A DNA stretch of 64,000 nucleotides from Plastoroseomonas arctica (lineage in GTDB: Bacteria; Pseudomonadota; Alphaproteobacteria; Acetobacterales; Acetobacteraceae), in assembly GCF_018128965.1 (NCBI RefSeq), contig NZ_JAAEDH010000018.1:1-64000 (forward strand), read 5' to 3'. The notes under the pieces are model-generated. The model was not told the DNA's origin. It was given only the letters and a program-made list of their open reading frames with translations, and made no database searches. Of the stretch, positions 1 to 64,000 are shown in pieces (position 1 is the stretch's first letter; the number at the start of each line of letters is the position of its first letter). The position numbers and the translations under genes are program-made.

Positions 1-1
1 G

Positions 2-2446
2 GCCCCGGCCTCCACCCCGGTCCGCGTAGCCCCGCCGCCCCTGGCGCGGCCCCCGGTGGCGGCGCCGCCGGCCGTGCCGCCGCCTGCGGAAGTCGTGGTG
101 ACACCGGCCCCGGTGCCAGCGGTCGTGGCCGCACCGCTTCAGCCCGAGGTTGCTCCGCCGCCGGTGGCGCCGACCGGCCGCGGCATCCGCATCCTTGTTG
201 CCGGGCGCAGCATCGCGCTGCCCTCGCCTTCCGGGACGGGCATCGCGGTATTCCGTCGCGGGGGCGCCGTGCTCGCGGTCTTCGATGTGCCGGGCGCGCT
301 CGACCTCGCCGGCCTGCGCGACGATCCCACCTTCGGCGAGGCGCGCAGCTGGATGCTGCCGGATGGGGCGGTGCTGCTGCTGCCATTGCCGGTCGGGATG
401 ACGGTGGAGCCGCGCCGCGAGGGCGAGACCTGGGTGCTGGAGGTGGAAGCCGTCGACGCGACGCGCCGCTCCGGCCAACGCCGCCGGCCGATCATGGCCG
501 AGGCTGAGCCTGGTCCACCTGCCCGCCTCGTCATCGGCATCGAGGGTGGCAGCCGCGTCCTCGCCATGGAGGACCCCGAGACCGGCTCGCCGCTGCTGAT
601 CGGCACCCTGATCGTGCCTGGGCAGGCGCATGGGAGCGCCTGGCGCCTGCCGGAATTCGAGGTGCTGTCGACCCGCCAGGGTGCGGCGATCCTGGCGCGC
701 AGCGATCGTGTCGCCCTGCGCAGCCTGCCGGGGCGTTTCACCTTGAGCGTACCGGGCGGGTCGATGCGGATCGCGATGCCGGGCGGGCTCGACCTGAGTG
801 CGGAAGCGGTGCGCCTCACCCGCCTGCTCGATCTGCCGGCGCTGTCGGTGTCGGGGCTGCTGGACCGGCTGCGCAGCCAGCAGTCGAGCATCGCGACGTC
901 CCTGCCGCTGGCGCGCGGCGGCACCCGGCGCGACACGGCGGAGACGCTGCTGGCCATGGGCATGCCGCACGAGGCGCAGGCGATGGCGGCGCTCGCCCTG
1001 CAGGAAGATCCGCGGATGCGCGGGGATGCCCGCCTGCTGCTCGCCTATGGCGCGTCGGCGTTGCTCGCCGGGCGCATCGGCGATGCCGCGGCCATCGAGG
1101 ATGCGCGGATCCCGGCGAGCGACGAGGTCCTGGTGTGGCGCGGCCTCCTCGCGGCCGCGCGCGGCGATGCCGGGCTTGCGGCATCGGGCATCACGCCGGG
1201 AATGGCGCTGCTCTTCACCTACCCCGAGGCGCTGCGCCAGCGGCTGCTGCCGATGGCCGCGCTCGCGCTGGCGGAAAGCGATGCCGTGCCGGCCACGCGG
1301 CGGCTGCTCGCGGCGCTGCCGGAGACCCCGGCCTATGCCTATGCCCGCGCTCGGCTGAGCGAAACCGAGGGCGAGGCGGCCGAGGCTGCGCGGCAATACG
1401 CGGCGCTGACCGAAAGCGCGGACCGGCCGGCGCGTGCCCGCGCGATGCGACGGCTCGCCGAGCTGCGCCTGGTCGCCGGCGAGATCGACGCCAGGTCTGC
1501 CGCCGAAGCGCTCGACCGCGCCATCTTCTCCTGGCGCGGTGATGCGGATGAGCTGGCGCTGCGGTTGCGTGTCGCCACGTTGCGGCGTGCGGCCGGCGAA
1601 CCGCGCATCGCCTTCGACCTGCTGCGCGAGACGGCGTCGCTTTTCCCCGAGCACGCCCCGCGGCTGCGCCCCGACATCGCGGCGAGCCTCGCCGAGGCGA
1701 TCCTGCGCGAGCCACCGGTTGCGGCGGTGGCGTTGTTCGAACTGCATCGCGACCTCCTGCCGACAGGCGCCGAGGGCGCCGAGACCCTGGCGCTGCTGGC
1801 CGAGCGCCTTGTCGCGATGGAGTTGCCGCAGCGCGCCATCGCCCTGCTGCAGGAGGCCGCGGAGCGCGCCTCCACCCGCGAGGGCCGCGCCCGCCACGGC
1901 ACCCGGATGGCGGTGCTGCGGCTCGCCGAGCGTGACGCCGCGGGCGCCCTCGCCGCGCTGGACGCGACCAGCCTGCCCGAGCTTCCGCCGCCCTTGATGA
2001 CCGCGCGTGCTCTGCTGCGCGCGCGTGCCTTGGCCGCCAGCGGCGAGCGCGGCGCGGCCGCGACCCTGCTCGCGACAGTGGGGGCGGAGGGCCGCACCAC
2101 GCTCGCTGCGATCCTCGCCGAGGCGCAGGACTGGACGGGCGCAGCCGCAGCACTCGGCGAGCACCTGGCCGAGGTGCTGCCGCCCGGCGACGCCGCCTTC
2201 GATCCGTCCCTGCGACGGGAGGTCGCGCGCCTCGCGGCCTTCCACGCCTTGGCCAGCGAGACGGTCGCACTTGCGGGCTTGGCGGCGCGGGTGGCGGGCC
2301 GAATGGGCGAGGGACCGGTGGCGGAGCTATTCGCGCTGCTCGTCGCGGACCCGATGCGCGGCATCGCGGATGCGCGGCGCCTGGGGCGGGAGCTTGATCT
2401 GTTCCGCGCCCTGCCGGGTCGTCTGTCGGCGCAGGGATTGTTCTGA
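2..2446 (+). CDS. Large Pro/Ala-rich protein with helical (TPR-like) repeats, 5' end outside window
   Basis: The reading frame is open from the first bases of the window, so this is the C-terminal 814 residues of a longer protein; an internal GTG at 56 is only the first start-like codon seen. The visible N-terminus is a Pro/Ala/Val linker, followed by about 230 residues that look beta-rich. From about residue 290 there are many Ala/Leu/Arg/Glu helices with spacing like tetratricopeptide repeats (for example MPHEAQAMAALAL and LPQRAIALLQEAAE). TPR-like arrays usually hold proteins together. It lies on the plus strand ahead of the polyamine genes, about 4 kb from the flagellar cluster, so a motility role is possible but not shown. 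I do not recognise a named family. Confidence 0.7.
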   Translation, partial: APASTPVRVAPPPLARPPVAAPPAVPPPAEVVVTPAPVPAVVAAPLQPEVAPPPVAPTGRGIRILVAGRSIALPSPSGTGIAVFRRGGAVLAVFDVPGALDLAGLRDDPTFGEARSWMLPDGAVLLLPLPVGMTVEPRREGETWVLEVEAVDATRRSGQRRRPIMAEAEPGPPARLVIGIEGGSRVLAMEDPETGSPLLIGTLIVPGQAHGSAWRLPEFEVLSTRQGAAILARSDRVALRSLPGRFTLSVPGGSMRIAMPGGLDLSAEAVRLTRLLDLPALSVSGLLDRLRSQQSSIATSLPLARGGTRRDTAETLLAMGMPHEAQAMAALALQEDPRMRGDARLLLAYGASALLAGRIGDAAAIEDARIPASDEVLVWRGLLAAARGDAGLAASGITPGMALLFTYPEALRQRLLPMAALALAESDAVPATRRLLAALPETPAYAYARARLSETEGEAAEAARQYAALTESADRPARARAMRRLAELRLVAGEIDARSAAEALDRAIFSWRGDADELALRLRVATLRRAAGEPRIAFDLLRETASLFPEHAPRLRPDIAASLAEAILREPPVAAVALFELHRDLLPTGAEGAETLALLAERLVAMELPQRAIALLQEAAERASTREGRARHGTRMAVLRLAERDAAGALAALDATSLPELPPPLMTARALLRARALAASGERGAAATLLATVGAEGRTTLAAILAEAQDWTGAAAALGEHLAEVLPPGDAAFDPSLRREVARLAAFHALASETVALAGLAARVAGRMGEGPVAELFALLVADPMRGIADARRLGRELDLFRALPGRLSAQGLF

Positions 2447-2647
2447 TTGGCGCAATGGACCGGTGAAGTTTCCCGCGTCCCCCGGGGGGAGACAAGCGGA
2501 GTGACGCGCCGCCCCAAGGGGGTAACCGCAGAATTTTCGGTCGCATCACCTTAATTTCTCTTGCGGTGCGGGCGCGCTTGCCCCATATGCGCGGCCCGTT
2601 GACCTGTATGTTGTGTTGGTCATCTGCTGGCTGGAAGGAGCCCAACT

Positions 2648-3100
2648 ATGGAAGCTCTCGTCCAACTGGGGATGGTCTCGGACGCGCCGAGCGAAGCCCA
2701 GAGTGATGAGTCTCGTTCGGTGGAGGCGAAGGATTACTTCGTTGTCCGCGATGGTGTGCGCTACGCAGGCACGCACCTGATCATCGATTTGTGGGGTGCC
2801 ACGAATCTCGGTGATCCCGAACATATTGACGAGGTGTTGCGCGAGGCCGCGATCGCCACAGGCGCGACGATCCTGCACGGGCATTTCCACCATTTCTCAC
2901 CCAATGGTGGCGTCTCCGGCGTGCTGGTGCTGGCGGAGAGCCATGTCTCCATCCACACTTGGCCCGAGCGGGACTATGCCGCGCTGGATATCTTCGTGTG
3001 CGGCGAGTGCAACCCGTACAAGGCGCTGGCGGCCTTGAAGCGCGGCTTCCTGCCCGAGCGCGTGCAACTCGCCGAGCACAAGCGCGGCCTGATCGGCTAG
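2648..3100 (+). CDS. speD: S-adenosylmethionine decarboxylase proenzyme (class 1B)
   Basis: This enzyme decarboxylates S-adenosylmethionine to supply the aminopropyl donor for spermidine synthesis; it cleaves itself to make a pyruvoyl cofactor. The 150-residue protein has the family signature ESHVSIHTWPE, placing self-cleavage between Glu97 and Ser98. His103 and Cys118 lie 5 and 20 residues after the serine, the same spacing as Ser63/His68/Cys83 of the Thermotoga enzyme. An N-terminal extension of about 35 residues precedes the core. The ATG follows a good ribosome site (GGAAGGAG, 2635-2642). speE follows after a hairpin, so the two act in one pathway and probably one transcription unit. The 200-base region upstream shows a TTGACC at 2599 but no convincing -10. 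Confidence 0.95.
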   Translation: MEALVQLGMVSDAPSEAQSDESRSVEAKDYFVVRDGVRYAGTHLIIDLWGATNLGDPEHIDEVLREAAIATGATILHGHFHHFSPNGGVSGVLVLAESHVSIHTWPERDYAALDIFVCGECNPYKALAALKRGFLPERVQLAEHKRGLIG

Positions 3101-3108
3101 CGTTCTCG

Positions 3109-3164
3109 TAGACAAAAACAAAAGAGTGGGGTCCGGGGAAATTCCTTTCCCCGGCCTTTTTTCT
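3109..3164 (+). terminator. Hairpin with U-run between speD and speE (copy 1 of an intergenic repeat)
   Basis: A 9-bp perfect stem, CCGGGGAAA (3133-3141) with TTTCCCCGG (3146-3154), has a four-base TTCC loop and is followed by CC and six T residues (3157-3162). It is preceded by an A-rich stretch. It looks like an intrinsic terminator or attenuator lowering speE relative to speD. The same element recurs near 28409 and, inverted, near 60184. The speE ATG begins 14 bases after the T-run, so partial read-through or an internal start must express speE. Confidence 0.7.
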
Positions 3165-3175
3165 TGTGAGGCGCC

Positions 3176-4039
3176 ATGACCGACATATGGGTGAACGAGG
3201 GTCTGTACCCCGCCTGGGGCCAGCGCTTCCGCGTGGTGCACGAGTTGGCGCGCGTGCGCTCGCCGTTCCAGGACATCATGGTGTTCGAGAGCGAGACCCA
3301 TGGCCGCGTCATGCTGCTCGACGGCGTGGTGCAGATCACCGAGGCGGATGAGTTCGTCTATCAGGAGATGATCGTTCACGTGCCGATGCTCGCGCATGGC
3401 GATGCGTCGCGCGTGCTGATTATCGGCGCCGGCGACGGCGGCGTGTTGCGGCGCGTGCTGCAGCACCGCGGCGTCACGCAGGCGGTGATGGTGGAGATCG
3501 ACGGCGAGGTGATCCGCCTCGCGCGCGAATTCCTCCCCGCGATTGGCGGCGCTGCCTGGGAGGATCCTCGCGCCGAGGTCATCGTGGGCGACGGCATCGA
3601 CTATGTGCAGCGCGCGCCGGATGCGAGCGTCGACGTGGTGATCGTCGACAGCACGGACCCGATCGGCGTGGGCGAGGTGCTGTTCACCGATGATTTCTAT
3701 GCGCATTGCGCACGCGTGCTGACGCCGCATGGCGTGCTGGTGAACCAGTGCGGCGTGCCCTTCATGCAGGCCGAGGAGCTGCGCGAGACGAGCCTGCGCC
3801 GCGCGCGGTTCTTTGCCGAGGTGTCCGCCTACGTCGCGGCTGTACCGACCTATGTGGGTGGCTTCATGACGCTGGGCTGGTCGGCCAAGGCGGCGGGGAT
3901 GCGGGCGCTGCCGGTGGAGGTGCTGCGCGAGCGCGCCGCCGCGGCGGGGGTGCTGGGGACGACGCGCTACTGGTCACCGGAGATGCAGGCGAGTGCCTTC
4001 GTGCTGCCGCCCTACATCCAGGATCAGCTTTCAGTTTAG
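3176..4039 (+). CDS. speE: Spermidine synthase (polyamine aminopropyltransferase)
   Basis: Transfers the aminopropyl group from decarboxylated AdoMet to putrescine. The 287-residue length is typical. A small N-terminal beta domain (about 1-70) precedes a Rossmann methyltransferase-like core with the nucleotide loop IGAGDGG (83-89), acidic residues in VEIDGEV near 106-112 and the family motif DSTDPIGVGEVLF starting at Asp158, which holds the catalytic and polyamine-binding aspartates. The ATG at 3176 is chosen because homologues start just before the WxNE-type segment; its ribosome site (GTGAG) is weak, consistent with coupling to, or attenuation after, speD. Function with SpeD in cytoplasmic polyamine synthesis is well supported. 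Confidence 0.95.
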   Translation: MTDIWVNEGLYPAWGQRFRVVHELARVRSPFQDIMVFESETHGRVMLLDGVVQITEADEFVYQEMIVHVPMLAHGDASRVLIIGAGDGGVLRRVLQHRGVTQAVMVEIDGEVIRLAREFLPAIGGAAWEDPRAEVIVGDGIDYVQRAPDASVDVVIVDSTDPIGVGEVLFTDDFYAHCARVLTPHGVLVNQCGVPFMQAEELRETSLRRARFFAEVSAYVAAVPTYVGGFMTLGWSAKAAGMRALPVEVLRERAAAAGVLGTTRYWSPEMQASAFVLPPYIQDQLSV

Positions 4040-4072
4040 AAGATGTCGCACGCGCCGCGCTGACGCGGCACC

Positions 4073-4624
4073 TCAACGCGTCCCGGTCTCATCCTCGTCC
4101 GGGTCGCGCCCCGCGATCATCGCTTCCAGTCGTGGCCAGCTGCGCTTGAAGATTTCGCCGTAGATGGCCTTCTCCGCCTCTGTCCGGCCCTGCTGATCGG
4201 GATGGAGTTCGCGCGCCAGCAGGCGCTTCAGCCGCCGCCGCGTCACCGACATGGGGCGGGTCTTGGCCCCACCGTGTTTCTCGGAGACCGATTTGGCGAT
4301 GTCGCGCGCGCTCTCCGCATCGTAGAGGGCGTGGCGCAACCGGGCCACCTCGACCTCCAGTTGCGCGATGCGGGCTTCGGGTGAGGGCGCGAAGGCCGGC
4401 TGCTGCCAGCGCCGCCGCCCTGAGGGCTGAATGGGGTGGTGCCAGCCAAGGCCGTTATCGGGCCCGATATACCCGTCCTGCTCGAGCCGCCTCAGCATGT
4501 CGTCGGCGGCCAGGTCACTGACCCCTAGCGCCTGCGCCAGGCTGTCCACGCTCAGGCGCTCGACGCCGGCGACCACCGCCAGCGCGTCTTCATATGTCGC
4601 AAACCGTGCCATCATCCCCATCAC
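4073..4624 (-). CDS. Winged-helix and J-domain-like protein downstream of fliP
   Basis: A 183-residue protein I cannot assign to a named family. Residues about 22-54 (VERLSVDSLAQALGVS then MLRRLEQDGYIGP) resemble a winged helix of the FtsK-gamma/DprA type. A charged helix that may form a coiled coil follows (about 83-118). The C-terminus contains RLLARELHPDQQG with an HPD tripeptide at 141-143, the hallmark of J-domains that stimulate Hsp70, followed by a helix as in DnaJ. The exact start is uncertain: GTG at 4624, or ATG at 4621, 4615 or 4612. It sits 90 bp behind fliP on the same strand, so it may be co-transcribed with flagellar genes. A function is not claimed. Confidence 0.7.
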   Translation of the reverse strand: MMGMMARFATYEDALAVVAGVERLSVDSLAQALGVSDLAADDMLRRLEQDGYIGPDNGLGWHHPIQPSGRRRWQQPAFAPSPEARIAQLEVEVARLRHALYDAESARDIAKSVSEKHGGAKTRPMSVTRRRLKRLLARELHPDQQGRTEAEKAIYGEIFKRSWPRLEAMIAGRDPDEDETGTR

Positions 4625-4714
4625 GACTTATTCCGGAAGGGATTCTAAACGGCTCGCCGCAAATCGCCAACAGAATCAACGCCGCACGCGAGGCATCGCG
4701 GATCAGCTGGGTGA

Positions 4715-5455
4715 CTAGCCAGCCGAAAATCCCTGCACCAGGCTTGCGGCGAGAAGGCGCCAGCCATCCACGATCACGAAGAACACCAGCTTGAACGGCA
4801 ACGCCACGACCGATGGCGGCAGCATCATCATGCCCAGCGACATGAGGATGGAGGCCACCACCATGTCGATGACCAGGAAAGGCAGGAAGATCAGGAAGCC
4901 GATCTCGAAGGCGCGCTTCAATTCGCTCACCATGAAGGCCGGTACCAGGGCGCGCCAGGGCGCCTGGGCGTTGGCCTCGGGCCTGGGCAGGTTGCCGAGT
5001 TCGAGGAACAGCGCGAGGTCGGATTCGCGCACATGGATCGCCATGAAGCGGCGGAAGGGTTCGGCCGCGGCCTGGATGCCGGGAAGCTCCGCGAGGCGCC
5101 CTTCGCTCATCGGCAGCAGCCCTTCGGTCCAGGCCTGCTGGAACACCGGCTCCATGACGAAAAATGTGAGAAATAGCGCGAGACCGATCAGCACCGGGTT
5201 GGGCGGGATGGATGGCGCGCCGATCGCGCTGCGCAGCAGGCCGAGCACGATGACGATGCGCGCGAAGGCGGTGCCCATCACCAGCAGGGAAGGGGCCAGC
5301 GAGAGCAGCCCGATCAGCGCGGTGAGCTGCACCAGGCGCGACGTGGTGCCGGGCTGACCGGCCGCGGCGCCGAGGTCGATCGCCACGCTCTGCGCCAGGG
5401 CCGGCAGCGCGAAGAGCAGCAGGATGGCGGCGACCAGGATCATGCGTGCGATCAT
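4715..5455 (-). CDS. fliP: Flagellar type III export gate protein FliP
   Basis: Core membrane subunit of the flagellar export gate (FliP-FliQ-FliR), which passes axial proteins through the inner membrane. The protein has 246 residues, the normal FliP size, with a cleavable signal-like N-terminus (MIARMILVAAILLLFALPALAQ) and four hydrophobic segments. Family motifs include FARIVIVLGLLRSAIG, IPPNPVLIGLALFLT and FLPFLVIDMVVASILMSLGM. The start at 5455 is chosen because it overlaps the fliO stop (ATGA); a longer in-frame extension upstream is only the fliO region read in another frame. fliQ and fliR lie on the opposite strand at 7303-8345. Confidence 0.96.
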   Translation of the reverse strand: MIARMILVAAILLLFALPALAQSVAIDLGAAAGQPGTTSRLVQLTALIGLLSLAPSLLVMGTAFARIVIVLGLLRSAIGAPSIPPNPVLIGLALFLTFFVMEPVFQQAWTEGLLPMSEGRLAELPGIQAAAEPFRRFMAIHVRESDLALFLELGNLPRPEANAQAPWRALVPAFMVSELKRAFEIGFLIFLPFLVIDMVVASILMSLGMMMLPPSVVALPFKLVFFVIVDGWRLLAASLVQGFSAG

Positions 5456-5715
5456 GGCGCGGTCTCCGGCACCCAGCCGAGGCAGAGGTCGGTCGCCCCG
5501 CCGGTGAGCAGCACCATGGCGCGGCCATCGATGCGCACCAGCGTGAGGCGCCGGCGCGCATCGAGCGCGAGGCTTTCCTCGACCCGCAGCCGTTGCCCGC
5601 CACCGCGCGGGGCGAGGCCCGTCAGGCGCGCGGCGCGGCCGAGCAGCAGCATTAGCGCCACCATGGCGATGAGCGCGCCGGCGGCCCAGATCCATTGGGT
5701 CGTTTCGAGGAGCAT
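5452..5715 (-). CDS. fliO: Flagellar biosynthesis protein FliO
   Basis: A short 87-residue protein with one N-terminal membrane helix (WIWAAGALIAMVALMLLLGRAARL) and a small cytoplasmic domain ending in LVRIDGRAMVLLTGG, the pattern of FliO. FliO stabilises FliP during assembly of the export gate. Its stop overlaps the fliP start by the ATGA arrangement at 5452-5455, so translation is probably coupled. It is at the short end of the family, but position and topology support the call. Confidence 0.88.
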   Translation of the reverse strand: MLLETTQWIWAAGALIAMVALMLLLGRAARLTGLAPRGGGQRLRVEESLALDARRRLTLVRIDGRAMVLLTGGATDLCLGWVPETAP

Positions 5716-5745
5716 GCCGCGGCCTCCTGCCGGCGGTTGAGGGTG

Positions 5746-6036
5746 TCAGGGCGGTGGCAGCGCGGCGTGCAGCTGTGCGAGTTGCTCACTGAGCGTTTCG
5801 AGCATCGGTCGCAGCGCCTGGCCTTCGGTGAGCGGCAGGGCGAGGATACCGGCGCAGAGGCGGCCGAACTCGTCATCGAGGCCGGCGAGATCGACGCGGC
5901 GCCCGCTTTCGATCAGCGCCGCGGTGATGCTGAGGATCATGCGCGCACCCTCGACCATGTCCTCGACGATGACGGCCGCATCGCTGCGGCGGGCCGTCCG
6001 GGCGGGCGTCAGCAATGCGTCGGCTGTCTGCTTCAT
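5746..6036 (-). CDS. Small unknown protein, first gene of the fliO-fliP unit
   Basis: A 96-residue, largely helical, acidic protein with no signal peptide or membrane segment. It begins MKQTADALLTPARTARRSD and carries a VEDMVEGARMILSITAALIE helix. I do not recognise the family. Its stop lies 30 bases before the fliO start, and its own start faces flgB across a 108-bp divergent region (6037-6144), which places it at the head of the minus-strand flagellar operon. A role in flagellar assembly is an inference from position only. Confidence 0.65.
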   Translation of the reverse strand: MKQTADALLTPARTARRSDAAVIVEDMVEGARMILSITAALIESGRRVDLAGLDDEFGRLCAGILALPLTEGQALRPMLETLSEQLAQLHAALPPP

Positions 6037-6105
6037 GCCGTGATCGAAGCACGGTTTTCCTTACCGGATGGTTGCGCCCGGCGCGGTTTGCGGTGCCGTC
6101 GCGCA

Positions 6106-6120
6106 TTAACCCGATATTGC
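6106..6120 (+). promoter_or_regulatory. Weak CtrA-like site upstream of flgB
   Basis: TTAA at 6106-6109, a seven-base gap and TTGC at 6117-6120 resemble the alphaproteobacterial CtrA box (TTAA-N7-TTAA), with the second half only partly matching. It lies 25 bases before the flgB start in the region shared by the two divergent flagellar operons. TTAA is rare in this GC-rich sequence. CtrA control of early flagellar genes is known in other alphaproteobacteria; here it is only a suggestion. Confidence 0.3.
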
Positions 6121-6144
6121 GCATTGCCGTGCGAAGCAGGGTGC

Positions 6145-6528
6145 ATGGACCCGACGCAAACCGGACCGATCGCCCTCGCCGAACGCCGCCTGCACTGGCT
6201 GGATGCGCGGCAGCGCGTGCTCGCCCAGAACATGGCGAATCTCGACACGCCCGGCTATCGGCCGAGCGACCTTCGCCCCTTCGCCGAGACGCTGGCGCGG
6301 ACCGGTTCGGGCCTCGCGCGCACCAACGCCGCGCATGCCGGCGGTGGCCGCGCCAGCGATGTCCGCGCCGACCGCCAGCTGGTGGAGCGCACGCCGGATG
6401 GCAATGGCGTCTCGCTCGAGGACCAGGCGCTGAAGGTCGCCGATACCGACACCGCGCATGCTCTCGCGCTGTCTCTGCATCGCCGATTCCTGACCATGTT
6501 CCGCACCGCCCTCGGGCGCACCGGCTGA
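6145..6528 (+). CDS. flgB: Flagellar basal-body rod protein FlgB
   Basis: Proximal rod component of the flagellum. The 127-residue protein contains the rod-family N-terminal signature RVLAQNMANLDTPGYR (about residues 26-41) and a C-terminal amphipathic helix, both needed for polymerisation. The start at 6145 is chosen because it gives the normal FlgB length and places the rod signature correctly; the frame is open further upstream only because of base composition. It is the first gene of the plus-strand operon flgB-flgC-fliE-fliQ-fliR-flhB; 14 bases separate it from flgC. Confidence 0.94.
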   Translation: MDPTQTGPIALAERRLHWLDARQRVLAQNMANLDTPGYRPSDLRPFAETLARTGSGLARTNAAHAGGGRASDVRADRQLVERTPDGNGVSLEDQALKVADTDTAHALALSLHRRFLTMFRTALGRTG

Positions 6529-6542
6529 GGAGGCCGCTCACC

Positions 6543-6950
6543 ATGGATATCGAAAGCGCGCTGCGTATTTCCGCGGCCGGGATGAACGTGCAGGGCACGC
6601 GGCTGCGGGTGGTGGCGGAGAACCTCGCCAATCGCGACAGCACCGGGCAGACGCCGGGCGGCGACCCCTACCGGCGGCGCACCGTGACCTTCGCCAATCG
6701 GCTCGACCGCGAGATCGGCGCGAACACGGTGCGCGTCAGCCGCGTGGGCACGGCGCAGGGCGAGTTTCCGTTGCGATTTGATCCCTCGCATCCGGCGGCG
6801 AACGCGCAGGGCTATGTGCGCACGCCGAATGTGGACTCCCTGGTGGAGACGATGGACATGCGCGAGGCGCAGCGCAGCTACAGCGCCAATCTCGGCGTGC
6901 TCGAAGCCTCCCGCGCCATGCTGACCCGCACGATCGAGGCGCTGCGCTGA
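6543..6950 (+). CDS. flgC: Flagellar basal-body rod protein FlgC
   Basis: Proximal rod protein, 135 residues. The N-terminus has RISAAGMNVQGTRLRVVAEN and LANRDST, and the C-terminus has the conserved YVRTPNVDSLVETMDMREAQRSY helix region typical of FlgC. A ribosome site (GAGGAGG) ends about six bases before the ATG. Its stop overlaps the fliE start (TGATG at 6948-6952), indicating translational coupling. Confidence 0.96.
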   Translation: MDIESALRISAAGMNVQGTRLRVVAENLANRDSTGQTPGGDPYRRRTVTFANRLDREIGANTVRVSRVGTAQGEFPLRFDPSHPAANAQGYVRTPNVDSLVETMDMREAQRSYSANLGVLEASRAMLTRTIEALR

Positions 6951-7258
6951 TGGCCATTCCCCTGGTCGCGGCCGGTGTCGCCGCCGCCTATCGCCGCGCC
7001 GATGGTATGGCCGAAGCGGTGGCACCGATCGCGGCGAATGATGGCGGCTTCGGCGCAGCGCTGACCCGCGCGGTGCAGGGCACGATCGAGGCGGGGCGCG
7101 CCTCGGACCGGATCGCCTCCGCGGGCCTGACGGGACAGGCGAGCGTGACGGACGTGGTGCTTGCGCTCAGCCGCGCGGAGCTTGCCTTGCAGACGGTGGT
7201 GGCGGTTCGGGACCGGGTGGTCGCCGCCTATCAGGACGTGATGCGCATGCCGATCTGA
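6950..7258 (+). CDS. fliE: Flagellar hook-basal body complex protein FliE
   Basis: FliE joins the MS ring to the rod. The 102-residue protein has the C-terminal FliE pattern VTDVVLALSRAELALQTVVAVRDRVVAAYQDVMRMPI (spread over about residues 66-102). It starts at an ATG overlapping the flgC stop. It lies in the usual flgB-flgC-fliE order, so the assignment is secure. Confidence 0.94.
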   Translation: MAIPLVAAGVAAAYRRADGMAEAVAPIAANDGGFGAALTRAVQGTIEAGRASDRIASAGLTGQASVTDVVLALSRAELALQTVVAVRDRVVAAYQDVMRMPI

Positions 7259-7302
7259 GGCGGTCTGCGCGTGGCGCCGCAGGATGCGGTGAGGAGTTCG
7301 AC

Positions 7303-7572
7303 TTGGAACAGGTGATGCTCGCCTCGCGAGAGGCCCTGTGGGTCAGCCTGCAGATCGGCGGGCCTGCGCTGGTGGCGATGCTGCTGGTCGGCCTTGCCGT
7401 ATCGGTGTTCCAGGCGCTGACGCAGATCCAGGAGGCGAGCCTGGGCTTCCTGCCGAAGATCGGCGCGCTGGCGGGCGTGCTCGTACTCCTCGGCCCCTTC
7501 ATGGCCGGCGTGCTGCGCGGTTATGCGGAGGGGCTGTTCCTGACCATCGTCGCGGTGGGCGGCGCGCCTTGA
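7303..7572 (+). CDS. fliQ: Flagellar export gate protein FliQ
   Basis: An 89-residue inner-membrane protein with two hydrophobic hairpin segments and the FliQ pattern VGLAVSVFQALTQIQEASLGFLPK (about 31-54). It forms the helical export gate with FliP and FliR. The start is probably TTG at 7303, six bases after a GAGGAG ribosome site (7291-7296); an ATG four codons later is the alternative. Its stop overlaps the fliR start. Confidence 0.95.
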   Translation: MEQVMLASREALWVSLQIGGPALVAMLLVGLAVSVFQALTQIQEASLGFLPKIGALAGVLVLLGPFMAGVLRGYAEGLFLTIVAVGGAP

Positions 7573-8345
7573 GCGAGGCGGAACTCGTCGCGGCCCTGCC
7601 GGCGCTGGCGTTCCAGGCGGCGCTGCTCTTCGCGCGCGTTGGCGCGGCGGCGATGCTGCTGCCGGGCCTTGGCGAGCAGGAGGTCTCGCCGCAGATCCGT
7701 CTGGCACTGGGGCTCGCCATGGTGCCGCTGCTCCTGCCCGCGCTCGCGCCCGCGCTGCCGCAGGCGCCCGATGATGCGGCGGCGGCTGTGCTCCTGGTGC
7801 TGCTGGAAATCCTGGTGGGCGTCTGGCTCGGCGGATTGGCGCGGCTTGTCACGCTTGCTTTCGCCGTCACCGGGCAGGCGGTGGCGCTGATGCTGGGACT
7901 CGCGAGCGCCCTGGTCCCGGATGCGCAGTTCGGCGGCCAGGGCACGGCCACCAGCCGGATGTTCGCGCTGCTGGCGATCGTGCTGGTGCTTGGGACGGGC
8001 CTGTACATGCTGCCGCTGCGGGCCCTTGCGCAGAGCTACGCGGTGCTGCCGGCGGGCGGCGCCTGGCCGGCCGGCGACGCGGCCGAGACCTTCACGCAGG
8101 CCGCCGCCGACAGCTTCACCCTCGCGCTGCAACTGGCCGCGCCCTTCATGCTCGGCGGCATCGTGCTGAACGTCGCACTCGGCCTGCTGACGCGCCTGGC
8201 GCCGCAGGTGCAGATCTACTTCGTCGCAATCCCGGGGCAGATCCTGGCCGGGATCGCGCTGCTGGCGCTGCTGTTGCCCGCCATGCTCGGCGCCTATGCG
8301 GATGCCGCGCGCTTCGCCTTCGCTGGCCTGCCGGGCAATCGCTGA
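7569..8345 (+). CDS. fliR: Flagellar export gate protein FliR
   Basis: Completes the FliPQR export gate; 258 residues with about six hydrophobic segments, as in the family. Recognisable elements are LLFARVGAAAMLLPGLGE near the N-terminus, a central VTGQAVALMLGLASALVPDAQ segment, and VALGLLTRLAPQVQIYFVAIPGQI near the C-terminus. The start is taken as TTG at 7569, which overlaps the fliQ stop (TTGA) and gives the usual length; the frame upstream is only the fliQ gene read in another frame. The stop overlaps the flhB ATG. Confidence 0.94.
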   Translation: MSEAELVAALPALAFQAALLFARVGAAAMLLPGLGEQEVSPQIRLALGLAMVPLLLPALAPALPQAPDDAAAAVLLVLLEILVGVWLGGLARLVTLAFAVTGQAVALMLGLASALVPDAQFGGQGTATSRMFALLAIVLVLGTGLYMLPLRALAQSYAVLPAGGAWPAGDAAETFTQAAADSFTLALQLAAPFMLGGIVLNVALGLLTRLAPQVQIYFVAIPGQILAGIALLALLLPAMLGAYADAARFAFAGLPGNR

Positions 8346-9406
8346 TGGCCGAGGACCAAGGCGGCGAGGACCGCACGCAGGACCCCTCCGAACGCCGCCT
8401 CGAACGCGCGCGGGAGGATGGCAAGGTCGCGCTGTCGCGCGAGGCGGTGATGCTGGCGACGCTGCTGGCTGGCCTCGCCGGGTTGATGATCGGGCTGCCG
8501 CCGATGGCGCGCGATCTCGCCGCCGCGCTGCGCGGCATCCTCGCCGCCTCGCATCGACTTGAGCCGGGCGAGGCCCTCACCGCTCTGGCGGTACCAGCGC
8601 TGTTCGCGGTGCTGCCGGTGGCGGGGCTCACCGCGCTGGGTTCGCTTGCGGGGACCATGCTGCAGACGCGCGGGCTGGTCTCTGCCAAGGCGCTGGCGCC
8701 GGATTTCGCCAAGCTGAACCCGCTCACCGGCCTGCACCGGCTGTTGGGCGTGGAGGCGGCGATCGAGCTGTTGCGCACCGCGGTAAAGCTCAGCCTGGTT
8801 GGCCTCGCGTTGTGGACGGCGGTCGGCGATCCCGGCGGGTGGCAGGCGCTGCTGCACAGCCCGGTCGCCGCCGTGCTGGGCGTCTCGGCGGAGACCGCCT
8901 TCCGGCTGATGCGCGCCGCACTCGCCGCCTTCGCGGTCGTCGCGGTGCTCGACCTAGTCCTGGTCCATCTGCGCCACCGCAACAGCCTGCGGATGAGCCG
9001 CGAGGACATGAAGGCCGAGCAGAAGGAAGCCGACGGCGACCCGCAGGTGAAGGGCCACATGAAGCAGCTTCGCCTGGCAAAATCCCGGCTGCGTATGATG
9101 GCGGCAGTGCCGCGCGCGGCGGTGATCATCACCAACCCGACCCACTACGCGGTGGCGCTGGCTTATGACCGGGCCGGTTCGGCGGCACCGCGGGTGGTGG
9201 CCAAGGGCATGGACGCCGTGGCGATGCGCATCCGCGAGGTGGGGCAGGCCCATGGCGTCCCAATCGTGCCCAATCCGCCGCTGGCCCGCGCGCTGCACAA
9301 GATGGAGCTTGAGGCGGAAATTCCGCCCGAGCATTATCAAGCCGTGGCCGAAATCATCGCATTCATCTGGCGTCTCAACGCCCGCGCCGCCGAGGGCGTG
9401 CGATGA
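8345..9406 (+). CDS. flhB: Flagellar export switch protein FlhB
   Basis: FlhB controls the switch from rod/hook to filament export. The 353-residue protein has the N-terminal tag ERRLERAREDGKVALSRE, four membrane segments, and a cytoplasmic domain with the self-cleaving NPTH motif at residues 264-267, followed by TNPTHYAVALAYDR-type sequence. The ATG overlaps the fliR stop, and the FlhB stop overlaps the start of the next gene (ATGA at 9403-9406), so the kinase that follows is translationally coupled to the export cluster. Confidence 0.97.
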   Translation: MAEDQGGEDRTQDPSERRLERAREDGKVALSREAVMLATLLAGLAGLMIGLPPMARDLAAALRGILAASHRLEPGEALTALAVPALFAVLPVAGLTALGSLAGTMLQTRGLVSAKALAPDFAKLNPLTGLHRLLGVEAAIELLRTAVKLSLVGLALWTAVGDPGGWQALLHSPVAAVLGVSAETAFRLMRAALAAFAVVAVLDLVLVHLRHRNSLRMSREDMKAEQKEADGDPQVKGHMKQLRLAKSRLRMMAAVPRAAVIITNPTHYAVALAYDRAGSAAPRVVAKGMDAVAMRIREVGQAHGVPIVPNPPLARALHKMELEAEIPPEHYQAVAEIIAFIWRLNARAAEGVR

Positions 9407-11097
9407 CGCCCGAAGCAACCGCCGCACCGATCGACGAGCAGCTGAGCCTGCCCTTCCTTCCCGCGGCCATCGACGCGCCACGGCCGCGCCGCGGGCGCGA
9501 CGTCAACGCGCGCGCCATGCAGCGCGACGTCAACGCCGCCGCCCTGCTGCGCGAGGCCGCGGCCGCGCTGCGCCCTCTCTTCGCGGCGGAGGAGGCGGGG
9601 CTCGCGATCCTCGACGCCGCGGGCCAGGTCGTCGCTGCCAACGCCGGATACGCGCTGCTCGCCGGCGGCGACGCCTGGGCCACCGCCGGCACCGCGCCGC
9701 CGCCCGCAGCATTGGTCGCACCCGGCGAGCGCGAGGCGCTGCGCCACCTGATCAAAGCTGCGCTCGACGGCCCGCGCGCGCCAGCACCCATCGAGCTGCG
9801 CCCGGCCGATCCGAACGCCACGCCCGATGCCTGCCTGCTGATCTCCTGCCGCCGCCTGCGTGCCGAACCCGGCGTGCTGCTGCGCGTGGCGGATGCCACC
9901 CATCGGCGCCGGCTGGAGCGCGAACTGGCCGAGGCGAGCCGGCTGCAGGCGGTGGGCGCGCTTGCCGGCGGCGTCGCGCATGATTTCAACAACCTGCTCA
10001 CCGCCATCATCGGCAGCGCGGAAGCCGTGCTGGCGCAGGCGCCACCCCCCGAGACCGCCGACGAGATGGCCCGCGTGATGGACGCGGCCACCCGCGGCGG
10101 CACGCTGGTGCGGCAGCTGCTGGCCTTCGCCCGGCAGCAGGCGCTGCGCCCGCGCCTCGTGGCGCTCGACGAGGCGGTGCACAGCCTCGCCGTGCTGCTG
10201 CCGCGCCTGCTCGGCGGCGGGGTGCGGCTCACGCTCGGCCTCGATGCCGCCGGGGACGGCGTGATCGTGGATCCCGGGCAGCTCGACCAGGTGCTGCTGA
10301 ACCTCTCGGTGAATGCCCGCGACGCGATGGGCGGTGGCGGCGAGCTGCGCCTCGCGACGAGCCGCATCCGGCTGCGGCGTCCGCGCACGGAAGCCGCCGG
10401 AGCCATCCCGGCCGGCGACTGGGCCGTGCTGGAGGTGGGTGATACCGGGCCGGGGATTCCGCCCGAAATCCTGCCGCGCATCTTCGAGCCGTTCTTCACC
10501 ACGCGGCGCGAATCGGGCGGCACCGGCCTCGGCCTCGCGACCGTGCATGGCATCGTGCAGCAATCGGGCGGCCACCTGTCGGTCGCGAGTGATCCGGGCG
10601 TGGGGACGGTGTTCCGCCTGTGGTTCCCGCGCCAGGCGTTGGAGACGCCGGTCCTCACGGCGCCACCCTCAGCTGCCACCCGGCCGACGACGACGCAGGC
10701 GCATGTGCTGCTGGTCGACGACGAGCCGCTGATCCGCCGCATCGCCGAACGCACGCTGGTCGCCGCCGGCCACCGCGTGACCTTGGCTGAGGATGCCGAG
10801 GCTGCGCTCGACCTGCTGCCCGAGGGTGCGCGGGCGCCCGACCTTCTGCTCAGCGACATCAGCATGCCCGGCATGGACGGGGTGGAACTCGCCCAGCGCC
10901 TGCAGCGCCGCTTCCCTGATCTCCGCGTGCTGCTGGCGTCGGGGTATTCCGAGCGGCTCCTGGGCCTTGATCTCGACGCCGCAAGGCTGCGCCTGCTCGC
11001 CAAGCCCTATCGCGCCGCCGAACTCACCGAAGCGGTCGGCGCCCTGCTCGCCGGGGTCGTGGACCCGGCTGCTGTCGAAGGCTCGGCGACGCGTTAA
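9403..11097 (+). CDS. cckA: CckA-like hybrid sensor histidine kinase
   Basis: A 564-residue hybrid kinase. In order: a Pro/Ala/Arg-rich N-terminus, one PAS-like domain (about 55-165), a HisKA domain with phospho-acceptor His193 in [16 protein letters not shown], a HATPase domain ([29 protein letters not shown]), and a C-terminal receiver with LLVDDEP, phospho-acceptor Asp485 and a conserved Lys in [11 protein letters not shown]. The HisKA and ATPase wording closely matches CckA, the kinase that feeds the ChpT-CtrA relay controlling cell cycle and motility in alphaproteobacteria. Proximity to recA fits, as cckA and recA are neighbours in several alphaproteobacteria. Unlike Caulobacter CckA I see no membrane segment and only one PAS, so it may be a soluble form or a paralogue. 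Confidence 0.72.
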
Positions 11098-11147
11098 GAA
11101 TTTGTTTATGTATTGTTCTTGTTTGCGAAGGCCAGGGACCGCATAGT
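11094..11147 (+). promoter_or_regulatory. Candidate recA promoter with CtrA-like and SOS-like boxes
   Basis: An AT-rich island behind the kinase stop contains three overlapping signals. TTAA-N7-TTTA at 11094-11108 is one base from the CtrA consensus. GTTT-N7-GTTC at 11104-11118 is one base from the alphaproteobacterial LexA box GTTC-N7-GTTC. Directly after it, TTGTTT (11119-11124) and CATAGT (11142-11147), 17 bases apart, could be the -35 and -10. The SOS-like box would therefore touch the -35, a suitable place for a repressor. The recA ATG is about 140 bases downstream. Confidence 0.5.
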
Positions 11148-11288
11148 CTTGGCAACGGCGGCGTGTCGATTCGCGCGATCTTCTCGGGCAACGCGACAAT
11201 ACTGATGCGCGCGAGAAATATTATCGCTACACAACGTAGGGTTGACGCCGCTCTCCAGCGGCAGCGGAAGGATCGGGAGTTGGCAGCT

Positions 11289-12338
<1,050 letters not shown>

Positions 12339-12350
12339 CCACGCCCCAGC

Positions 12351-12373
12351 GGCCGGCGCCCCTTGCGCCGGCC
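12351..12373 (+). terminator. Hairpin after recA
   Basis: GGCCGGCGC (12351-12359) and GCGCCGGCC (12365-12373) form a perfect 9-bp stem with a CCCTT loop, 12 bases after the recA stop. Only a loose T-containing tail follows (TTACGCC, then GGTTTAAGTTT), so it is a weak intrinsic terminator at best. Confidence 0.5.
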
Positions 12374-12449
12374 TTACGCCGGTTTAAGTTTCTCGGCAGC
12401 AGAGCGGTGTCCAGCGTTTCGGAACACGCCGCCCCGGGAGACGATCCGA

Positions 12450-13436
12450 ATGATCCAACGCCGCAGCATCCTCGGCGCCGCCGCGCTGATGCCTTTCGCC
12501 ACCACGCCGCTTGGCGCCCTTGCCCAGGCACCGGCCTGGCCGGCGCAGCCAGTCCGCATGGTGGTGCCCTTCGCCGCCGGCGGCCCCACCGACGTGCCGG
12601 CGCGCCTGCTGTGCGACCGCCTGTCGGAGGCGCTGCCGCAGCGGGTGATCGTGGAGAACCGCACCGGATCGGGCGTGGTGATCGGCACCGACCTGGTCTC
12701 CAAGGCACCCAAGGACGGGCATACGCTGCTCTACACGACCGTGGCGCATTCGGTACTGCGCGCCTTGTTCCCGACGCTCCCGTTCGATCCGGCGGCGGAT
12801 TTTGCGCCCGTCGCCTTCGTGGGCAAGGTTCCCATGCTGCTGCTGCTGAACAAGGACATTCCGGCCAATACTCTGCCGGAGTTGATCGCACTTCTGCGCG
12901 CCAACCCGGGCAAGTATGACTATGCGAGCAGCGGCAATGGCGGCGCCGTGCACCTGGCGACCGAGCTGTTCCTCTCCATGGCGGGCGGCCTGCAGGTCGG
13001 CCACATCCCCTATCGCGGCTCCTCCGCGGCGATGCCGGACGTGTTGAGCGGGCGCGTCGCGATGATCATCGATGTAGGCTTTGCCGGCCTCGAATACACC
13101 CGTCGGGGCGAGCTCAAGGCGATCGCGGTCAGCTCCCAGGCGCGCATGCCCCAGGCGCCGGACCTGCCGACCTTCATCGAGGGCGGGGTTGCCGGCTACG
13201 AATCCTACACCTGGCACATGGTGATGGCGCCGGCCGGCACGCCCGCCCCGGTGCTCACTGCGGTCAACGCGGCAGTGAACCGGGCGCTGGCGCAGGACGC
13301 GCTGGTGCAGCGCCTGGTCGAGCAGGGCATGGATGTGGTGCGCGATTCCACCCCGGACTCGGCGGCCACCTTCCTGCGCAGCGAGACCGAGAAATGGTCC
13401 GCCATCGTGCGCGCGCGCAACATCCGGGTGAATTAG
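12450..13436 (+). CDS. TctC/Bug-type solute-binding receptor
   Basis: A 328-residue periplasmic receptor of the tripartite tricarboxylate transporter (Bug) family, which binds small carboxylates and similar ligands. It starts with a twin-arginine-like signal peptide (MIQRRSILGAAALMP, cut near AQA), then WPAQPVRMVVPFAAGGPTD, the ligand loop region, DVLSGRVAMIIDVG and a PTFIEGG segment typical of the family. The ATG at 12450 is preceded by GGGAG (12436-12440) and gives a clean signal peptide; the frame extends upstream without homology. No TctA or TctB membrane genes are nearby, as is common for these receptors. Its stop is only five bases from the convergent gene at 13442. Ligand unknown. Confidence 0.9.
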   Translation: MIQRRSILGAAALMPFATTPLGALAQAPAWPAQPVRMVVPFAAGGPTDVPARLLCDRLSEALPQRVIVENRTGSGVVIGTDLVSKAPKDGHTLLYTTVAHSVLRALFPTLPFDPAADFAPVAFVGKVPMLLLLNKDIPANTLPELIALLRANPGKYDYASSGNGGAVHLATELFLSMAGGLQVGHIPYRGSSAAMPDVLSGRVAMIIDVGFAGLEYTRRGELKAIAVSSQARMPQAPDLPTFIEGGVAGYESYTWHMVMAPAGTPAPVLTAVNAAVNRALAQDALVQRLVEQGMDVVRDSTPDSAATFLRSETEKWSAIVRARNIRVN

Positions 13437-13441
13437 GCGGC

Positions 13442-14659
13442 CTACCCGCCGAGCGGCGTGCGTAGCCGCGCCGTCGCGGCGGGCTCGGGCCCGATGACGT
13501 GCAGCGTCCCGGATTGCCACTGCATCAGGAAGGGCCGCGCCCGGGTATTCTGGCCTCGCTCGTCGAAGCGCAGGCCCCAGCCGGCGGGCGAGGCGCCCTC
13601 CGCGATCTCGGCCGCGAGCATGACGGCGCGGATGCGGTCCTTGTCGAGCGATCCGGCGCGATGAAACGCCTCGAAGGCGATCAGCCCGGCAGCGTAGTTC
13701 GCCAGTGACAGCGCCGATCGCGGCTCGCTGCCGTAGCGCCCCTTATAGGCCTCGACGAACAACGGCACGCTGGGCGCGAAGCTCTCCTTCACCGCGAAGG
13801 GGGAGAATTCCAGGGTGAGCACGCCCTCGAAGCCGGCGCCGACAGCGCGCGCCGTCTCCGCCATCGCATAGCCGGCGCCGGTGCCGAGCAGCATGGCCGG
13901 CCGCCAGGCCGCATCCTGCATGGCGCGGAACAGCGGCGCGATGTCGCCCTGCGGACCGCTATGGAGCAGGATCTGGGTATTGGCGGCGCGCAGTCGCTGC
14001 AGCAGCGGCGCAAAATCCATCATCCGCGCCGGGTAGGCGAGCCGCTCGACGGGAACCAGGCCGGCCGCCCGCAGCGCACCATCCTGCGCTGCCGCCATCG
14101 CCTGCGCGTCACCCTGGTCCTCGGCGAGTATGGACACGCGCAAGCCCTGTGCCTCCACCGCGAGGGCAGGGGCGAGGCTTTCGGCCACCGCCTCCACTGT
14201 CGCTATGGCGAAATCGGCAATGCGCGGGCAGGTGCGGAACAGGGTGCGAAAGCCGCGCTCGGTAATGGCGTCGGCGGTCGCGCCCATCTCGATATAGGCG
14301 ATGCCCTGCAACTCCGCGATCTGCGAGGCAGCAACCGAGAGGGCAGAGGCGTGAGTGCCGAACATCGCCACGGCGCGCTCGGCCCCCAGCAAGCGGCGGA
14401 TCTCGGCGATGGCCTGGGTCGCGTCCACCGCATCGGCCTTGAGCAGGCGGATGGGGCGGCCGAGGATGCCGCCGGCGGCGTTGCGTTCCTCCGCGGCGAG
14501 CTCGAGGCCGCGGAAACTCTCATCGCCTTGCAGCGCCAGCGGACCGGAGAGGGGGAACAGGGCGCCGAAGCGATGCTCCGCGCCTTGCGCCAAGGGCTCA
14601 CCCGGAATGGCCGCGAGCGCGAGGGTGGCGAGAAGCGGGCGGCGGCGAAGGCGGATCAA
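13442..14659 (-). CDS. ABC-type branched-chain amino-acid/urea-like substrate-binding protein (LivK fold)
   Basis: A 405-residue exported type-1 periplasmic binding protein. After a signal peptide (RRRPLLATLALAAIPGEPLAQ) it has FGALFPLSGPLALQGDESFRG and LAAEERNAAGGILGRPI, the usual LivK opening, then FGTHASALSVAAS and further sheet-helix repeats. The start is uncertain: TTG at 14659 is favoured because it begins the signal peptide and has GGAG about ten bases upstream; the frame is open to 14719. No permease or ATPase genes are adjacent, so it is an orphan receptor. Ligand unknown. Confidence 0.82.
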   Translation of the reverse strand: MIRLRRRPLLATLALAAIPGEPLAQGAEHRFGALFPLSGPLALQGDESFRGLELAAEERNAAGGILGRPIRLLKADAVDATQAIAEIRRLLGAERAVAMFGTHASALSVAASQIAELQGIAYIEMGATADAITERGFRTLFRTCPRIADFAIATVEAVAESLAPALAVEAQGLRVSILAEDQGDAQAMAAAQDGALRAAGLVPVERLAYPARMMDFAPLLQRLRAANTQILLHSGPQGDIAPLFRAMQDAAWRPAMLLGTGAGYAMAETARAVGAGFEGVLTLEFSPFAVKESFAPSVPLFVEAYKGRYGSEPRSALSLANYAAGLIAFEAFHRAGSLDKDRIRAVMLAAEIAEGASPAGWGLRFDERGQNTRARPFLMQWQSGTLHVIGPEPAATARLRTPLGG

Positions 14660-14782
14660 GACGGGCGATCTCCGGATGGAGGCAGGCGCGACCCTCTTAG
14701 GAACCGTCTCTCCACGCAAGCCCGCTTGACGTGGTGGCCTTCAGGCGCGAACCCTCGGGCGCCAGAACCAAGAGGAACGCCG

Positions 14783-15790
14783 ATGCGAACGCTGCCCGCC
14801 GAGATGAGTTTCATCGACCACGGCGCCGGTGGCGGGCCCGAGGTTCTGGTGCCGGGTCGGCGGCCGCTGCCGGTGCCGGCGGCCGATGAGGTGCTGATCC
14901 GCGTCGAGGTCGCCGGCGTCAACCGCCCCGACGTGCAGCAGCGCAGCGGCAACTACCCGCCGCCGCCGGGTGCGAGCCCCGTGATGGGCCTGGAATGCGC
15001 GGGCGAGGTGGTGGCGCTCGGCAGCGCGGCGGCCCGCTTCCGCATCGGCGACAAGGTCTGCGCGCTGACCAATGGCGGCGCCTATGCCGAATACTGCACC
15101 GCCCCGGAGGCGCAGACCCTGCCCTGGCCCGCCGGCTACGACGCGCTGCGCGCGGCCGCACTTCCGGAGACCTACTTCACGGTCTGGGCGAACCTGTTCG
15201 GCCACGGGAAGCTGGCGGCCGGGGAGACGGCGCTGGTCCATGGCGGCACCTCCGGCATCGGCGTCACCGCGATCAAGCTCGCGCGCGAATTCGGGGCGAG
15301 GATCTTCGCGACGGCCGGAAGCGCCGAGAAATGCGCGGCCTCCGTCGGCTTCGGCGCGGATGCCGCGATCAACTACCGCGACGAGGATTTCTACGAGCGC
15401 ACCAAGGCGTTGACGGACGGGCGCGGCGTCGACGTGATCCTCGACATGGTGGGCGGCAGCTACTTCCAGAAGAACCTGCGCAGCCTGGGGCGCGACGGGC
15501 GGCTGGTGCTGATCGCCTTCCTCGGCGGCTTCAGCGTGGAGGCCGCGGATTTGCGGCCGATCATGCTCAAGCGCCTGGTCATCACCGGCTCCACGATGCG
15601 GCCGCGCACCACCGCGGAGAAGGGCGTGCTGGCCGATGCCCTGCGCGAGAAAGTCTGGCCCGTGCTCGAGGCCGGGCGCTGCGGGCCGGAGATATTTGCC
15701 AGTTTCCCTCTCGCGGAAGCGGCGGAGGCGCATCGCCTGATGGAGAGCAGCGCGCATATCGGCAAGATCATGCTGACGGTGGCGTCGTGA
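14783..15790 (+). CDS. NAD(P)H quinone oxidoreductase, zinc-independent MDR family (PIG3-like)
   Basis: A 335-residue medium-chain dehydrogenase/reductase. The N-terminal GroES-like domain has VNRPDVQQRSGNYPPPPGASP and GLECAGEVVALG; the Rossmann domain has VHGGTSGIGVTAIKLAREFG (about 150-170) for NADPH and lacks the zinc-binding cysteines. TP53I3/quinone-oxidoreductase relatives share this layout. AGAGGA (14771-14776) supports ATG 14783. Its stop overlaps the GTG start of the following SDR (GTGA at 15787-15790), so both are probably co-translated in one oxidoreductase operon. Confidence 0.88.
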   Translation: MRTLPAEMSFIDHGAGGGPEVLVPGRRPLPVPAADEVLIRVEVAGVNRPDVQQRSGNYPPPPGASPVMGLECAGEVVALGSAAARFRIGDKVCALTNGGAYAEYCTAPEAQTLPWPAGYDALRAAALPETYFTVWANLFGHGKLAAGETALVHGGTSGIGVTAIKLAREFGARIFATAGSAEKCAASVGFGADAAINYRDEDFYERTKALTDGRGVDVILDMVGGSYFQKNLRSLGRDGRLVLIAFLGGFSVEAADLRPIMLKRLVITGSTMRPRTTAEKGVLADALREKVWPVLEAGRCGPEIFASFPLAEAAEAHRLMESSAHIGKIMLTVAS

Positions 15791-16563
15791 GCGGCGAGGG
15801 CGCCGCGGCCGAACCGCAGACCCATGCCGGCAAGGTCGCGATAGTCACCGGCGCCGGGCGGGGCATCGGTGCGGCCATCGCCACCCTGCTCGCCGCGCGC
15901 GGCGCCTGGGTGGCCGTGCTGGACTTGGACGTCGACCTCGCGCGCGAGACGGCGGCGCGCTGCGGCGGCTTCCCGCTCGCCTGCGATGTCGCCGATCGCG
16001 CCCAGGTGGAGACCGCCTGCGCCGCCGCCGAGGCGGAGCTGGGGCCGGCCGATATCCTGGTGAACAATGCCGGCATCAGCCCCAAGACCAATGGCCGCGC
16101 GCTCGGCGTGCACGAGATGCCGTGGGAGGAGTGGGACCGGGTGCTGGCGGTCAACGTCTCCGGCGCCTTCGCCATGATCCGTGCGCTGGCGCCGGGCATG
16201 ATCGCGCGGAAATCCGGCCGCATCGTCAACCAGGCGTCGGTCGCGGGGAAGCGCTACACGCCGATCGTCGCCTGCCACTACACGACCTCCAAGGCGGCGC
16301 TGATCGGGCTGACCAAGCACCTGTCCGCGGAGCTCGGGCCGCACGGCATTACGGTCAATGCGCTCTGCCCGGGGCGGATTGGCACGGCGCTCGCCAGCAC
16401 CGTCGATCCCCGGCTGAACGAGGATGTCCTGCGCGATACGCCGATGGGCCGCTTCGGCACGCCCGAGGAAGTCGCCCGCACCTGCTGCTATCTGACCGGG
16501 CCGGACGCCGCCTTCGTAACCGGGCAGGCGGTCGATATCGCGGGCGGGTGGATGCAGACATGA
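15787..16563 (+). CDS. Short-chain dehydrogenase/reductase (3-oxoacyl-ACP reductase-like)
   Basis: A 258-residue classical SDR. It has the cofactor loop TGAGRGIG, the NNAG motif (ILVNNAGIS), a catalytic serine in NQASVAGKRY and the active-site YTTSK, followed by LSAELGPHGITVNALCPG and a C-terminal DIAGGWMQT. An aspartate-type second strand (VLDLDVD) suggests NAD rather than NADP. GTG at 15787 is taken as start because it overlaps the preceding stop and gives the family length. The stop overlaps the next start (ATGA). Substrate not evident. Confidence 0.87.
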   Translation: MSGEGAAAEPQTHAGKVAIVTGAGRGIGAAIATLLAARGAWVAVLDLDVDLARETAARCGGFPLACDVADRAQVETACAAAEAELGPADILVNNAGISPKTNGRALGVHEMPWEEWDRVLAVNVSGAFAMIRALAPGMIARKSGRIVNQASVAGKRYTPIVACHYTTSKAALIGLTKHLSAELGPHGITVNALCPGRIGTALASTVDPRLNEDVLRDTPMGRFGTPEEVARTCCYLTGPDAAFVTGQAVDIAGGWMQT

Positions 16564-17896
16564 ACCTGCACGCGAAGCTGGTCGCCCGCGCCGCCGAGGG
16601 CCGCCCGATCCGCGTCGCGCATATCGGCGCCGGCAAGTTCGGCTCGATGTTCCTGCATCAGGCGCGACGCATGCCGGGCCTCCATGTGCTGGGCATCGCG
16701 GACCTCTCCATCCCCGGCGCGCGGGCTGCGCTCGCGCGGGTGCACTGGCCGGATGGCAGCTACGATGCGGCGAGCCTCGATGACGCGGTGGCCTCGGGCG
16801 GCACCCATCTCACTCAGGATTCGATGGCGCTGATCGCCGATCCGCGCGTGGATGTTGTGGTCGAGGCGACCGGCAATCCTGCCGCGGGGCTGCGCCACGC
16901 GCGCCACGCGATCGCCCATGGCAAGCATGTGGTCATGGTCAACGTGGAGGCCGACGCACTGGCCGGGCCGCTGCTCGCGCGCGAGGCGCAGGCGGCGGGC
17001 GTGGTCTATTCCATGGCCTATGGCGACCAGCCGGCGCTGGTCTGCGAGATGGTGGACACCCTGCGTGCGGCGGGTTTTTCTATCGTCGCCGCCGGCAAGG
17101 GCACCAAGTACCTTCCCGCCTTCCATGCCAGCACGCCCGAGACGGTGTGGGATTTCTATGGCCTGACGCCGGAGGCGGCGCAGGCGGGCGGGATGAATCC
17201 GCAGATGTTCAACTCCTTCCTGGATGGGACGAAGTCGGGCATCGAGATGGCGGCCATCGCCAATGCCACGGGGCTCGACGTGCCTGAGGACGGGCTGGCC
17301 TTCCCACCCGCAGGGACATCGGAGATCCCGGACATCCTGCGCCCGCACAACGCAGGCGGCGTGCTGCCCCACGCCGGCATGGTGGAGGTGATCTCCTCCT
17401 TGCGGCGGGATGGCAGCGCGATCCCCGACGATGTCCGCTGGGGTGTGTTTGCCGTGTTCGAGGGCGAGACAGAGTACGCGCGGCGCTGCTTCGCCGAATA
17501 CGGCGTCGCGACCGACAGCACCGGCCGCTACGCCGCACTCTGGCGGCCCTACCACTTCATTGGGCTGGAGCTCGGCGTTTCCATCGCCTCGGCGGCACTG
17601 CGCGGCGAGGCGACGGGCTGCGCGACTGCCTGGCGCGGCGATGTCGCCGCGGTGGCCAGCGCGACCTTCGCCGCGGCGAGGTGCTGGATGGCGAGGGCGG
17701 CGCGCTGGTCTGGGGCAAATGCATCCCGGCGGCGCGTGCGCGCGCGATCGACTCCGTGCCGATCGGCCTGGCGCACTGCGTGGCGCTGGCGCGCGACGTA
17801 AAGATGGGCGCCATCCTCACCGGCGCGGACCTCAGCGCGGCGTTTTCGGGCGATGCGGCGGAGATACGCGCGGCGATGGTGGCAGCCTGCGGTTGA
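16560..17896 (+). pseudogene. Homoserine-dehydrogenase-like / SAF-domain oxidoreductase, interrupted by a one-base frameshift
   Basis: The first frame (from ATG 16560) encodes a Rossmann oxidoreductase: AHIGAGKFGSMF near the start, VVEATGNPAAGLRHA and VVMVNVEADALAGPL, then KGTKYLPAFHASTP and the HNAGGVLPHAGMVEV segment. Homology leaves this frame at 17658. Codons from 17660 in the frame one base earlier continue RDLRRGEVLDGEGGALVWGK, the start of a typical SAF domain, and run to TGA at 17896. Joining the frames would give about 445 residues, the normal family length. The two leftover bases AG (17658-17659) imply loss of one base, most simply from an AAG codon. It could be a real inactivating mutation or a sequence error. 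The uncorrected frame ends at 17801 in unrelated Arg/Ser-rich residues. Confidence 0.8.
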
Positions 17897-17940
17897 GCGT
17901 CACTGGTGTCCGGCCGCCCGGTCGGGTTTAGTGCGCGACG

Positions 17941-18798
17941 ATGCGCTCCGCCATTCCTCATCTCCTCGTGGCCATCGTGCTGTTCGGCGGCGCCTGGCCG
18001 ATTACCAAGGCCGCCTTCTCGGATGCGACGCCGATGTGGTTCGCGGCCGGGCGCGCGGGGCTTGCCGCGGTGGCATCGGCGATCGCGCTGCTGGCGCTGG
18101 GCCGCCTGCATTGGCCGCGGCGGGCGGATTGGCCGGCGGTGATCGCACTCGGCACCTTACAACTCGGCGGCTATTTCGCGCTGGCGCACACCGCCGTCGC
18201 GATCGTGCCCGCCGGACGCACCGCGATCATCTCCGCGGTCACCAGCTACTGGCTGCTGCCCATGTCGATCCTGGTGATGGGCGAGCGCATCTCGGCGCGC
18301 GGCTGGCTGGGCGCCGCGTTCGGCCTTGCCGGCGTGGTGGTGCTTGCGGGGCCCTGGTCGCTGGACTGGGGGGCGCGCGACGTGGTGCTCGGCCATGGCA
18401 TGCTGATGCTGGCCGCAGGGCTCTGGAGCGTCGCGATCATCGTCACGCGCGCGCGCATCCCCGCCTCGCCGATGATCGAGCTGCTGCCCTGGTGCTTCGC
18501 CATCGCCTTCGCGATGCTGGGGCCCTTCGCGATGTACCTGGAGCCCGAGGGCGGCATTCGCGGCCCGTCCTGGCCCATCATGCTGTATATCGGCGTGATC
18601 GTAGCGCCCATCGGCACCTGGTGCGTCATCGAGATCGGGCGGCGGTTGCCGGGCGCGGTGTCCTCGCTGGCCTTCCTGCTGGTGCCGGCCTTCGGGGTGA
18701 CGCTGTCGGCGGTGTGGCTGGGAGAGGCGGTGGGCATGGACATCCTCATTGGCAGCGTCCTGATCGTGACGAGCGTCGCTCTGGCTGCCCGCGCATGA
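17941..18798 (+). CDS. DMT-superfamily (EamA) exporter
   Basis: A 285-residue inner-membrane protein with about ten hydrophobic segments in two EamA-type halves. The first half starts LLVAIVLFGGAWPITKAAF, and the motif AVAIVPAGRTAIISAVTSYWLLPMS is typical of drug/metabolite transporters. The second half contains VSSLAFLLVPAFGVTLSAVWLGEAV. It probably exports a small metabolite; the substrate cannot be read from sequence. Its stop overlaps the start of the esterase that follows (ATGA at 18795-18798). Confidence 0.88.
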   Translation: MRSAIPHLLVAIVLFGGAWPITKAAFSDATPMWFAAGRAGLAAVASAIALLALGRLHWPRRADWPAVIALGTLQLGGYFALAHTAVAIVPAGRTAIISAVTSYWLLPMSILVMGERISARGWLGAAFGLAGVVVLAGPWSLDWGARDVVLGHGMLMLAAGLWSVAIIVTRARIPASPMIELLPWCFAIAFAMLGPFAMYLEPEGGIRGPSWPIMLYIGVIVAPIGTWCVIEIGRRLPGAVSSLAFLLVPAFGVTLSAVWLGEAVGMDILIGSVLIVTSVALAARA

Positions 18799-19568
18799 CC
18801 GCGCTGCGCCTCAACGCGGTAGAGGTCGGCGCGGGCCCGCCCGTGGTGCTGCTGCACGGGCTGCTCGGCGCGGCGCAGAATTGGGGCACGATCCAGACCG
18901 CGCTGGCGCCCGACCATCGCGTGATCACACTTGACCTGCGCAATCACGGCGCATCGCCGCATGCGGCCGAGATGGACCACGGATCCATGGCGGCGGATGT
19001 CGCGCAGACGCTGCAGGCGCTGGGCGTGCCGCGCGCCGCGGTGGTGGGTCATTCGATGGGCGGCAAGGTCGCGATGATGCTGGCGCTGACCGCGCCGGCG
19101 CTGGTGGAGCGGCTTGTGGTCGCCGATATCGCGCCCGTGCCGTATCCGCCGAACCTTCGCGCGATCGTCGCGGCCCTGCAGGCGCTGCCGGTGACGCCGG
19201 GGCTCACGCGCCGCGCCGCCGACGCCTTGCTTGCGGCCACCATCCCCGAAGCCGGCATGCGCGCCTTCCTGCTGCAGAATCTGCGCTTCGATGCGACGCC
19301 GGCCTGGCGGATCGGCCTAGCCGAGATCGCCGCGGCGATGCCGGCGATCGAGGATTTCGCGGCGCCGGCGGCGGTGTTCGAAGGCCCGGTGCTGTTCCTC
19401 GCCGGGGCACGCAGCGACTACATCCGCCCCGAGCACGAAGCGGCCATCGCGGCGCTGTTCCCGACCGCGCGGCACGCGGTGGTGCCCAACGCCGGCCATT
19501 GGGTGCATGCCGAGAACCCCGGCGGCTTCCTCGACGCGCTGGAGCCATTCCTGGGCCAAGCGCCTTAA
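18795..19568 (+). CDS. Alpha/beta hydrolase, YbfF-like esterase
   Basis: A 257-residue cytoplasmic esterase. Oxyanion-hole region VVLLHGLLGAAQNW, then the conserved LDLRNHGASPH, the nucleophile elbow VGHSMGGKVAMMLAL (catalytic Ser), an Asp in LFLAGARSDYI, and the catalytic His in NAGHWVHAENP. This set matches the YbfF/ABHD11 acyl esterase group. The ATG overlaps the stop of the DMT gene. It converges with the Bug receptor gene ending at 19607; the 38 bases between hold no strong hairpin. Confidence 0.9.
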   Translation: MTALRLNAVEVGAGPPVVLLHGLLGAAQNWGTIQTALAPDHRVITLDLRNHGASPHAAEMDHGSMAADVAQTLQALGVPRAAVVGHSMGGKVAMMLALTAPALVERLVVADIAPVPYPPNLRAIVAALQALPVTPGLTRRAADALLAATIPEAGMRAFLLQNLRFDATPAWRIGLAEIAAAMPAIEDFAAPAAVFEGPVLFLAGARSDYIRPEHEAAIAALFPTARHAVVPNAGHWVHAENPGGFLDALEPFLGQAP

Positions 19569-19606
19569 AGCGGGATGCGTTGCGGCGGCCTCGCCGAGAG
19601 CTTGCT

Positions 19607-20566
19607 CTAGTTCGCCGTCACACCCGCGCGGCGGATCACCGGTGCCCAGCGGGCGGTATCGGCGGCGAGGAAACCCGCGAAGGCGTCCGGCGACTCGGAG
19701 GGGATGATGTCTAGCCCATTCTCCTCCAGCCGCTGGCGCACCGTGGGATCGGCGAGCGCGCCGTTCAGTGCCGCGTGCAGCCGCGCCACCCGGTCCGGCG
19801 GGGTGCCGCCGGTCGCGAGCAGCGCATACCAGGTGGCCGCATCGACCTCCGGAAAGCCCTGTTCCGCCATGGTGGGAACCTCGGGCGTGGTCGCACTCCG
19901 GTTGCCGCCGGCGATGCCGATCGCGCGCACCGATCCGGCGCGGATATGCGGCAGCATCGGTGCAACGGCATTGCTCATCATCGACAGGCGGCCGGCGATG
20001 ATGTCGTTCAACGCGGGACCCGAGCCGCGATAGGGGATGTGCTCGATCTCCACGCCAAGAGCCAGCGCGATCATCGCGCCCACCGCGTGGCTGGTGCTGC
20101 CGACGCCGGAGGAGCCATAGGTCATCGGGCGAGCACGCGCCTCGGCCTGCAATTCGCGCATGGTGGTGGCGCGCACCGATGTGTGGACGACCAGCACGTT
20201 GGCGCCTTCCACCATCATCCCGATCGGCGCGAATGCCGTCGCGGGATCATAGGGAATGGAGCGGCGCACCAGGTGGTTGATCGTGAGGCTGCCGCTGCCG
20301 CCGAGCAGCAAGGTGAGCCCATCCGGCGCGGCCTTGGCCACGACCTCCGCGCCCAGCGCGCCGCCGGCACCGCCGCGATTCTCGATGACGATGGATTGGC
20401 CCAGCCGCGGCCCCATCGCATCGGCGACGATACGGCCGACGATGTCGTTGGTGCCGCCCGGCGTCCAGGGAATGATCAGGCGCAGTGGACGATCCGGAAA
20501 TCCCTGCGCGCGCGCGTGACCCGCCAGCGCGAGCGCAGGTGTGGCCAGAAGCGCGCGCCGGCGCAT
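19607..20566 (-). CDS. TctC/Bug-type solute-binding receptor
   Basis: A 319-residue receptor with a short signal peptide (MRRRALLATPALALAGHARAQ), then FPDRPLRLIIPWTPGGTNDI, IVIENRGGAGGALG, the MTYGSSGVGSTSH loop and a HIPYRGSGPALNDIIAGR ligand-site region, all standard for the Bug family. The start at 20566 overlaps the stop of the flavin reductase upstream (TGATG), so the two are translationally coupled. No cognate TctAB membrane genes are present. Ligand unknown; the neighbours (flavin reductase, 2-hydroxyacid dehydrogenase) suggest a catabolic substrate. Confidence 0.9.
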   Translation of the reverse strand: MRRRALLATPALALAGHARAQGFPDRPLRLIIPWTPGGTNDIVGRIVADAMGPRLGQSIVIENRGGAGGALGAEVVAKAAPDGLTLLLGGSGSLTINHLVRRSIPYDPATAFAPIGMMVEGANVLVVHTSVRATTMRELQAEARARPMTYGSSGVGSTSHAVGAMIALALGVEIEHIPYRGSGPALNDIIAGRLSMMSNAVAPMLPHIRAGSVRAIGIAGGNRSATTPEVPTMAEQGFPEVDAATWYALLATGGTPPDRVARLHAALNGALADPTVRQRLEENGLDIIPSESPDAFAGFLAADTARWAPVIRRAGVTAN

Positions 20567-21201
20567 CACTTGCCCTGCTTCGCCGCCCACTCCTCGGGCG
20601 ACATGCGGGGGATCTCGATGCGGTCGGTCGTGCGCGCGTACCAGCCGCGGCCATGCATGCGGCCGACCAGGTTGAGCTTCTCCGTGTCGATGTAGTTCTT
20701 CGCCTGGTCCAGCACGCAGTCGTCGCGCACATGCATCGCCAGCACGCGGCCGAGCACGATGGTGTGATGGCTCACCGGGATCAGCTGGAAGGTCTCGCAT
20801 TCGAGTGCGACCGGGCTTTCCGCGATGCGCGGCGGCTTGATGAGGGTGGACGGCGTGGCGGTGAGCCCCGCCTCCTTCAGCTCATCCACCTCGGGCGGGA
20901 ACTGGATGGCTGTGATGTTCATCTGCTCGGCGTTTTCGGCGGAGACCAGGTTCACCACGAACTGCCCAGTGTTGCGGATGTTCTGCAGCGTGTCCTTCTT
21001 GGAGCCCTCGGGCGTCGGGCCGCAGCCGATGGCGATCACCACGGGGTCGTCGGTCAGCGCGTTGAAGAAGGAGTAGGGGGCGGCGTTGTTGATGCCATCG
21101 GCATCCTGCGTCACCACCCAGGCGACCGGGCGCGGCACCACGGTGGAGACGATGAGCTTGTAGCGCTCGCGCGTCGGCAGCGTTGCGAAATCGAAGAACA
21201 T
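20566..21201 (-). CDS. Flavin reductase family protein (FMN-binding split barrel)
   Basis: A 211-residue flavoprotein. STVVPRPVAWVVTQDADGINNAAPYSFFNA (about 19-48) is the FMN-binding signature of the flavin-reductase-like domain; the AENAEQMNITAIQFPPEVDE stretch is typical of the DIM6/NTAB group. These proteins supply reduced flavin to monooxygenases or act as oxygenase partners. The start at 21201 has GGGAG six bases upstream; the longer open frame lacks homology. It is coupled to the Bug receptor gene that follows. Confidence 0.88.
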   Translation of the reverse strand: MFFDFATLPTRERYKLIVSTVVPRPVAWVVTQDADGINNAAPYSFFNALTDDPVVIAIGCGPTPEGSKKDTLQNIRNTGQFVVNLVSAENAEQMNITAIQFPPEVDELKEAGLTATPSTLIKPPRIAESPVALECETFQLIPVSHHTIVLGRVLAMHVRDDCVLDQAKNYIDTEKLNLVGRMHGRGWYARTTDRIEIPRMSPEEWAAKQGK

Positions 21202-21220
21202 CGTGAACTCCCGTGATGGA

Positions 21221-22192
21221 TCAGAGGACGCGGTGCGGCGGCTCCTCGCCGCGCAGCAGCACCGCATCGAGATTGTCGAGCGCGCGGAAGCCCATGGCGT
21301 CGCGCGTCTCGATGGTGGCACTGCCCAGATGCGGCAGCAGCGCGACATTCTCCAGGCCAAGATACCCCGGAAAAATGCGTGGCTCGCCATCATAGACGTC
21401 GAGGCCGGCGGCGCGGATGTGCCCGCTGGAGAGCGCCGCGACCAGCGCTGCATCATCCACCGTGGTGCCGCGGCCGGTGTTCACCACGATCGCACCCTGG
21501 GGCAGCAGCGCGATACGTTCTGCATTTAGCCAGTGTCGTGTCGCCGCGCCGCCGGGGATGTGCATGGACAGGATATCGCACGCGGCGAGGAACGGCGCGT
21601 CATCGGCGTGGAAATGCGCGCCCTGCTCCTGTTCGAGCGGCAGCTGGCTGCGGTTTCGATAATGGATCTCCATCCCGAACCCACGCGCCATGGTCGCCAG
21701 CGCCCGCCCGATGCGGCCCATGCCGAGGATACCCAGGCGCTTGCCCTCCAGCGTCACGCCCATGAACTGCGTGGGCGTCCATCCCGACCAGGCGCCGGCC
21801 CGCAGCACGCGTTCGCTCTCGCCGGCGCGCCGCGCGGCCATCAGGATCAGCAACATGGCGATCTCGGCGGTCGCGACCGAAAGGACATCGGGCGTGTTGG
21901 CGATCAGGATGCTGCGGTCGGCGGCCGCCTTGAGGTCGATATGATCGGTGCCGACGGAGAAGGTCGCGATGATCTTCACCCCCTCCGGCAGCGCCGCGAT
22001 GGTCTCCGCGTTCATCCGGTCGCCGGCGGCACAGAGGATGCCGGCCGCACCCGCCGCGCGCCGCGCAATCTCGGCGCTGTCATTGGCCCAGCCGGTGTCG
22101 CCGGAGGCGAGCCGCGCGTCGTAGTCGCGCGCGGCGCGCGCCTCGACAGCCTCGGGGAAGGTGCGGGTCAGCAGCAGGGGCGGCTTGGTCAT
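21221..22192 (-). CDS. D-isomer-specific 2-hydroxyacid dehydrogenase (glyoxylate/hydroxypyruvate reductase type)
   Basis: A 323-residue NAD(P)-dependent reductase of 2-keto acids. The cofactor loop is GILGMGRIGRALA; the substrate/active-site elements are FSVGTDHIDL, NTGRGTTVDD with the conserved arginine nearby, a Glu in DVYDGEPRI and the catalytic His in LLPHLGSAT. This matches the glyoxylate/hydroxypyruvate/gluconate reductase subgroup. ATG 22192 is preceded by GAGGA; the upstream open frame is unsupported. A 19-bp gap leads to the flavin reductase, so a three-gene operon with the Bug receptor is likely. Confidence 0.92.
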   Translation of the reverse strand: MTKPPLLLTRTFPEAVEARAARDYDARLASGDTGWANDSAEIARRAAGAAGILCAAGDRMNAETIAALPEGVKIIATFSVGTDHIDLKAAADRSILIANTPDVLSVATAEIAMLLILMAARRAGESERVLRAGAWSGWTPTQFMGVTLEGKRLGILGMGRIGRALATMARGFGMEIHYRNRSQLPLEQEQGAHFHADDAPFLAACDILSMHIPGGAATRHWLNAERIALLPQGAIVVNTGRGTTVDDAALVAALSSGHIRAAGLDVYDGEPRIFPGYLGLENVALLPHLGSATIETRDAMGFRALDNLDAVLLRGEEPPHRVL

Positions 22193-22311
22193 CGGCGTCC
22201 TCGTCCTTCGCCGCACCATACCGGCGGTGGCGGGGCTGACCAGAGGGGGTCGCTTGTCACCCGACGACGAAGCCGGCAGGCTTGTCACACACAAGAAAGC
22301 GGAATGCGAAC

Positions 22312-23103
22312 ATGGATCTCGGTTTGAAGGGCCGTCGCGCCCTGGTGATGGGCGCGTCCAAGGGGCTGGGGCGCGCGATCGCCAACTCGCTCGCCGCCGA
22401 AGGTGCGGCGCTGGTCATCTCCGGCCGTAGCCAGGCGAGCCTTGACGTGGCGGCCGCGGAACTGCTCGCCCTCGGCGCCAAGTCCTGCGTCGGCATCCCC
22501 GCCGATGTCGCCAACGGCGAAGACATGGACCGCCTGGCCGATGGCGCTGTCGCCGCGATGGGCGGCGTGGATATCCTCGTCCTCAACCATGGCGGCCCGC
22601 CGCCGGGCACCGCCATGCAGATCACGGAGCCTGACCTGTTCACCTGGTTCCAACGCATCACCGTCTCGCCCATCCGCATCACCATGCGGCTGCTGCCCGC
22701 CATGCGCGCGCAGAAATGGGGGCGCATCCTGGTCGTCGGCAGCACCGGCATGCAGCACCCCATCCCGCAGATCGCGCTGTCCAACACGCTCCGCGCCTCC
22801 ATCTGGTCGTGGCTCAAGACCCTGTCCGGCGAAGTCGCCGCCGATGGCGTGACCATGAACGTCATCGCGCCAGGCACCATCAAGACCGACCGCGTGCTTG
22901 AAACCGCCGGCAAGAACGCCGCGACCAAAGGCATCACCGTGGAAGAATCCCTCGCTGCCTCGGCCAAGGAAATCCCGGCGCAACGCCTCGGCATCCCCGA
23001 AGACTTTGGCCCCGCCGGCGCGTTCCTTGCCAGCGAACAAGCCAGCTACATCACCGGCACCATGATGCGCATCGACGGCGGCCGCGTCCGGGCGATGCTG
23101 TGA
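22312..23103 (+). CDS. Atypical SDR lacking the Tyr-xxx-Lys active site
   Basis: A 263-residue SDR with a cofactor loop GASKGLG (14-20), LNHGGPPPG (91-99) in place of the NNAG motif, and Ser144 in VVGSTGMQHP. At the position where Tyr and Lys are expected (157 and 161) the sequence has LSNTLRAS, giving Ser157 and Arg161. The rest of the fold is intact, including VAADGVTMNVIAPGTIKTDRV and the C-terminal SYITGTMMRIDGG. Related proteins with the NHGGPPPG motif are usually annotated as SDR oxidoreductases without known substrate. A catalytic change or loss is possible. ATG at 22312; no strong ribosome site. Confidence 0.82.
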   Translation: MDLGLKGRRALVMGASKGLGRAIANSLAAEGAALVISGRSQASLDVAAAELLALGAKSCVGIPADVANGEDMDRLADGAVAAMGGVDILVLNHGGPPPGTAMQITEPDLFTWFQRITVSPIRITMRLLPAMRAQKWGRILVVGSTGMQHPIPQIALSNTLRASIWSWLKTLSGEVAADGVTMNVIAPGTIKTDRVLETAGKNAATKGITVEESLAASAKEIPAQRLGIPEDFGPAGAFLASEQASYITGTMMRIDGGRVRAML

Positions 23104-23412
23104 TGGGTGAGGGGAGCAAGGCCAGGGGCGCTGCCCCTGGACCCCGCCAGGATCGTGTCGATCCTGAACCTCCATTTGTTGGTTCTTGGGATTGGGAGTG
23201 GGGCAGGCTCGCCGGAGGCGAGCCGGGTTGGGGAGAGGGCGCATGGAGGTAACATTGGCATGGGCGCATTCGCGACCCGCCCTCTCCCCAACCCGGCGCA
23301 CATCGATGAAACACACCCCTACCCAAGCCAGGACCAACACACGCAGGCGTCCGGGGATCGGCGCGATCCCCGGCGGGGGTCCAGGGGGCAGCGCCCCCTG
23401 GCCCTGCTTCCC
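23104..23412. repeat. Palindromic intergenic repeat island between an SDR and the hydantoinase-type operon
   Basis: This gene-free stretch is a nested palindrome. Left arm 23116-23154 and right arm 23364-23408 are imperfect inverted copies of one unit. Each arm has two hairpins: left, CCAGGGGC/GCCCCTGG and AGGATCG/CGATCCT (23149-23165); right, CCGGGGATCG/CGATCCCCGG (23351-23373) and CCAGGGGGC/GCCCCCTGG (23381-23401). Inside lie GCTCGCC/GGCGAGC (23207-23223) and an 18-bp perfect inverted repeat, 23223-23240 with 23279-23296, around a 38-base loop. Short matching blocks (TTGGTTCTTGGG against CCAAGCCAGGACCAA) occur between. The layout is like a BIME/REP-type element. It ends four bases before the next ATG. 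Confidence 0.85.
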
Positions 23413-24677
<1,265 letters not shown>

Positions 24678-24681
<4 letters not shown>

Positions 24682-26750
24682 GCGCACGCCTGGCCGTCGA
24701 TATCGGCGGCACCTTCACCGACCTCGCGCTGGAGCGCGACGGGCAACGCTGGACGGCGAAGACGCTGACCACGCCGCAGGCGCCGGAGGAAGGCGTGCTG
24801 GTCGGCACGCAGCAGATCTTGGCGGCCGCAGGGATGGCGCCGGCGGATATCGCGCTGGTGATCCACGGCACCACGCTGGCCACGAATGCGCTGATTGAGC
24901 GCAAGGGGGCGCGGACGGCGCTGCTGACGACGGAGGGGTTCCGCGACGTCATCGCGCTGGCCAATGAGGCGCGCTACGACCAGTACGACCTGAATATCGA
25001 TTTGCCGCAGCCCCTCGTGCCGCGGCGCTGGCGCCTTACGGTGCCGGAGCGGCTGGACAATGAGGGCAAGGTGCTGCTGCCGCTCGACGAGGCGGCGGTT
25101 CGCACGCAGATCGAGGTGATGCGCGCCGAAGGGATCGAGGCGCTGGCCATCGGCTTCCTGCATGCTTTCGTGAACCCGGTGCATGAGCAGCGCGCGGCGG
25201 CCATCGCGCGCGAGATGTGGCCGGGGCTGCCGATTTCGTTGAGTGCCGAGGTGTCTCCCGAAATGCGCGAGTGGGAGCGGTTTTCAACCACCGTGGCCAA
25301 TGCCTATGTGCAGCCGATGATGGCGCGGTATCTGGGGCGCCTGGAGACCGGGCTGCGCGAGGCGGGGCTCGGGTGCCCGCTGTTCCTTATGCTGTCGGGT
25401 GGTGGGCTGACGACCGTCGAGACGGCGGCGCGGTTTCCGATCCGCCTGGTGGAATCGGGGCCGGCGGGGGGTGCCATCTTCTCCGCCCATGTCTCGAAAG
25501 AACGTGGCTTGGAGAAGGTGCTGTCATTCGACATGGGCGGCACCACGGCGAAGGTCTGCCTGATCGACCACTACGCGCCGCAGGCGAGCCGCACCTTCGA
25601 GGTCGCGCGCGTGGGGCGGTTCAAGAAGGGGTCGGGGTTGCCGCTACGCATCCCGGTGATCGAGATGGTGGAGATCGGCGCCGGCGGCGGGTCCATCGCG
25701 CAAGTCGACAGCCTGGGACGGATCACGGTGGGGCCGGAGAGCGCGGGCGCGATGCCGGGGCCAGCCTGCTATGGGCGCGGCGGGACGAAACCCGCGGTGA
25801 CGGATGCGAACCTCGCACTTGGTCGGTATGAGCCGGAGTTGTTTGCGGGCGGGGCGATGAAATTGCAGGTGGCGCCGGCGTTGGCGGCGCTGGGCGCGCA
25901 TGTCGGCGGGAAGCTGGGGCTGGGGCCGGAGATGGCGGGGCTCGGCGTGGTCGAGATGGTCGATGAGAACATGGCCAATGCGGCGCGGGTGCACGCGATC
26001 GAAAGCGGGAAGGGGTTTGGCGGACGTGCGATCATCGCCTTCGGTGGCGGCGGGCCGGTGCATGGCTATCGCGTGGCGGAGAAGATCGGCGTGACGCGAG
26101 TACTGGTGCCGAGCGGGGCAGGGGTGGGCAGCGCGATCGGGTTCTTGCGCGCGCCGGTGGCGTATGAGGTGGTGAAGTCGCTGTACCAGCGGTTCGGGAC
26201 GTTCGATGTGGCGGCGGTGAATGGTCTGCTCGCCGCGATGTCGGCGGAGGCGTACGGCGTGGTCGCGCATGGCGCGCCGGGAGCGCCGGTGCGGGAAAAT
26301 CGCATCGCGTATATGCGCTATGTCGGGCAAGGGCATGAGATCGCGGTGGTGCTGCCGGCGCGCGCCCTGACGGTGGCGGATGTCGCGGCGGTTCGGGCTG
26401 CCTATGATGCGGAATACACGCGCTTCTATGACCGGCCGGTGCCGGGCAGCGACGTCGAAATCCTCTCCTTCGCGGTCACTGTCGCCACCGAAGTGCCCGA
26501 CGTGGCGGCGGCGGCCGATGTGGCGGATGCCGCGGCACCCGCGCCGATCCGGGTACAGCAGGTGCGCGACACGCGGACGGGCGCGGTGGCGGCCTGGTCT
26601 GTCTACGACCGCGGCGAGATGGCACGCGGCGCGCGCGTCGCGGGCCCATGCATCGTTTCCGAGGATGAGACGAGCACGCTAGTCGGGCCGGGCTGGTCGT
26701 GCCGGGTGGATGCGCTGGGGTATCTGGAACTGACGCAGGAGGCTCGCTGA
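24678..26750 (+). CDS. Hydantoinase/5-oxoprolinase subunit A family protein
   Basis: A 690-residue subunit of an ATP-dependent cyclic-amide hydrolase (HyuA / N-methylhydantoinase A / oxoprolinase N-terminal half). The N-terminus LAVDIGGTFTDLALE and the later FDMGGTTAKVCLIDHY are the two phosphate-binding motifs of the ASKHA-like ATPase fold; HGTTLATNALIERKGARTAL is the family signature. The partner subunit begins at the overlapping TGATG (26748-26752). Which ring is opened (hydantoin, 5-oxoproline or acetophenone-type carboxylation) cannot be told from sequence; the upstream carbamoylase favours hydantoins. Confidence 0.92.
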
Positions 26751-28411
26751 TGGACGCGCTCGAAAAGATCCAGCGACAGATCCAATGGAATCGCCTCATC
26801 GCGGTCGTGGAGGAGCAGGCGCAGACGATGATCCGCACGGCCTTCTCCACCACGGTGCGGGAGGCGGGCGATCTCTCCGCGGGCGTCTTCGACCTGCAGG
26901 GGCGGATGCTGGCGCAGGCGGTCACCGGCACGCCGGGGCACGTCAATTCCATGATGGAATCGGTGGGCCATTTTCTCGCGAAGTTCCCGGCCGCGTCGAT
27001 GAAGCCTGGAGACCACTACATCACCAATGACCCCTGGCTCGGCACCGGTCATCTGCATGATCTGACCGTGGTGACGCCGGCCTTTCGGCGCGGGGAGATC
27101 GTCGGGCTGTTCGCGAACACGGCGCACATCATCGACATCGGCGGCCTAGGCATGGGCCCCGAGGGGCGGAGCGTGTTCGAGGAGGGGCTGTATATCCCGA
27201 TCGTCAAATGCTTCGACCAGGGCGTGCCGAACGAGACCTTCTTCGATTTCCTTCGCGTGGGCTCGCGCACGCCGGTGGAGCTTGAGGGCGATGTCTACAG
27301 CCTGTGCGCCTGCAACGACGCCGGCGCCAAGCGGCTCGTCGAGATGTTGGACGAGTTCGCGATGGACAGCATCGACGACCTCGCGGGATATATCTTTGAC
27401 AGCTCGCTGGCCGCGACCATCGCGGAAATCGCGCGCCTTCCGCGCGGCACCTACAGCGCCTCCATCAAGTCGGACGGGTATGAGGCACCTGTGACTTTGC
27501 GTGCGGCGTTGACCATTCTTGAGGACGCCATCGAGGTGGATTTCGCCGGCACCTCGGGCCTGTCGCAGCGCGGCATCAACGTGCCGCCCGCCTATTGCCG
27601 GGCCTATTCGTGCTTCGGCATCAAGGTGGTGGTCGCCCCGGACATCCCCAACAACTGGGCCTCCCTTGCGCCCTTCCGCATGGTGATCCCGGAGGGGTGC
27701 ATCCTCAACGCGCCGCGTCCCTATCCGGTGAGTGTGCGGCATGTGACGGGGCAATTGCTGCCTGACTTGATCATGGGCTGCCTGCACCAGGCGGTGCCGG
27801 ACCGGGTGGTGGCGGAGGGGTCGTCATGCCTGTGGAATCCGCCGCTGCGTGGCGGCGCGCAGGTGAGCGGGCAGCAGGCGGAGGTCGCGGATTTCGAGGT
27901 GATCACCTTCAACTCGGGTGGCACGGGGGCGCGGCCGGGGAAGGACGGGTTGGATGGCACGGCGTTCCCGTCGGGCGTGCGCACCATGCCGGTGGAGGCG
28001 ACGGAGAACGTCGCGCCGGTGATCTTCTGGAAGAAGGAGCTGCGGCCGGACAGCGCGGGTGCGGGCCGCACGCGCGGCGGGTTCGGGCAGATCATGGAGA
28101 TCGGTGCGAAGGGCGATGCGGAGTTCGCGGTGAATGCGATTTTTGACCGCGTCGCCAATGCGCCGAAGGGCCGCGATGGCGGCGGAGATGGCGAGGCCGG
28201 CTGGGTTGGCCTGAATGATGCGAACGGCACGGTGCTGCGGACTAAGGGATTCCAGGTGATCCCGAAGGGCCGGCGGTTGCTGCTCAAGCTGCCCGGCGGT
28301 GGCGGCATGGGCGACCCGGCGGCGCGTGATCCTGCACTGGTCGAGCGCGACGTGGCGGATGGCCTGGTGACTGCGGACGCTGCGCGCCGCGTTTACGGCG
28401 CATCCAAGTAG
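26750..28411 (+). CDS. Hydantoinase/5-oxoprolinase subunit B family protein
   Basis: A 553-residue HyuB-type subunit. It starts with QWNRLIAVVEEQAQTMIRTAFSTT-type sequence and has REAGDLSAGVFD, TGTPGHVNSM, DHYITNDPWLGTGHLHDLT and, near the C-terminus, TRGGFGQIMEIG and LLLKLPGGGGMGDP, all conserved in the family. It would work as a heteromer with the preceding subunit. ATG 26750 overlaps the HyuA stop; upstream codons in frame are not homologous. The TAG stop is the first three bases of an intergenic hairpin element. Confidence 0.93.
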   Translation: MDALEKIQRQIQWNRLIAVVEEQAQTMIRTAFSTTVREAGDLSAGVFDLQGRMLAQAVTGTPGHVNSMMESVGHFLAKFPAASMKPGDHYITNDPWLGTGHLHDLTVVTPAFRRGEIVGLFANTAHIIDIGGLGMGPEGRSVFEEGLYIPIVKCFDQGVPNETFFDFLRVGSRTPVELEGDVYSLCACNDAGAKRLVEMLDEFAMDSIDDLAGYIFDSSLAATIAEIARLPRGTYSASIKSDGYEAPVTLRAALTILEDAIEVDFAGTSGLSQRGINVPPAYCRAYSCFGIKVVVAPDIPNNWASLAPFRMVIPEGCILNAPRPYPVSVRHVTGQLLPDLIMGCLHQAVPDRVVAEGSSCLWNPPLRGGAQVSGQQAEVADFEVITFNSGGTGARPGKDGLDGTAFPSGVRTMPVEATENVAPVIFWKKELRPDSAGAGRTRGGFGQIMEIGAKGDAEFAVNAIFDRVANAPKGRDGGGDGEAGWVGLNDANGTVLRTKGFQVIPKGRRLLLKLPGGGGMGDPAARDPALVERDVADGLVTADAARRVYGASK

Positions 28412-28466
28412 CCAAAAATAAAAGATTGGGGGTCCGGGGGAAACTCCTTTCCCCCGGTCTTTCTTA
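28409..28466. terminator. Shared terminator between convergent genes (copy 2 of the intergenic repeat)
   Basis: A perfect 10-bp stem, CCGGGGGAAA (28434-28443) with TTTCCCCCGG (28448-28457), has a CTCC loop and is flanked by an A-rich left side (CCAAAAATAAAAG) and TCTTTCTT on the right. It lies between the HyuB-type gene (+) and the serine hydrolase (-), whose stop codons both fall inside the element. It probably terminates both directions. Sequence and arrangement match the elements near 3110 and 60160. Confidence 0.75.
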
Positions 28467-29771
28467 TCGCCTCAGGCTCTCCACCATCGCCCCATACACC
28501 AGGTCCTTGAAGATCATCCGCGTCCGTCCGCGGTTGCTCGGCCCCTGCGCCATCAGGATCGCCACCAGCCCTTCTGCGCGGTCGATGGTGAAGCTGGTCC
28601 CCCAGGCCCCCGCCCACATCGCATCGCCCGTAGACCCTGGCGCTGTCCCCATCCCATCCTGTCGCCGCACGGCGAAGCCAAGCCCGAAGCCGTAGCCTGG
28701 CCCGGTGGAGGCCGCGGGCGTGCCTTCGAAGCCGATCATGTGGTCCGAGAGCATGAAGTTCACTACCGGTGCCGCAAGGTAGCGGCGCCCGGTGAAGGTA
28801 CCGTTGTTCGCGATCATCTGCGCGAACTTCGCGTAGTCGCTGGCGGTGGAGACGAGGCCAGCGCCCCCTTTGAGGTAGGAGGTCTCGCGCTCATCGGTGA
28901 GGATGCGGTAGGCGCGCCACATATCCGCCTTCAGCGGGTCTGAATCGAGCGTCTCGGCAAGACGCGGGCGCCGGTCGGGGCTCACGAACCAGGCGGTGTC
29001 GCGCATGCCGAGCGGGCCGAGGATGCGTTCCTCCAGCACGCGGTCCAGGCGCTGTCGGGCCACGCGCGCGACCAGAAGGCCGAGGACGTCCACGGCGATA
29101 GAATAGAAGAAGCGCGTCCCCGGTTCGAAGGCGAGGGGGATGGTGCCGAGGCGGCGCAGCATTTCGTCGCCGGTGATCGGCCCGTCGCCGGCCTGGATGT
29201 TGTTGCTCCGGTACGCGTCGCGGATGGACGCGGTGGGCGCTGCGTCGGCGTAGACGAAGCCTGCGGTGTGGCGCAGCAGGTCTTGCACGATGGGCTGACG
29301 CGCGGGTGCGACCAATTCGGTGTTGCCGTCGCGCACGCGTTCGAACTTCAGGTCGCGCAGCTCCGGCAGGTAGACCGCGATCGGGTCATCGAGCTTCAGG
29401 CGTCCTTCCTCGACCAGCATCATCGCGGCGGTGGAGACGATGGGCTTGGTCATGCTCGCCTGGAGGAAGATGGCGTCGCGCGTCATGCGGCGCGTCTTCG
29501 CCGCGTCGAGATGGCCATGGGCCTCGAAATGCACGGTCTCGCCCTGGCGGGCGATGTAGGTGACGGCGCCGGGGAAGCTGCCGCGTTCGGCTTCGGCCTG
29601 CATGACGGTGGCGATGCGCGCCAGGCGGTCCTGCGCGAAGCCGCGCATCAGCGGCCGGGGGCGCGGTGCGGCGCGCGGCGCGGTCTGCGCGGCGGCGGGC
29701 CGGGATTGCGCGAGCAGCAAGGCGCTCGCACCGAAAAGCCCGGCCCTGCGGCCAGTGGGGGTGTCGGTCAT
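28464..29771 (-). CDS. Exported serine hydrolase, class-C beta-lactamase/esterase fold
   Basis: A 435-residue member of the beta-lactamase family Pfam group (penicillin-binding-protein/esterase EstB-like). A twin-arginine-like signal peptide (TPTGRRAGLFGASALLLAQ) is followed by the catalytic SxxK as Ser106-Met-Thr-Lys109, a Tyr motif FYSIAVDVLG in place of YxN, and GAWGTSF near the C-terminus in place of KTG. True beta-lactamase activity is unlikely; esterase or D-amino peptide hydrolysis fits better. The start at 29771 is placed eight bases after GGGAGGAG; ATG 29777 is also possible. It is divergent from the D-aminoacylase gene. Confidence 0.85.
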   Translation of the reverse strand: MTDTPTGRRAGLFGASALLLAQSRPAAAQTAPRAAPRPRPLMRGFAQDRLARIATVMQAEAERGSFPGAVTYIARQGETVHFEAHGHLDAAKTRRMTRDAIFLQASMTKPIVSTAAMMLVEEGRLKLDDPIAVYLPELRDLKFERVRDGNTELVAPARQPIVQDLLRHTAGFVYADAAPTASIRDAYRSNNIQAGDGPITGDEMLRRLGTIPLAFEPGTRFFYSIAVDVLGLLVARVARQRLDRVLEERILGPLGMRDTAWFVSPDRRPRLAETLDSDPLKADMWRAYRILTDERETSYLKGGAGLVSTASDYAKFAQMIANNGTFTGRRYLAAPVVNFMLSDHMIGFEGTPAASTGPGYGFGLGFAVRRQDGMGTAPGSTGDAMWAGAWGTSFTIDRAEGLVAILMAQGPSNRGRTRMIFKDLVYGAMVESLRR

Positions 29772-29908
29772 GATCATCTCCTCCCGCGGCGGCGATGTTT
29801 CCTGCCGGCTTCGCGCGGGGATGCTGCCCCCGGCGCGCCGGCGCGGCAAGGCGGCGTCTGGCGCGGCTCGGCTGCGCACGGCATCATCGCCACGCGAACA
29901 AGGACAAC

Positions 29909-31366
29909 ATGACCATGGCCCTGCGCTGCGACCTCATCATCCGCGATGCCACCATCTTCGACGGCACGGGCGCGCCGCGCGCGCTAGGCGACGTGGGTGT
30001 GACCGGCGACCGCATCGTGGCGGTGGGCGATCTCGGCGGGGCGAGTGCGGATCGCGAGGTGATCGCGACCGGCCGCGCGCTCGCGCCGGGCTTCATCGAC
30101 GCGCACACCCATGATGACCGCGCTGTGCTGTGCGGCCCGGCCTGCACGCTGTGCAAGATGAGCCAGGGCGTCACCACGGTGGTGGTCGGCAATTGCGGCG
30201 TGAGCCTGTCGCCGTTGCGGCAGACAACGCGGCCGATCCCGCCGCTCGACCTGCTCGGCGATGAGAGCTGGTGGCAGTACGACAGCTTCGGCGACTACGC
30301 GCATGCGCTGAAGACCAAGGGATCGGAGCTCAACACCTACGCCTTCGTCGGGCACCAAACGCTGCGGGTGGAGGCGATGGGCGGCGATGTCTATCGCGCT
30401 GCGACGGATGGCGAGATCCAGCGCATGCATATGCGCGTGAAGCAGTCGCTGGCCGAAGGTGCCTCGGGGTTTTCGACGGGGCTGTATTACGCGCCGAATG
30501 CGCAGGCGAGCACGGAGGAGGTGATCGCGGTGGCCGAAGCGCTTCGCCCGACCCAGGGCCTCTATGCCACGCATATGCGCGACGAGGCGGACCGGGTCTG
30601 CGCCTCGATCGAGGAGACGCTGAAGATCGGCCGGCGCGCGGGGATCCAGGTCTGGATCAGCCACCACAAATGCTCGATGCCGGAGAATTACGGGCGCAGC
30701 ACGCAGACGCTCGCACTGCTGGACGCGGCGGCGCAGATGCAGGACGTCGCGTACGACATGTACCCTTATCCGGCGGGGTCCACGGTGATGATGCCGGACA
30801 AGCTGCGCGACGATATCCGCGTCATCTGCACCTGGTCGGTGCCGCATCCGGAGATGGCAGGCAAGGACCTCTCCGACATCGCGCGCGGCTGGAATACGGA
30901 CATGAAATCGGCTGCCGAAAAGCTGCTGCCGGCGGGGGCGATCACCTTCCAGATGGATGAGGAGGATGTGCGCCGCATCATGGCGCATCCGCTCTCGGTG
31001 ATCGGGTCGGACGGTATTCCGCATGACGCGCATCCGCATCCGCGGCTGTGGGGCACCTTCCCGCGCGTGCTGGGCTTCTACGCGCGGCAGCTCGGGCTGT
31101 TCTCGCTCGAAACGGCCGTCCACAAGATGACCGGGCGCACGGCGCGGCTGTTCGGCATGGTGGATCGCGGCGAGATCCGCGTCGGCGCCTATGCCGACCT
31201 GGTGCTGTTCGACCCGCATACGGTCATCGACGTCGCGACCTTCGAGCAGCCGATTCAGGCCTCGCTCGGCATCGAGGAGGTCTGGGCGAATGGCGTGCCG
31301 ACCTTCGCGCAAGGCAAGGCGACGGGCGAGAAGCCGGGGCGGCTGGTCACCCGGCACAAGGGCTGA
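29909..31366 (+). CDS. N-acyl-D-amino-acid deacylase (D-aminoacylase, amidohydrolase superfamily)
   Basis: Removes the acyl group from N-acyl-D-amino acids or acts on a related amide. The 485-residue protein has metal ligands His66 and His68 in IDAHTHDD, the conserved Cys96 in VGNCGVS, further ligands in YATHMRDEADR and SHHKC, and a catalytic Asp in VIGSDGIPHD. This matches the Alcaligenes D-aminoacylase layout (Cys96). ATG 29909 follows AAGGA closely; ATG 29915 is an alternative. The 137-bp divergent region with the serine hydrolase would hold both promoters. Together with the hydantoinase operon it suggests use of D- or N-blocked amino acids. Confidence 0.9.
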   Translation: MTMALRCDLIIRDATIFDGTGAPRALGDVGVTGDRIVAVGDLGGASADREVIATGRALAPGFIDAHTHDDRAVLCGPACTLCKMSQGVTTVVVGNCGVSLSPLRQTTRPIPPLDLLGDESWWQYDSFGDYAHALKTKGSELNTYAFVGHQTLRVEAMGGDVYRAATDGEIQRMHMRVKQSLAEGASGFSTGLYYAPNAQASTEEVIAVAEALRPTQGLYATHMRDEADRVCASIEETLKIGRRAGIQVWISHHKCSMPENYGRSTQTLALLDAAAQMQDVAYDMYPYPAGSTVMMPDKLRDDIRVICTWSVPHPEMAGKDLSDIARGWNTDMKSAAEKLLPAGAITFQMDEEDVRRIMAHPLSVIGSDGIPHDAHPHPRLWGTFPRVLGFYARQLGLFSLETAVHKMTGRTARLFGMVDRGEIRVGAYADLVLFDPHTVIDVATFEQPIQASLGIEEVWANGVPTFAQGKATGEKPGRLVTRHKG

Positions 31367-31451
31367 GCGTATACTTGCGGCTCGGCGGCGTTTACCTTTT
31401 GCATTGGATGGGCGCACCGGCGGAGACTGACCCCAGACAGGGGAGGCTCCG

Positions 31452-32474
31452 ATGCCCGACGTGTTCTTCATCACCAACCGCGACCTCGTGGGCCCCGCGA
31501 GCCTGCCCGACAGCTACACCGGCGCGCTGAGCGAAGGCCGGCTACGCACCGGCATCGCGCGCGTCACGCCGGCGGATACCCTGGCGCTCGTGGAGGGCAG
31601 CATCGAATCCATCGGCGCCGCAGCGCCCGACGAGTTCTCGGCCACCGCCGCGGCGGAGCTGAGAACGGCGACCAACCTGATCTTCTTCATCCACGGGTTT
31701 GCCAACACCTTCTCCGACGCCATCACGCGCGCCGCCTTCAACCGGGATTTCCTTGCGGCCTCAGGCGTGCCGGCGGCGGATTGCACCGTGCTGACCTTCA
31801 CCTGGCCCTCGCCGGGCATCACGGTCACAATCAAGGGGGTCGTCGGGACGCTGGCGACGCTGGCCTTCACGCCCTTCGTCTCGCTCATCCATGGCCGTCT
31901 CATCACGCCGGCGGCGGAGGAATACCTCGCCGACCAGAAGCGCGCGACGGACTCCGCCGACGGTCTGGTCAGCGCCTTCGACCGCCTGGTCCCGGTGTTC
32001 GAGGCGGTGCGCAAGCGGGGGGGCAAGTGCTTCCTGATGGCGCACAGCATGGGTCACCAGATCCTCGGCGCCGCCCTGGCGCGGCCGCAGGCGCCGACCT
32101 CGATCCTGTTCGACGAGGCGTTCCTTTGTGCGGGCGACCATGAGAGCGCGCCCAAGGGCATGGCCCCGGCCTGGATCAAGACGCTGCAGATGATCGCCAA
32201 GCGCGTCCACATCTACGCGAGCCAGGCAGACGACATCCTCAAGGTCAGCCAGGGGGTGAACGGGCATGAACGCCTCGGCCAACGCGGCGAGGCCGGGCTC
32301 AACTTCGCGAAGGTGAAAGGCGTGCGCCGCATCGACTGCACCGGCACCAAGGCGCTCGACGTCACCTCGGACGGCAATACCGGCCACTACTATTACCGGC
32401 GCGTGCCCGCGGTGCGCGACGACATTGCGGCCGCGATGGCCGGCGGCAAGGCCGGCGCGGTGTCGCTGCCCTAA
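31452..32474 (+). CDS. Cytoplasmic alpha/beta hydrolase, DUF900-like
   Basis: A 340-residue hydrolase without a signal peptide. It opens MPDVFFITNRDLVG, has the oxyanion segment LIFFIHGFANTFSDA (His81), a hydrophobic loop (about 122-148) and the nucleophile elbow LMAHSMGHQIL (Ser199), then VHIYASQADDILKVSQ (likely acid) and a His in GNTGHYYY. These features fit the DUF900 esterase-like family. GGGGAGG (31440-31446) precedes the ATG. It ends exactly where the convergent papain-like gene ends (32474/32475). Substrate unknown; an acyl-ester role is inferred. Confidence 0.8.
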   Translation: MPDVFFITNRDLVGPASLPDSYTGALSEGRLRTGIARVTPADTLALVEGSIESIGAAAPDEFSATAAAELRTATNLIFFIHGFANTFSDAITRAAFNRDFLAASGVPAADCTVLTFTWPSPGITVTIKGVVGTLATLAFTPFVSLIHGRLITPAAEEYLADQKRATDSADGLVSAFDRLVPVFEAVRKRGGKCFLMAHSMGHQILGAALARPQAPTSILFDEAFLCAGDHESAPKGMAPAWIKTLQMIAKRVHIYASQADDILKVSQGVNGHERLGQRGEAGLNFAKVKGVRRIDCTGTKALDVTSDGNTGHYYYRRVPAVRDDIAAAMAGGKAGAVSLP

Positions 32475-33104
32475 TCAGGTGGGCACGCCGTACTGGAACA
32501 CGCCGCGATTATACGGCCCGACCGCGCGCCAGCCCGATCCCGCGCCCACCAGGTAGCTGCGCAGCGTCTTGGGCAGCGTGTAGCGCCCGTCGAGCTTGAT
32601 GAAGCTCACGTGCTTTTCGCCCAGCGCGATCTGCATCGCGAGCACGACGAACTGGCTGCACACCAGATTGGCCGGCTTGCCTTGGTCGCTTTTCGTGGCG
32701 AAGACGCCGTTGATGTACATCTCCTGCATCGACGCCTTCCACGCGGCCGCACCCGCGCCGTATTCGGCCGAGCCGAAGACGAGCGTCGCGTAGTTCGTGC
32801 CGAACTTCATCTTCGGCGCCAGCGCCTGGCAGACGCGCCAGAGATTGGCCGTGTCCGGATAGGTGAGGTTCGGGTTGGCGCGATAGACGGTGCCCTTGCC
32901 CTTCTCGAAATCCAGCAGCGAGCCGAGCAGCGGCACGCCGCCCATCGCATGCGCGATCTTGTCGTCTTCGACGCAGACGGCGCTGTGCGAGACGAGGACG
33001 GCTTCATCGCTGATGAGGATGTCGCCCGGCCAGATGCCCTTCGCGTCGAGGGGTTTTGCCGCGGGCGGGGCTGCGGCGGCGGCGGAACCGGCTGCGGCGG
33101 ACAT
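32475..33104 (-). CDS. Permuted NlpC/P60 (YiiX-like) papain-fold protein
   Basis: A 209-residue protein with an Ala-rich N-terminus and no signal peptide. WPGDILISDEAVLVSHSAVCV contains the His (His40) and NLVCSQFVVLAMQIAL the Cys (Cys149) in the order His-before-Cys typical of circularly permuted NlpC/P60 enzymes (YiiX/YaeF, peptidase C92-like). These act on amide or acyl bonds of peptides or lipids. The fold assignment rests on motif order and spacing rather than full-length similarity. It converges with the DUF900-like hydrolase with no spacer. Confidence 0.65.
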   Translation of the reverse strand: MSAAAGSAAAAAPPAAKPLDAKGIWPGDILISDEAVLVSHSAVCVEDDKIAHAMGGVPLLGSLLDFEKGKGTVYRANPNLTYPDTANLWRVCQALAPKMKFGTNYATLVFGSAEYGAGAAAWKASMQEMYINGVFATKSDQGKPANLVCSQFVVLAMQIALGEKHVSFIKLDGRYTLPKTLRSYLVGAGSGWRAVGPYNRGVFQYGVPT

Positions 33105-33228
33105 GATGACGTCTCCGTGATTGCGGCCTGACGCTAGCGCAACGATCGGGTTGCGTCATCGCCATACCGCCGCTTGAGCGCCCCACCCCCCTCGCCTAGT
33201 CTCCGCCCCAACTTCGGGAGATCGCCAG

Positions 33229-35259
33229 ATGCGCCGCACGAGCCTTGCCCTGCTGCTGCTCAGCAGCACCGCGCTGTCGGCCGCCGACCTGCCGGTGCGC
33301 AGCGTCACGCTCTCCTCGGGCGGCCTCGCGCAGATCGAGCGGGTGGGGGAGGTTGCGGCCGGCGGCTCGGCGACTTTCCGCGCGCCGACCGACGACATCG
33401 ACGACCTGCTGCGCAGCCTCGTCGTCGCCGACCCGGCTGGCACCGTCGAGGGCGTCCGCCTGCCGGCGCGCGACCTCGCCGAGGAAGCCTTTCGGGGATT
33501 GCCGCTGCGCCCGGCCGACTTCGCCTCCCGCGCCGCGCTCATCACCGCGCTGCGCGGGCAGGAGGCGACGGCCTCGGGATCCACGGGCCGCATCGCCGAT
33601 GCCGCCGAGGTTCCGGCCGGTCTGCGCGTCACGCTCATCACGCCCACCGGCCTCGTCACCGTGCTGCTGCGTGAGGGTGAGGATATCCGCCTCGCCGACA
33701 CCACGCTGGCGGCGCGCGTCGCACGGGCGGCGGAGGCGGTGGCCGCGTCGCGCACGAATGACGAAAGGCGGGTGGAGATTGGGCTGCGCGCCGATCGGGC
33801 GCGCGATGTCGCGGTCCTCTACGTGACCGGTGCGCCGGTGTGGAAGCCGTCCTGGCGGTTGCTGGTACCGGCGCCGGGGTCTTCGCAGACCGTGGCGCGG
33901 CTGCAGGGTTGGGCCGTGGTGGAGAATGCCTCCGGCACCGATTGGGATCGCATCCGGCTTGCCCTGGTCTCCGGCGAGGCCGCGGCCTTCCACCAGCCGC
34001 TCTATGACCCGATCCGGGTGCCGCGCATCGAGATGCCGGTGCGGGTGCCCGACGCGGTGCGCGTGACCGCCGATACCGGCACGCGGCCGCCGCCCCCGCC
34101 CGCACCGCCACCGGTCGGGCGCGCGGCGCCCGGCATGGCGGCAGCGATGTCGCCCGCGCCGATGGCGCAGGCCGCGCGCGGTGGCGCGGCCGAGCAGGGG
34201 CGTGCCGAACCCTCCGCGCCCGCCTTGCCGATCCAGGCCGCGGCGACGGCCGGTCGCGTCGCCTTCGTCCTGGGCGAACGCGTCACCATCCGCGCCGGCG
34301 AGACGGCCAACGTGCCCTTCCTCGATGCCCGCCTGCCGGCCGAGCGGGTCTGGTGGATCCAGGATCTCTCGGCGCGCAACCCGCTCTCCGCGCTGCGCCT
34401 GCGCAACGCATTGCCCACCGCGCTGCCCGATGGCCTCGCCACCGTCTATGGCGCCGAGGGCAACGAGGCCGGCGCCTTCCTCGGCGACGCCGAAATCCGC
34501 ACCATGGCGGTGGGCGACACGCGCCTGCTCGCCTTCGCGCGCGATCGCGACGTGCAGTTCACCACGGCCTCCTCCTCGACGGATCGCGTGGTGCGCGTCG
34601 CCGCGGCGCGGGGCATCGTGAAGCTGGAGATCAGCCGTACCGAGGAGGTCGCGATCGCCATCGATCCGCGCGAGGGCCGCGGCCCACTGGTGATCGACCT
34701 GCCGCGCCGCCCCGGCGCCACGCCGCGCTTCCCGGTGCTGGCCGAGGGCGATTTCGGCCTGCGCGCGGAGGCGACGATGGCCGCCGCGCCAGCCACGCTG
34801 CGCTTTCCCTTTGAGCGCCAGGTCGGCCAGGACATCCCGCTGTGGGATCCGGGCCTGGGCGACCTGGTGCTGCTGCGCTGGCGGGAATTCGACATCGAGC
34901 AGAACCAGCGTCGCCTGCCCGGCGGGCCGGGGACGCTCGAGAACCTCCAGGCAATCCTCGGCCGCACCGCCGCGGATGTGCCGGGCCGCGCCGAGCTCGT
35001 CGCCACGGTGGAGGCCCTGCAGGGCGTGCGCCGCCAGTTCGACGATCTGCGCACCCGCGTGCGCGTCTGGCGCGTCTCCGAAGCGAGCTTGACCCGGGCC
35101 CGCCAGGCGGTCGAAGACCGCACCGGTGCCGAGCGTGCCGAAGCCCAGCGGCGCCTCAACCAGGCGTCGCGCGATTCCGAAACGGCGGCCGCGGCCGCCG
35201 ACACCGCTTGGGAGGCATGGCTGCGCGCCGTGCAGGCCCTCATGGCCCGAGGAGCCTGA
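33229..35259 (+). CDS. Exported DUF4139-domain protein
   Basis: A 676-residue exported protein. Signal peptide MRRTSLALLLLSSTALSAA is followed by LPVRSVTLSSGGLAQIERVG, the start of the DUF4140/DUF4139 (MuiA-like) family. A beta-rich core carries VTGAPVWKPSWRLLVP and LQGWAVVENASGTDWDRIRLALVSG, which are family hallmarks. A Pro/Ala/Met-rich linker (about 285-330) splits the domain, and the C-terminus ends in a long Ala/Arg/Glu helix. The biochemical role of DUF4139 proteins is not known. SapC-like and pentapeptide-repeat genes follow in the same direction. Confidence 0.85.
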   Translation: MRRTSLALLLLSSTALSAADLPVRSVTLSSGGLAQIERVGEVAAGGSATFRAPTDDIDDLLRSLVVADPAGTVEGVRLPARDLAEEAFRGLPLRPADFASRAALITALRGQEATASGSTGRIADAAEVPAGLRVTLITPTGLVTVLLREGEDIRLADTTLAARVARAAEAVAASRTNDERRVEIGLRADRARDVAVLYVTGAPVWKPSWRLLVPAPGSSQTVARLQGWAVVENASGTDWDRIRLALVSGEAAAFHQPLYDPIRVPRIEMPVRVPDAVRVTADTGTRPPPPPAPPPVGRAAPGMAAAMSPAPMAQAARGGAAEQGRAEPSAPALPIQAAATAGRVAFVLGERVTIRAGETANVPFLDARLPAERVWWIQDLSARNPLSALRLRNALPTALPDGLATVYGAEGNEAGAFLGDAEIRTMAVGDTRLLAFARDRDVQFTTASSSTDRVVRVAAARGIVKLEISRTEEVAIAIDPREGRGPLVIDLPRRPGATPRFPVLAEGDFGLRAEATMAAAPATLRFPFERQVGQDIPLWDPGLGDLVLLRWREFDIEQNQRRLPGGPGTLENLQAILGRTAADVPGRAELVATVEALQGVRRQFDDLRTRVRVWRVSEASLTRARQAVEDRTGAERAEAQRRLNQASRDSETAAAAADTAWEAWLRAVQALMARGA

Positions 35260-35263
35260 ACCG

Positions 35264-36016
35264 ATGTCCGAGACCAATCCCGCCCCCGACGCCGGCCCGA
35301 TCCCCGCCATCTTCCGCGCGGTCGAGGCCGTCGAGGCCGGCCGCCACGCGGCGCTGCGCCTGGATCGTCGCACCGGCTTCGCCTTCGCCCGCCAGCTCAA
35401 CGCGGTGCCGCTCGGCCTCACCGAGATCGTGGCGGCGTCCGAGATCCCGATCGTGCTGAGCGCGGGCCCCGTGCCGGTTCCGGTCGCGGTGCTCGGCGTG
35501 CGGGCCGAGGAAAACCTGCTGGTGCAGGAGGACGGCAACTGGCGGCCGGGCGCCTATGTGCCGGGCTGGCTGCGCTGCTACCCCTTCCTTCTGCTGCCGG
35601 CGACCGATGCCCCGGACAAGCTCGTCCTGGCCCTCGAGAGCGGCGCGCCGCTGCTCGGCACCGAGGCGGGCGAGCCCCTGTTCGCCGAAGGCCAGCCGAC
35701 CGAGATCCTGAGCGCCGCGCTCCGCTTCGCCGCCGCGATGCGCGCTGCGCTGCAGGATTCCGTGGCCTTCGGCCGCGCGCTCAGCGACGCCGGCCTGCTG
35801 CGCCCGCAGCAGGCCGACCTGACCCTTCGATCAGGCGGCAGCATGCGCGTCGATGGCTTCCTCACCATCGACCCGGAGAAGCTGGACGACCTGCCGGACG
35901 AGACCTTCCTCGCCTGGCGCAGGCGTGGCTGGGTGGCGCCGCTCTACGCCATACTGCATTCCAGCCCGCGCTGGGGGCGGCTGCTCGACTGGGCCGCGGA
36001 ACGCGCCACGGCGTAG
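35264..36016 (+). CDS. SapC-family protein
   Basis: A 250-residue protein without signal peptide or membrane helix. FARQLNAVPLGLTEIVAASEIPIVL, VLGVRAEENLLVQEDGNWRPGAYVPGWLRCYPF (spread over about 70-105) and the C-terminal DETFLAWRRRGWVAPLYAILHS segment are characteristic of SapC-like proteins, a family found beside S-layer or surface genes and of unclear function. The ATG lies 5 bases after the DUF4139 stop, so co-expression is likely; GGAG (35251-35254) serves as ribosome site. Confidence 0.85.
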   Translation: MSETNPAPDAGPIPAIFRAVEAVEAGRHAALRLDRRTGFAFARQLNAVPLGLTEIVAASEIPIVLSAGPVPVPVAVLGVRAEENLLVQEDGNWRPGAYVPGWLRCYPFLLLPATDAPDKLVLALESGAPLLGTEAGEPLFAEGQPTEILSAALRFAAAMRAALQDSVAFGRALSDAGLLRPQQADLTLRSGGSMRVDGFLTIDPEKLDDLPDETFLAWRRRGWVAPLYAILHSSPRWGRLLDWAAERATA

Positions 36017-36108
36017 GCTGCGCACTCCCGGCGTGGCGCGGGTCGCGAGACCCCGCCATTCTGCCGGGCAGGCACCGCCGATGCGCGGCGGGCACGAGGA
36101 CCTCAACC

Positions 36109-37269
36109 GTGGCCGCTGAAGCCGCCGGCAACCCAGCGCTGTTCGACCGCGAGGGACAGGTCCTGGTCGCGCCGGCCACCGATGCCTCCCCGCGCGCGCT
36201 GCTGGAACGTCTGGTTCGCGAGGGCATCGTGCTCGAAGGTGCGGACCTCACGCGGCTGCTTCGTGACTGGCCTGGCGGGCACAGTCTCGACGGCGCGGCG
36301 TTGGACGGTGCGGACCTGCGCGGCTGCCAGGGCAGCGGGCTGTCGCTGCGTGGCGCCAGCCTGCGCGGCACCATCCTGCGCAACGCCGTATTGCGTGCCG
36401 TCGACCTGACCCAGGCGGATCTCTCCGGCGCGATCCTCGATGGCGCGGGCCTGCCGGGCGCGGTGCTGCGCCGCGCGCTGCTCGGGCCGATGCCGCAGGA
36501 GCGCGGCGCGCCGGCGCGGCACATCCTGCGGCCGGAGGCGGATGAATTCGTCCCTTTCCATCGCTGCCTGATCCGCACTGCCGACCTCTCCCGCGCCGAC
36601 CTGCGCGGTGCGAGCATCCTCTATGCCGAGCTGTCCAGCGCGGAGCTGTCGCAGGCCGACCTCCGCGGCGCCCGCATCGAGCGCTCCACCTTCCAGGGCG
36701 CGGATCTGGGTGGCGCGCGCTTCGACGGCGCGCTGGTGTTTCGCTGCCTGCTCTCCTCGCCCAACCTGCACGAGGTGACCGCCGCGGGCGCGGTGTTCCG
36801 GTCGAACGTCTACATGGAGCTGCCCGCGCTGCCGCAGATCCTGCTCGCCGGGTGGCGGTTTCCGTTGCAGCTGTTCCGCTACCTGCGCGAGGAGGCGCAG
36901 CAACGCAAGCTGCTGCCGCGCGAGATCCGCACCGATCTCGATCGGATGCTGGGCATGCGCCTGTTCGTGCTGCTGTCGATTCCGCTTGCGGTGACACTGG
37001 CCTGGCGCAGCATCGAGACGGCGCCGGGCGTGAGTACAGTGCTCGCCTTCGGCGCGGTGAGCGTGTTCGCGGCGCGCCGCTACGTCACCATGGCGCTGCA
37101 GGCGGTGATCGTCACCATCCTCGGCCGGTTGAACGACGCCGACGGGGCGCTGCGGGCGGGACGCCCCGGTGCGGCGCTTGCCGTGCTGTTCCTGCCGGGC
37201 ATGGCCTCGCACCGCATCATGCCGCGCGAGCCGGAGGATGAGGAGCCGCCGCCGCCGCCGTCAGCTTGA
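36109..37269 (+). CDS. Pentapeptide-repeat protein with C-terminal membrane segments
   Basis: A 386-residue protein. Residues about 45-135 and 155-225 are built from A(D/N)LxG-type pentapeptides (GADLTRLL, GAALDGADLRG, LSRADLRGASI, GADLGGARFDGA), which fold as a right-handed quadrilateral beta helix. A central linker is followed by a dibasic region and two hydrophobic helices (about 281-335), so the repeat domain is probably tethered to the inner membrane. GTG 36109 is chosen for its GAGGA eight bases upstream. The C-terminus ends in Glu/Pro runs. Role unknown; pentapeptide proteins often act as scaffolds or DNA mimics. Confidence 0.83.
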   Translation: MAAEAAGNPALFDREGQVLVAPATDASPRALLERLVREGIVLEGADLTRLLRDWPGGHSLDGAALDGADLRGCQGSGLSLRGASLRGTILRNAVLRAVDLTQADLSGAILDGAGLPGAVLRRALLGPMPQERGAPARHILRPEADEFVPFHRCLIRTADLSRADLRGASILYAELSSAELSQADLRGARIERSTFQGADLGGARFDGALVFRCLLSSPNLHEVTAAGAVFRSNVYMELPALPQILLAGWRFPLQLFRYLREEAQQRKLLPREIRTDLDRMLGMRLFVLLSIPLAVTLAWRSIETAPGVSTVLAFGAVSVFAARRYVTMALQAVIVTILGRLNDADGALRAGRPGAALAVLFLPGMASHRIMPREPEDEEPPPPPSA

Positions 37270-37281
37270 TGGCGCACCGGT

Positions 37282-38589
37282 TCAGACGGGAAGCGGTGCC
37301 AGGACCTTCATGGCCTCGGCCACGCTGTCCGCGTCCTGGCGAAGGGCGTCGAGCTCCGACTGCGTCGCGGTCAGCCCGCGCCACAGGATCGCACCGGCCA
37401 CCTCGGTGGCTTGGCGCAGTTCCGTCAGGGGCACGCAGCCTTGGGTGTCCGCGCCCGTCAGAAGGCGAGAAAGCACGCTGTCCGGCTCGTTGAAGCCGGC
37501 GATGAGGCGCATGGCCGGCACGCCGTGATGGGCGAAGTTGGCATGATCGCTGCTGATCGAGATCGGCAGGTGCACCGCAAGCTCGAAGCCGGCCTCGGCG
37601 GCCGCGGCCTGTACGAAAGCGCCCAACCTGTGAAAGCCGGACGTCATCGCCGTCAGCCGCGGCGAGCCGGCGATGCTGTCGAGGTTGAGGTTCATCGCCA
37701 TCGCCGACACCGCATCGCGCGACAGGCCCGCGAGCCAGGCGCGCGAGCCGGAGAGCGACCATTCCTCTGCCCCGAAGACGCAGAGCTTGAGCCCGCGCGG
37801 CAGCTCCGCGACACGCGGCGCGGCGGCGCGCGCGAGGCTGAGCAAGGCCGCAACGCCGGTCGCGTTGTCGATGGCGCTCTGCCCCAGCGGATGGCCGTCG
37901 AGATGGGCGGACAGCACCACATGGCCGGGACCCTTGCCCGGGAGATCGAGGATGAGGTTCGTCGTCTCCGCGCGATGGCGCTGCGTCAGGCTGGAAAACC
38001 GGGCACGGCCGGCGGCGAGCATGCGGGTGGCACCCTCAACCCCAACCCCGAAGGCGGGCACCGGGCAGCCATTCGCGCCGCCCGAAACCGGGCCATGGCC
38101 AGGCCCCGGCTGGACCATAATGATCGCCGCGGCGCCGGCATCACTCGCTGCACGCAGCTTGACCCGGCGATGGATGGTGTCGGTGGCGAAGGCGTATTCG
38201 TGCTGGACCAGCACCGCGCGCCCGCGCACCTGGTCGCCGGCGGCGGCCACGTCCGAGGGGGCGCCGCGGCCAAGGTCGAGCAGCTCGAGGACCACGCCGC
38301 CGGCCTCCGTCGAGACCGAACCCACAAGCGCCGCGCAGGGCACCGGCTCCGCCTCGCCGGGGATGGTGATGGCGGCCGCATCGAGGCTCCAGCCATGATA
38401 GGCGGTGGTGACGCGGGCGAGACTGCCGGTGCCGATCCGCGCCAAGGCGTCCTCCACCAGGCTGAATGCGGCATCGGCGCTGGGCGTGCCCTGCAGACGG
38501 CCACCGGTCGCGCAGATGGCTGCGAAATCCGCCTCCAGTCGCGCGGCATCGGACCGGACGGCCTGGAGGAAGGTCTGCACGCCGCTCAT
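37282..38589 (-). CDS. M28-family zinc peptidase with PA-like insert
   Basis: A 435-residue metallopeptidase. The Zn ligands are visible in VVLSAHLDGHPLG (His, Asp), AIDNATGVAALL (Asp), FGAEEWSLSGSRAWL (catalytic Glu and ligand Glu), LNLDSIAGSP (Asp) and SSDHANFAHHGVPAMRL (His). Residues about 85-190, including GDQVRGRAVLVQHEYAF and AGAAAIIMV, resemble a protease-associated domain that restricts substrate access. No signal peptide is seen. The ATG at 38589 overlaps the stop of the Bug receptor upstream (ATGA), so receptor and peptidase are coupled. Confidence 0.88.
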   Translation of the reverse strand: MSGVQTFLQAVRSDAARLEADFAAICATGGRLQGTPSADAAFSLVEDALARIGTGSLARVTTAYHGWSLDAAAITIPGEAEPVPCAALVGSVSTEAGGVVLELLDLGRGAPSDVAAAGDQVRGRAVLVQHEYAFATDTIHRRVKLRAASDAGAAAIIMVQPGPGHGPVSGGANGCPVPAFGVGVEGATRMLAAGRARFSSLTQRHRAETTNLILDLPGKGPGHVVLSAHLDGHPLGQSAIDNATGVAALLSLARAAAPRVAELPRGLKLCVFGAEEWSLSGSRAWLAGLSRDAVSAMAMNLNLDSIAGSPRLTAMTSGFHRLGAFVQAAAAEAGFELAVHLPISISSDHANFAHHGVPAMRLIAGFNEPDSVLSRLLTGADTQGCVPLTELRQATEVAGAILWRGLTATQSELDALRQDADSVAEAMKVLAPLPV

Positions 38590-39554
38590 GGCACGCGCAC
38601 GCCGGTGTCACGGGCGACGCGCGCCCAGTTGAGGAATTCCTGGGCGAGAAGCTCGGCGAAGGGCGCAGCGCCGCGGGGACGTGCCTCGATACCCAGCGCC
38701 GCGAACCTCTCCTGCACCGCCGCATCGTCCAGCGCGACGGCCAGCGCCGCACCCATGCGATCGACAGCCGTGGCCGAATTCGCCTTCGCGGCCAAGACGC
38801 CCCACCAATTGCTCGACACCATGTCGATGCCTTGTTCGCGCAGCGTCGGCACCTCCGGAAACGCCGCAAGGCGCGCGGTTGTGGCGGTGCCCAGCGGCCT
38901 CACCTGGCCGTCGCGCAAGGGGCCGGAGGCGGCGAGCGTGCTGGAGAAGATCGCGTTGATCTGCCCCGCGACGACATCGAGCAGCGCCGGCCCCGAGCCG
39001 CGGTAGGGGACGGTGGTGAAACGGGCGCCAGCGAGCAGGCCCAGCCACTTCGGGAGCAGGTCCGTGAGGCTGCCGACGCCCGAGCTGCCGAAGGTCACCT
39101 CATCCGGCCGCGCCCTGGCGTCGGTGATGAAGGCTGCGATGCTCCGGGCGGGGAGGGAGGCATTCACCATGACCATCATCGACACAGCGCCGATCAGACC
39201 CACCGGCGTGAAATCGGCAGCCGGGTTATAGGGAACGCGCGCCTGGACGGCGGGGATGATGGTGTGCGGGCTGTCGGCGACGAGGAAGGTGTGGCCGTCG
39301 GTGGCGCGGGCTGCGGCTTCCGTGCCGATGATGGCGCCGCCGCCGGCACGGTTCTCGATGACCACGGATTGCGCGAGAACGGACTGGAGTGGCCCCTGCA
39401 GCGAACGGGCGATGATGTCGGACGGGCCGCCGGCCGCGTAAGGGACGATCAGCCGGACGGGCTGGCTCGGCCACGGTGCCTGCGCGGTCGCTGGCGTGGC
39501 GCCGGCGGCGCCCAATCCCAGCGCCAGAACTCCGCGGCGCCTGATGCTGTCCAT
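38586..39554 (-). CDS. TctC/Bug-type solute-binding receptor
   Basis: A 322-residue periplasmic receptor. Signal peptide MDSIRRRGVLALGLGAAGATPATAQ (with a twin-arginine-like run) is followed by WPSQPVRLIVPYAAGGPSDI, VVIENRAGGGAIIGTEA, VTFGSSGVGSLTD and TVPYRGSGPALLDVVAGQ, the family pattern. It is the third such receptor in the window, again without TctA/TctB genes, and here is translationally coupled to an M28 peptidase, which hints at a peptide- or amino-acid-derived ligand. The 72 bases between its start and the SUF operon end hold nothing recognisable. Confidence 0.9.
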   Translation of the reverse strand: MDSIRRRGVLALGLGAAGATPATAQAPWPSQPVRLIVPYAAGGPSDIIARSLQGPLQSVLAQSVVIENRAGGGAIIGTEAAARATDGHTFLVADSPHTIIPAVQARVPYNPAADFTPVGLIGAVSMMVMVNASLPARSIAAFITDARARPDEVTFGSSGVGSLTDLLPKWLGLLAGARFTTVPYRGSGPALLDVVAGQINAIFSSTLAASGPLRDGQVRPLGTATTARLAAFPEVPTLREQGIDMVSSNWWGVLAAKANSATAVDRMGAALAVALDDAAVQERFAALGIEARPRGAAPFAELLAQEFLNWARVARDTGVRVP

Positions 39555-39626
39555 GATCGCTCCACTGCGTCCGCTATCATGGCAGCATGCAGGGGGCTCA
39601 GGTCGCAGGCAACGACCCGCGGGTTG

Positions 39627-39995
39627 TCAGACGTGGAAACTCTCGCCGCAGCCGCAGCGGCCCTTCTCGTTCGGGTTGGTGAAGGTGAAGCCGGCCGACA
39701 GCGTCTTCACCTCGTAATCCATCACCGTGCCGATCAGGAAAAGCGTGGCCTTGCGGTCCACCAGGATGGTGACGCCCTTGTCCGTTACCGTCTCGTCGCC
39801 GGGCCCCGCGGCTTCGACCCAGGTAAGATCGTAGCTCATCCCCGAACAGCCCTTGGTGCTGACGGCCACGCGCAGCAGCTTGCCCTGCTCGCCCTTGGCA
39901 TAGAGCGCCCGGAGCCGTTCGGCGGCGCCGTCAGACAGCGACATCAGGGGTGGCAGGGCGCGGCGGATGCGGGGCGCTTCGGCGGTGGTGCTCAT
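39627..39995 (-). CDS. sufA: A-type Fe-S carrier of the SUF system (SufA/IscA/HesB family)
   Basis: Carries assembled Fe-S clusters to target proteins. The 122-residue protein has the three family cysteines: Cys50 in STKGCSGMSY, and Cys114 and Cys116 in KGRCGCGESF. The N-terminus is about ten residues longer than IscA of E. coli. ATG 39995 is preceded by GAGGA, seven bases away. It is the last gene of the SUF operon and overlaps nothing downstream. Confidence 0.93.
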   Translation of the reverse strand: MSTTAEAPRIRRALPPLMSLSDGAAERLRALYAKGEQGKLLRVAVSTKGCSGMSYDLTWVEAAGPGDETVTDKGVTILVDRKATLFLIGTVMDYEVKTLSAGFTFTNPNEKGRCGCGESFHV

Positions 39996-40005
39996 GGCGC
40001 GATCC

Positions 40006-40380
40006 TCAATACATGTTGAGCGCGAGTCGGGCGTCTTCACTCATCCGGCTCTGGTCCCAGGGCGGGTCCCAGACGATCTCGACCGTTACGTCGCCCACAC
40101 CGGGGATAAGGCGCACCGCCTCCTCCGCCATGCCGGGCAGTTCCTGCGCCGAAGGGCAGGAGGGCGTGGTCAGCGTCATCTCGACCTTGACGTTGGCGCC
40201 GTCGCCAATCTCGATCGCGTAGATCAGGCCGAGCTCGTAGATGTCGACCGGGATCTCCGGGTCGAACACGGTCTTGAGCATGCCGATCACGGCATCCTCG
40301 GAAATCGGCGCGGCAGGCGGTGGCGTCTCGCCCTCGGGCGTCCAGGCGCCGTGCACGGGCGCGCTCACATCATCACTCAC
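40006..40380 (-). CDS. sufT: SUF-associated MIP18/DUF59 protein (SufT-like)
   Basis: A 124-residue MIP18-family protein involved in Fe-S maturation. Residues from about 34 onwards carry the DUF59 core: ML+TVFDPEIPVDIYELGLIYAIEI, then MTLTTPSCPSAQELP with the conserved Cys, and EIVWDPPWDQSRMSEDARLAL at the end. GTG 40380 is chosen over an upstream ATG because AAGGAGG lies six bases before it; it overlaps the sufU stop by eight bases. Its place inside the SUF operon supports the call. Confidence 0.88.
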   Translation of the reverse strand: MSDDVSAPVHGAWTPEGETPPPAAPISEDAVIGMLKTVFDPEIPVDIYELGLIYAIEIGDGANVKVEMTLTTPSCPSAQELPGMAEEAVRLIPGVGDVTVEIVWDPPWDQSRMSEDARLALNMY

Positions 40381-40837
40381 TGCTCGCCTCCTTGGTGCCG
40401 GCAAGCGCTGCGTGCAGCGTGTGCCAGGCGAGGGTCGCGCATTTCACGCGGCTGGGAAATTCATGCACGCCTGACAGCGGCGATAGGCGCTCCATCTCGT
40501 CGGCGAGCGCGGCGTCACAATGCGGGCAGGTGCCGGTCATCGCCAGGTCGCGGAACTGGGCGGCGAGTGCTTCCGCCTCGGCCGGCAGCTTGCCGCGCAC
40601 CGTCTCCGTCATCAGCGAGGCGGAGGCGGTGGAGATGGCGCAGCCGCGGCCCTGGAAAGCGACGTCGTCGATGCGTTCGCCCTCGCCGAGCTTGACGAAC
40701 AGCTCGATCCGGTCGCCGCAGAGCGGGTTGTCGCCGCGCGCGGTGCGCGTCGCATCCTCCAGCCGGCGAAAATTCCGCGGCTTGCGGCCATGGTCCAGGA
40801 TCACTTCCTGGTAGAGGTCGCGCAGATCATCGAACAC
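40373..40837 (-). CDS. sufU: SufU-type sulfur acceptor / scaffold
   Basis: A 154-residue IscU-fold protein. Cys40, Asp42, Cys66 and Cys133 (NPLCGDRIEL, GRGCAIST, VKCATLAW) match the zinc site of Bacillus SufU, and an insertion with TGTCPHC lies between the second and third cysteines as in SufU and not IscU. SufU accepts persulfide sulfur from SufS. GTG 40837 has GAAGGAGG six bases upstream and overlaps the sufS end by 11 bases. The frame continues upstream only as another frame of sufS. Confidence 0.92.
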   Translation of the reverse strand: MFDDLRDLYQEVILDHGRKPRNFRRLEDATRTARGDNPLCGDRIELFVKLGEGERIDDVAFQGRGCAISTASASLMTETVRGKLPAEAEALAAQFRDLAMTGTCPHCDAALADEMERLSPLSGVHEFPSRVKCATLAWHTLHAALAGTKEASSE

Positions 40838-42092
40838 GGGCGGCCTCCTTCGGCGTGAAGAACTTCCGCGCCTCGACCAGCGCATCGGCGAGGAAATCGA
40901 TCTCCTCGAGCGTGGTGTAGAGGCCGAAGGAGGCGCGGCAGGTGCCGGCCTCCACCCCAAATCGGGTGTGCAGCGGCTCGGCGCAATGCCGTCCCGCGCG
41001 CACCGCGATCCCGACACGGTCGAGCAGGGTGGAGAGGTCATGCGCATGCGCATTGTCGAGCGCGAAGGCAAAGACCCCTCCGCGATCCTGCGCCCGGCCG
41101 AGGATGGTGAGGCCCTCGATGGTGGAAAGCCGCGCCATCGCATGTTCGGTAAGCGCCCGCTCATGCGCTTCGAGCGCGGGCATGCCGATGGCATTCACAT
41201 AGTCGATCGCCGCATGCAGCCCGACCGCCTCGATGATCGCCGGCGTCCCGGCCTCATGCTTCGCCGGCACCTCGGCCCAGGTCGAGCGTTCCAGCGTCAC
41301 CGAAGCGATCATGTCCCCGCCGCCATAGACCGGCGGCATCGCTTCGAGCAGCGGCAGCCGGGCCCAGAGAACGCCGATGCCGGTGGGCCCGTAGAGCTTA
41401 TGGCCGGTGAACACATAGAAATCGGCGTCGATCGCCTGCACGTCGACGGCGCGATGGACGGCGGCCTGGCTGCCGTCGAACAGCACCAGCGCGCCCGCCT
41501 CATGCGCCATGCGCGTGATCTGCGCGGCGGGGGTCACGGTACCGAGCACGTTCGACATATGAGTGACGGCGACCAGCTTCACGCGTCCATCGCGCAGCTT
41601 TGTCGCGTAGTCTTCGAGGTCGATCTCGCCCGCATCGGTGACGCAGAGGATGCGGAGTTCGACCCCGTGCGCGTCGCGCAGCATCTGCCAGGGGACGATG
41701 TTCGCGTGGTGCTCCATCTCGGAGATCAGCACGGCATCGCCGGCCTTCAGCACGCCGCGGCCATGGCTGAGGGCCACGAGGTTGATCGCCTCGGTGCTGT
41801 TGCGCGTGAAGACGATCTCGCGAGCGTCGGCCGCATTGATGAACCGCGCGACGGCGGCGCGCGCCGCCTCATGCGCTTCGGTCGCCGTCTCGCTGAGGCG
41901 ATAGGCGCCGCGATGGACGTTGGCATAGGCCTCCTCCATGCACCGCGTCATCGTCGCGATCACCTGGCGCGGTTTTTGGGCCGAGGCACCGGAATCGAGG
42001 AACACCAGCTTCTTGCCGCGCACGACCTGGCCAAGGATGGGGAAATCCTCGCGGATGCGCGTGACGTCGTATCGCGGGTTCATGCCATCCAT
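40827..42092 (-). CDS. sufS: Cysteine desulfurase SufS
   Basis: PLP-dependent enzyme that supplies sulfur for cluster assembly; 421 residues. It has SEMEHHANIVPWQ, the PLP-binding Lys232 in FTGHKLYGPTG, and the persulfide Cys370 in RAGRHCAEP, followed by GTCRASFGLYTT. This is the group II (SufS/CsdA) pattern. The start at 42092 overlaps the sufD stop (TGATG); a second ATG three codons later is possible. Its partner SufU follows directly. Confidence 0.95.
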   Translation of the reverse strand: MDGMNPRYDVTRIREDFPILGQVVRGKKLVFLDSGASAQKPRQVIATMTRCMEEAYANVHRGAYRLSETATEAHEAARAAVARFINAADAREIVFTRNSTEAINLVALSHGRGVLKAGDAVLISEMEHHANIVPWQMLRDAHGVELRILCVTDAGEIDLEDYATKLRDGRVKLVAVTHMSNVLGTVTPAAQITRMAHEAGALVLFDGSQAAVHRAVDVQAIDADFYVFTGHKLYGPTGIGVLWARLPLLEAMPPVYGGGDMIASVTLERSTWAEVPAKHEAGTPAIIEAVGLHAAIDYVNAIGMPALEAHERALTEHAMARLSTIEGLTILGRAQDRGGVFAFALDNAHAHDLSTLLDRVGIAVRAGRHCAEPLHTRFGVEAGTCRASFGLYTTLEEIDFLADALVEARKFFTPKEAARVR

Positions 42093-43381
42093 CACGCCGC
42101 GGCCTCCTGCCCCTGCCACCAACCGGCGATCGCATCGGTCAGGCGCTCGCGCAGCAGCCCTTCGGGCAGCTGTTCCACCGCCTCGATCAGGAAGGCTTCG
42201 ACCAGCATGGCCTTGGCTGCGGGCTCAGGGATACCGCGGGCGCGCAGATAGAACATCTGGTCGGCATCGAGCGCGCCGACCGTCGCGCCATGGCTGCACT
42301 TCACGTCGTCCGCGTAAATTTCCAGCTGCGGCTTGCTGTCCATCTCCGCGTCCTCGGAGAGCAGCAGCGCCTGGTTCATCTGGTAGCCATCGGTGCGCTG
42401 CGCTGCCTGGTGCACATGGATGCGGCCCTGGAACACGCCGCGCGCACGGCCCGCGAGCACGGTCTTGTAGGTCTGGCGGCTCGCGCAATCAGGTGCGGCG
42501 TGGTCCAGCACCGTCGCGGTGTCCGCGTGCTGACCGTCGCCGATGAGCTGGGCACCATTCATGTGGCACGCACCCTTCGGCCCGGTGAGCGCCACGTGGA
42601 TCTCGTTGCGTACCAGCCTGGCCCCCGCATTGAGGGTGAAGTTGTCGTAGACGGCGCCGCCCGCGACACGCGCATAGATGGTCGAGAGATGGAAGCCCGC
42701 GCGGCTTTCCTGCTGCAGCCGTCCATGAGTAAGGCGCGCGTCCTCCTCCAACCCGATCTCGAAGACCGGGTTGTGCAGGTAGGCGGCTCCCGCCGTACCC
42801 ATGGCGGTCTCGATGATGGTGAGGCTGGCGCCGCGGCCGAGGCGGATCAGGTGGCGCGGGTGGAAGGCCTGCGGCCGCTCGCTCGCCGTCGCGACGGAGA
42901 GCAGTTCCAGCACACCGCCATCGACGCCGTCCTGCACATCGATCAGCAGCCCATCCTCGAACAGCATCGTGTTGAGCGCCGCCATCGCGTCCCGCGCCGG
43001 CTGCGCGAGGGCACCGAGGGGGCCCTCGACCTCATCCAGGGCACCGGCAAGCGATCTCGCGCTGAAAGCCAGGCCATCCAACGTCGCAAGATCGGCGCGG
43101 AAGCGGCCATCCACAAAGACGGCGCGCGCTGCGCCAGCCGGCGGCAACGCAACGCTGCCCTCGAGCAGAGTCAGCGGCTCATCGAAGCCGGCATCGCCGA
43201 TGGGGGCGAGATCGGTGTATTTCCAGGCTTCGGCGCGCCGCGTCGGAAAGCCGAGCGTCGCGAAGGTGGCCGCCGCGCCGTCGCGCAGCGCCGTGAGCCA
43301 GGGAAGGCGGGCGCCAGGCAGGCGTTCGCGCAGACCCTCGAAGCGATGCGAGAAGCGGGCGGCGCCGGAGACCGCGTTCAT
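42092..43381 (-). CDS. sufD: Fe-S assembly scaffold component SufD
   Basis: A 429-residue SufD. After a helical N-terminal domain with GFPTRRAEAWKYTDLAPI it has the beta-helix core of the SufB/SufD family; the C-terminal part contains VLAGRARGVFQGRIHVHQAAQRTDG and EIYADDVKCSHGATVGALD, conserved in SufD including the Cys and His that bind the cluster at the SufB-SufD interface. ATG 43381 overlaps the sufC stop (ATGA). Confidence 0.95.
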   Translation of the reverse strand: MNAVSGAARFSHRFEGLRERLPGARLPWLTALRDGAAATFATLGFPTRRAEAWKYTDLAPIGDAGFDEPLTLLEGSVALPPAGAARAVFVDGRFRADLATLDGLAFSARSLAGALDEVEGPLGALAQPARDAMAALNTMLFEDGLLIDVQDGVDGGVLELLSVATASERPQAFHPRHLIRLGRGASLTIIETAMGTAGAAYLHNPVFEIGLEEDARLTHGRLQQESRAGFHLSTIYARVAGGAVYDNFTLNAGARLVRNEIHVALTGPKGACHMNGAQLIGDGQHADTATVLDHAAPDCASRQTYKTVLAGRARGVFQGRIHVHQAAQRTDGYQMNQALLLSEDAEMDSKPQLEIYADDVKCSHGATVGALDADQMFYLRARGIPEPAAKAMLVEAFLIEAVEQLPEGLLRERLTDAIAGWWQGQEAAA

Positions 43382-44124
43382 GCCGCCTCCTGCACCGAGG
43401 CGTAGCCATCCTTCTCGAGCTCGAGCGCCACTTCGGGCCCGCCGGATTTCACGATCCGGCCCTTAACCAGGACATGCACGCGGTCCGGCACAATGTAGTC
43501 AAGCAGGCGCTGGTAATGGGTGATGACGAGCGCGGAGAAGTTCTCGCCGCGCTGCGCGTTGACGCCATCGGCCACGATCTTCAGCGCATCGATGTCGAGG
43601 CCGGAATCCGTCTCGTCCAGGATCGCGAGCTTGGGCTGCAACAGCGCCATCTGCAGCACCTCGTTGCGCTTCTTCTCGCCGCCGGAGAAGCCGACATTCA
43701 CGCCGCGCTTGAGCATGTCCTCGGGCATCGACAGCGCTGCCATCCGGGCGCGCGCGACCTTGAGGAACTGCATCGCGTCGAGCTCGGGCTCGCCGCGGTT
43801 CTTGCGAATGGAATTGAGCGCGGTGCGGAGGAAATTCGCGTTGCCGACGCCGGGAAGTTCCACCGGGTACTGGAAAGCGAGGAACAGGCCCGCGGCAGCG
43901 CGCCCCTCCGGCTCCATCGCCAGCAGATCCTGGCCGTTGAAGGTGGCGGAGCCGCCGGTGACCTCGTAGCCATCGCGGCCGGCGAGCACGTAGGAGAGCG
44001 TGGACTTGCCGCTTCCGTTCGGACCCATGATGGCGTGGATCTCGCCGTTCGGGACCTCGAGCGAAATGCCGTTCAGGATGGCCTTGCCATCCACGGTCGC
44101 AGAGAGATTGTCGATCTTCAGCAT
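43378..44124 (-). CDS. sufC: SUF ATPase SufC
   Basis: ABC-type ATPase of the SufBC2D complex, 248 residues. Walker A is GPNGSGKST (about 34-42), the SufC-specific FLAFQYPVELPGVGNANFL follows, then signature GFSGGEKKRNE and Walker B LAILDETDSGLDIDAL. ATP binding drives remodelling of SufB-SufD for cluster assembly. The protein is soluble as expected. It lies 28 bases downstream of sufB. Confidence 0.96.
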   Translation of the reverse strand: MLKIDNLSATVDGKAILNGISLEVPNGEIHAIMGPNGSGKSTLSYVLAGRDGYEVTGGSATFNGQDLLAMEPEGRAAAGLFLAFQYPVELPGVGNANFLRTALNSIRKNRGEPELDAMQFLKVARARMAALSMPEDMLKRGVNVGFSGGEKKRNEVLQMALLQPKLAILDETDSGLDIDALKIVADGVNAQRGENFSALVITHYQRLLDYIVPDRVHVLVKGRIVKSGGPEVALELEKDGYASVQEAA

Positions 44125-44152
44125 GGTAAAGTTCCTTTGGCGACGCGGGCGA

Positions 44153-45631
44153 TCAGCCCACGCTGCCTTCGAGCGAAATCTGGAGCAGCTTCTGGGCCTC
44201 GACAGCGAATTCCATCGGCAGCTCCTTCAGCACCTCACGGCAGAAGCCGTTGACGATCATGCCGACCGCCTCCTCCTGGCTGAGACCGCGCTGGCGGCAG
44301 TAGAAAAGCTGGTCCTCGGCGATGCGGCTGGTCGTCGCCTCATGCTCGGTCTTGGCCGTCATGCAGCGGTTTTCTATGTAGGGCACCGTGTGCGCGCCGC
44401 ACTTGTCGCCGATCAGCAGGCTGTCGCACTGGGTGAAGTTGCGCGCACCCTTGGCGCGAGGCGAGATGCGCACCAGGCCACGATAGGTGTTCTGCCCCTG
44501 ACCAGCGCTGATGCCCTTGGAGACGATCGTGCTTTTCGTGCGCGCGCCGATGTGGATCATCTTCGTGCCGGTGTCCGCCTGCTGCCAGTTGTTGGCGATG
44601 GCCACCGAGTAGAACTCGCCCACGCTGTCCTCGCCCTGGAGGATGCAGGACGGGTATTTCCAGGTAATCGCGGAGCCCGTCTCGACCTGCGTCCAGCTCA
44701 CCTTGCTGCGCTTGCCGCGGCAGGCCGCGCGCTTGGTAACGAAATTGTAGATGCCGCCCTTGCCGTTCGCGTCGCCCGGATACCAGTTTTGCACCGTGGA
44801 ATACTTGATGGACGCATCATCGAGCGCGACCAGTTCGACCACGGCCGCGTGCAGCTGGTTCTCGTCGCGCATCGGCGCCGTGCAGCCTTCGAGGTAGCTC
44901 ACCTGGCTGCCAACATCGGCGATGATCAGGGTGCGCTCGAACTGCCCTGTGCTCTTCGCGTTGATGCGGAAATAGGTGGAGAGCTCCATCGGGCAGCGCA
45001 CGCCCTTGGGAATATAGACGAAGCTGCCATCGGTGAAGACGGCGCTGTTGAGCGCTGCGAAGAAATTGTCGCCCTGCGGCACCACGGAGCCGAGGTACTT
45101 CCTCACCAGCTCGGGGTGTTCCTGCACTGCCTCGGAGATCGGGCAGAAGATGATGCCCTCCTTCGCGAGCCGATCCTTGTAGGACGTCGCGACGGAGACG
45201 GAATCGAACACCGCGTCGACGGCTACGGGCATGCGACCCTCCGGCTGCACACCGGCGAGCCACTCCTGCTCGCGCAGCGGAATGCCCAGCTTCTCGTAGG
45301 TACGCAGCAGCTCGGGGTCGACCTCGTCGAGCGACTTGGGGCCGATCTTTTCCTTCGGCGCCGCGTAGTAATACGCGTCCTGGTAGTCGATCGGCGGATA
45401 CTTGGCCGAGGACCAGCGCGGCTCCTCCATGGTTTTCCACACGGCGAAGGCGCGAAGGCGCCATTCCAGCAGCCACTCCGGCTCGTTCTTCTGGGCCGAG
45501 ATGTACCGCACCGTGTCCTCGTTGAGGCCCTTCGGTGCGAACTCCATCTCGATGTCGGTCGAGAACCCGTATTTATAGCCGCCATCGTTCACGGCGTTGA
45601 CGGTGTCGATGGTCTCGGTGACGGCAGCCAT
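44153..45631 (-). CDS. sufB: Fe-S assembly scaffold SufB
   Basis: A 492-residue SufB, the main scaffold. Conserved stretches include [17 protein letters not shown] near the N-terminus, [59 protein letters not shown], and the C-terminal [23 protein letters not shown] with [20 protein letters not shown] 45631 is chosen because it opens the family homology; the frame is open further but without similarity. It lies 15 bases behind the Rrf2 regulator. Confidence 0.96.
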
Positions 45632-45645
45632 GGCGTGTCCTGACG

Positions 45646-46080
45646 TTATTCTGCAGCGGCGCTGAAACTGGCGTGGACCGTGGGTCCGGCAAGGTCCGCG
45701 ATCGTGATGCCGGCAAGCGCATCGCGGATGGCGCGGTTCACAGGGTCCCAGCGGCCACGCACCGCACAGACCCCCTCGGCCTCGCAACTGCCGAAGCCGT
45801 TGTCGACACAGGCGGTGAGCGCGATGGGCCCCTCGATGGCGGCGATCACGGTCGAAAGCGGCATGTCGCGCAGGGGGCGCATCAGCCGGTATCCGCCGCG
45901 CGCGCCGCGTTGACCCTCGACAAGGTCATGATGCGCGAGGATCTTCAGGACCTTGGCCACGGTGGGCTCCGCGACGCCGGTTCCGGCGGCCAGGCCGGGT
46001 GCTGTCTGCACACCGCCCTCGGCACCGAGGCGGGCCAGCACGACCACCGCATAGTCGGTCAATTTCGACAGCCGGAGCAC
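45646..46080 (-). CDS. Rrf2-family regulator of the SUF operon
   Basis: A 144-residue Rrf2/IscR-like repressor. The winged helix occupies about 1-65 ([15 protein letters not shown], then [30 protein letters not shown]). Three cysteines, Cys91, Cys99 and Cys105, could hold an Fe-S cluster; the spacing CX7CX5C differs slightly from IscR. As first gene of the operon it very likely senses cluster status and represses itself and sufBCDSU-T-A. A palindrome in the promoter (46107-46121) is the probable operator. Confidence 0.9.
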
Positions 46081-46097
46081 GGTTTCGCTTCCCTCAG

Positions 46098-46121
46098 CCT
46101 TATACCGGACCGCTGTGGTCC
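46098..46121 (-). promoter_or_regulatory. Candidate SUF operon promoter with a repressor-like palindrome
   Basis: Reading the minus strand, GGACC-ACAGC-GGTCC (46121 to 46107) is a perfect inverted repeat, two bases before TATAAGG (46104 to 46098), a good -10. The palindrome would fill the spacer between -35 and -10, a usual site for repression by an Rrf2 protein. The -35 itself is poor. The divergent hydrolase gene starts at 46215. Binding is an inference. Confidence 0.45.
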
Positions 46122-46214
46122 TGTTTGCCAGATGCGCCCGGCACCCTCCGAAGTCAAGGTCTGGACGGCCTTCGCGGCGCCCCGCAATCTGGTTTTCGGC
46201 CCGAGGAGAACACG

Positions 46215-47102
46215 ATGCCGACGATCCGCACGAGCGATGGCGTTGACCTGCATTATGTGGAGGCCGGCAGCGGCATGCCGCTGGTCTTCGTGCATGAATT
46301 CGCCGGCGACATGCGAAGCTGGGAGCCGCAGCTGCGCTTCTTCGCGCGGCGCTATCGCTGCATCGCCTTCAACGCCCGCGGCTATCCGCCCTCGGCGGTG
46401 CCGACCGACCCGAAGGCCTATTCGCAGGACCGCGCGACCGATGACATCGCCGATGTCATCCGCGGCCTGAACCTGGCGCCCGCGCATGTCGTGGGGCTTT
46501 CGATGGGCGCCTTTGCGACGCTGCATCTCGGCCTGCGCCACGCCGGGCTGGCACGCAGCCTCGTCGCGGCCGGCGTCGGCTATGGCGCGGCCGCCGGCAA
46601 GCGCGACCAGTTCCGTGCCGAGACCGATGCCGCCATCGCCCGCATGCGCGCCCAGGGCATGGCAGAGTTCGGCAAATCTTACGCTCATGGCCCGACGCGG
46701 CTGGTCTTCGAGGAGACAGACCCACGCGGCTATGCCGAATTCCACGACCAGCTGCTGGGCCATTCGACCGAAGGCTCCGCGCTGACGATGCAGGGGGTGC
46801 AGCGGCAGCGGCCTTCGCTGTTCGACCTCGCCGACGGCTTCGCCAAGATGATGGTGCCGACCCTCGTCATCGCCGGCGACGAGGATGACCCGACGCTGGA
46901 GCCGGCGCTCTACCTCAAGCGCACCATTCCCTCGAGCGCGCTGCTGGTGATGCCGAAATCGGGGCACACGATGAACCTGGAATGGCCGGATGCGTTCAAC
47001 CGCGCGGTGCTGGACTTCATCACCCAGGTCGATGCCGGCGCGTGGCGCAACCGGATCCCGGCGAGCCTGTCGGGGTCGATCATCGCGGCGGCCGAGAAGT
47101 AG
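46215..47102 (+). CDS. Alpha/beta hydrolase
   Basis: A 295-residue hydrolase. IRTSDGVDLHYVEAGSGMPLVFVHEFAGDMRSW holds the oxyanion segment; the nucleophile is Ser in VGLSMGAFATLHL; an Asp in VIAGDEDDPTL and His in MPKSGHTMNLEWP complete a triad. AGGAGAA lies five bases before ATG 46215; the upstream open frame is unsupported. It resembles 3-oxoadipate enol-lactonase or C-C bond hydrolases, but no substrate can be assigned. It is transcribed away from the SUF operon. Confidence 0.85.
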   Translation: MPTIRTSDGVDLHYVEAGSGMPLVFVHEFAGDMRSWEPQLRFFARRYRCIAFNARGYPPSAVPTDPKAYSQDRATDDIADVIRGLNLAPAHVVGLSMGAFATLHLGLRHAGLARSLVAAGVGYGAAAGKRDQFRAETDAAIARMRAQGMAEFGKSYAHGPTRLVFEETDPRGYAEFHDQLLGHSTEGSALTMQGVQRQRPSLFDLADGFAKMMVPTLVIAGDEDDPTLEPALYLKRTIPSSALLVMPKSGHTMNLEWPDAFNRAVLDFITQVDAGAWRNRIPASLSGSIIAAAEK

Positions 47103-47106
47103 GCGT

Positions 47107-48405
47107 TCAGCGATAGAGGTCGGCGCGCGTCGGCGGCAGCCCGCTGGCGCCGCGCGCCCGCTTGGTCGCGACGGTCTGGCAGATGCCGATCGTCCCGCGC
47201 TCGAAGCCCAGCGCGACGCCCGCGAGATAGAGTAGCCAGATGCGCGTCTTGGCCGCACCCACCTCCGCCTCGGCGGTCTCGCGCGCGGCGTAAAGACGCT
47301 CCGTCCACAGCCGGCAGGTGCGGCCGTAGTGTTCGCGCAGGCTTTCGACGTCATGCACCTCGAAGCCGCCACGTTCCAGGTCCTGTACCGTGTTGCCGAT
47401 ATGGTCGAGCTCGCTGCCGGGGAAGACGTAGTTCACCACGGCTGCGTATTCCGGCCGCTTGCGGCTGAAGGCGCGGGCGTCGCGCTTGGCGGGGCGCGTG
47501 ATGGCGTGGTGCAGGTAGATGCCGCGCGGCCGCAACAGCGCGCGGATCTGTGCGAAATAGCCGGCGCGATTGGCGAGGCCCACATGCTCGTACATGCCCA
47601 CGCTGGCGATCTTGTCCCACTCGCCGCTGAGCTTGGAGAAATCCTTCAGCTCGATGGTCACCCGGCCCTGCAGGCCGAGCCGCGCGACCTTCGCGACGGC
47701 AAAATCATACTGCGCCTGGCTCAGAGTCACGCCATGCGCGGTCACGCCGTGATGCTGCGCCGCGTGGCAAACGAGGCCGCCCCAGCCGCAGCCGATGTCG
47801 AGGAAACGCTCGCCCGGGGTCAGGCGAAGCTTTCGGCACACGTGCTCCAACTTCGCGACCTGGGCATCGCCGAGCGAGGCCTCCCAGTCCGGGAAGTAAG
47901 CGCAGGAATAGACCATCTCCGGGTCGAGGAAGAGCGCGTAGAAGGCGTTCGCCAGATCATAGTGGAACTGCACCAACGCCTTGTCGTCGCGCCCACCCTC
48001 GCGCCGCTCGGCGGATGGCCCTGCATAGGCGTGGCCGGCGCCGGCGGTGCCGCCGCCGAACAGGAACGGCAGCAGCGTGCGCGCCGCCCTCAGCTTGCCC
48101 ACGCGCCGCAGCAGCCCGCGCGTCCCGCGCCCCTCGCCGCGCCGCGCGGCGAGGTCGAGCAAGGTGCCGCCCTCGATCGCGATCAGCCCTTCGGCAAACA
48201 ATTCGATCAGAGTCGTCAGGCGCGGGCGTCGCAGCAGGCGCGTGATCGCCTCCGGCGCGTGGACCGCGACGGCCAGGTCCCCCGACCACCGCGGACCGAG
48301 CGGTATCGGCACCCCGTCCCACAGCTTCACCGCCACATCCATCGCGAGGTGCGGCGCGAGTTCGGCGATCAGGGCGGCAAGCCGGGCGAGGCGCAGGTCG
48401 GGCAT
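47107..48405 (-). CDS. cfa: Cyclopropane-fatty-acyl-phospholipid synthase family methyltransferase
   Basis: Adds a methylene bridge from S-adenosylmethionine to unsaturated acyl chains of membrane lipids. The 432-residue protein has an N-terminal lipid-binding domain, then FHYDLANAFYALFLDPEMVYSCAYF, the SAM loop FLDIGCGWGGLVCHAA, GVTLSQAQYDFA and VGMYEHVGLANRAGYF, all conserved in CFA synthases, and a C-terminal RTCRLWTERLYAARE. It converges with the preceding hydrolase with a four-base gap. Confidence 0.9.
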   Translation of the reverse strand: MPDLRLARLAALIAELAPHLAMDVAVKLWDGVPIPLGPRWSGDLAVAVHAPEAITRLLRRPRLTTLIELFAEGLIAIEGGTLLDLAARRGEGRGTRGLLRRVGKLRAARTLLPFLFGGGTAGAGHAYAGPSAERREGGRDDKALVQFHYDLANAFYALFLDPEMVYSCAYFPDWEASLGDAQVAKLEHVCRKLRLTPGERFLDIGCGWGGLVCHAAQHHGVTAHGVTLSQAQYDFAVAKVARLGLQGRVTIELKDFSKLSGEWDKIASVGMYEHVGLANRAGYFAQIRALLRPRGIYLHHAITRPAKRDARAFSRKRPEYAAVVNYVFPGSELDHIGNTVQDLERGGFEVHDVESLREHYGRTCRLWTERLYAARETAEAEVGAAKTRIWLLYLAGVALGFERGTIGICQTVATKRARGASGLPPTRADLYR

Positions 48406-48490
48406 CGCTCCCCTCTAACCTGTGCCACGGCTTCCCGAAACCCCAGGGCGGGACTAGAACCGAGACACAAGCAAAGAGGGAAACGCATCG

Positions 48491-49399
48491 ATGATGCTCG
48501 AAGGAAAAGTCGCGGTCGTCACCGGTTCGGGCGGCGGCATCGGGCGCGAGATCGCGCTCGCCATGGCGCAGGCGGGTGCCAAGGTCGTCATCAACGACAT
48601 CGGTGCGAGCCTCACCGGCGAGGGCCTCTCCGCAACCCCGGCAGAGCAGACCAAGGCCATCATCGAGCAGCGTGGCGGTGCGGCGGCCATCAACACCGAC
48701 AGCGTCAGCGAATGGGCGAATGCGCAGAAGATCGTGCAATGCGCGCTGGATAATTTCGGGCGCATCGACATCGTCGTGAACAATGCCGGCATCCTGCGCG
48801 ACCAGATCTTCCACAAGACCTCGCCGGAGGAATGGCTGGCGGTCATCAACGTCCACCTCAATGGCAGTTTCTTCGTCTCCCGCGCCGCGGCCGAGCATTT
48901 CCGCAAGCAGGGGTCGGGCGCGATGGTGCACATCACCTCGACCTCCGGGCTGATCGGCAATTTCGGGCAGGCGAATTACTCGGCGGCGAAGCTGGGGATC
49001 GTCGCGCTGTCGAAGTCGATCGCGCTCGACATGCAGCGCTTCGGCGTGCGTTCGAACTGCCTCGCTCCCTTCGCGTGGAGCCGCATGACCAGCTCGATCC
49101 CGGCGGAAACGCCCGAGCAGAAGGCGCGCGTGCAGCGGCTGATGGCGATGGGGCCGGAGAAGAACGCCCCGCTCGCGGTGTTCCTTGCCTCGGATGCGGC
49201 GAAGGAAGTGACGGGACAGGTGTTCGCGCCGCGCATGAACGAGCTGTTCGTGTTCAACGCGATGCGCCCGGTCCGCGGCATCCATCGCAGCGAGGGCTGG
49301 ACGCCGGAGACCATCGCCGAATACGCGCTGCCCGCGCTGAAGCCGGCCTTCTCGCCGCTCGAGCGTTCGGGCGACGTGTTCTGCTGGGATCCGGTGTGA
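48491..49399 (+). CDS. SDR-family 3-hydroxyacyl-CoA dehydrogenase-like oxidoreductase
   Basis: A 302-residue SDR of the multifunctional-enzyme-2 type. Cofactor loop TGSGGGIGREIA, VVNNAGILRDQIFHKTSPEEW (the HKT/MT variant typical of MFE-2-like enzymes), active-site Ser in ITSTSGLIGNFGQ and NYSAAK, and a long C-terminal region. It may oxidise 3-hydroxyacyl-CoA in fatty- or isoprenoid-acid breakdown. GAGGG lies before ATG 48491. The next gene begins inside its stop codon. Confidence 0.88.
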   Translation: MMLEGKVAVVTGSGGGIGREIALAMAQAGAKVVINDIGASLTGEGLSATPAEQTKAIIEQRGGAAAINTDSVSEWANAQKIVQCALDNFGRIDIVVNNAGILRDQIFHKTSPEEWLAVINVHLNGSFFVSRAAAEHFRKQGSGAMVHITSTSGLIGNFGQANYSAAKLGIVALSKSIALDMQRFGVRSNCLAPFAWSRMTSSIPAETPEQKARVQRLMAMGPEKNAPLAVFLASDAAKEVTGQVFAPRMNELFVFNAMRPVRGIHRSEGWTPETIAEYALPALKPAFSPLERSGDVFCWDPV

Positions 49400-49848
49400 T
49401 CCTGCGCCTGGTGGTGCCGCTGGTCCTGCTGGCCTCGGCTGCCATGGGGCAGGGCGTCTCGCCGGTGCTGGCCCGGGCCGCGGACGGGCTTCCCGTGGTG
49501 GACACCCTGTCGGTAGTCCTGCCGTCCCTCGGTTGCCTGCTTCATGGTTCGGCGCGCCACCTGGAGGAGCTGCCCTCGGCGCAGCCCTGGGCGCGGCCGC
49601 CGGCGCTGGTGGTCGTGGATGGCCTGCCCGGCCAGCCGGAAGGGCGGCGCGGCGCGTTGGTGCGCGTCACGCGCAACCTGTTGGCGCGGCAGGCGACGCA
49701 GGCGATGATCGTGGCACAGCGCGCCGTGCCGTTGACGCGCGACCTGGCCGCGCCTGGTCCGGGCGACACCACGCCCTTCCTGCTGCTGCTGGCCGACGAG
49801 ATCCCGGCCGAGCCACCCGAGACCTGCACCCCGAGAGGCCTTCGTTGA
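49396..49848 (+). CDS. Small exported protein of unknown function
   Basis: A 150-residue protein starting with GTG at 49396, which overlaps the SDR stop (GTGA). A signal peptide is clear: ILRLVVPLVLLASAAMGQG. The mature part has two cysteines (VLPSLGCLLHG and PETCTP) and a Val-rich strand ALVVVDGLPG. I do not recognise a domain. Coupled translation with the SDR suggests co-expression, but a shared function between a cytoplasmic and an exported protein is not obvious. Confidence 0.6.
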   Translation: MILRLVVPLVLLASAAMGQGVSPVLARAADGLPVVDTLSVVLPSLGCLLHGSARHLEELPSAQPWARPPALVVVDGLPGQPEGRRGALVRVTRNLLARQATQAMIVAQRAVPLTRDLAAPGPGDTTPFLLLLADEIPAEPPETCTPRGLR

Positions 49849-49850
49849 CC

Positions 49851-50015
49851 ATGGACATGTTCGAAAGCGTCGCCGGGCGCGGTTGCCCGCTGTGGCCATC
49901 ATCGGCTTCCGCCGCGACCTCGAAGCGCCCGGCCATCGCGGAAGCCGAGATCAACCCGCTGGTGGTTCACGAGCGCGACTTGACCGTCGCCGATGCCTGG
50001 CTGACGCGCGCATGA
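49851..50015 (+). pseudogene. Remnant of an acyl-CoA synthetase (ATP-grasp C-terminus)
   Basis: A 54-codon frame whose last 30 residues, RPAIAEAEINPLVVHERDLTV then ADAWLTRA, look like the extreme C-terminus of acetate/acyl-CoA synthetases (the EINPLxV signature of the ATP-grasp domain, followed by a beta strand with ADAxL). Nothing upstream in any frame extends the similarity, so about 650 residues are missing. It still has an ATG (49851) two bases after the previous stop, and its stop overlaps the nitroreductase start (ATGA at 50012-50015). It may survive as a coupling leader for that gene. Confidence 0.6.
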
Positions 50016-50824
50016 CGGACCTTCTGCAAGCCCGCTACGGCAACGCCGATTTTGCCCTTCCCGACGCGGTGCCCGAGGCGTTCAAGGCGCTGCTGGACCG
50101 CCGGGTGACGCGCCGCTATCGCGCGGACCCCATCCCCGAGGCGCTGCTGCAGGCGGTGCTTGCCGGCGCCCAGTCGGCGCCGTCCAAGTCGGATCTGCAG
50201 CAATATTCCATCCTGGTCACGCGCGACGCCGCCAAGATCGCTGCCGTCGCCGCTTGGATCGGCACCATGCCCTGGATCACCGAGGCACCGGTCCTGCTGC
50301 TGTTCTGCGGCGACATGCGGCGCGGCCAGCAGGTCACCGCCCTACGCGGGCGCGAGCACGCGAACAACAATCTCGACACCTTCCTCAACACAGCCGTGGA
50401 CGCTGCGCTTGCCATGGGCGCGGCGATGGCGGCGGCGGATGCGCTCGGCTTGGGCACCTGTCCGATCAGCTATGTGCGCAGCCACATCGAGAAGGTGGGG
50501 CCGCTGTTCGGCCTTCCCCGCGGCGTCTACCCCGTCGCGGGGCTGACGCTGGGCGTTCCTGCCGCGCGCGGGCCTGCCTCGCCACGGCTTCCGCAGGCCG
50601 TGGTCGTGCACCAAGAACGCTATGCCGATGACGATGATGCGCTCGCCGCGGCATTGCCCGCCTATGACGCGCTGCGCCCACCGGGAAAGCCACGCTATCC
50701 CGAAATCCACGGCCCGGCGCCCGAAGGCTGTGTCTGGTCTGAGAATGTCGCGCGGCAGCTTTCCGTGCCTGAGCGCTTCGGCTTCGCCACCTGGCTCCGC
50801 GGGCGCGGCTTCGACCTTGCCTGA
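50012..50824 (+). CDS. Nitroreductase-family FMN-dependent oxidoreductase
   Basis: A 270-residue nitroreductase-fold protein. LLDRRVTRRYRADPIPEALLQAVL and AGAQSAPSKSDLQQYSILVTRD form the FMN-binding N-terminal half; NNLDTFLNTAVDAALAMGAAMAAADALGLGTCPIS is the dimer/FMN-binding helix and loop; LPRGVYPVAGLTLGVPAA follows. This is closest to the NfsA/Frp-like oxygen-insensitive group. ATG 50012 overlaps the stop of the acyl-CoA synthetase remnant. Its stop overlaps the start of the NUDIX gene. Confidence 0.9.
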   Translation: MTDLLQARYGNADFALPDAVPEAFKALLDRRVTRRYRADPIPEALLQAVLAGAQSAPSKSDLQQYSILVTRDAAKIAAVAAWIGTMPWITEAPVLLLFCGDMRRGQQVTALRGREHANNNLDTFLNTAVDAALAMGAAMAAADALGLGTCPISYVRSHIEKVGPLFGLPRGVYPVAGLTLGVPAARGPASPRLPQAVVVHQERYADDDDALAAALPAYDALRPPGKPRYPEIHGPAPEGCVWSENVARQLSVPERFGFATWLRGRGFDLA

Positions 50825-51497
50825 AACCACCCACAAGCCGGCAGAGGACGACAATCCCGGCAGCGCCGATGCCGGCGGCAAGCCGCCGCGCAAGCGCGCC
50901 CATCCCCGCAACGCCGCGACGCTGATCCTGTGGCGCGACACCCCGCGGGGCCCCGAGATCCTGATGGGGCGGCGCCACGCCTCGGCGCGCTTCATGCCGG
51001 GCGTGTTGGTCTTCCCGGGCGGGATGGTGGATCGCGCCGATCATGCCGCGGAGGCAGCCTCGGAACTCCGTGCACCGGTGCGCGCCATGCTGGAGCGTCG
51101 TGCGAAGCCTTCGCTCGCCCGTGCCCTCGCCATCGCGGCATGCCGCGAGTTGCAGGAGGAGACCGGTCTGTCCTTCGGGTCGTGGCCGGGACCCGAGCTG
51201 GCCGCACTCGACTATCTATGCCGCGCAGTCACGCCCGCGTCGCGGCCGATCCGGTTCAACGCGCGCTTCCTCATCGGGCCTGGTGAGGTCGCAACCGGCT
51301 CGCTGGCGGGTTCGGGCGAACTCGACGAAATCGCCTGGTATCCCGAGGATGCCGCGCGAAGTGGCCGCATGGCGCCGATCACCGCGCTGGTGCTGGATGA
51401 GTTCCACGCCTGGCACGCCATGCCGGCCGCCGCGCGCGACGAGCGTGACCTGATCGTCTTCATGGGCCTGGACCGCCGCAGGCCCGAAGGCGCCTGA
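50817..51497 (+). CDS. NUDIX hydrolase with expanded box (NUDT19-like)
   Basis: A 226-residue NUDIX hydrolase. RNAATLILWRDTPRGPEILMGRR and FMPGVLVFPGGMVDRADHA start the fold; the Nudix helix is AACRELQEETGLSF, separated from the glycine pair by an insertion of about 40 residues, as in NUDT19/RNase-like CoA diphosphatases. A role in CoA or acyl-CoA pyrophosphate turnover fits the neighbouring acyl-CoA genes. The likely start is TTG 50817 overlapping the nitroreductase stop; no ATG fits. Confidence 0.82.
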   Translation: MPETTHKPAEDDNPGSADAGGKPPRKRAHPRNAATLILWRDTPRGPEILMGRRHASARFMPGVLVFPGGMVDRADHAAEAASELRAPVRAMLERRAKPSLARALAIAACRELQEETGLSFGSWPGPELAALDYLCRAVTPASRPIRFNARFLIGPGEVATGSLAGSGELDEIAWYPEDAARSGRMAPITALVLDEFHAWHAMPAAARDERDLIVFMGLDRRRPEGA

Positions 51498-51520
51498 GCG
51501 GCTCTCGCGAACCCGGCCGT

Positions 51521-51727
51521 CTAGGCGCCGGTGTCGCGTGCCACCATGACGAAGAGCCGGTGTGTCGCGATATCGACCTTGCGGCGCGTTCCGTCCTGCC
51601 AGGCGCGCAGCGCGCTTGCCTCGTCATGGAACGGCCCGTGCAGCTCCTCGGTGCCAGGCTCGAGCGTCACGAATTGGGTGTCGGTGAAGACGCCACCCCA
51701 GACCACCCAGATGTGGCGTTCACTCAT
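51521..51727 (-). CDS. DUF4170-like small protein
   Basis: A 68-residue protein that begins MSERHIWVVWGGVFTDTQF and has PFHDEASALRAWQDGTRRKVDIATHRLFVM. The alternation of strand-helix-strand and the GGxFxD start match the DUF4170 family, small cytoplasmic proteins of alphaproteobacteria with no known role. AAGGAG lies about ten bases upstream of the ATG. The longer open frame upstream is unsupported. It is divergent from the metallo-beta-lactamase-fold gene at 51819. Confidence 0.75.
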   Translation of the reverse strand: MSERHIWVVWGGVFTDTQFVTLEPGTEELHGPFHDEASALRAWQDGTRRKVDIATHRLFVMVARDTGA

Positions 51728-51818
51728 CGATCGATACTCCTTGGCGCGCGCGAGGAATTTAGCGAGTGTGGCGCGCTTTAGGCCACAAGCAGGTTCAGGG
51801 CCAGCAGGGGAGACGACC

Positions 51819-52787
51819 ATGACTGACACCACGCGCCGCTTCGCGCTAGGCGCCGCCGTGGCGGCCGGCCTGACGCCCGCCGCCGCCGAGGCGCATATCT
51901 GCCCGCCGGCGCTGAGCGCCACGGCCGACGTGTTCCGCTTCCGTGTGGGCGGCTTCACCGTGACGCAGCTCCATGACGGCCACGGGCGGCGCGCCGTCGA
52001 GGGCCTCGTGCTGAATGCGGGCGCGGACGAGGTCCGCTCCGTGCTGGCCGAGAGCATGCTGCCGACCGACCACTATCTCGGCCCCTACACCGTCACGGTC
52101 CTGCAGACCGCCGACAAGCTGGTCATGTTCGACACCGGTACCGGCGGCCAGGCGGCACCCACGGCCGGGCGGCTCGCCGGCAACATGCGCGCGGCCGGCA
52201 TCGATCCGGCCGCGATCGACATGGTGGTGATCAGCCACTGCCATCAGGACCACATCCACGGCCTCGCGACGGCCGAGGGCCGCGCCGTGTTCGAGAAGGC
52301 GGAGATCCTGCTGCCGGAACTGGAATGGGCCTGGTGGGGCGATGCCACGAATGAGGGCCGCAGCCCGGCCGGTCAGAGGGTCAACTTCGCCAATTTCGCG
52401 CGCCGCTTCGCGCCCTATAATGGCCGCGTGCGGCGCTACGGCGACGGTGCCGAGCTGCTGCCGGGGGTTCGCGCGATCGCCGCCTATGGTCACAGTCCCG
52501 GCCACACGGTGTTCCAGATATCCGATGCAGGCGCGGCGTTCATGCTGCTCGCGGACATCACCCACCGTCCGGAGCTGTTCGCGCGCCGGCCGGACTATAC
52601 CTCCGTGTTCGATTTCGACGGTGCTGCCGCCGTGGTGAGCCGCAGGCGGATCCTCGACATGGTCGCGACCGATCGCGTGCTGGTGGCGGGGTACCATTTC
52701 CCGTTCCCGGCCACCGGAAACATCGCGCGGGAGGGCGGCGCGTTCCGCTTCCACCCGGCTGACTGGACCGGGCTCCGCGCCGGCTGA
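51819..52787 (+). CDS. Exported metallo-beta-lactamase-fold hydrolase (paralogue A)
   Basis: A 322-residue MBL-fold protein with a twin-arginine-like signal peptide (TTRRFALGAAVAAGLTPAAAEA). The dinuclear metal site is SHCHQDHIHG (HxHxDH), then GHSPGHTVF and an Asp in LLADITH. AGGGGAG precedes the ATG. It pairs with a second MBL gene that ends only 46 bases away on the other strand and shares roughly half of its residues by eye. Likely a periplasmic lactonase or esterase; substrate unknown. Confidence 0.88.
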   Translation: MTDTTRRFALGAAVAAGLTPAAAEAHICPPALSATADVFRFRVGGFTVTQLHDGHGRRAVEGLVLNAGADEVRSVLAESMLPTDHYLGPYTVTVLQTADKLVMFDTGTGGQAAPTAGRLAGNMRAAGIDPAAIDMVVISHCHQDHIHGLATAEGRAVFEKAEILLPELEWAWWGDATNEGRSPAGQRVNFANFARRFAPYNGRVRRYGDGAELLPGVRAIAAYGHSPGHTVFQISDAGAAFMLLADITHRPELFARRPDYTSVFDFDGAAAVVSRRRILDMVATDRVLVAGYHFPFPATGNIAREGGAFRFHPADWTGLRAG

Positions 52788-52792
52788 CCCGA

Positions 52793-52830
52793 GGCGTTAG
52801 CCGGTGCATGACACCGGCCAACGCCATCTT
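52793..52830. terminator. Shared hairpin terminator between convergent MBL genes
   Basis: GGCGTTAGCCGGTG (52793-52806) pairs with CACCGGCCAACGCC (52812-52825) with a single mismatch and a CATGA loop: a 14-bp stem. ATCTTT follows on the plus side. It lies in the 46-bp gap between the two convergent metallo-beta-lactamase-fold genes and could stop both transcripts. Confidence 0.65.
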
Positions 52831-52833
52831 TGG

Positions 52834-53820
52834 TCAGATGCCGGCGGCCCAATCGCCGGGAATGAAGCGGTAGCCATTGCCTTCCTTCGCGACGTAGCCC
52901 TGGGCCGGGAAGGGGAAGTGATAGCCGGTGACGCGGATGCGATCGGTGGCAACCCGGTCGAAGACGCGACGGCGGGTCGCTTCCGCCACGGTCGGGTCGG
53001 AGTCGAAGACGATTTGGAAATCCGGGCGGCGTGCCAGCAGCTCCGGACGGTTGGTGACGTCGGCGAGGAACATCATCTGCTCGCCGCCATCAGCGATGTG
53101 GAAGGTCGTGTGGCCGGGCGTATGGCCATAGGCGGCATGGGCGCGAATGCCGGGCAGGATCGTCGCGCCGTCGGCGAATCGCTGCACGTCGGCGCGCCAA
53201 GGGGCGAAGCGCCGCGCCGCATTGGCGAAGTTGCCCCGCTGGTTTTCCGGCGTGCGGCCGGTATTGCCCTCATCCATCCACCAGGCCCACTCGGTCTCGG
53301 GCACCATGACGGTGGCGTTGGGGAAGGCGCGGGCGCCGCCGGCATCGATCAGGCCGTTGATGTGGTCGCCGTGGAAATGGCTGACGACGACATGCGTGAC
53401 GCGCGCCGGGTCGTAGCCCGCCGCCCGGAAATTGGTCATGAACAGGCCCACCGGGGCGCCGGCGGGCTGCGCGCCGTTGCCGCTGTCGAACACGATCAGG
53501 TTCGCGCCGGCTTCGACCACGGTCAGCGTGAAGGGAATGCGCAGCTGGTCGGTCGGCAGGAAGCTCTCCGCCAGCACGCGCTGCACATCCTCGATCGGCG
53601 CGTTGCGCACGAAGCCGGTGAGCGGCACAGGGCGCGAGCCATCATGCACCGTGGTCACGGTGAAGCTGCCGACCTTGAACTTGTAGAAGCCGGGCGAGCC
53701 CGGCATCGCGGGCGCGGCCGGCGCGGCCGGCGCGGTCTGGGCGCTCGCGCCTTGGCCGAGGATCGGCATGGCCGCGGCGGCAAGGCCGGCGGCGAAAGCG
53801 GTGCGGCGTTGGATGGGCAT
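52834..53820 (-). CDS. Exported metallo-beta-lactamase-fold hydrolase (paralogue B)
   Basis: A 328-residue MBL-fold protein. Signal peptide MPIQRRTAFAAGLAAAAMP ends near ASAQ, followed by an Ala/Pro linker. Metal motifs are VVVSHFHGDHINGL, GHTPGHTTF and LADVTNRPELLARR, with GYHFPFPAQGYVAKEG near the end, the last almost identical in paralogue A. ATG 53820 is chosen for the signal peptide; the frame runs on to 55071 but is antisense to the methyltransferase gene there. Function as for paralogue A. Confidence 0.88.
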   Translation of the reverse strand: MPIQRRTAFAAGLAAAAMPILGQGASAQTAPAAPAAPAMPGSPGFYKFKVGSFTVTTVHDGSRPVPLTGFVRNAPIEDVQRVLAESFLPTDQLRIPFTLTVVEAGANLIVFDSGNGAQPAGAPVGLFMTNFRAAGYDPARVTHVVVSHFHGDHINGLIDAGGARAFPNATVMVPETEWAWWMDEGNTGRTPENQRGNFANAARRFAPWRADVQRFADGATILPGIRAHAAYGHTPGHTTFHIADGGEQMMFLADVTNRPELLARRPDFQIVFDSDPTVAEATRRRVFDRVATDRIRVTGYHFPFPAQGYVAKEGNGYRFIPGDWAAGI

Positions 53821-53991
53821 GACGTTCCCTTGGTGCGATGAGGCTGGTAGAGTGACCAGGACCGGCGTGTTTTCAAGCCCATAAGTGCCGAGCCGGGCGT
53901 GATTTCGCCAAACCGATCTGATATCCGTCATGGAGGCACAAGCCCCTGCACGGGGGTCTTCGCGGCAGTGCAAAACGAAGGAAGTGCGCGT

Positions 53992-55026
53992 TTGCCCAAG
54001 GATGAACCGCCCCCGCCGGCCGCCATGCGCAAGGGCAGCCTTGCCCGGTTCCTCGGTCTCGATGGCGGCGGCGGCGGCAACGCCTTCGGTGATCTCGGCG
54101 CCATGCACGAGGACCTGTTCCGCATCCGCGGCGACCTTGCGCAGATCAGGGCCGATCTCGACCATGTCCGCTCGGCGGTCGGCCGGCGCGACGTCACCGC
54201 GCTCGATGAACTCATCCAGACCGGCAACCGGCGCGACATCGAGGCCACCATCCGCGACCGCAGCCAGACGGTGCCGCTGCCCGACGGGTCCGTGCTGTGC
54301 CGCATCCTCGGGCGCTACAAGTTCCACGTCGACGCCGCCGATACCGGCATGGCGCCGCATCTGCTGCTCGATGGCTACTGGCAGTACTGGGTGACCGAGT
54401 TCATCGCGCGCAACCTGGCGCGCGGCGAGCAGGTCGTCGAGATCGGTGCCCAGTACGGCTATTTCAGCGTGGTGATGGCGGACCTGATCGGCCCCGGCGG
54501 CCGGTTGCTGGCGCTGGAGCCCAACCCCTGGCTGCACTGGCTGTGCGGTCGGAACCTCGCCATCAACGGCAGCAGCCCACCGGCGACGCTGCAGCGCGCC
54601 GCGGCCGGCTTCCGCGCCGAGGCGGCGACGAAGCTGCGCGCCCGCATCACCGGGCCCTTCCATGGCCCCTTCGCAACCTGGTTCGAATATGGCGAAGGCG
54701 GCGCGACCGTGCAGGCGCCCTCGATGGCGCTGGACGAGCTGGAGCAGGGGCCTGTCGACCTCATCAAGATCAACACCGGCACTAATGCCGAGCTCATCTG
54801 GCTTGGTGCGCAGGCGCTGCTGGATCGCAGCCCGGACGTCCGCGTGCTGCTGCACTTCCAGGCCGATGCCTGCCATGATCCGCAGGGTTTCGTCGCCGCC
54901 ATGGCGTCGCGCTTTCCGCTGCGCATCGTGGACACCGATAGCCGCGCGCGGCCGGTGACCGAGGAAGCCCTGCTCGGCGAATTGCGCGACTGCACCATCT
55001 TCCTCGCGCAGGGCGAGGCGCGCTAA
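53992..55026 (+). CDS. FkbM-like SAM-dependent methyltransferase
   Basis: About 344 residues. A charged N-terminal helix region (HEDLFRIRGDLAQIRADLDHVRSAV) is followed by a Rossmann core with VVEIGAQYGYFSVVMADLIGPGG and LLALEPNPWLHWLCGRNLAING, the FkbM pattern; LIKINTGTNAELIWLGAQALL is the conserved later strand-helix. FkbM enzymes O-methylate sugars or polyketides. The start is uncertain: TTG 53992 (GAAGGA upstream) is favoured over GTG 53899 and ATG 54025. The 171 bases before it to the MBL gene show nothing else. Confidence 0.75.
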   Translation: MPKDEPPPPAAMRKGSLARFLGLDGGGGGNAFGDLGAMHEDLFRIRGDLAQIRADLDHVRSAVGRRDVTALDELIQTGNRRDIEATIRDRSQTVPLPDGSVLCRILGRYKFHVDAADTGMAPHLLLDGYWQYWVTEFIARNLARGEQVVEIGAQYGYFSVVMADLIGPGGRLLALEPNPWLHWLCGRNLAINGSSPPATLQRAAAGFRAEAATKLRARITGPFHGPFATWFEYGEGGATVQAPSMALDELEQGPVDLIKINTGTNAELIWLGAQALLDRSPDVRVLLHFQADACHDPQGFVAAMASRFPLRIVDTDSRARPVTEEALLGELRDCTIFLAQGEAR

Positions 55027-55171
55027 GGGCGGCTCGGCTCGGGCTCTGCCGCCTACCCAGGCATGTTCCACACGAGAGTGCCGCGTGATTGAGCGGACGT
55101 GTCACGGAGCGCCACAAACGGACTCGTGAACGGCTTGTTGGCGCCCGAAGGCACGGCGCAGCATCATCGAC

Positions 55172-55726
55172 ATGTCCTCCGCATCGACATCGCAGCGAAC
55201 GCCCTGGCCCCTGATGGGGCGGCTTGCGCGCGGCGCGCTCGCCGGGCTCCGCCGCGCCATCGACGTCACGTTGATCGGCCTGCTCGGGATCATGGTGGTG
55301 CTGATCTTCGCGCAGGTGGTCGCGCGCTACTTATTCAACAATTCCATCGCCGCGGCCGATGAGGCGGCGACCTTCGCGCAGATCTGGATGGTGCTGCTGG
55401 GCTCGGGCTACGCCATGCGCCAGCGGATGCATGTCAGCATCGAGCTGGTGATCGAACGCCTGCCGCTGTTTGCCGCGCGGCTGTTGCTGGTGCCCGTCGC
55501 GGGGCTGTGCCTGTGGTTCCTCTGGGTCGTGTTCGAGGGCGGGATGCTGCTGATGGAGGTGGGTGCCTGGCAGACCAGCCCCGGCCTCCAGGTGCCGATG
55601 AGCATCCCCTACGGCATGCTGCCGGTGGGGGCCGCCTATTTCGGGCTGGAGGCTGCGCTCGCCTTCGGCGCGGCCATCCTGGGGATCGAGCCGGTGGTCT
55701 CCGGCGGCGGCGTGCGCGTGGATTGA
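55172..55726 (+). CDS. dctQ: TRAP transporter small permease (DctQ)
   Basis: A 184-residue membrane protein with four hydrophobic helices; the first begins VTLIGLLGIMVVLIFAQVVARYLFNN and is followed by ADEAATFAQIWMVLLGSGYAMRQRMHV, the DctQ signature. It forms the small subunit of a sodium-driven TRAP transporter. The start could be the ATG at 55172 or a later one; no strong ribosome site distinguishes them. The large permease gene begins one base after its stop. Confidence 0.9.
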   Translation: MSSASTSQRTPWPLMGRLARGALAGLRRAIDVTLIGLLGIMVVLIFAQVVARYLFNNSIAAADEAATFAQIWMVLLGSGYAMRQRMHVSIELVIERLPLFAARLLLVPVAGLCLWFLWVVFEGGMLLMEVGAWQTSPGLQVPMSIPYGMLPVGAAYFGLEAALAFGAAILGIEPVVSGGGVRVD

Positions 55727-55727
55727 G

Positions 55728-57014
55728 ATGGGCCTGACCTTCGGCTCCTTCACCCTGCTGCTGGTCGCCGGCGCGCCGATGGTCTTCGTGCTCGGCGTCG
55801 CTGCCGCGCTGACCTTGGCGATGGTGACCGAAGTGCCGATGGTTGTGGTGGCGCAGCGCCTCTACAACGGGCTCGACAGCTTCCCGCTGATGGCGATCCC
55901 GTTCTTCATCCTCTCCGGCCTCATCATGGAGCATGGCGGGCTGGCCAAGGCGATTGTGGGGCTGGCGGCGGCGCTGGTTGGCTGGGTGCGCGGGTCCCTG
56001 TTCATGGTGGCGACGCTGACCTCGACCTTCCTGTCGGGGATTTCGGGTTCGGGCAGCGCGGATACCGCCGCCGTCTCCTCCATCCTGCTGCCGGAGATGC
56101 GCAGGCGTGGCTACGACATCGACTATTCCGTGGCGGTGGTCGCGGCCGCCGGCGCGCTGGGGCCGATCATCCCGCCCTCGATCATCATGGTGGTCCTCGC
56201 CATGGTGTGCGACCTCTCGGTAGGCGCGATGTTTTTGGGCGGCATCATCCCCGGGCTGATCGCCTCGCTGGGGCTGATGGTGACGCACTACATCTACGCG
56301 AGCCGCGACAAGGCGCGTTATACGGACACCGAGCCCTTCTCCGTGCCGCGGCTGCGCGTGGCCTTCGTGAAGGCCATTCCCGCGCTGGTGCTCCCGGTCA
56401 TCATCGTGGGCGGCATCGTCGGCGGCGTGGTCACGCCCACCGAGGCGGGGGTGCTGGCCGTGGCCGCCGGGCTCACCATCGACCTGCTGATCTACAAGGA
56501 GCTGAAGCTTTCCTCGCTGCCGCAGCTGATGCTGCGCACGGTGGGGATCTCGGCCGCGGTGATGATCATCGTCGGCACCTCCTCCATCTTCGCCTGGCTG
56601 GTCGCGATCCAGAACGTGCCGGCGATGATCACCGGCTGGTTCGACGCGGTGGGCGGCAACAAATACCTGTTCCTGCTGATGGTGAACCTGCTGATGCTGT
56701 TCGTCGGCATGTGCTTCGAGGAGATCTCGGCGCTGCTGATCCTGATGCCGGTGCTGATGCCGGTGGCGATCGGCCTCGGCATCGACCCGCTGCATTTCGG
56801 GCTGGTGATGTCGATCAACCTCTCGATCGGGTTGGTGGCACCGCCCTACGGGATATGCATGTTCGTGGCCTGCACGGTGGCCCGCCGCCCGGTGGGCGCG
56901 GTGGCGCGGGTGATCTGGATCCCGCTGATCCCGTTGGTCGCGGTGCTGATGCTGTGCACCTATGTGCCGGAGGTGGTCATGTGGCTGCCCCGGCTGGTTC
57001 TCGGAAGGGGGTAG
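55728..57014 (+). CDS. dctM: TRAP transporter large permease (DctM)
   Basis: A 428-residue protein with about twelve hydrophobic segments. PLMAIPFFILSGLIMEHGGLAKAIV and STFLSGISGSGSADTAAVSSILLPEMRRRGYD are conserved in DctM; LGPIIPPSIIMVVLAMVCDLSVG and VTPTEAGVLAVAAG follow. It moves the ligand delivered by DctP, coupled to sodium. It lies between dctQ and dctP with almost no spacing, so the three form one operon. Confidence 0.95.
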   Translation: MGLTFGSFTLLLVAGAPMVFVLGVAAALTLAMVTEVPMVVVAQRLYNGLDSFPLMAIPFFILSGLIMEHGGLAKAIVGLAAALVGWVRGSLFMVATLTSTFLSGISGSGSADTAAVSSILLPEMRRRGYDIDYSVAVVAAAGALGPIIPPSIIMVVLAMVCDLSVGAMFLGGIIPGLIASLGLMVTHYIYASRDKARYTDTEPFSVPRLRVAFVKAIPALVLPVIIVGGIVGGVVTPTEAGVLAVAAGLTIDLLIYKELKLSSLPQLMLRTVGISAAVMIIVGTSSIFAWLVAIQNVPAMITGWFDAVGGNKYLFLLMVNLLMLFVGMCFEEISALLILMPVLMPVAIGLGIDPLHFGLVMSINLSIGLVAPPYGICMFVACTVARRPVGAVARVIWIPLIPLVAVLMLCTYVPEVVMWLPRLVLGRG

Positions 57015-57017
57015 TCG

Positions 57018-57995
57018 ATGGGACATGTGACGAGGCGGATGCTCGGCGGCGGCCTGGCCGCGGCCTGGATCGCGCGGCCAGCGCTCGCGCAGACCATGGT
57101 GCTGCGCGCGGCGCACACCAACGCCATCGGCGAGGTCCAGGATGAGGGCCTGAAGTTCATGGACCGGCGCCTGCGGGAGATCACCTCCGGCCGGCTCGGG
57201 CTGCAGATCTACCCCAATGGGCAGTTGGGCAATGAGCTGCCGATGGTCGAGGGCGTGGCGCTGGGCACCATCGACCTGGCGGTGCCGTCTCACGCGGCGT
57301 TCGCGAATTTCGTGCGCGAGTACCAGCTGCTCGACATGCCCTTCCTGATCCGCGACTACGCGCATCTGGCCCGGGTCGCGGGCACGCCGGCGATCGGGCA
57401 ATTGGCGACCGCGGCGCAGGCGCGGGGCTTCCGCGTGCTTGGCCTGTATTCCTCCGGCGTGCGGCACATCATGACGCGCGATCCGGTGAACACCATGGCG
57501 GACCTGCGCGGCAAGAAGATCCGCACCCAGCAGAACCCGGTGCATGTCGCCGCCTTCAACGCCTTTGGCGCCAACGCCACGCCGCTCGCCTATGGCGAGC
57601 TGTACAGCGCCATACAGGTTGGCGTCGTCGATGGCGCCGAGGCTGCCTACACCAATTTCGTCGCGCAGAAATTCTATGAGGTGGCGAAGTACTGGACCAC
57701 CGTTGGCTGGCTCAGCCTAACGGCGCCGGTGGTGCTCAGCGAGCGCAAGTTCCAGTCCCTGGCCCCCGATCTCCGCGCCGCCCTGGTCCAGGCCGGCGAG
57801 GAGAGCGCGGTGTTCGAACGCCAGTTCGTCGTCGATGGCGAAGCCCAGCTTGCGCAACAGGTGCGCGGCTTCGGCGTGACCATCGTGGACCCGGACAAGG
57901 CGCCGTTCCAGGCCGCCGCGCGTCCGCTCTATGACCGCTTCCTGCAGACCGATGCGGACAAGGCGCGGCTGCGGATGGTGCAGGAGACCGCGTAA
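57018..57995 (+). CDS. dctP: TRAP transporter solute-binding protein (DctP)
   Basis: A 325-residue periplasmic receptor. Signal peptide HVTRRMLGGGLAAAWIARPALAQ has a twin-arginine-like pair. The mature protein has VLRAAHTNAIGEVQDEGLKFM, IYPNGQLGNELPMVEGVALGTID, DLRGKKIRTQQNPVH (with the ligand carboxylate-binding Arg) and YGELYSAIQVGVVDGAEAAYTNF, all standard for DctP. The ligand is probably a carboxylate. Its TAA overlaps the dioxygenase ATG (TAATG). Confidence 0.93.
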   Translation: MGHVTRRMLGGGLAAAWIARPALAQTMVLRAAHTNAIGEVQDEGLKFMDRRLREITSGRLGLQIYPNGQLGNELPMVEGVALGTIDLAVPSHAAFANFVREYQLLDMPFLIRDYAHLARVAGTPAIGQLATAAQARGFRVLGLYSSGVRHIMTRDPVNTMADLRGKKIRTQQNPVHVAAFNAFGANATPLAYGELYSAIQVGVVDGAEAAYTNFVAQKFYEVAKYWTTVGWLSLTAPVVLSERKFQSLAPDLRAALVQAGEESAVFERQFVVDGEAQLAQQVRGFGVTIVDPDKAPFQAAARPLYDRFLQTDADKARLRMVQETA

Positions 57996-58882
57996 TGGGC
58001 GCCGGCCTCATGCAATGGCGCGCGGCCGCCGCGCGCCGCGGCCTGACCCTGCGGGAGCTGGAGCCGTCGATCGGCATCGAGATCGGCGGCATCGACCTGA
58101 TGGCGCCGGAGGATGCGGAGCTCACCGCCATCCTGCGTGGCGCCTGTGTCGAGCGGACGCTGCTGTTGATCCGCGGTCAGCAGCATCTGACGCCGGCAGG
58201 CTATGTGGATTTTGCACGCCGCTTCGGCGGCACGCTCGATCTCTCCAGCCGGCGCGACATGTGCCTGCGAGACCACCACGAGGTCTTTGTCGTCGGCAAC
58301 GTGTTCGAGAATGGCAAGCCCGCTGGTGCCCCGAAGGTCGGGCTGAACTGGCACACGGATCACTACCACCTGGCGATCCCTGCGCTGTTCACCTTCCTCC
58401 ACGCGATCCAGATCCCGCCCGCCGCCGGCGAGACGACCTACGCCAACGGCATCGCCGCCTGGGAAGCGCTGCCGTCCGAGATGCAGGCGCGCATCCGCGG
58501 CCTGCGCGTGTGCCACAGCCGCGCCAAGCTCTACCGCGCGCTGTTCCCCGACGCGACCGAGCAGCAATGCCTCGATGAGGCGGCGCGCTTCCCGGATGTG
58601 GTGCATCCGCTGGTCCGCACCCATCCGGAATCCGGGCGCCGCGGCCTCTACCTCGGTGGCGAATGGGGCTCGGAAATCGAAGGCGAGGACCCCGCGCTGT
58701 TCGGCGATTTGCTCGCGCACATGATCAAGCCCGACTTCACCCACAAGCACCGCTGGATGCCGGGCGACGTGCTGATGAGCGACAATCGCTGCTCGCTGCA
58801 CCGCGCCTCGGAATGGGACCAGGGGCAGCACACGCGCCGACTGCACCGCATCATCCTGCTCGACGAGATGCGGCCCGAGTAG
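57995..58882 (+). CDS. TauD/TfdA-type 2-oxoglutarate-dependent dioxygenase
   Basis: A 295-residue Fe(II)/2-oxoglutarate dioxygenase. The facial triad is His120 and Asp122 in NWHTDHYHLAIP with His269 in NRCSLHRAS; Arg281 or Arg282 downstream would bind 2-oxoglutarate. Family members hydroxylate taurine, alkyl sulfates, aryloxyalkanoates and similar acids. Coupled translation with a TRAP transporter suggests that it acts on the imported acid. It converges with the RNA methyltransferase gene at 58888. Exact substrate unknown. Confidence 0.9.
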   Translation: MGAGLMQWRAAAARRGLTLRELEPSIGIEIGGIDLMAPEDAELTAILRGACVERTLLLIRGQQHLTPAGYVDFARRFGGTLDLSSRRDMCLRDHHEVFVVGNVFENGKPAGAPKVGLNWHTDHYHLAIPALFTFLHAIQIPPAAGETTYANGIAAWEALPSEMQARIRGLRVCHSRAKLYRALFPDATEQQCLDEAARFPDVVHPLVRTHPESGRRGLYLGGEWGSEIEGEDPALFGDLLAHMIKPDFTHKHRWMPGDVLMSDNRCSLHRASEWDQGQHTRRLHRIILLDEMRPE

Positions 58883-58887
58883 GCGGC

Positions 58888-60129
58888 CTACAGCGAGAAG
58901 ACGGCCACCGCCTCGATCTGCGCGGACCAGAGGAACTGGTCAATGAGTTGCACCGAGACCAGGCGGTACCCGGCCTCGGCCAGCACCGCCGCGTCTCGGC
59001 CCAGCGCCACCGCATTGCAGGAGACGTAGATGATGCGTGGCACCTTCGCGCGCGCCAGGTGCGGGATCTGGTCGGGCGCGCCGGCAAACGGCGGGTCCAG
59101 CACCACGGCCGCAAGCCCGGCAAGGTCCGCCGCCAACAAGGGCTGCCGCGCGAGGTCGCGCCGCACCGCCTTCACCCGGGCGCCAACCGCGCGCACCCCG
59201 GCGTCCATGGCGGCGACGGCATCGGCCGCGCCTTCGTAACCCGTGACGATGCCGCGCGCCGAAAGCGGCAGGGAGAGCGTCCCGAGCCCGGCGAAGAGGT
59301 CCGCGATGCGCGCCTTGGCTGCCAGCTTGTCAGGCAGCCCCGCGAGTACCGCCGCGATGATCGCCGCCTCGCCCTCCGGGCTCGCCTGCAGGAAGGCGCC
59401 AGGCGGCGGGGCGACGGTGAGGCCGCCGACCTTGGTGCGCACCGGCGCGCGCTGCGCGGCCGTCTCCGGCGTGCCGTCCTTCAGCGCCCAGGCGATGCGC
59501 GGCAGGCCATGCGCCTCAGCGAAGGACGCGAGCGCCGCGCGGCCCTGCGCCTCGAGCGGGCCATCCGTGCGCAACAGCAGGTCCGGCCCGGTGTCGAGCA
59601 GGTTCAGCACCGCGGAACCCTCGCGCTTCAACGCCGGCAGCCGACGCAACGCCTCGCCCAGCGGCGCAAGCAGCGCGACCAAAGCGGGGTCCAGCACCGC
59701 GCAGGTGTCGATATCGACCAGGCTGCCCTCGACGCGCTTGTGGAAGCCCAGGCGAAGGGCAGGGCCCTCGCGGCGAATGGCGAGGTCGGCGCGCCGCCGA
59801 CGTGCGGGGGGCGTCACGACGGGCGCGAGCATGGTGGGGTTCGCGAAGCCGGCGCGGGTGAGGGCGTCGGCCAGGCGCGCCTGCTTCCAGGCGATGGTCG
59901 GTGCCTCCGCCCAATGCTGCGTCGCGCAGCCGCCGCAGCCCTCGTCGAAATGCGGGCAGGGGGGGACGACGCGGTCGGGGCTCGGCACGACGATCACGTC
60001 GAATTCGGCGCGGTCGCGGCTGACGAGGGTGGCCGAGACGCGCTCGCCGGGAAGGGTGCGCGCGATGTAGAGCGGGCCCTCGGCGACGCCGTCGCCGGAG
60101 GCGCCCATGCGCAGGATGGTGGTTTCCAT
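58888..60129 (-). CDS. Class I SAM-dependent RNA (uracil-5-)methyltransferase, RlmD/TrmA family
   Basis: A 413-residue methyltransferase for tRNA or rRNA uracil C5. A short TRAM-like N-terminus precedes Fe-S cysteines Cys58, Cys65 and Cys68 (PPCPHFDEGCGGCATQ) and a fourth in DIDTCAVLDP, as in RlmD/RlmCD. The SAM domain has IADLFAGLGTLSLPL, and catalytic Cys371 lies in YVSCNAVALGRD (usual SCNP; here SCNA). The start is placed at ATG 60129, which begins the family homology; eleven extra codons upstream come from the intergenic hairpin element and are not coding. No good ribosome site precedes it. Confidence 0.85.
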   Translation of the reverse strand: METTILRMGASGDGVAEGPLYIARTLPGERVSATLVSRDRAEFDVIVVPSPDRVVPPCPHFDEGCGGCATQHWAEAPTIAWKQARLADALTRAGFANPTMLAPVVTPPARRRRADLAIRREGPALRLGFHKRVEGSLVDIDTCAVLDPALVALLAPLGEALRRLPALKREGSAVLNLLDTGPDLLLRTDGPLEAQGRAALASFAEAHGLPRIAWALKDGTPETAAQRAPVRTKVGGLTVAPPPGAFLQASPEGEAAIIAAVLAGLPDKLAAKARIADLFAGLGTLSLPLSARGIVTGYEGAADAVAAMDAGVRAVGARVKAVRRDLARQPLLAADLAGLAAVVLDPPFAGAPDQIPHLARAKVPRIIYVSCNAVALGRDAAVLAEAGYRLVSVQLIDQFLWSAQIEAVAVFSL

Positions 60130-60135
60130 GAATAA

Positions 60136-60184
60136 GCGGCGGGGAAAGGAATTTCCCCGCACCCCTTTCTCTTATTTTTGGCTA
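60136..60184 (-). repeat. Intergenic hairpin element, inverted copy (copy 3)
   Basis: On the minus strand the sequence starts with the TAG stop of the SAM methyltransferase (60184-60182), then CCAAAAATAAGAG, and forms the stem GCGGGGAAA/TTTCCCCGC (60160-60152 with 60147-60139; loop TTCC). It matches the elements at 3109 and 28409. No long U-run follows (CGCTTATTC), so read-through is likely. The hairpin ends nine bases before the RNA methyltransferase ATG and occupies the place of its ribosome site. Confidence 0.7.
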
Positions 60185-60979
60185 CTGGGGCGAGCCGGGA
60201 ACGCGGCCGCGCACGGCGTTGGCGCGAGCCTGGCACTGGATGCGGCCGGAGGCGTCGATGGTCAGGGAGTCGCCGACCCGAGACTTGACCAGGTCGACAT
60301 CACCGGGGGCCATCGCGGCCAGGGACGGATTCATGCCGCCCGAGCCGGTGCTGGATATCCAGAAATCCTCGAAATCATCGAAGCTGCGCCTGGCGATGAT
60401 CTCGCGCGTCTCGACCTCTTCAAGGCCCGCTGCGGTCCACAGCGCATGCAAGGCCGGAAGGGTGCTCACGGCGGCGTTTGGGGGCAGGGCCGGGAAGCCG
60501 CCAAGAAGCCGCATCTCGCGCTGGATCGGATCGAAGGGGAAGCCGCCGCCCAGGATGTCCCAGGCATAGGCGGTGACCATACCGCCAGGGCGCGTGACGC
60601 GCACCATCTCGGCCACGCCCTTTGCCGGGTCGGGCACGAAGAAAATCACCAGCGCCATCACCGCGGCGTCGAAGCGGTGGTCGGGAAAGGGCAGCGCCAT
60701 GGCGTCGCCCTGCTGGAAGACCGCGCCCTCCGCGCCCGCCCGCAGGCGGGCGAAGCTGATCTGGCCCTCGGAGGGATCGATCCCCTGCGCCTCGGACGGT
60801 GCGCATCGCTCCATCAGAAGCTCGGTGAAGGCCCCATTGCCGCAGCCGACATCGACCCAGGCGAGGCCCGCTTCGGGCGCGAGCCAATCGAGGAAGGTTT
60901 GCCCGGCGTCGCGGCTCCACACACCCATCGCGCGCTCGTAGACGGCGCCGTCATCGAAGCGGATGGTGGGTTGGCTCAT
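60182..60979 (-). CDS. Class I SAM-dependent methyltransferase (Methyltransf_11-like)
   Basis: A 265-residue small-molecule or lipid methyltransferase. Motif I is WVDVGCGNGAFTELL (about 41-55), motif II GIDPSEGQISFAR, then GDAMALPFPDHRFDAAVM and MVRVTRPGGMVTAYAWD. The C-terminal half is less conserved and contains a Gly/Ser-rich stretch near residue 220. Substrate cannot be assigned. It lies four bases after the glutaryl-CoA dehydrogenase gene on the same strand and before the RNA methyltransferase, so it is probably part of that operon. Confidence 0.85.
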   Translation of the reverse strand: MSQPTIRFDDGAVYERAMGVWSRDAGQTFLDWLAPEAGLAWVDVGCGNGAFTELLMERCAPSEAQGIDPSEGQISFARLRAGAEGAVFQQGDAMALPFPDHRFDAAVMALVIFFVPDPAKGVAEMVRVTRPGGMVTAYAWDILGGGFPFDPIQREMRLLGGFPALPPNAAVSTLPALHALWTAAGLEEVETREIIARRSFDDFEDFWISSTGSGGMNPSLAAMAPGDVDLVKSRVGDSLTIDASGRIQCQARANAVRGRVPGSPQ

Positions 60980-60983
60980 GCCC

Positions 60984-62204
60984 TCAGCCGAAGGCGTTCA
61001 GGCCGGTCTGCGCGCGCCCCAGGATCAAGGCGTGCACGTCATGCGTGCCCTCATAGGTGTTGACCGTCTCAAGGTTCATGACGTGGCGGATGACGTGATA
61101 CTCGTCGACGATGCCGTTGCCGCCATGCATGTCGCGCGCGACACGCGCGATGTCGAGCGACTTGCCGCAATTGTTGCGCTTGACGAGGCTGATCATCTCC
61201 GGCGCGACCTTGTGCTCGTCGAACAGCCGGCCCACGCGCAACACAGCCTGCAGGCCCAGCGTGATCTCGGTCTGCATGTCGGCGAGCTTCTTCTGCACCA
61301 GCTGGGTGGCCGCCAAGGGCTTGCCGAACATGATCCGGTTGAGCGTGTAGTCGCGCGCGGCGTGCCAGCAGAACTCGGCCGCACCAAGCGCGCCCCAGGC
61401 GATTCCGTAGCGCGCGCGGTTGAGGCAGGAGAAGGGGCCGGCCAGCGACTTCACGCCGGGCAGCCGGTTCTCCTCGGGGACGAAAACCTCATCCATCATG
61501 ATCATCCCCGTCACCGACGCACGAAGGCTGAACTTGCCCTCGATCTTGGGGAAGGAGAGGCCCTTCATCCCGCGCTCTAGGATGAAGCCGCGCAGGACGC
61601 CCTCATCATCCTTGGCCCAGACCACGGCGAGATCGGCGATCGGCGAATTGGTGATCCAGGTCTTCGACCCGCTCACCAGGTAACCGCCATCGACCTTCTT
61701 CGCGCGCGTGCGCATCGAGGATGGGTCGGACCCCGCATCCGGTTCGGTCAGGCCGAAGCAGCCGACCCATTCGCCGGTGCGCAGCTTGGGAAGGAACTTG
61801 TCCTTCTGCGCGTCGGAGCCGAAGGCGTGGATCGGGAACATCACCAGCGAGGACTGCACCGAGAAGGCGGAGCGATAGCCGCTATCGACCCGCTCCACTT
61901 CGCGCGCCATCAACCCGTAGGCCACGTAGGACACGCCGGCGCAGCCATGGCTGTCCAGCGTGGCGCCCAAAAAGCCCATCTCGCCAAACTCGTTCATGAT
62001 CTCGCGGTCGAACTTTTCATGGCGATTGGCCATGAGGATCCGCGGCATCAGCTTCTCCTGGCAGAACGCGTGCGCCGCGTCGCGGATCATGCGCTCGTCT
62101 TCGGTGAGCTGCTCATCGAGCAGAAGCGCATCGTCCCACTGGAAGGGCGACGTCGACGGCTTGTTGCCAGCGGCGCTCTGAGCGGGCGCGTTGATGACGT
62201 TCAT
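60984..62204 (-). CDS. gcdH: Glutaryl-CoA dehydrogenase (acyl-CoA dehydrogenase family)
   Basis: A 406-residue flavoenzyme that oxidises and decarboxylates glutaryl-CoA to crotonyl-CoA in lysine, tryptophan and glutarate breakdown. Marks of this subgroup: [25 protein letters not shown] at the N-terminus, [49 protein letters not shown] and the catalytic Glu in [21 protein letters not shown]. These match GcdH closely. It lies between the DEAD-box helicase and a methyltransferase; no glutarate transporter is adjacent. Confidence 0.93.
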
Positions 62205-62216
62205 GGGCGTTTCTCC

Positions 62217-64000
62217 TCAGGCGGCCTCGGCGGCGTCCGTCTCGGCTTCCGGCGCGACGTCGCGCTTGGGGCGGGGAATCGGGATGAGCATGAAGGCGGG
62301 AACGGCATCGCCAAAACCCTGGACCGAGGGGCCCAGATCCTCGCGGTCGCGTCGGCGGAATTCTTCGCGGCGGTGATCGTCGCGCCGCTCGGGGCGGGCG
62401 TAGTCGTCGCGCCGAGGGGCTTCCGCCTCGCGCAGCGTCTCGGCCTCGATGTCGCGACGCGGAGCCCGTTCCGCGGTCTCACGACGGGGCGCACGCTCGG
62501 CACCTTCGTCGCGGCGGGGCGCGCGCTCGGCGCCATCGCGTCGCGGTGCGCGATCGGGAGAGTCGCGGCGCGGTCCGCGCGACGCACGGTCGCCACGTGC
62601 CTCGCCCTCCCCACTTGGCGCTGCGGCACGCGGGGCCGCCGCGCGCGGCGCGCGCTCCTCGGATCCGGTGCGGCGGCCGCCCTTCGCGTCACCGCGGCCG
62701 CCACGGCCGCGCTTCGGCGCAGTGGCAGCCTCGACGAGCTCCTGCTCGGGGATCACGTCGAGACCGTCGATCGTGATGCGCGGGATCGGCCGGCCGGTCA
62801 GCTTCTCGATGGCGAGCACCGACTTCACGTCGTCGGTGGTGGCGATCGTGTAGGCGTGGCCCTCCCGCCCGGCGCGTCCGGTACGGCCGATGCGGTGGAC
62901 GTAGTCTTCCGAATGGAAGGGCACGTCGAAATTGAACACATGGCTGAGCCCGCCGATATCGAGGCCGCGGGCCGCCACATCCGAGCACACCAGCAGCTGG
63001 ATCTCATTCGCCTTGAAGGCGTTCAGCGTCGAGAAGCGCGCCGACTGCTCCATGTCGCCGTGCAGCGCGCCGGCCGAGAAGCCGTGCTTCTTGAGGCTCT
63101 TGTAGAGAATGTCGACCTCGACCTTCCGGTTGCAGAAGATCAGCGCGTTGCTGACCTGCTCGCGCTGGACCAGCTGGCGCAGCGCCTCGCGCTTCTGGTC
63201 GGGGCGCACATAGACCAGGCCTGCGGTGATCGTGGTCGCGACCGAGGCCGGGGCGGAGACGCTGATCTCCTTGGGGTTCTGGAGGAAGGCATCGGCGAGC
63301 CTGCGGATCTCGGGGGCCATGGTGGCGGAGAAGAACAGCGTCTGGCGCAGCTGCGGCAGCATCGAGACGATGCGCTCGACATCGGGGATGAAGCCCATGT
63401 CCAGCATGCGGTCGGCTTCGTCGATGACCAGCAGCTTGCAATCGGCGAGCAGGATGCGGCCGCGGTCAAACAGGTCGAGCAGGCGTCCTGGTGTGGCGAT
63501 CAGCACGTCGACGCCCTTGTCGAGCACGCTGCGCTGGTCGTTCATGCTCTCGCCGCCGATGAGCAGCGCGTGCACCAGGTTGAGGTGGGCGCCGTACTTC
63601 ACGAAATTCTCGGCGACCTGGAGGGCCAGTTCGCGCGTCGGCTCCAGGATCAGGCTGCGCGGCATGCGCGCCTTGGCCCGGCTGCCGGTGAGGATGTCGA
63701 GCATCGGCAGCACGAAGGAGGCCGTCTTGCCGGTGCCGGTCTGCGCGCAGCCGAGCACGTCGCGGCCCATCAGCACGATGGGGATCGCCTGTTCCTGGAT
63801 CGGCGTCGGGTTGATGTAGCCGCTGTCGGTGACGGCCTGGATGATTTCGGGCGAGAGGCCGAGATCGGCGAAGGTGGCGCGGGCGGGCTCGACCTCGTCG
63901 GGCCAAGCATCGTCGGGCACGTCGTCCTCACCGTGATACTCGCCGGGGCCGTCGGTGTCCTCGGCCTCCCCTGCGGCGCGGTCCTCGCTCTGCTGCTCGG
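62217..64000 (-). CDS. DEAD-box RNA helicase (RhlE-like), 5' end possibly outside window
   Basis: ATP-dependent RNA helicase. From the first internal start (GTG 63920) 567 residues are visible: Q motif FADLGLSPEIIQAVTDSGY and PTPIQEQAIP, motif I AQTGTGKT, PTRELALQ, DEAD in VIDEADRMLDMGF, SAT, and HRIGRTGRAGR (motif VI). The frame stays open to the window edge with an acidic stretch (Glu/Asp-rich), so the real start may lie beyond 64000. The C-terminal 160 residues are low-complexity, with repeated APRRD/APRRE units, a likely RNA-binding or assembly tail. The gcdH gene begins 12 bases after its stop. Confidence 0.9.
   Translation of the reverse strand, partial: EQQSEDRAAGEAEDTDGPGEYHGEDDVPDDAWPDEVEPARATFADLGLSPEIIQAVTDSGYINPTPIQEQAIPIVLMGRDVLGCAQTGTGKTASFVLPMLDILTGSRAKARMPRSLILEPTRELALQVAENFVKYGAHLNLVHALLIGGESMNDQRSVLDKGVDVLIATPGRLLDLFDRGRILLADCKLLVIDEADRMLDMGFIPDVERIVSMLPQLRQTLFFSATMAPEIRRLADAFLQNPKEISVSAPASVATTITAGLVYVRPDQKREALRQLVQREQVSNALIFCNRKVEVDILYKSLKKHGFSAGALHGDMEQSARFSTLNAFKANEIQLLVCSDVAARGLDIGGLSHVFNFDVPFHSEDYVHRIGRTGRAGREGHAYTIATTDDVKSVLAIEKLTGRPIPRITIDGLDVIPEQELVEAATAPKRGRGGRGDAKGGRRTGSEERAPRAAAPRAAAPSGEGEARGDRASRGPRRDSPDRAPRRDGAERAPRRDEGAERAPRRETAERAPRRDIEAETLREAEAPRRDDYARPERRDDHRREEFRRRDREDLGPSVQGFGDAVPAFMLIPIPRPKRDVAPEAETDAAEAA

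What the first reader, a model, noticed from the sequence alone, without database searches (positions are those of the whole stretch)
23104..23412. A 300-bp nested palindrome, probably a BIME-type repeat, precedes the hydantoinase operon
Two arms of about 40 bp are inverted copies of one another, each with two hairpins, and enclose a perfect 18-bp inverted repeat. This is far more order than expected from composition. It ends four bases before the ATG of the amidohydrolase, so the operon lacks a normal ribosome site and leader, suggesting that the insertion replaced them.
Basis: seen in the sequence. Interest (0 to 1): 0.55.

Follow-up and report, generated by a model that had tools for sequence, protein, structure and literature searches.

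The report
Flipping palindrome repeat mirrors neighbouring genes
A 300-base palindromic DNA repeat sits right at the ends of dozens of genes in this bacterium, is often found flipped at the same spot in a related species, and appears to have made the ends of the neighbouring genes into mirror images of each other.

Summary
The nested palindrome is real (folding z = -10.4) and is one copy of a ~300-bp repeat family: 66 profile matches in the loci taken from this genome, 44 in those of a congener (G028). It is not a RAYT/BIME element: no RAYT was found, and nine RAYT loci read in other genera carry GTAG-type REPs. The same architecture (two hairpins, long inverted core, two hairpins) with different sequence recurs across the bacterial family.

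Four properties stand out. (1) Copies abut stop codons (111 of 122 distances within -10..+15 nt); start codons touching a copy mostly lack Shine-Dalgarno sites. (2) Sites are shared with G028 (34 of 44), but the interior carries no vertical signal: the orthologue is the closest G028 copy at 0 of 33 sites. (3) Orientation at shared sites is scrambled: 13 same, 10 inverted with both flanks aligned; this site is inverted. (4) The palindrome continues ~60 bp into the flanking genes (z = 21 and 9); control junctions show no excess, nor do six orthologous G115 sites.

Best reading: template switching between the arms perfects the palindrome, flips it and spreads symmetry into genes, while copies homogenise each other. 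The sequence patterns are shown; the mechanism is inferred.

The parts
23104..23412 (+). whole element, one of 66 profile matches in the G000 loci; profile match 23111-23407
23111..23195 (+). left arm (L type)
23122..23140 (+). hairpin 1, part of the module shared across the bacterial family
23148..23166 (+). hairpin 2, L-type core CAGGATCGTGTCGATCCTG
23206..23224 (+). small hairpin overlapping the foot of the central stem
   Evidence: read from the sequence
23222..23241 (+). left half of the central stem (type I core)
23278..23297 (+). right half of the central stem, perfect 20-bp complement
23353..23371 (+). hairpin 3, R-type core GGGGATCGGCGCGATCCCC
23381..23401 (+). hairpin 4
23068..23108 (+). 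mirrored host flank: 3' end of the SDR gene and its stop codon
23416..23457 (+). mirrored host flank: 5' end of the hydrolase gene
22312..23103 (+). upstream SDR-family oxidoreductase gene, stop TGA 23101-23103 (family named from the sequence; no family search was run)
23413..24681 (+). downstream Zn-dependent hydrolase/carbamoylase-type gene, no Shine-Dalgarno site (family named from the sequence; no family search was run)

Best explanation
The feature is one copy of a non-coding, near-palindromic ~300-bp repeat that sits directly at stop codons. Shown: it is dispersed, most of its sites are older than the split of two congeners, its interior and orientation turn over at those fixed sites, and its palindromic symmetry extends about 60 bp into both neighbouring genes. 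Inferred: the DNA folds into a long hairpin during replication; polymerase template switching between the arms (quasipalindrome correction) makes them more alike, inverts what lies between them and gradually writes one neighbouring gene end onto the other; ectopic recombination between copies, with ends in the outer hairpins, homogenises the interiors within a genome. In operons such as this one the stop of the first gene and the start of the next meet at the foot of the hairpin, so the SD-less second gene may be reached by re-initiation.
For: Dispersed family: (reversed-pattern control 0). Stop-codon adjacency 111 of 122; 28 abutting starts (21 G000, 7 G028) with median anti-SD energy -1.5 against -5.6 kcal/mol in 421 G000 controls, p 2.9e-6, 25% against 66% at or below -4. 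Shared sites: 34 of 44 G028 matches have a partner by at least one flank. Orientation: 13 same / 10 inverted with both flanks within 20 nt of the edge; 6 / 6 if both copies also have unambiguous inner L and R arms. Turnover: nearest neighbour in own genome 58 of 61 and 33 of 40, orthologue best at 0 of 33, core type II in 14 of 61 against 0 of 40. Orthology signal decays inwards: flank z 13 (same) and 10 (inverted), 0-10 bp z 4-5, 8-32 bp z 3.3 / 1.0, deeper none. Mirror flanks: z 21.4 (0-30 bp) and 9.1 (30-60) in 61 G000 copies, 11.7 and 4.5 in 39 G028 copies, z 6.1 for 5-60 bp in 12 of 20 loci of other genera; 247 tandem and 43 convergent control junctions without excess. Score >= 20 at 14 of 61 element sites against 0 of 290 controls. 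Six G115 orthologous sites at the null level. Compensatory changes at 14 of 73 predicted pairs, 10 of them in the core stem, in 26 copies chosen for a type I core. Template switching giving both arm homogenisation and spacer inversion is described in yeast (PMC8604942: abstract and found passages) and arm perfection in E. coli (PMC7202029: abstract and start of the introduction).
Against: No flip or correction was observed directly; only three congeners are held, all in many contigs (51, ~390, ~160), G028 very probably a metagenome-assembled genome (MAG). The within-genome excess of mirror symmetry over cross-genome symmetry, expected if correction is ongoing, is small and uneven: p 3e-4 for 0-60 bp (17 sites against 3) and 0.016 for 15-40 bp, but 0.50, 0.07 and 0.80 in the other three windows. 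Allowing boundary shifts, one of six G115 sites rises to 14 against an offset null mean of 11. Codon positions gave no clear synonymous bias. In 7 of 35 shared pairs the identity was equal or higher in the orientation opposite to the call. The spacer inversions seen in yeast changed only 2-5 bp (PMC8604942), here ~200-300 bp. Lack of orthologue signal could partly be fast drift under a common structural constraint; RNAalifold's covariation term is small (-1.3 of -128 kcal/mol). G-U pairs are equal on both strands (8.40 / 8.58), which gives no support to an RNA role or to re-initiation.
Confidence: 0.6

Rival explanations
1. Site choice: the element (a MITE-like mobile repeat of unknown transposase) preferentially inserts into the centre of pre-existing imperfect palindromes at gene ends, so the mirrored flanks came first.
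For: Most flank symmetry predates the G000/G028 split (cross-genome 0.240 against random 0.150). Two of six G115 orthologous sites hold another palindromic repeat, so these sites may attract repeats.
Against: G115 flanks are at the null level at six sites. Suitable sites are rare: 0 of 290 element-free junctions reach score 20, while 14 of 61 element sites do. Within-genome symmetry exceeds cross-genome symmetry at 17 sites against 3 (0-60 bp).
Confidence: 0.2
2. Classical transposition turnover: copies repeatedly excise and re-insert at the same stop-codon hot spots in either orientation.
For: Mixed orientation and no orthologue signal inside the element; stop-codon adjacency.
Against: Outermost ~20 bp keep an orthologue signal. 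Decayed remnants lie at shared sites in G028: half element L119, collapsed L141, ~30-bp L132. No RAYT was found; other transposases were not searched.
Confidence: 0.12
3. RAYT-mobilised BIME/REPIN, as first proposed.
For: Pairs of inverted palindromic units with a variable spacer, mostly at 3' gene ends.
Against: No RAYT in the three congeners; nine RAYT loci read in other genera carry GTAG REPs; unit size and shape differ.
Confidence: 0.03
4. A selected RNA element (transcript 3'-end protection, termination or translation control) kept at fixed sites by function, with sequence drift under structural constraint.
For: Position at stop codons, preference for convergent pairs (23 of 81) and avoidance of divergent ones (1 of 60), strong folding, compensatory pairs.
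Against: No strand bias in G-U pairs; inverted orientation tolerated at shared sites; does not by itself explain mirrored coding flanks.
Confidence: 0.15

Closest known systems
REP / BIME / REPIN elements (RAYT-associated)
   Same: intergenic palindromic units in inverted pairs with a variable spacer (REPIN definition: found passages of PMC8049555), near 3' gene ends; REPs within 15 nt of an ORF end are proposed to affect translation (PMC12306157, abstract)
   Different: no RAYT found, ~85-bp double-hairpin arms, ~300-bp unit, long central stem, flips and mirrored coding flanks
CGTC / GTAG tagged REPs
   Same: palindromic repeats of alphaproteobacteria among others; CGTC REPs also lack a known transposase (PMC3733652, abstract and section 6)
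   Different: the paper states CGTC repeats are missing in Acetobacteraceae, among others (found passage); stem, loop and tag differ by inspection
ERIC, NEMIS/Correia, RUP and similar bacterial MITEs (recalled)
   Same: 100-300 bp intergenic hairpin-forming non-coding repeats (recalled)
   Different: no target duplication or parent transposase recognised here; orientation scrambled at shared sites
Template switching at inverted repeats (quasipalindrome correction)
   Same: arm homogenisation and spacer inversion, also within genes (PMC8604942, abstract and passages; PMC7202029, abstract)
   Different: there short repeats; here a dispersed ~300-bp family would seed it at dozens of sites
Coding palindromes of Nematomorpha mitochondria (PMC6649704, abstract)
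   Same: inverted repeats embedded in functional coding sequence
   Different: there within genes and perfect; here imperfect and shared between two neighbouring genes around a repeat

Membership tests
RAYT-associated BIME / REPIN | RAYT gene in the genome | tested here: not met
   PF01797 0 matches (control rings in 5 of 14); RAYT profile 0 in G000, G028, G115 (no positive control among the three)
RAYT-associated BIME / REPIN | RAYTs of the lineage flanked by the same repeat | tested here: not met
   read by eye: nine RAYT loci carry GTAG-type REPs; no full hairpin-1 unit beside them; L190 has a short edge-like stretch
RAYT-associated BIME / REPIN | inverted pair of palindromic units with variable spacer | tested here: met
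GTAG / CGTC REP superfamilies | 20-40 bp unit with unpaired GTAG or CGTC tag | tested here: not met
   by inspection of arms against the description
MITE | terminal inverted repeats | tested here: met
MITE | target-site duplication | tested here: inconclusive
   no recent empty/filled pair; G115 sites too diverged
MITE | autonomous parent element | not tested
   only RAYT/Y1 transposases were searched
Phase-variable invertible switch | inverted orientation at a fixed site | tested here: met
   10 of 23 strict sites between two species; not shown within a strain
Phase-variable invertible switch | dedicated recombinase | not tested
   no search was made
Known RNA family | Rfam match | tested here: not met
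   0 matches at gathering score in the whole window; the laxer E-value mode was not run

The most novel reading that the evidence does not exclude
A self-perfecting palindrome: a repeat family whose copies stay at fixed stop-codon sites, swap interiors and orientation, and by template switching rewrite the ends of the two adjacent protein genes into mirror images of each other, so that a selfish DNA structure steers protein-end evolution across a bacterial family.
Probability: 0.5. Interest if true: 0.82.

Novelty: new variant of a known kind. Interest (0 to 1): 0.66.

Why it matters
How palindromic repeats persist and spread without a transposase is an old question. Here sites, interiors and orientation can be followed separately between species, and the patterns point to recombination or template switching rather than transposition. 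If the symmetry really spreads into genes, a non-coding repeat is a mutational force on dozens of protein ends, visible by comparing genomes and testable in a laboratory strain. It also gives a set of SD-less operon genes to study re-initiation.

Tried and rejected
RAYT/BIME origin: rejected. RNA-strand selection by G-U asymmetry: no signal. Synonymous-site bias of mirrored positions: inconclusive. Wholesale inverted duplication of one flank onto the other: disfavoured at this site, since both flanks stay alignable to G115; at three other sites the right flank aligns weakly, so it is not excluded there. Assembly artefact for flips: judged unlikely because arm-to-arm exact stretches in the window copy are short (13 bp at most among the listed outer pairs), not tested with reads. 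Rfam: nothing at gathering score. An in-frame reading of the element (GTG 23107 to the hydrolase) was not pursued. Target-site duplication: not resolvable. Nine literature searches listed no paper that I recognised as describing this repeat; only open-licence PMC papers were searched, each listing shows at most 15 papers, and most hits were seen as listings only.

Rows dropped or doubtful: orthologue identity used 33 of 35 pairs (near full-length only); the orthology gradient 29 of 35 (split or truncated copies left out); cross-genome symmetry 26 of 35. Other-genera flanks: one search used 11 of 20 loci with two misplaced ends (L178, L180) and gave z 5.0 for 5-60 bp; one search used 13 with one misplaced end (L162); one search repeats it with 12 (z 6.1; 5.8 with 11 independent sites) and is the one reported. 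Three further G028 copies (L197-L199) were found late and are not counted; L197 lies at the orthologous site of L084:8548. The gene caller is my own codon-usage script, not a standard tool; a few of the 28 abutting starts are doubtful; element edges are good to a few bases. In one search permutations mixed L and R arms; one search corrects this. G000 loci were chosen because they hold elements, so class counts are within such loci. Control junctions score below their null in the 10 bp next to the edge (z -6.2), probably because starts and stops face each other there.

Full report
The observation. The window holds at 23104-23412 a nested palindrome as described: outer inverted arms, two hairpins in each, and a central perfect inverted repeat that is 20 bp long. 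Its folding energy is far below shuffles (z -10.4, 0 of 100). It lies between an SDR-type gene ending at 23103 and a hydrolase gene starting at 23413. The gene families are named from my reading of the proteins; no family search was run on them.

A dispersed family. The left arm matched 40 places (40 of 123 first-look candidates were scored). A degenerate arm-core pattern gave 100 matches in the genome and 80 in congener G028, against 0 for the reversed pattern. A profile from 23 copies found 66 matches in the G000 loci (two of them halves of one interrupted copy) and 44 in the G028 loci; 61 and 40 are near full length. Each full copy has a left arm (hairpins 1, 2), a long central stem of at least two sequence types, and a right arm (hairpins 3, 4). 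In 40 of 101 copies, 24 in G000 and 16 in G028, all four arm modules are of clear L-L-R-R type; the rest have at least one module that is mixed or ambiguous, mostly the outer left one or the inner right one.

Wider range. The arm matched 98 of 200 genomes drawn from the taxonomic family, in 57 of 102 genera; outside the genus most listed matches cover only the first ~48 bp. Of 20 loci from other genera I read the same architecture, with different hairpin and core sequences, in 16 (one cut by its contig end, one without a core, one with a run of N), and only a left part in four (L164, L170, L175, L180). G115, the third congener, holds at least one such variant (L200). G028 is very probably the MAG Rhodospirillales bacterium RYN_442, from matching contig lengths; that the family is Acetobacteraceae is inferred, with one 34-bp arm match on a Pseudoroseomonas plasmid.

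Position. In the G000 loci, 41 of 323 tandem, 23 of 81 convergent and 1 of 60 divergent gene pairs hold a copy. Of 122 stop-codon distances in both genomes, 111 are within -10..+15 nt. Twenty-eight start codons touch a copy; their anti-SD pairing is weak (median -1.5 kcal/mol; 25% at or below -4) compared with 421 other starts (-5.6; 66%; p 2.9e-6). A few of these 28 starts are doubtful calls inside the element. At this site G115 has GGAGG before the same ATG.

Not RAYT-driven. No Y1_Tnp or RAYT was found in the congeners; 24 of 200 family genomes have a PF01797 match, and in the nine of the twelve fetched loci that hold a RAYT the gene sits beside GTAG-type REPs. In L190 a short stretch upstream resembles this element's edge.

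Fixed sites, changing content. For 34 of 44 G028 matches an element lies at the orthologous G000 site by at least one flank. Of 35 site pairs 20 have the same and 15 the opposite orientation; some pairs are duplicates or split contigs. With both flanks aligned to within 20 nt the counts are 13 and 10, and with unambiguous inner arms 6 and 6. This window's site is inverted in G028. In 7 of 35 pairs identity was equal or higher in the opposite orientation to the one called, so single calls can be doubtful. Orthologous copies are little or no more alike than other pairs (0.712 same, 0.700 inverted, 0.694 other; p 0.11 and 0.38; in single regions the left arm of same-oriented pairs, p 0.015, and the right arm of inverted pairs, p 0.035, are slightly more alike); the nearest neighbour is in the same genome for 58 of 61 and 33 of 40 copies, the orthologue is the best G028 match at 0 of 33 sites, and core type II occurs in 14 of 61 G000 copies but 0 of 40 in G028. 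The orthologue signal is strong in the flanks and in the outermost ~20 bp and vanishes inwards. Decayed copies in G028 (half, collapsed, ~30 bp) lie at shared sites, and one G000 site has no element in G028. Together this suggests old sites with interiors replaced from other copies, ends excepted.

Mirror flanks. The left flank and the reverse complement of the right flank resemble each other more than flanks of different copies do: in G000 z 21.4 (0-30 bp), 9.1 (30-60), 2.9 (50-90) and nothing clear beyond; in G028 11.7 and 4.5; in 12 of 20 loci of other genera z 6.1 for 5-60 bp, 0 of 5000 permutations as high. In 247 tandem and 43 convergent junctions without an element there is no excess. 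At 44 of 61 sites the score passes the 95% null level; 14 of 61 reach 20, against 0 of 290 controls even with a sliding insertion point. At this site both gene ends align to their G115 orthologues. In G115 six orthologous sites score 6-10 (null about 10) where G000 scores 13-18 (p 0.016); with boundary shifts the G115 scores are 8-14 against a null of 11. Four of the six have no recognised repeat (alignment gaps 17, 74, 61, 41 bp); the other two hold a 98-bp repeat of G115's own. Most of the symmetry is shared by G000 and G028 (cross 0.240, random 0.150), with a further within-genome excess (0.258; 17 sites against 3, p 3e-4 for 0-60 bp); of four narrower windows one is significant (0.016) and three are not.

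Mechanism. Template switching between inverted repeats is known to make arms alike and to invert the spacer (PMC8604942, abstract and found passages) and to perfect quasipalindromes in E. coli (PMC7202029, abstract). It would explain the mirrored arms, the mirrored gene ends with a falling gradient, and the flips. Homogenisation across copies needs in addition recombination between copies. Both steps are inferred. An alternative is insertion into pre-existing palindromes; the G115 comparison and the rarity of such sites speak against it, on few sites. Equal G-U counts on both strands do not support an RNA role, and re-initiation at the SD-less genes is a hypothesis only.

Verdict. The element itself belongs to a known kind, intergenic palindromic repeats, but it is not a RAYT-type BIME as far as tested. 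What is unusual is the combination of fixed stop-codon sites, scrambled orientation, interiors that turn over, and symmetry that spreads into genes.

Noticed in passing
L051:1116-1213 and L201:1389-1486 (G115): G115 carries a 98-bp palindromic repeat of its own, two copies 93% alike, both at sites where G000 and G028 carry the 300-bp element.
   Followed up: partly
L064:5511-6091: A copy whose core is replaced by about 390 bp of AT-rich DNA.
   Followed up: no
L129:584-898 (G028): One G028 contig joins the flank of G000 site L085 (C11) to the flank of site L076 (C8) across an element, so elements may be rearrangement breakpoints.
   Followed up: no
L106, L133, L161; L100, L140, L173; L063, L143, L174: Three of 20 copies in other genera lie at the end of the same gene as copies in G000/G028 (one beside a gene I read as murA), although core sequences differ.
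   Followed up: partly
L181-L184, L186-L188, L190, L191: RAYT genes in other genera of the family beside GTAG-type REPs.
   Followed up: partly
window 23107-24681: An open frame from GTG 23107 runs through the whole element into the hydrolase gene.
   Followed up: no
plasmids NZ_CP115854.1, NZ_CP108415.1, NZ_CP108308.1: 30-34 bp of the arm occur on plasmids of Pseudoroseomonas cervicalis and two Streptomyces; convergence or transfer is open.
   Followed up: no
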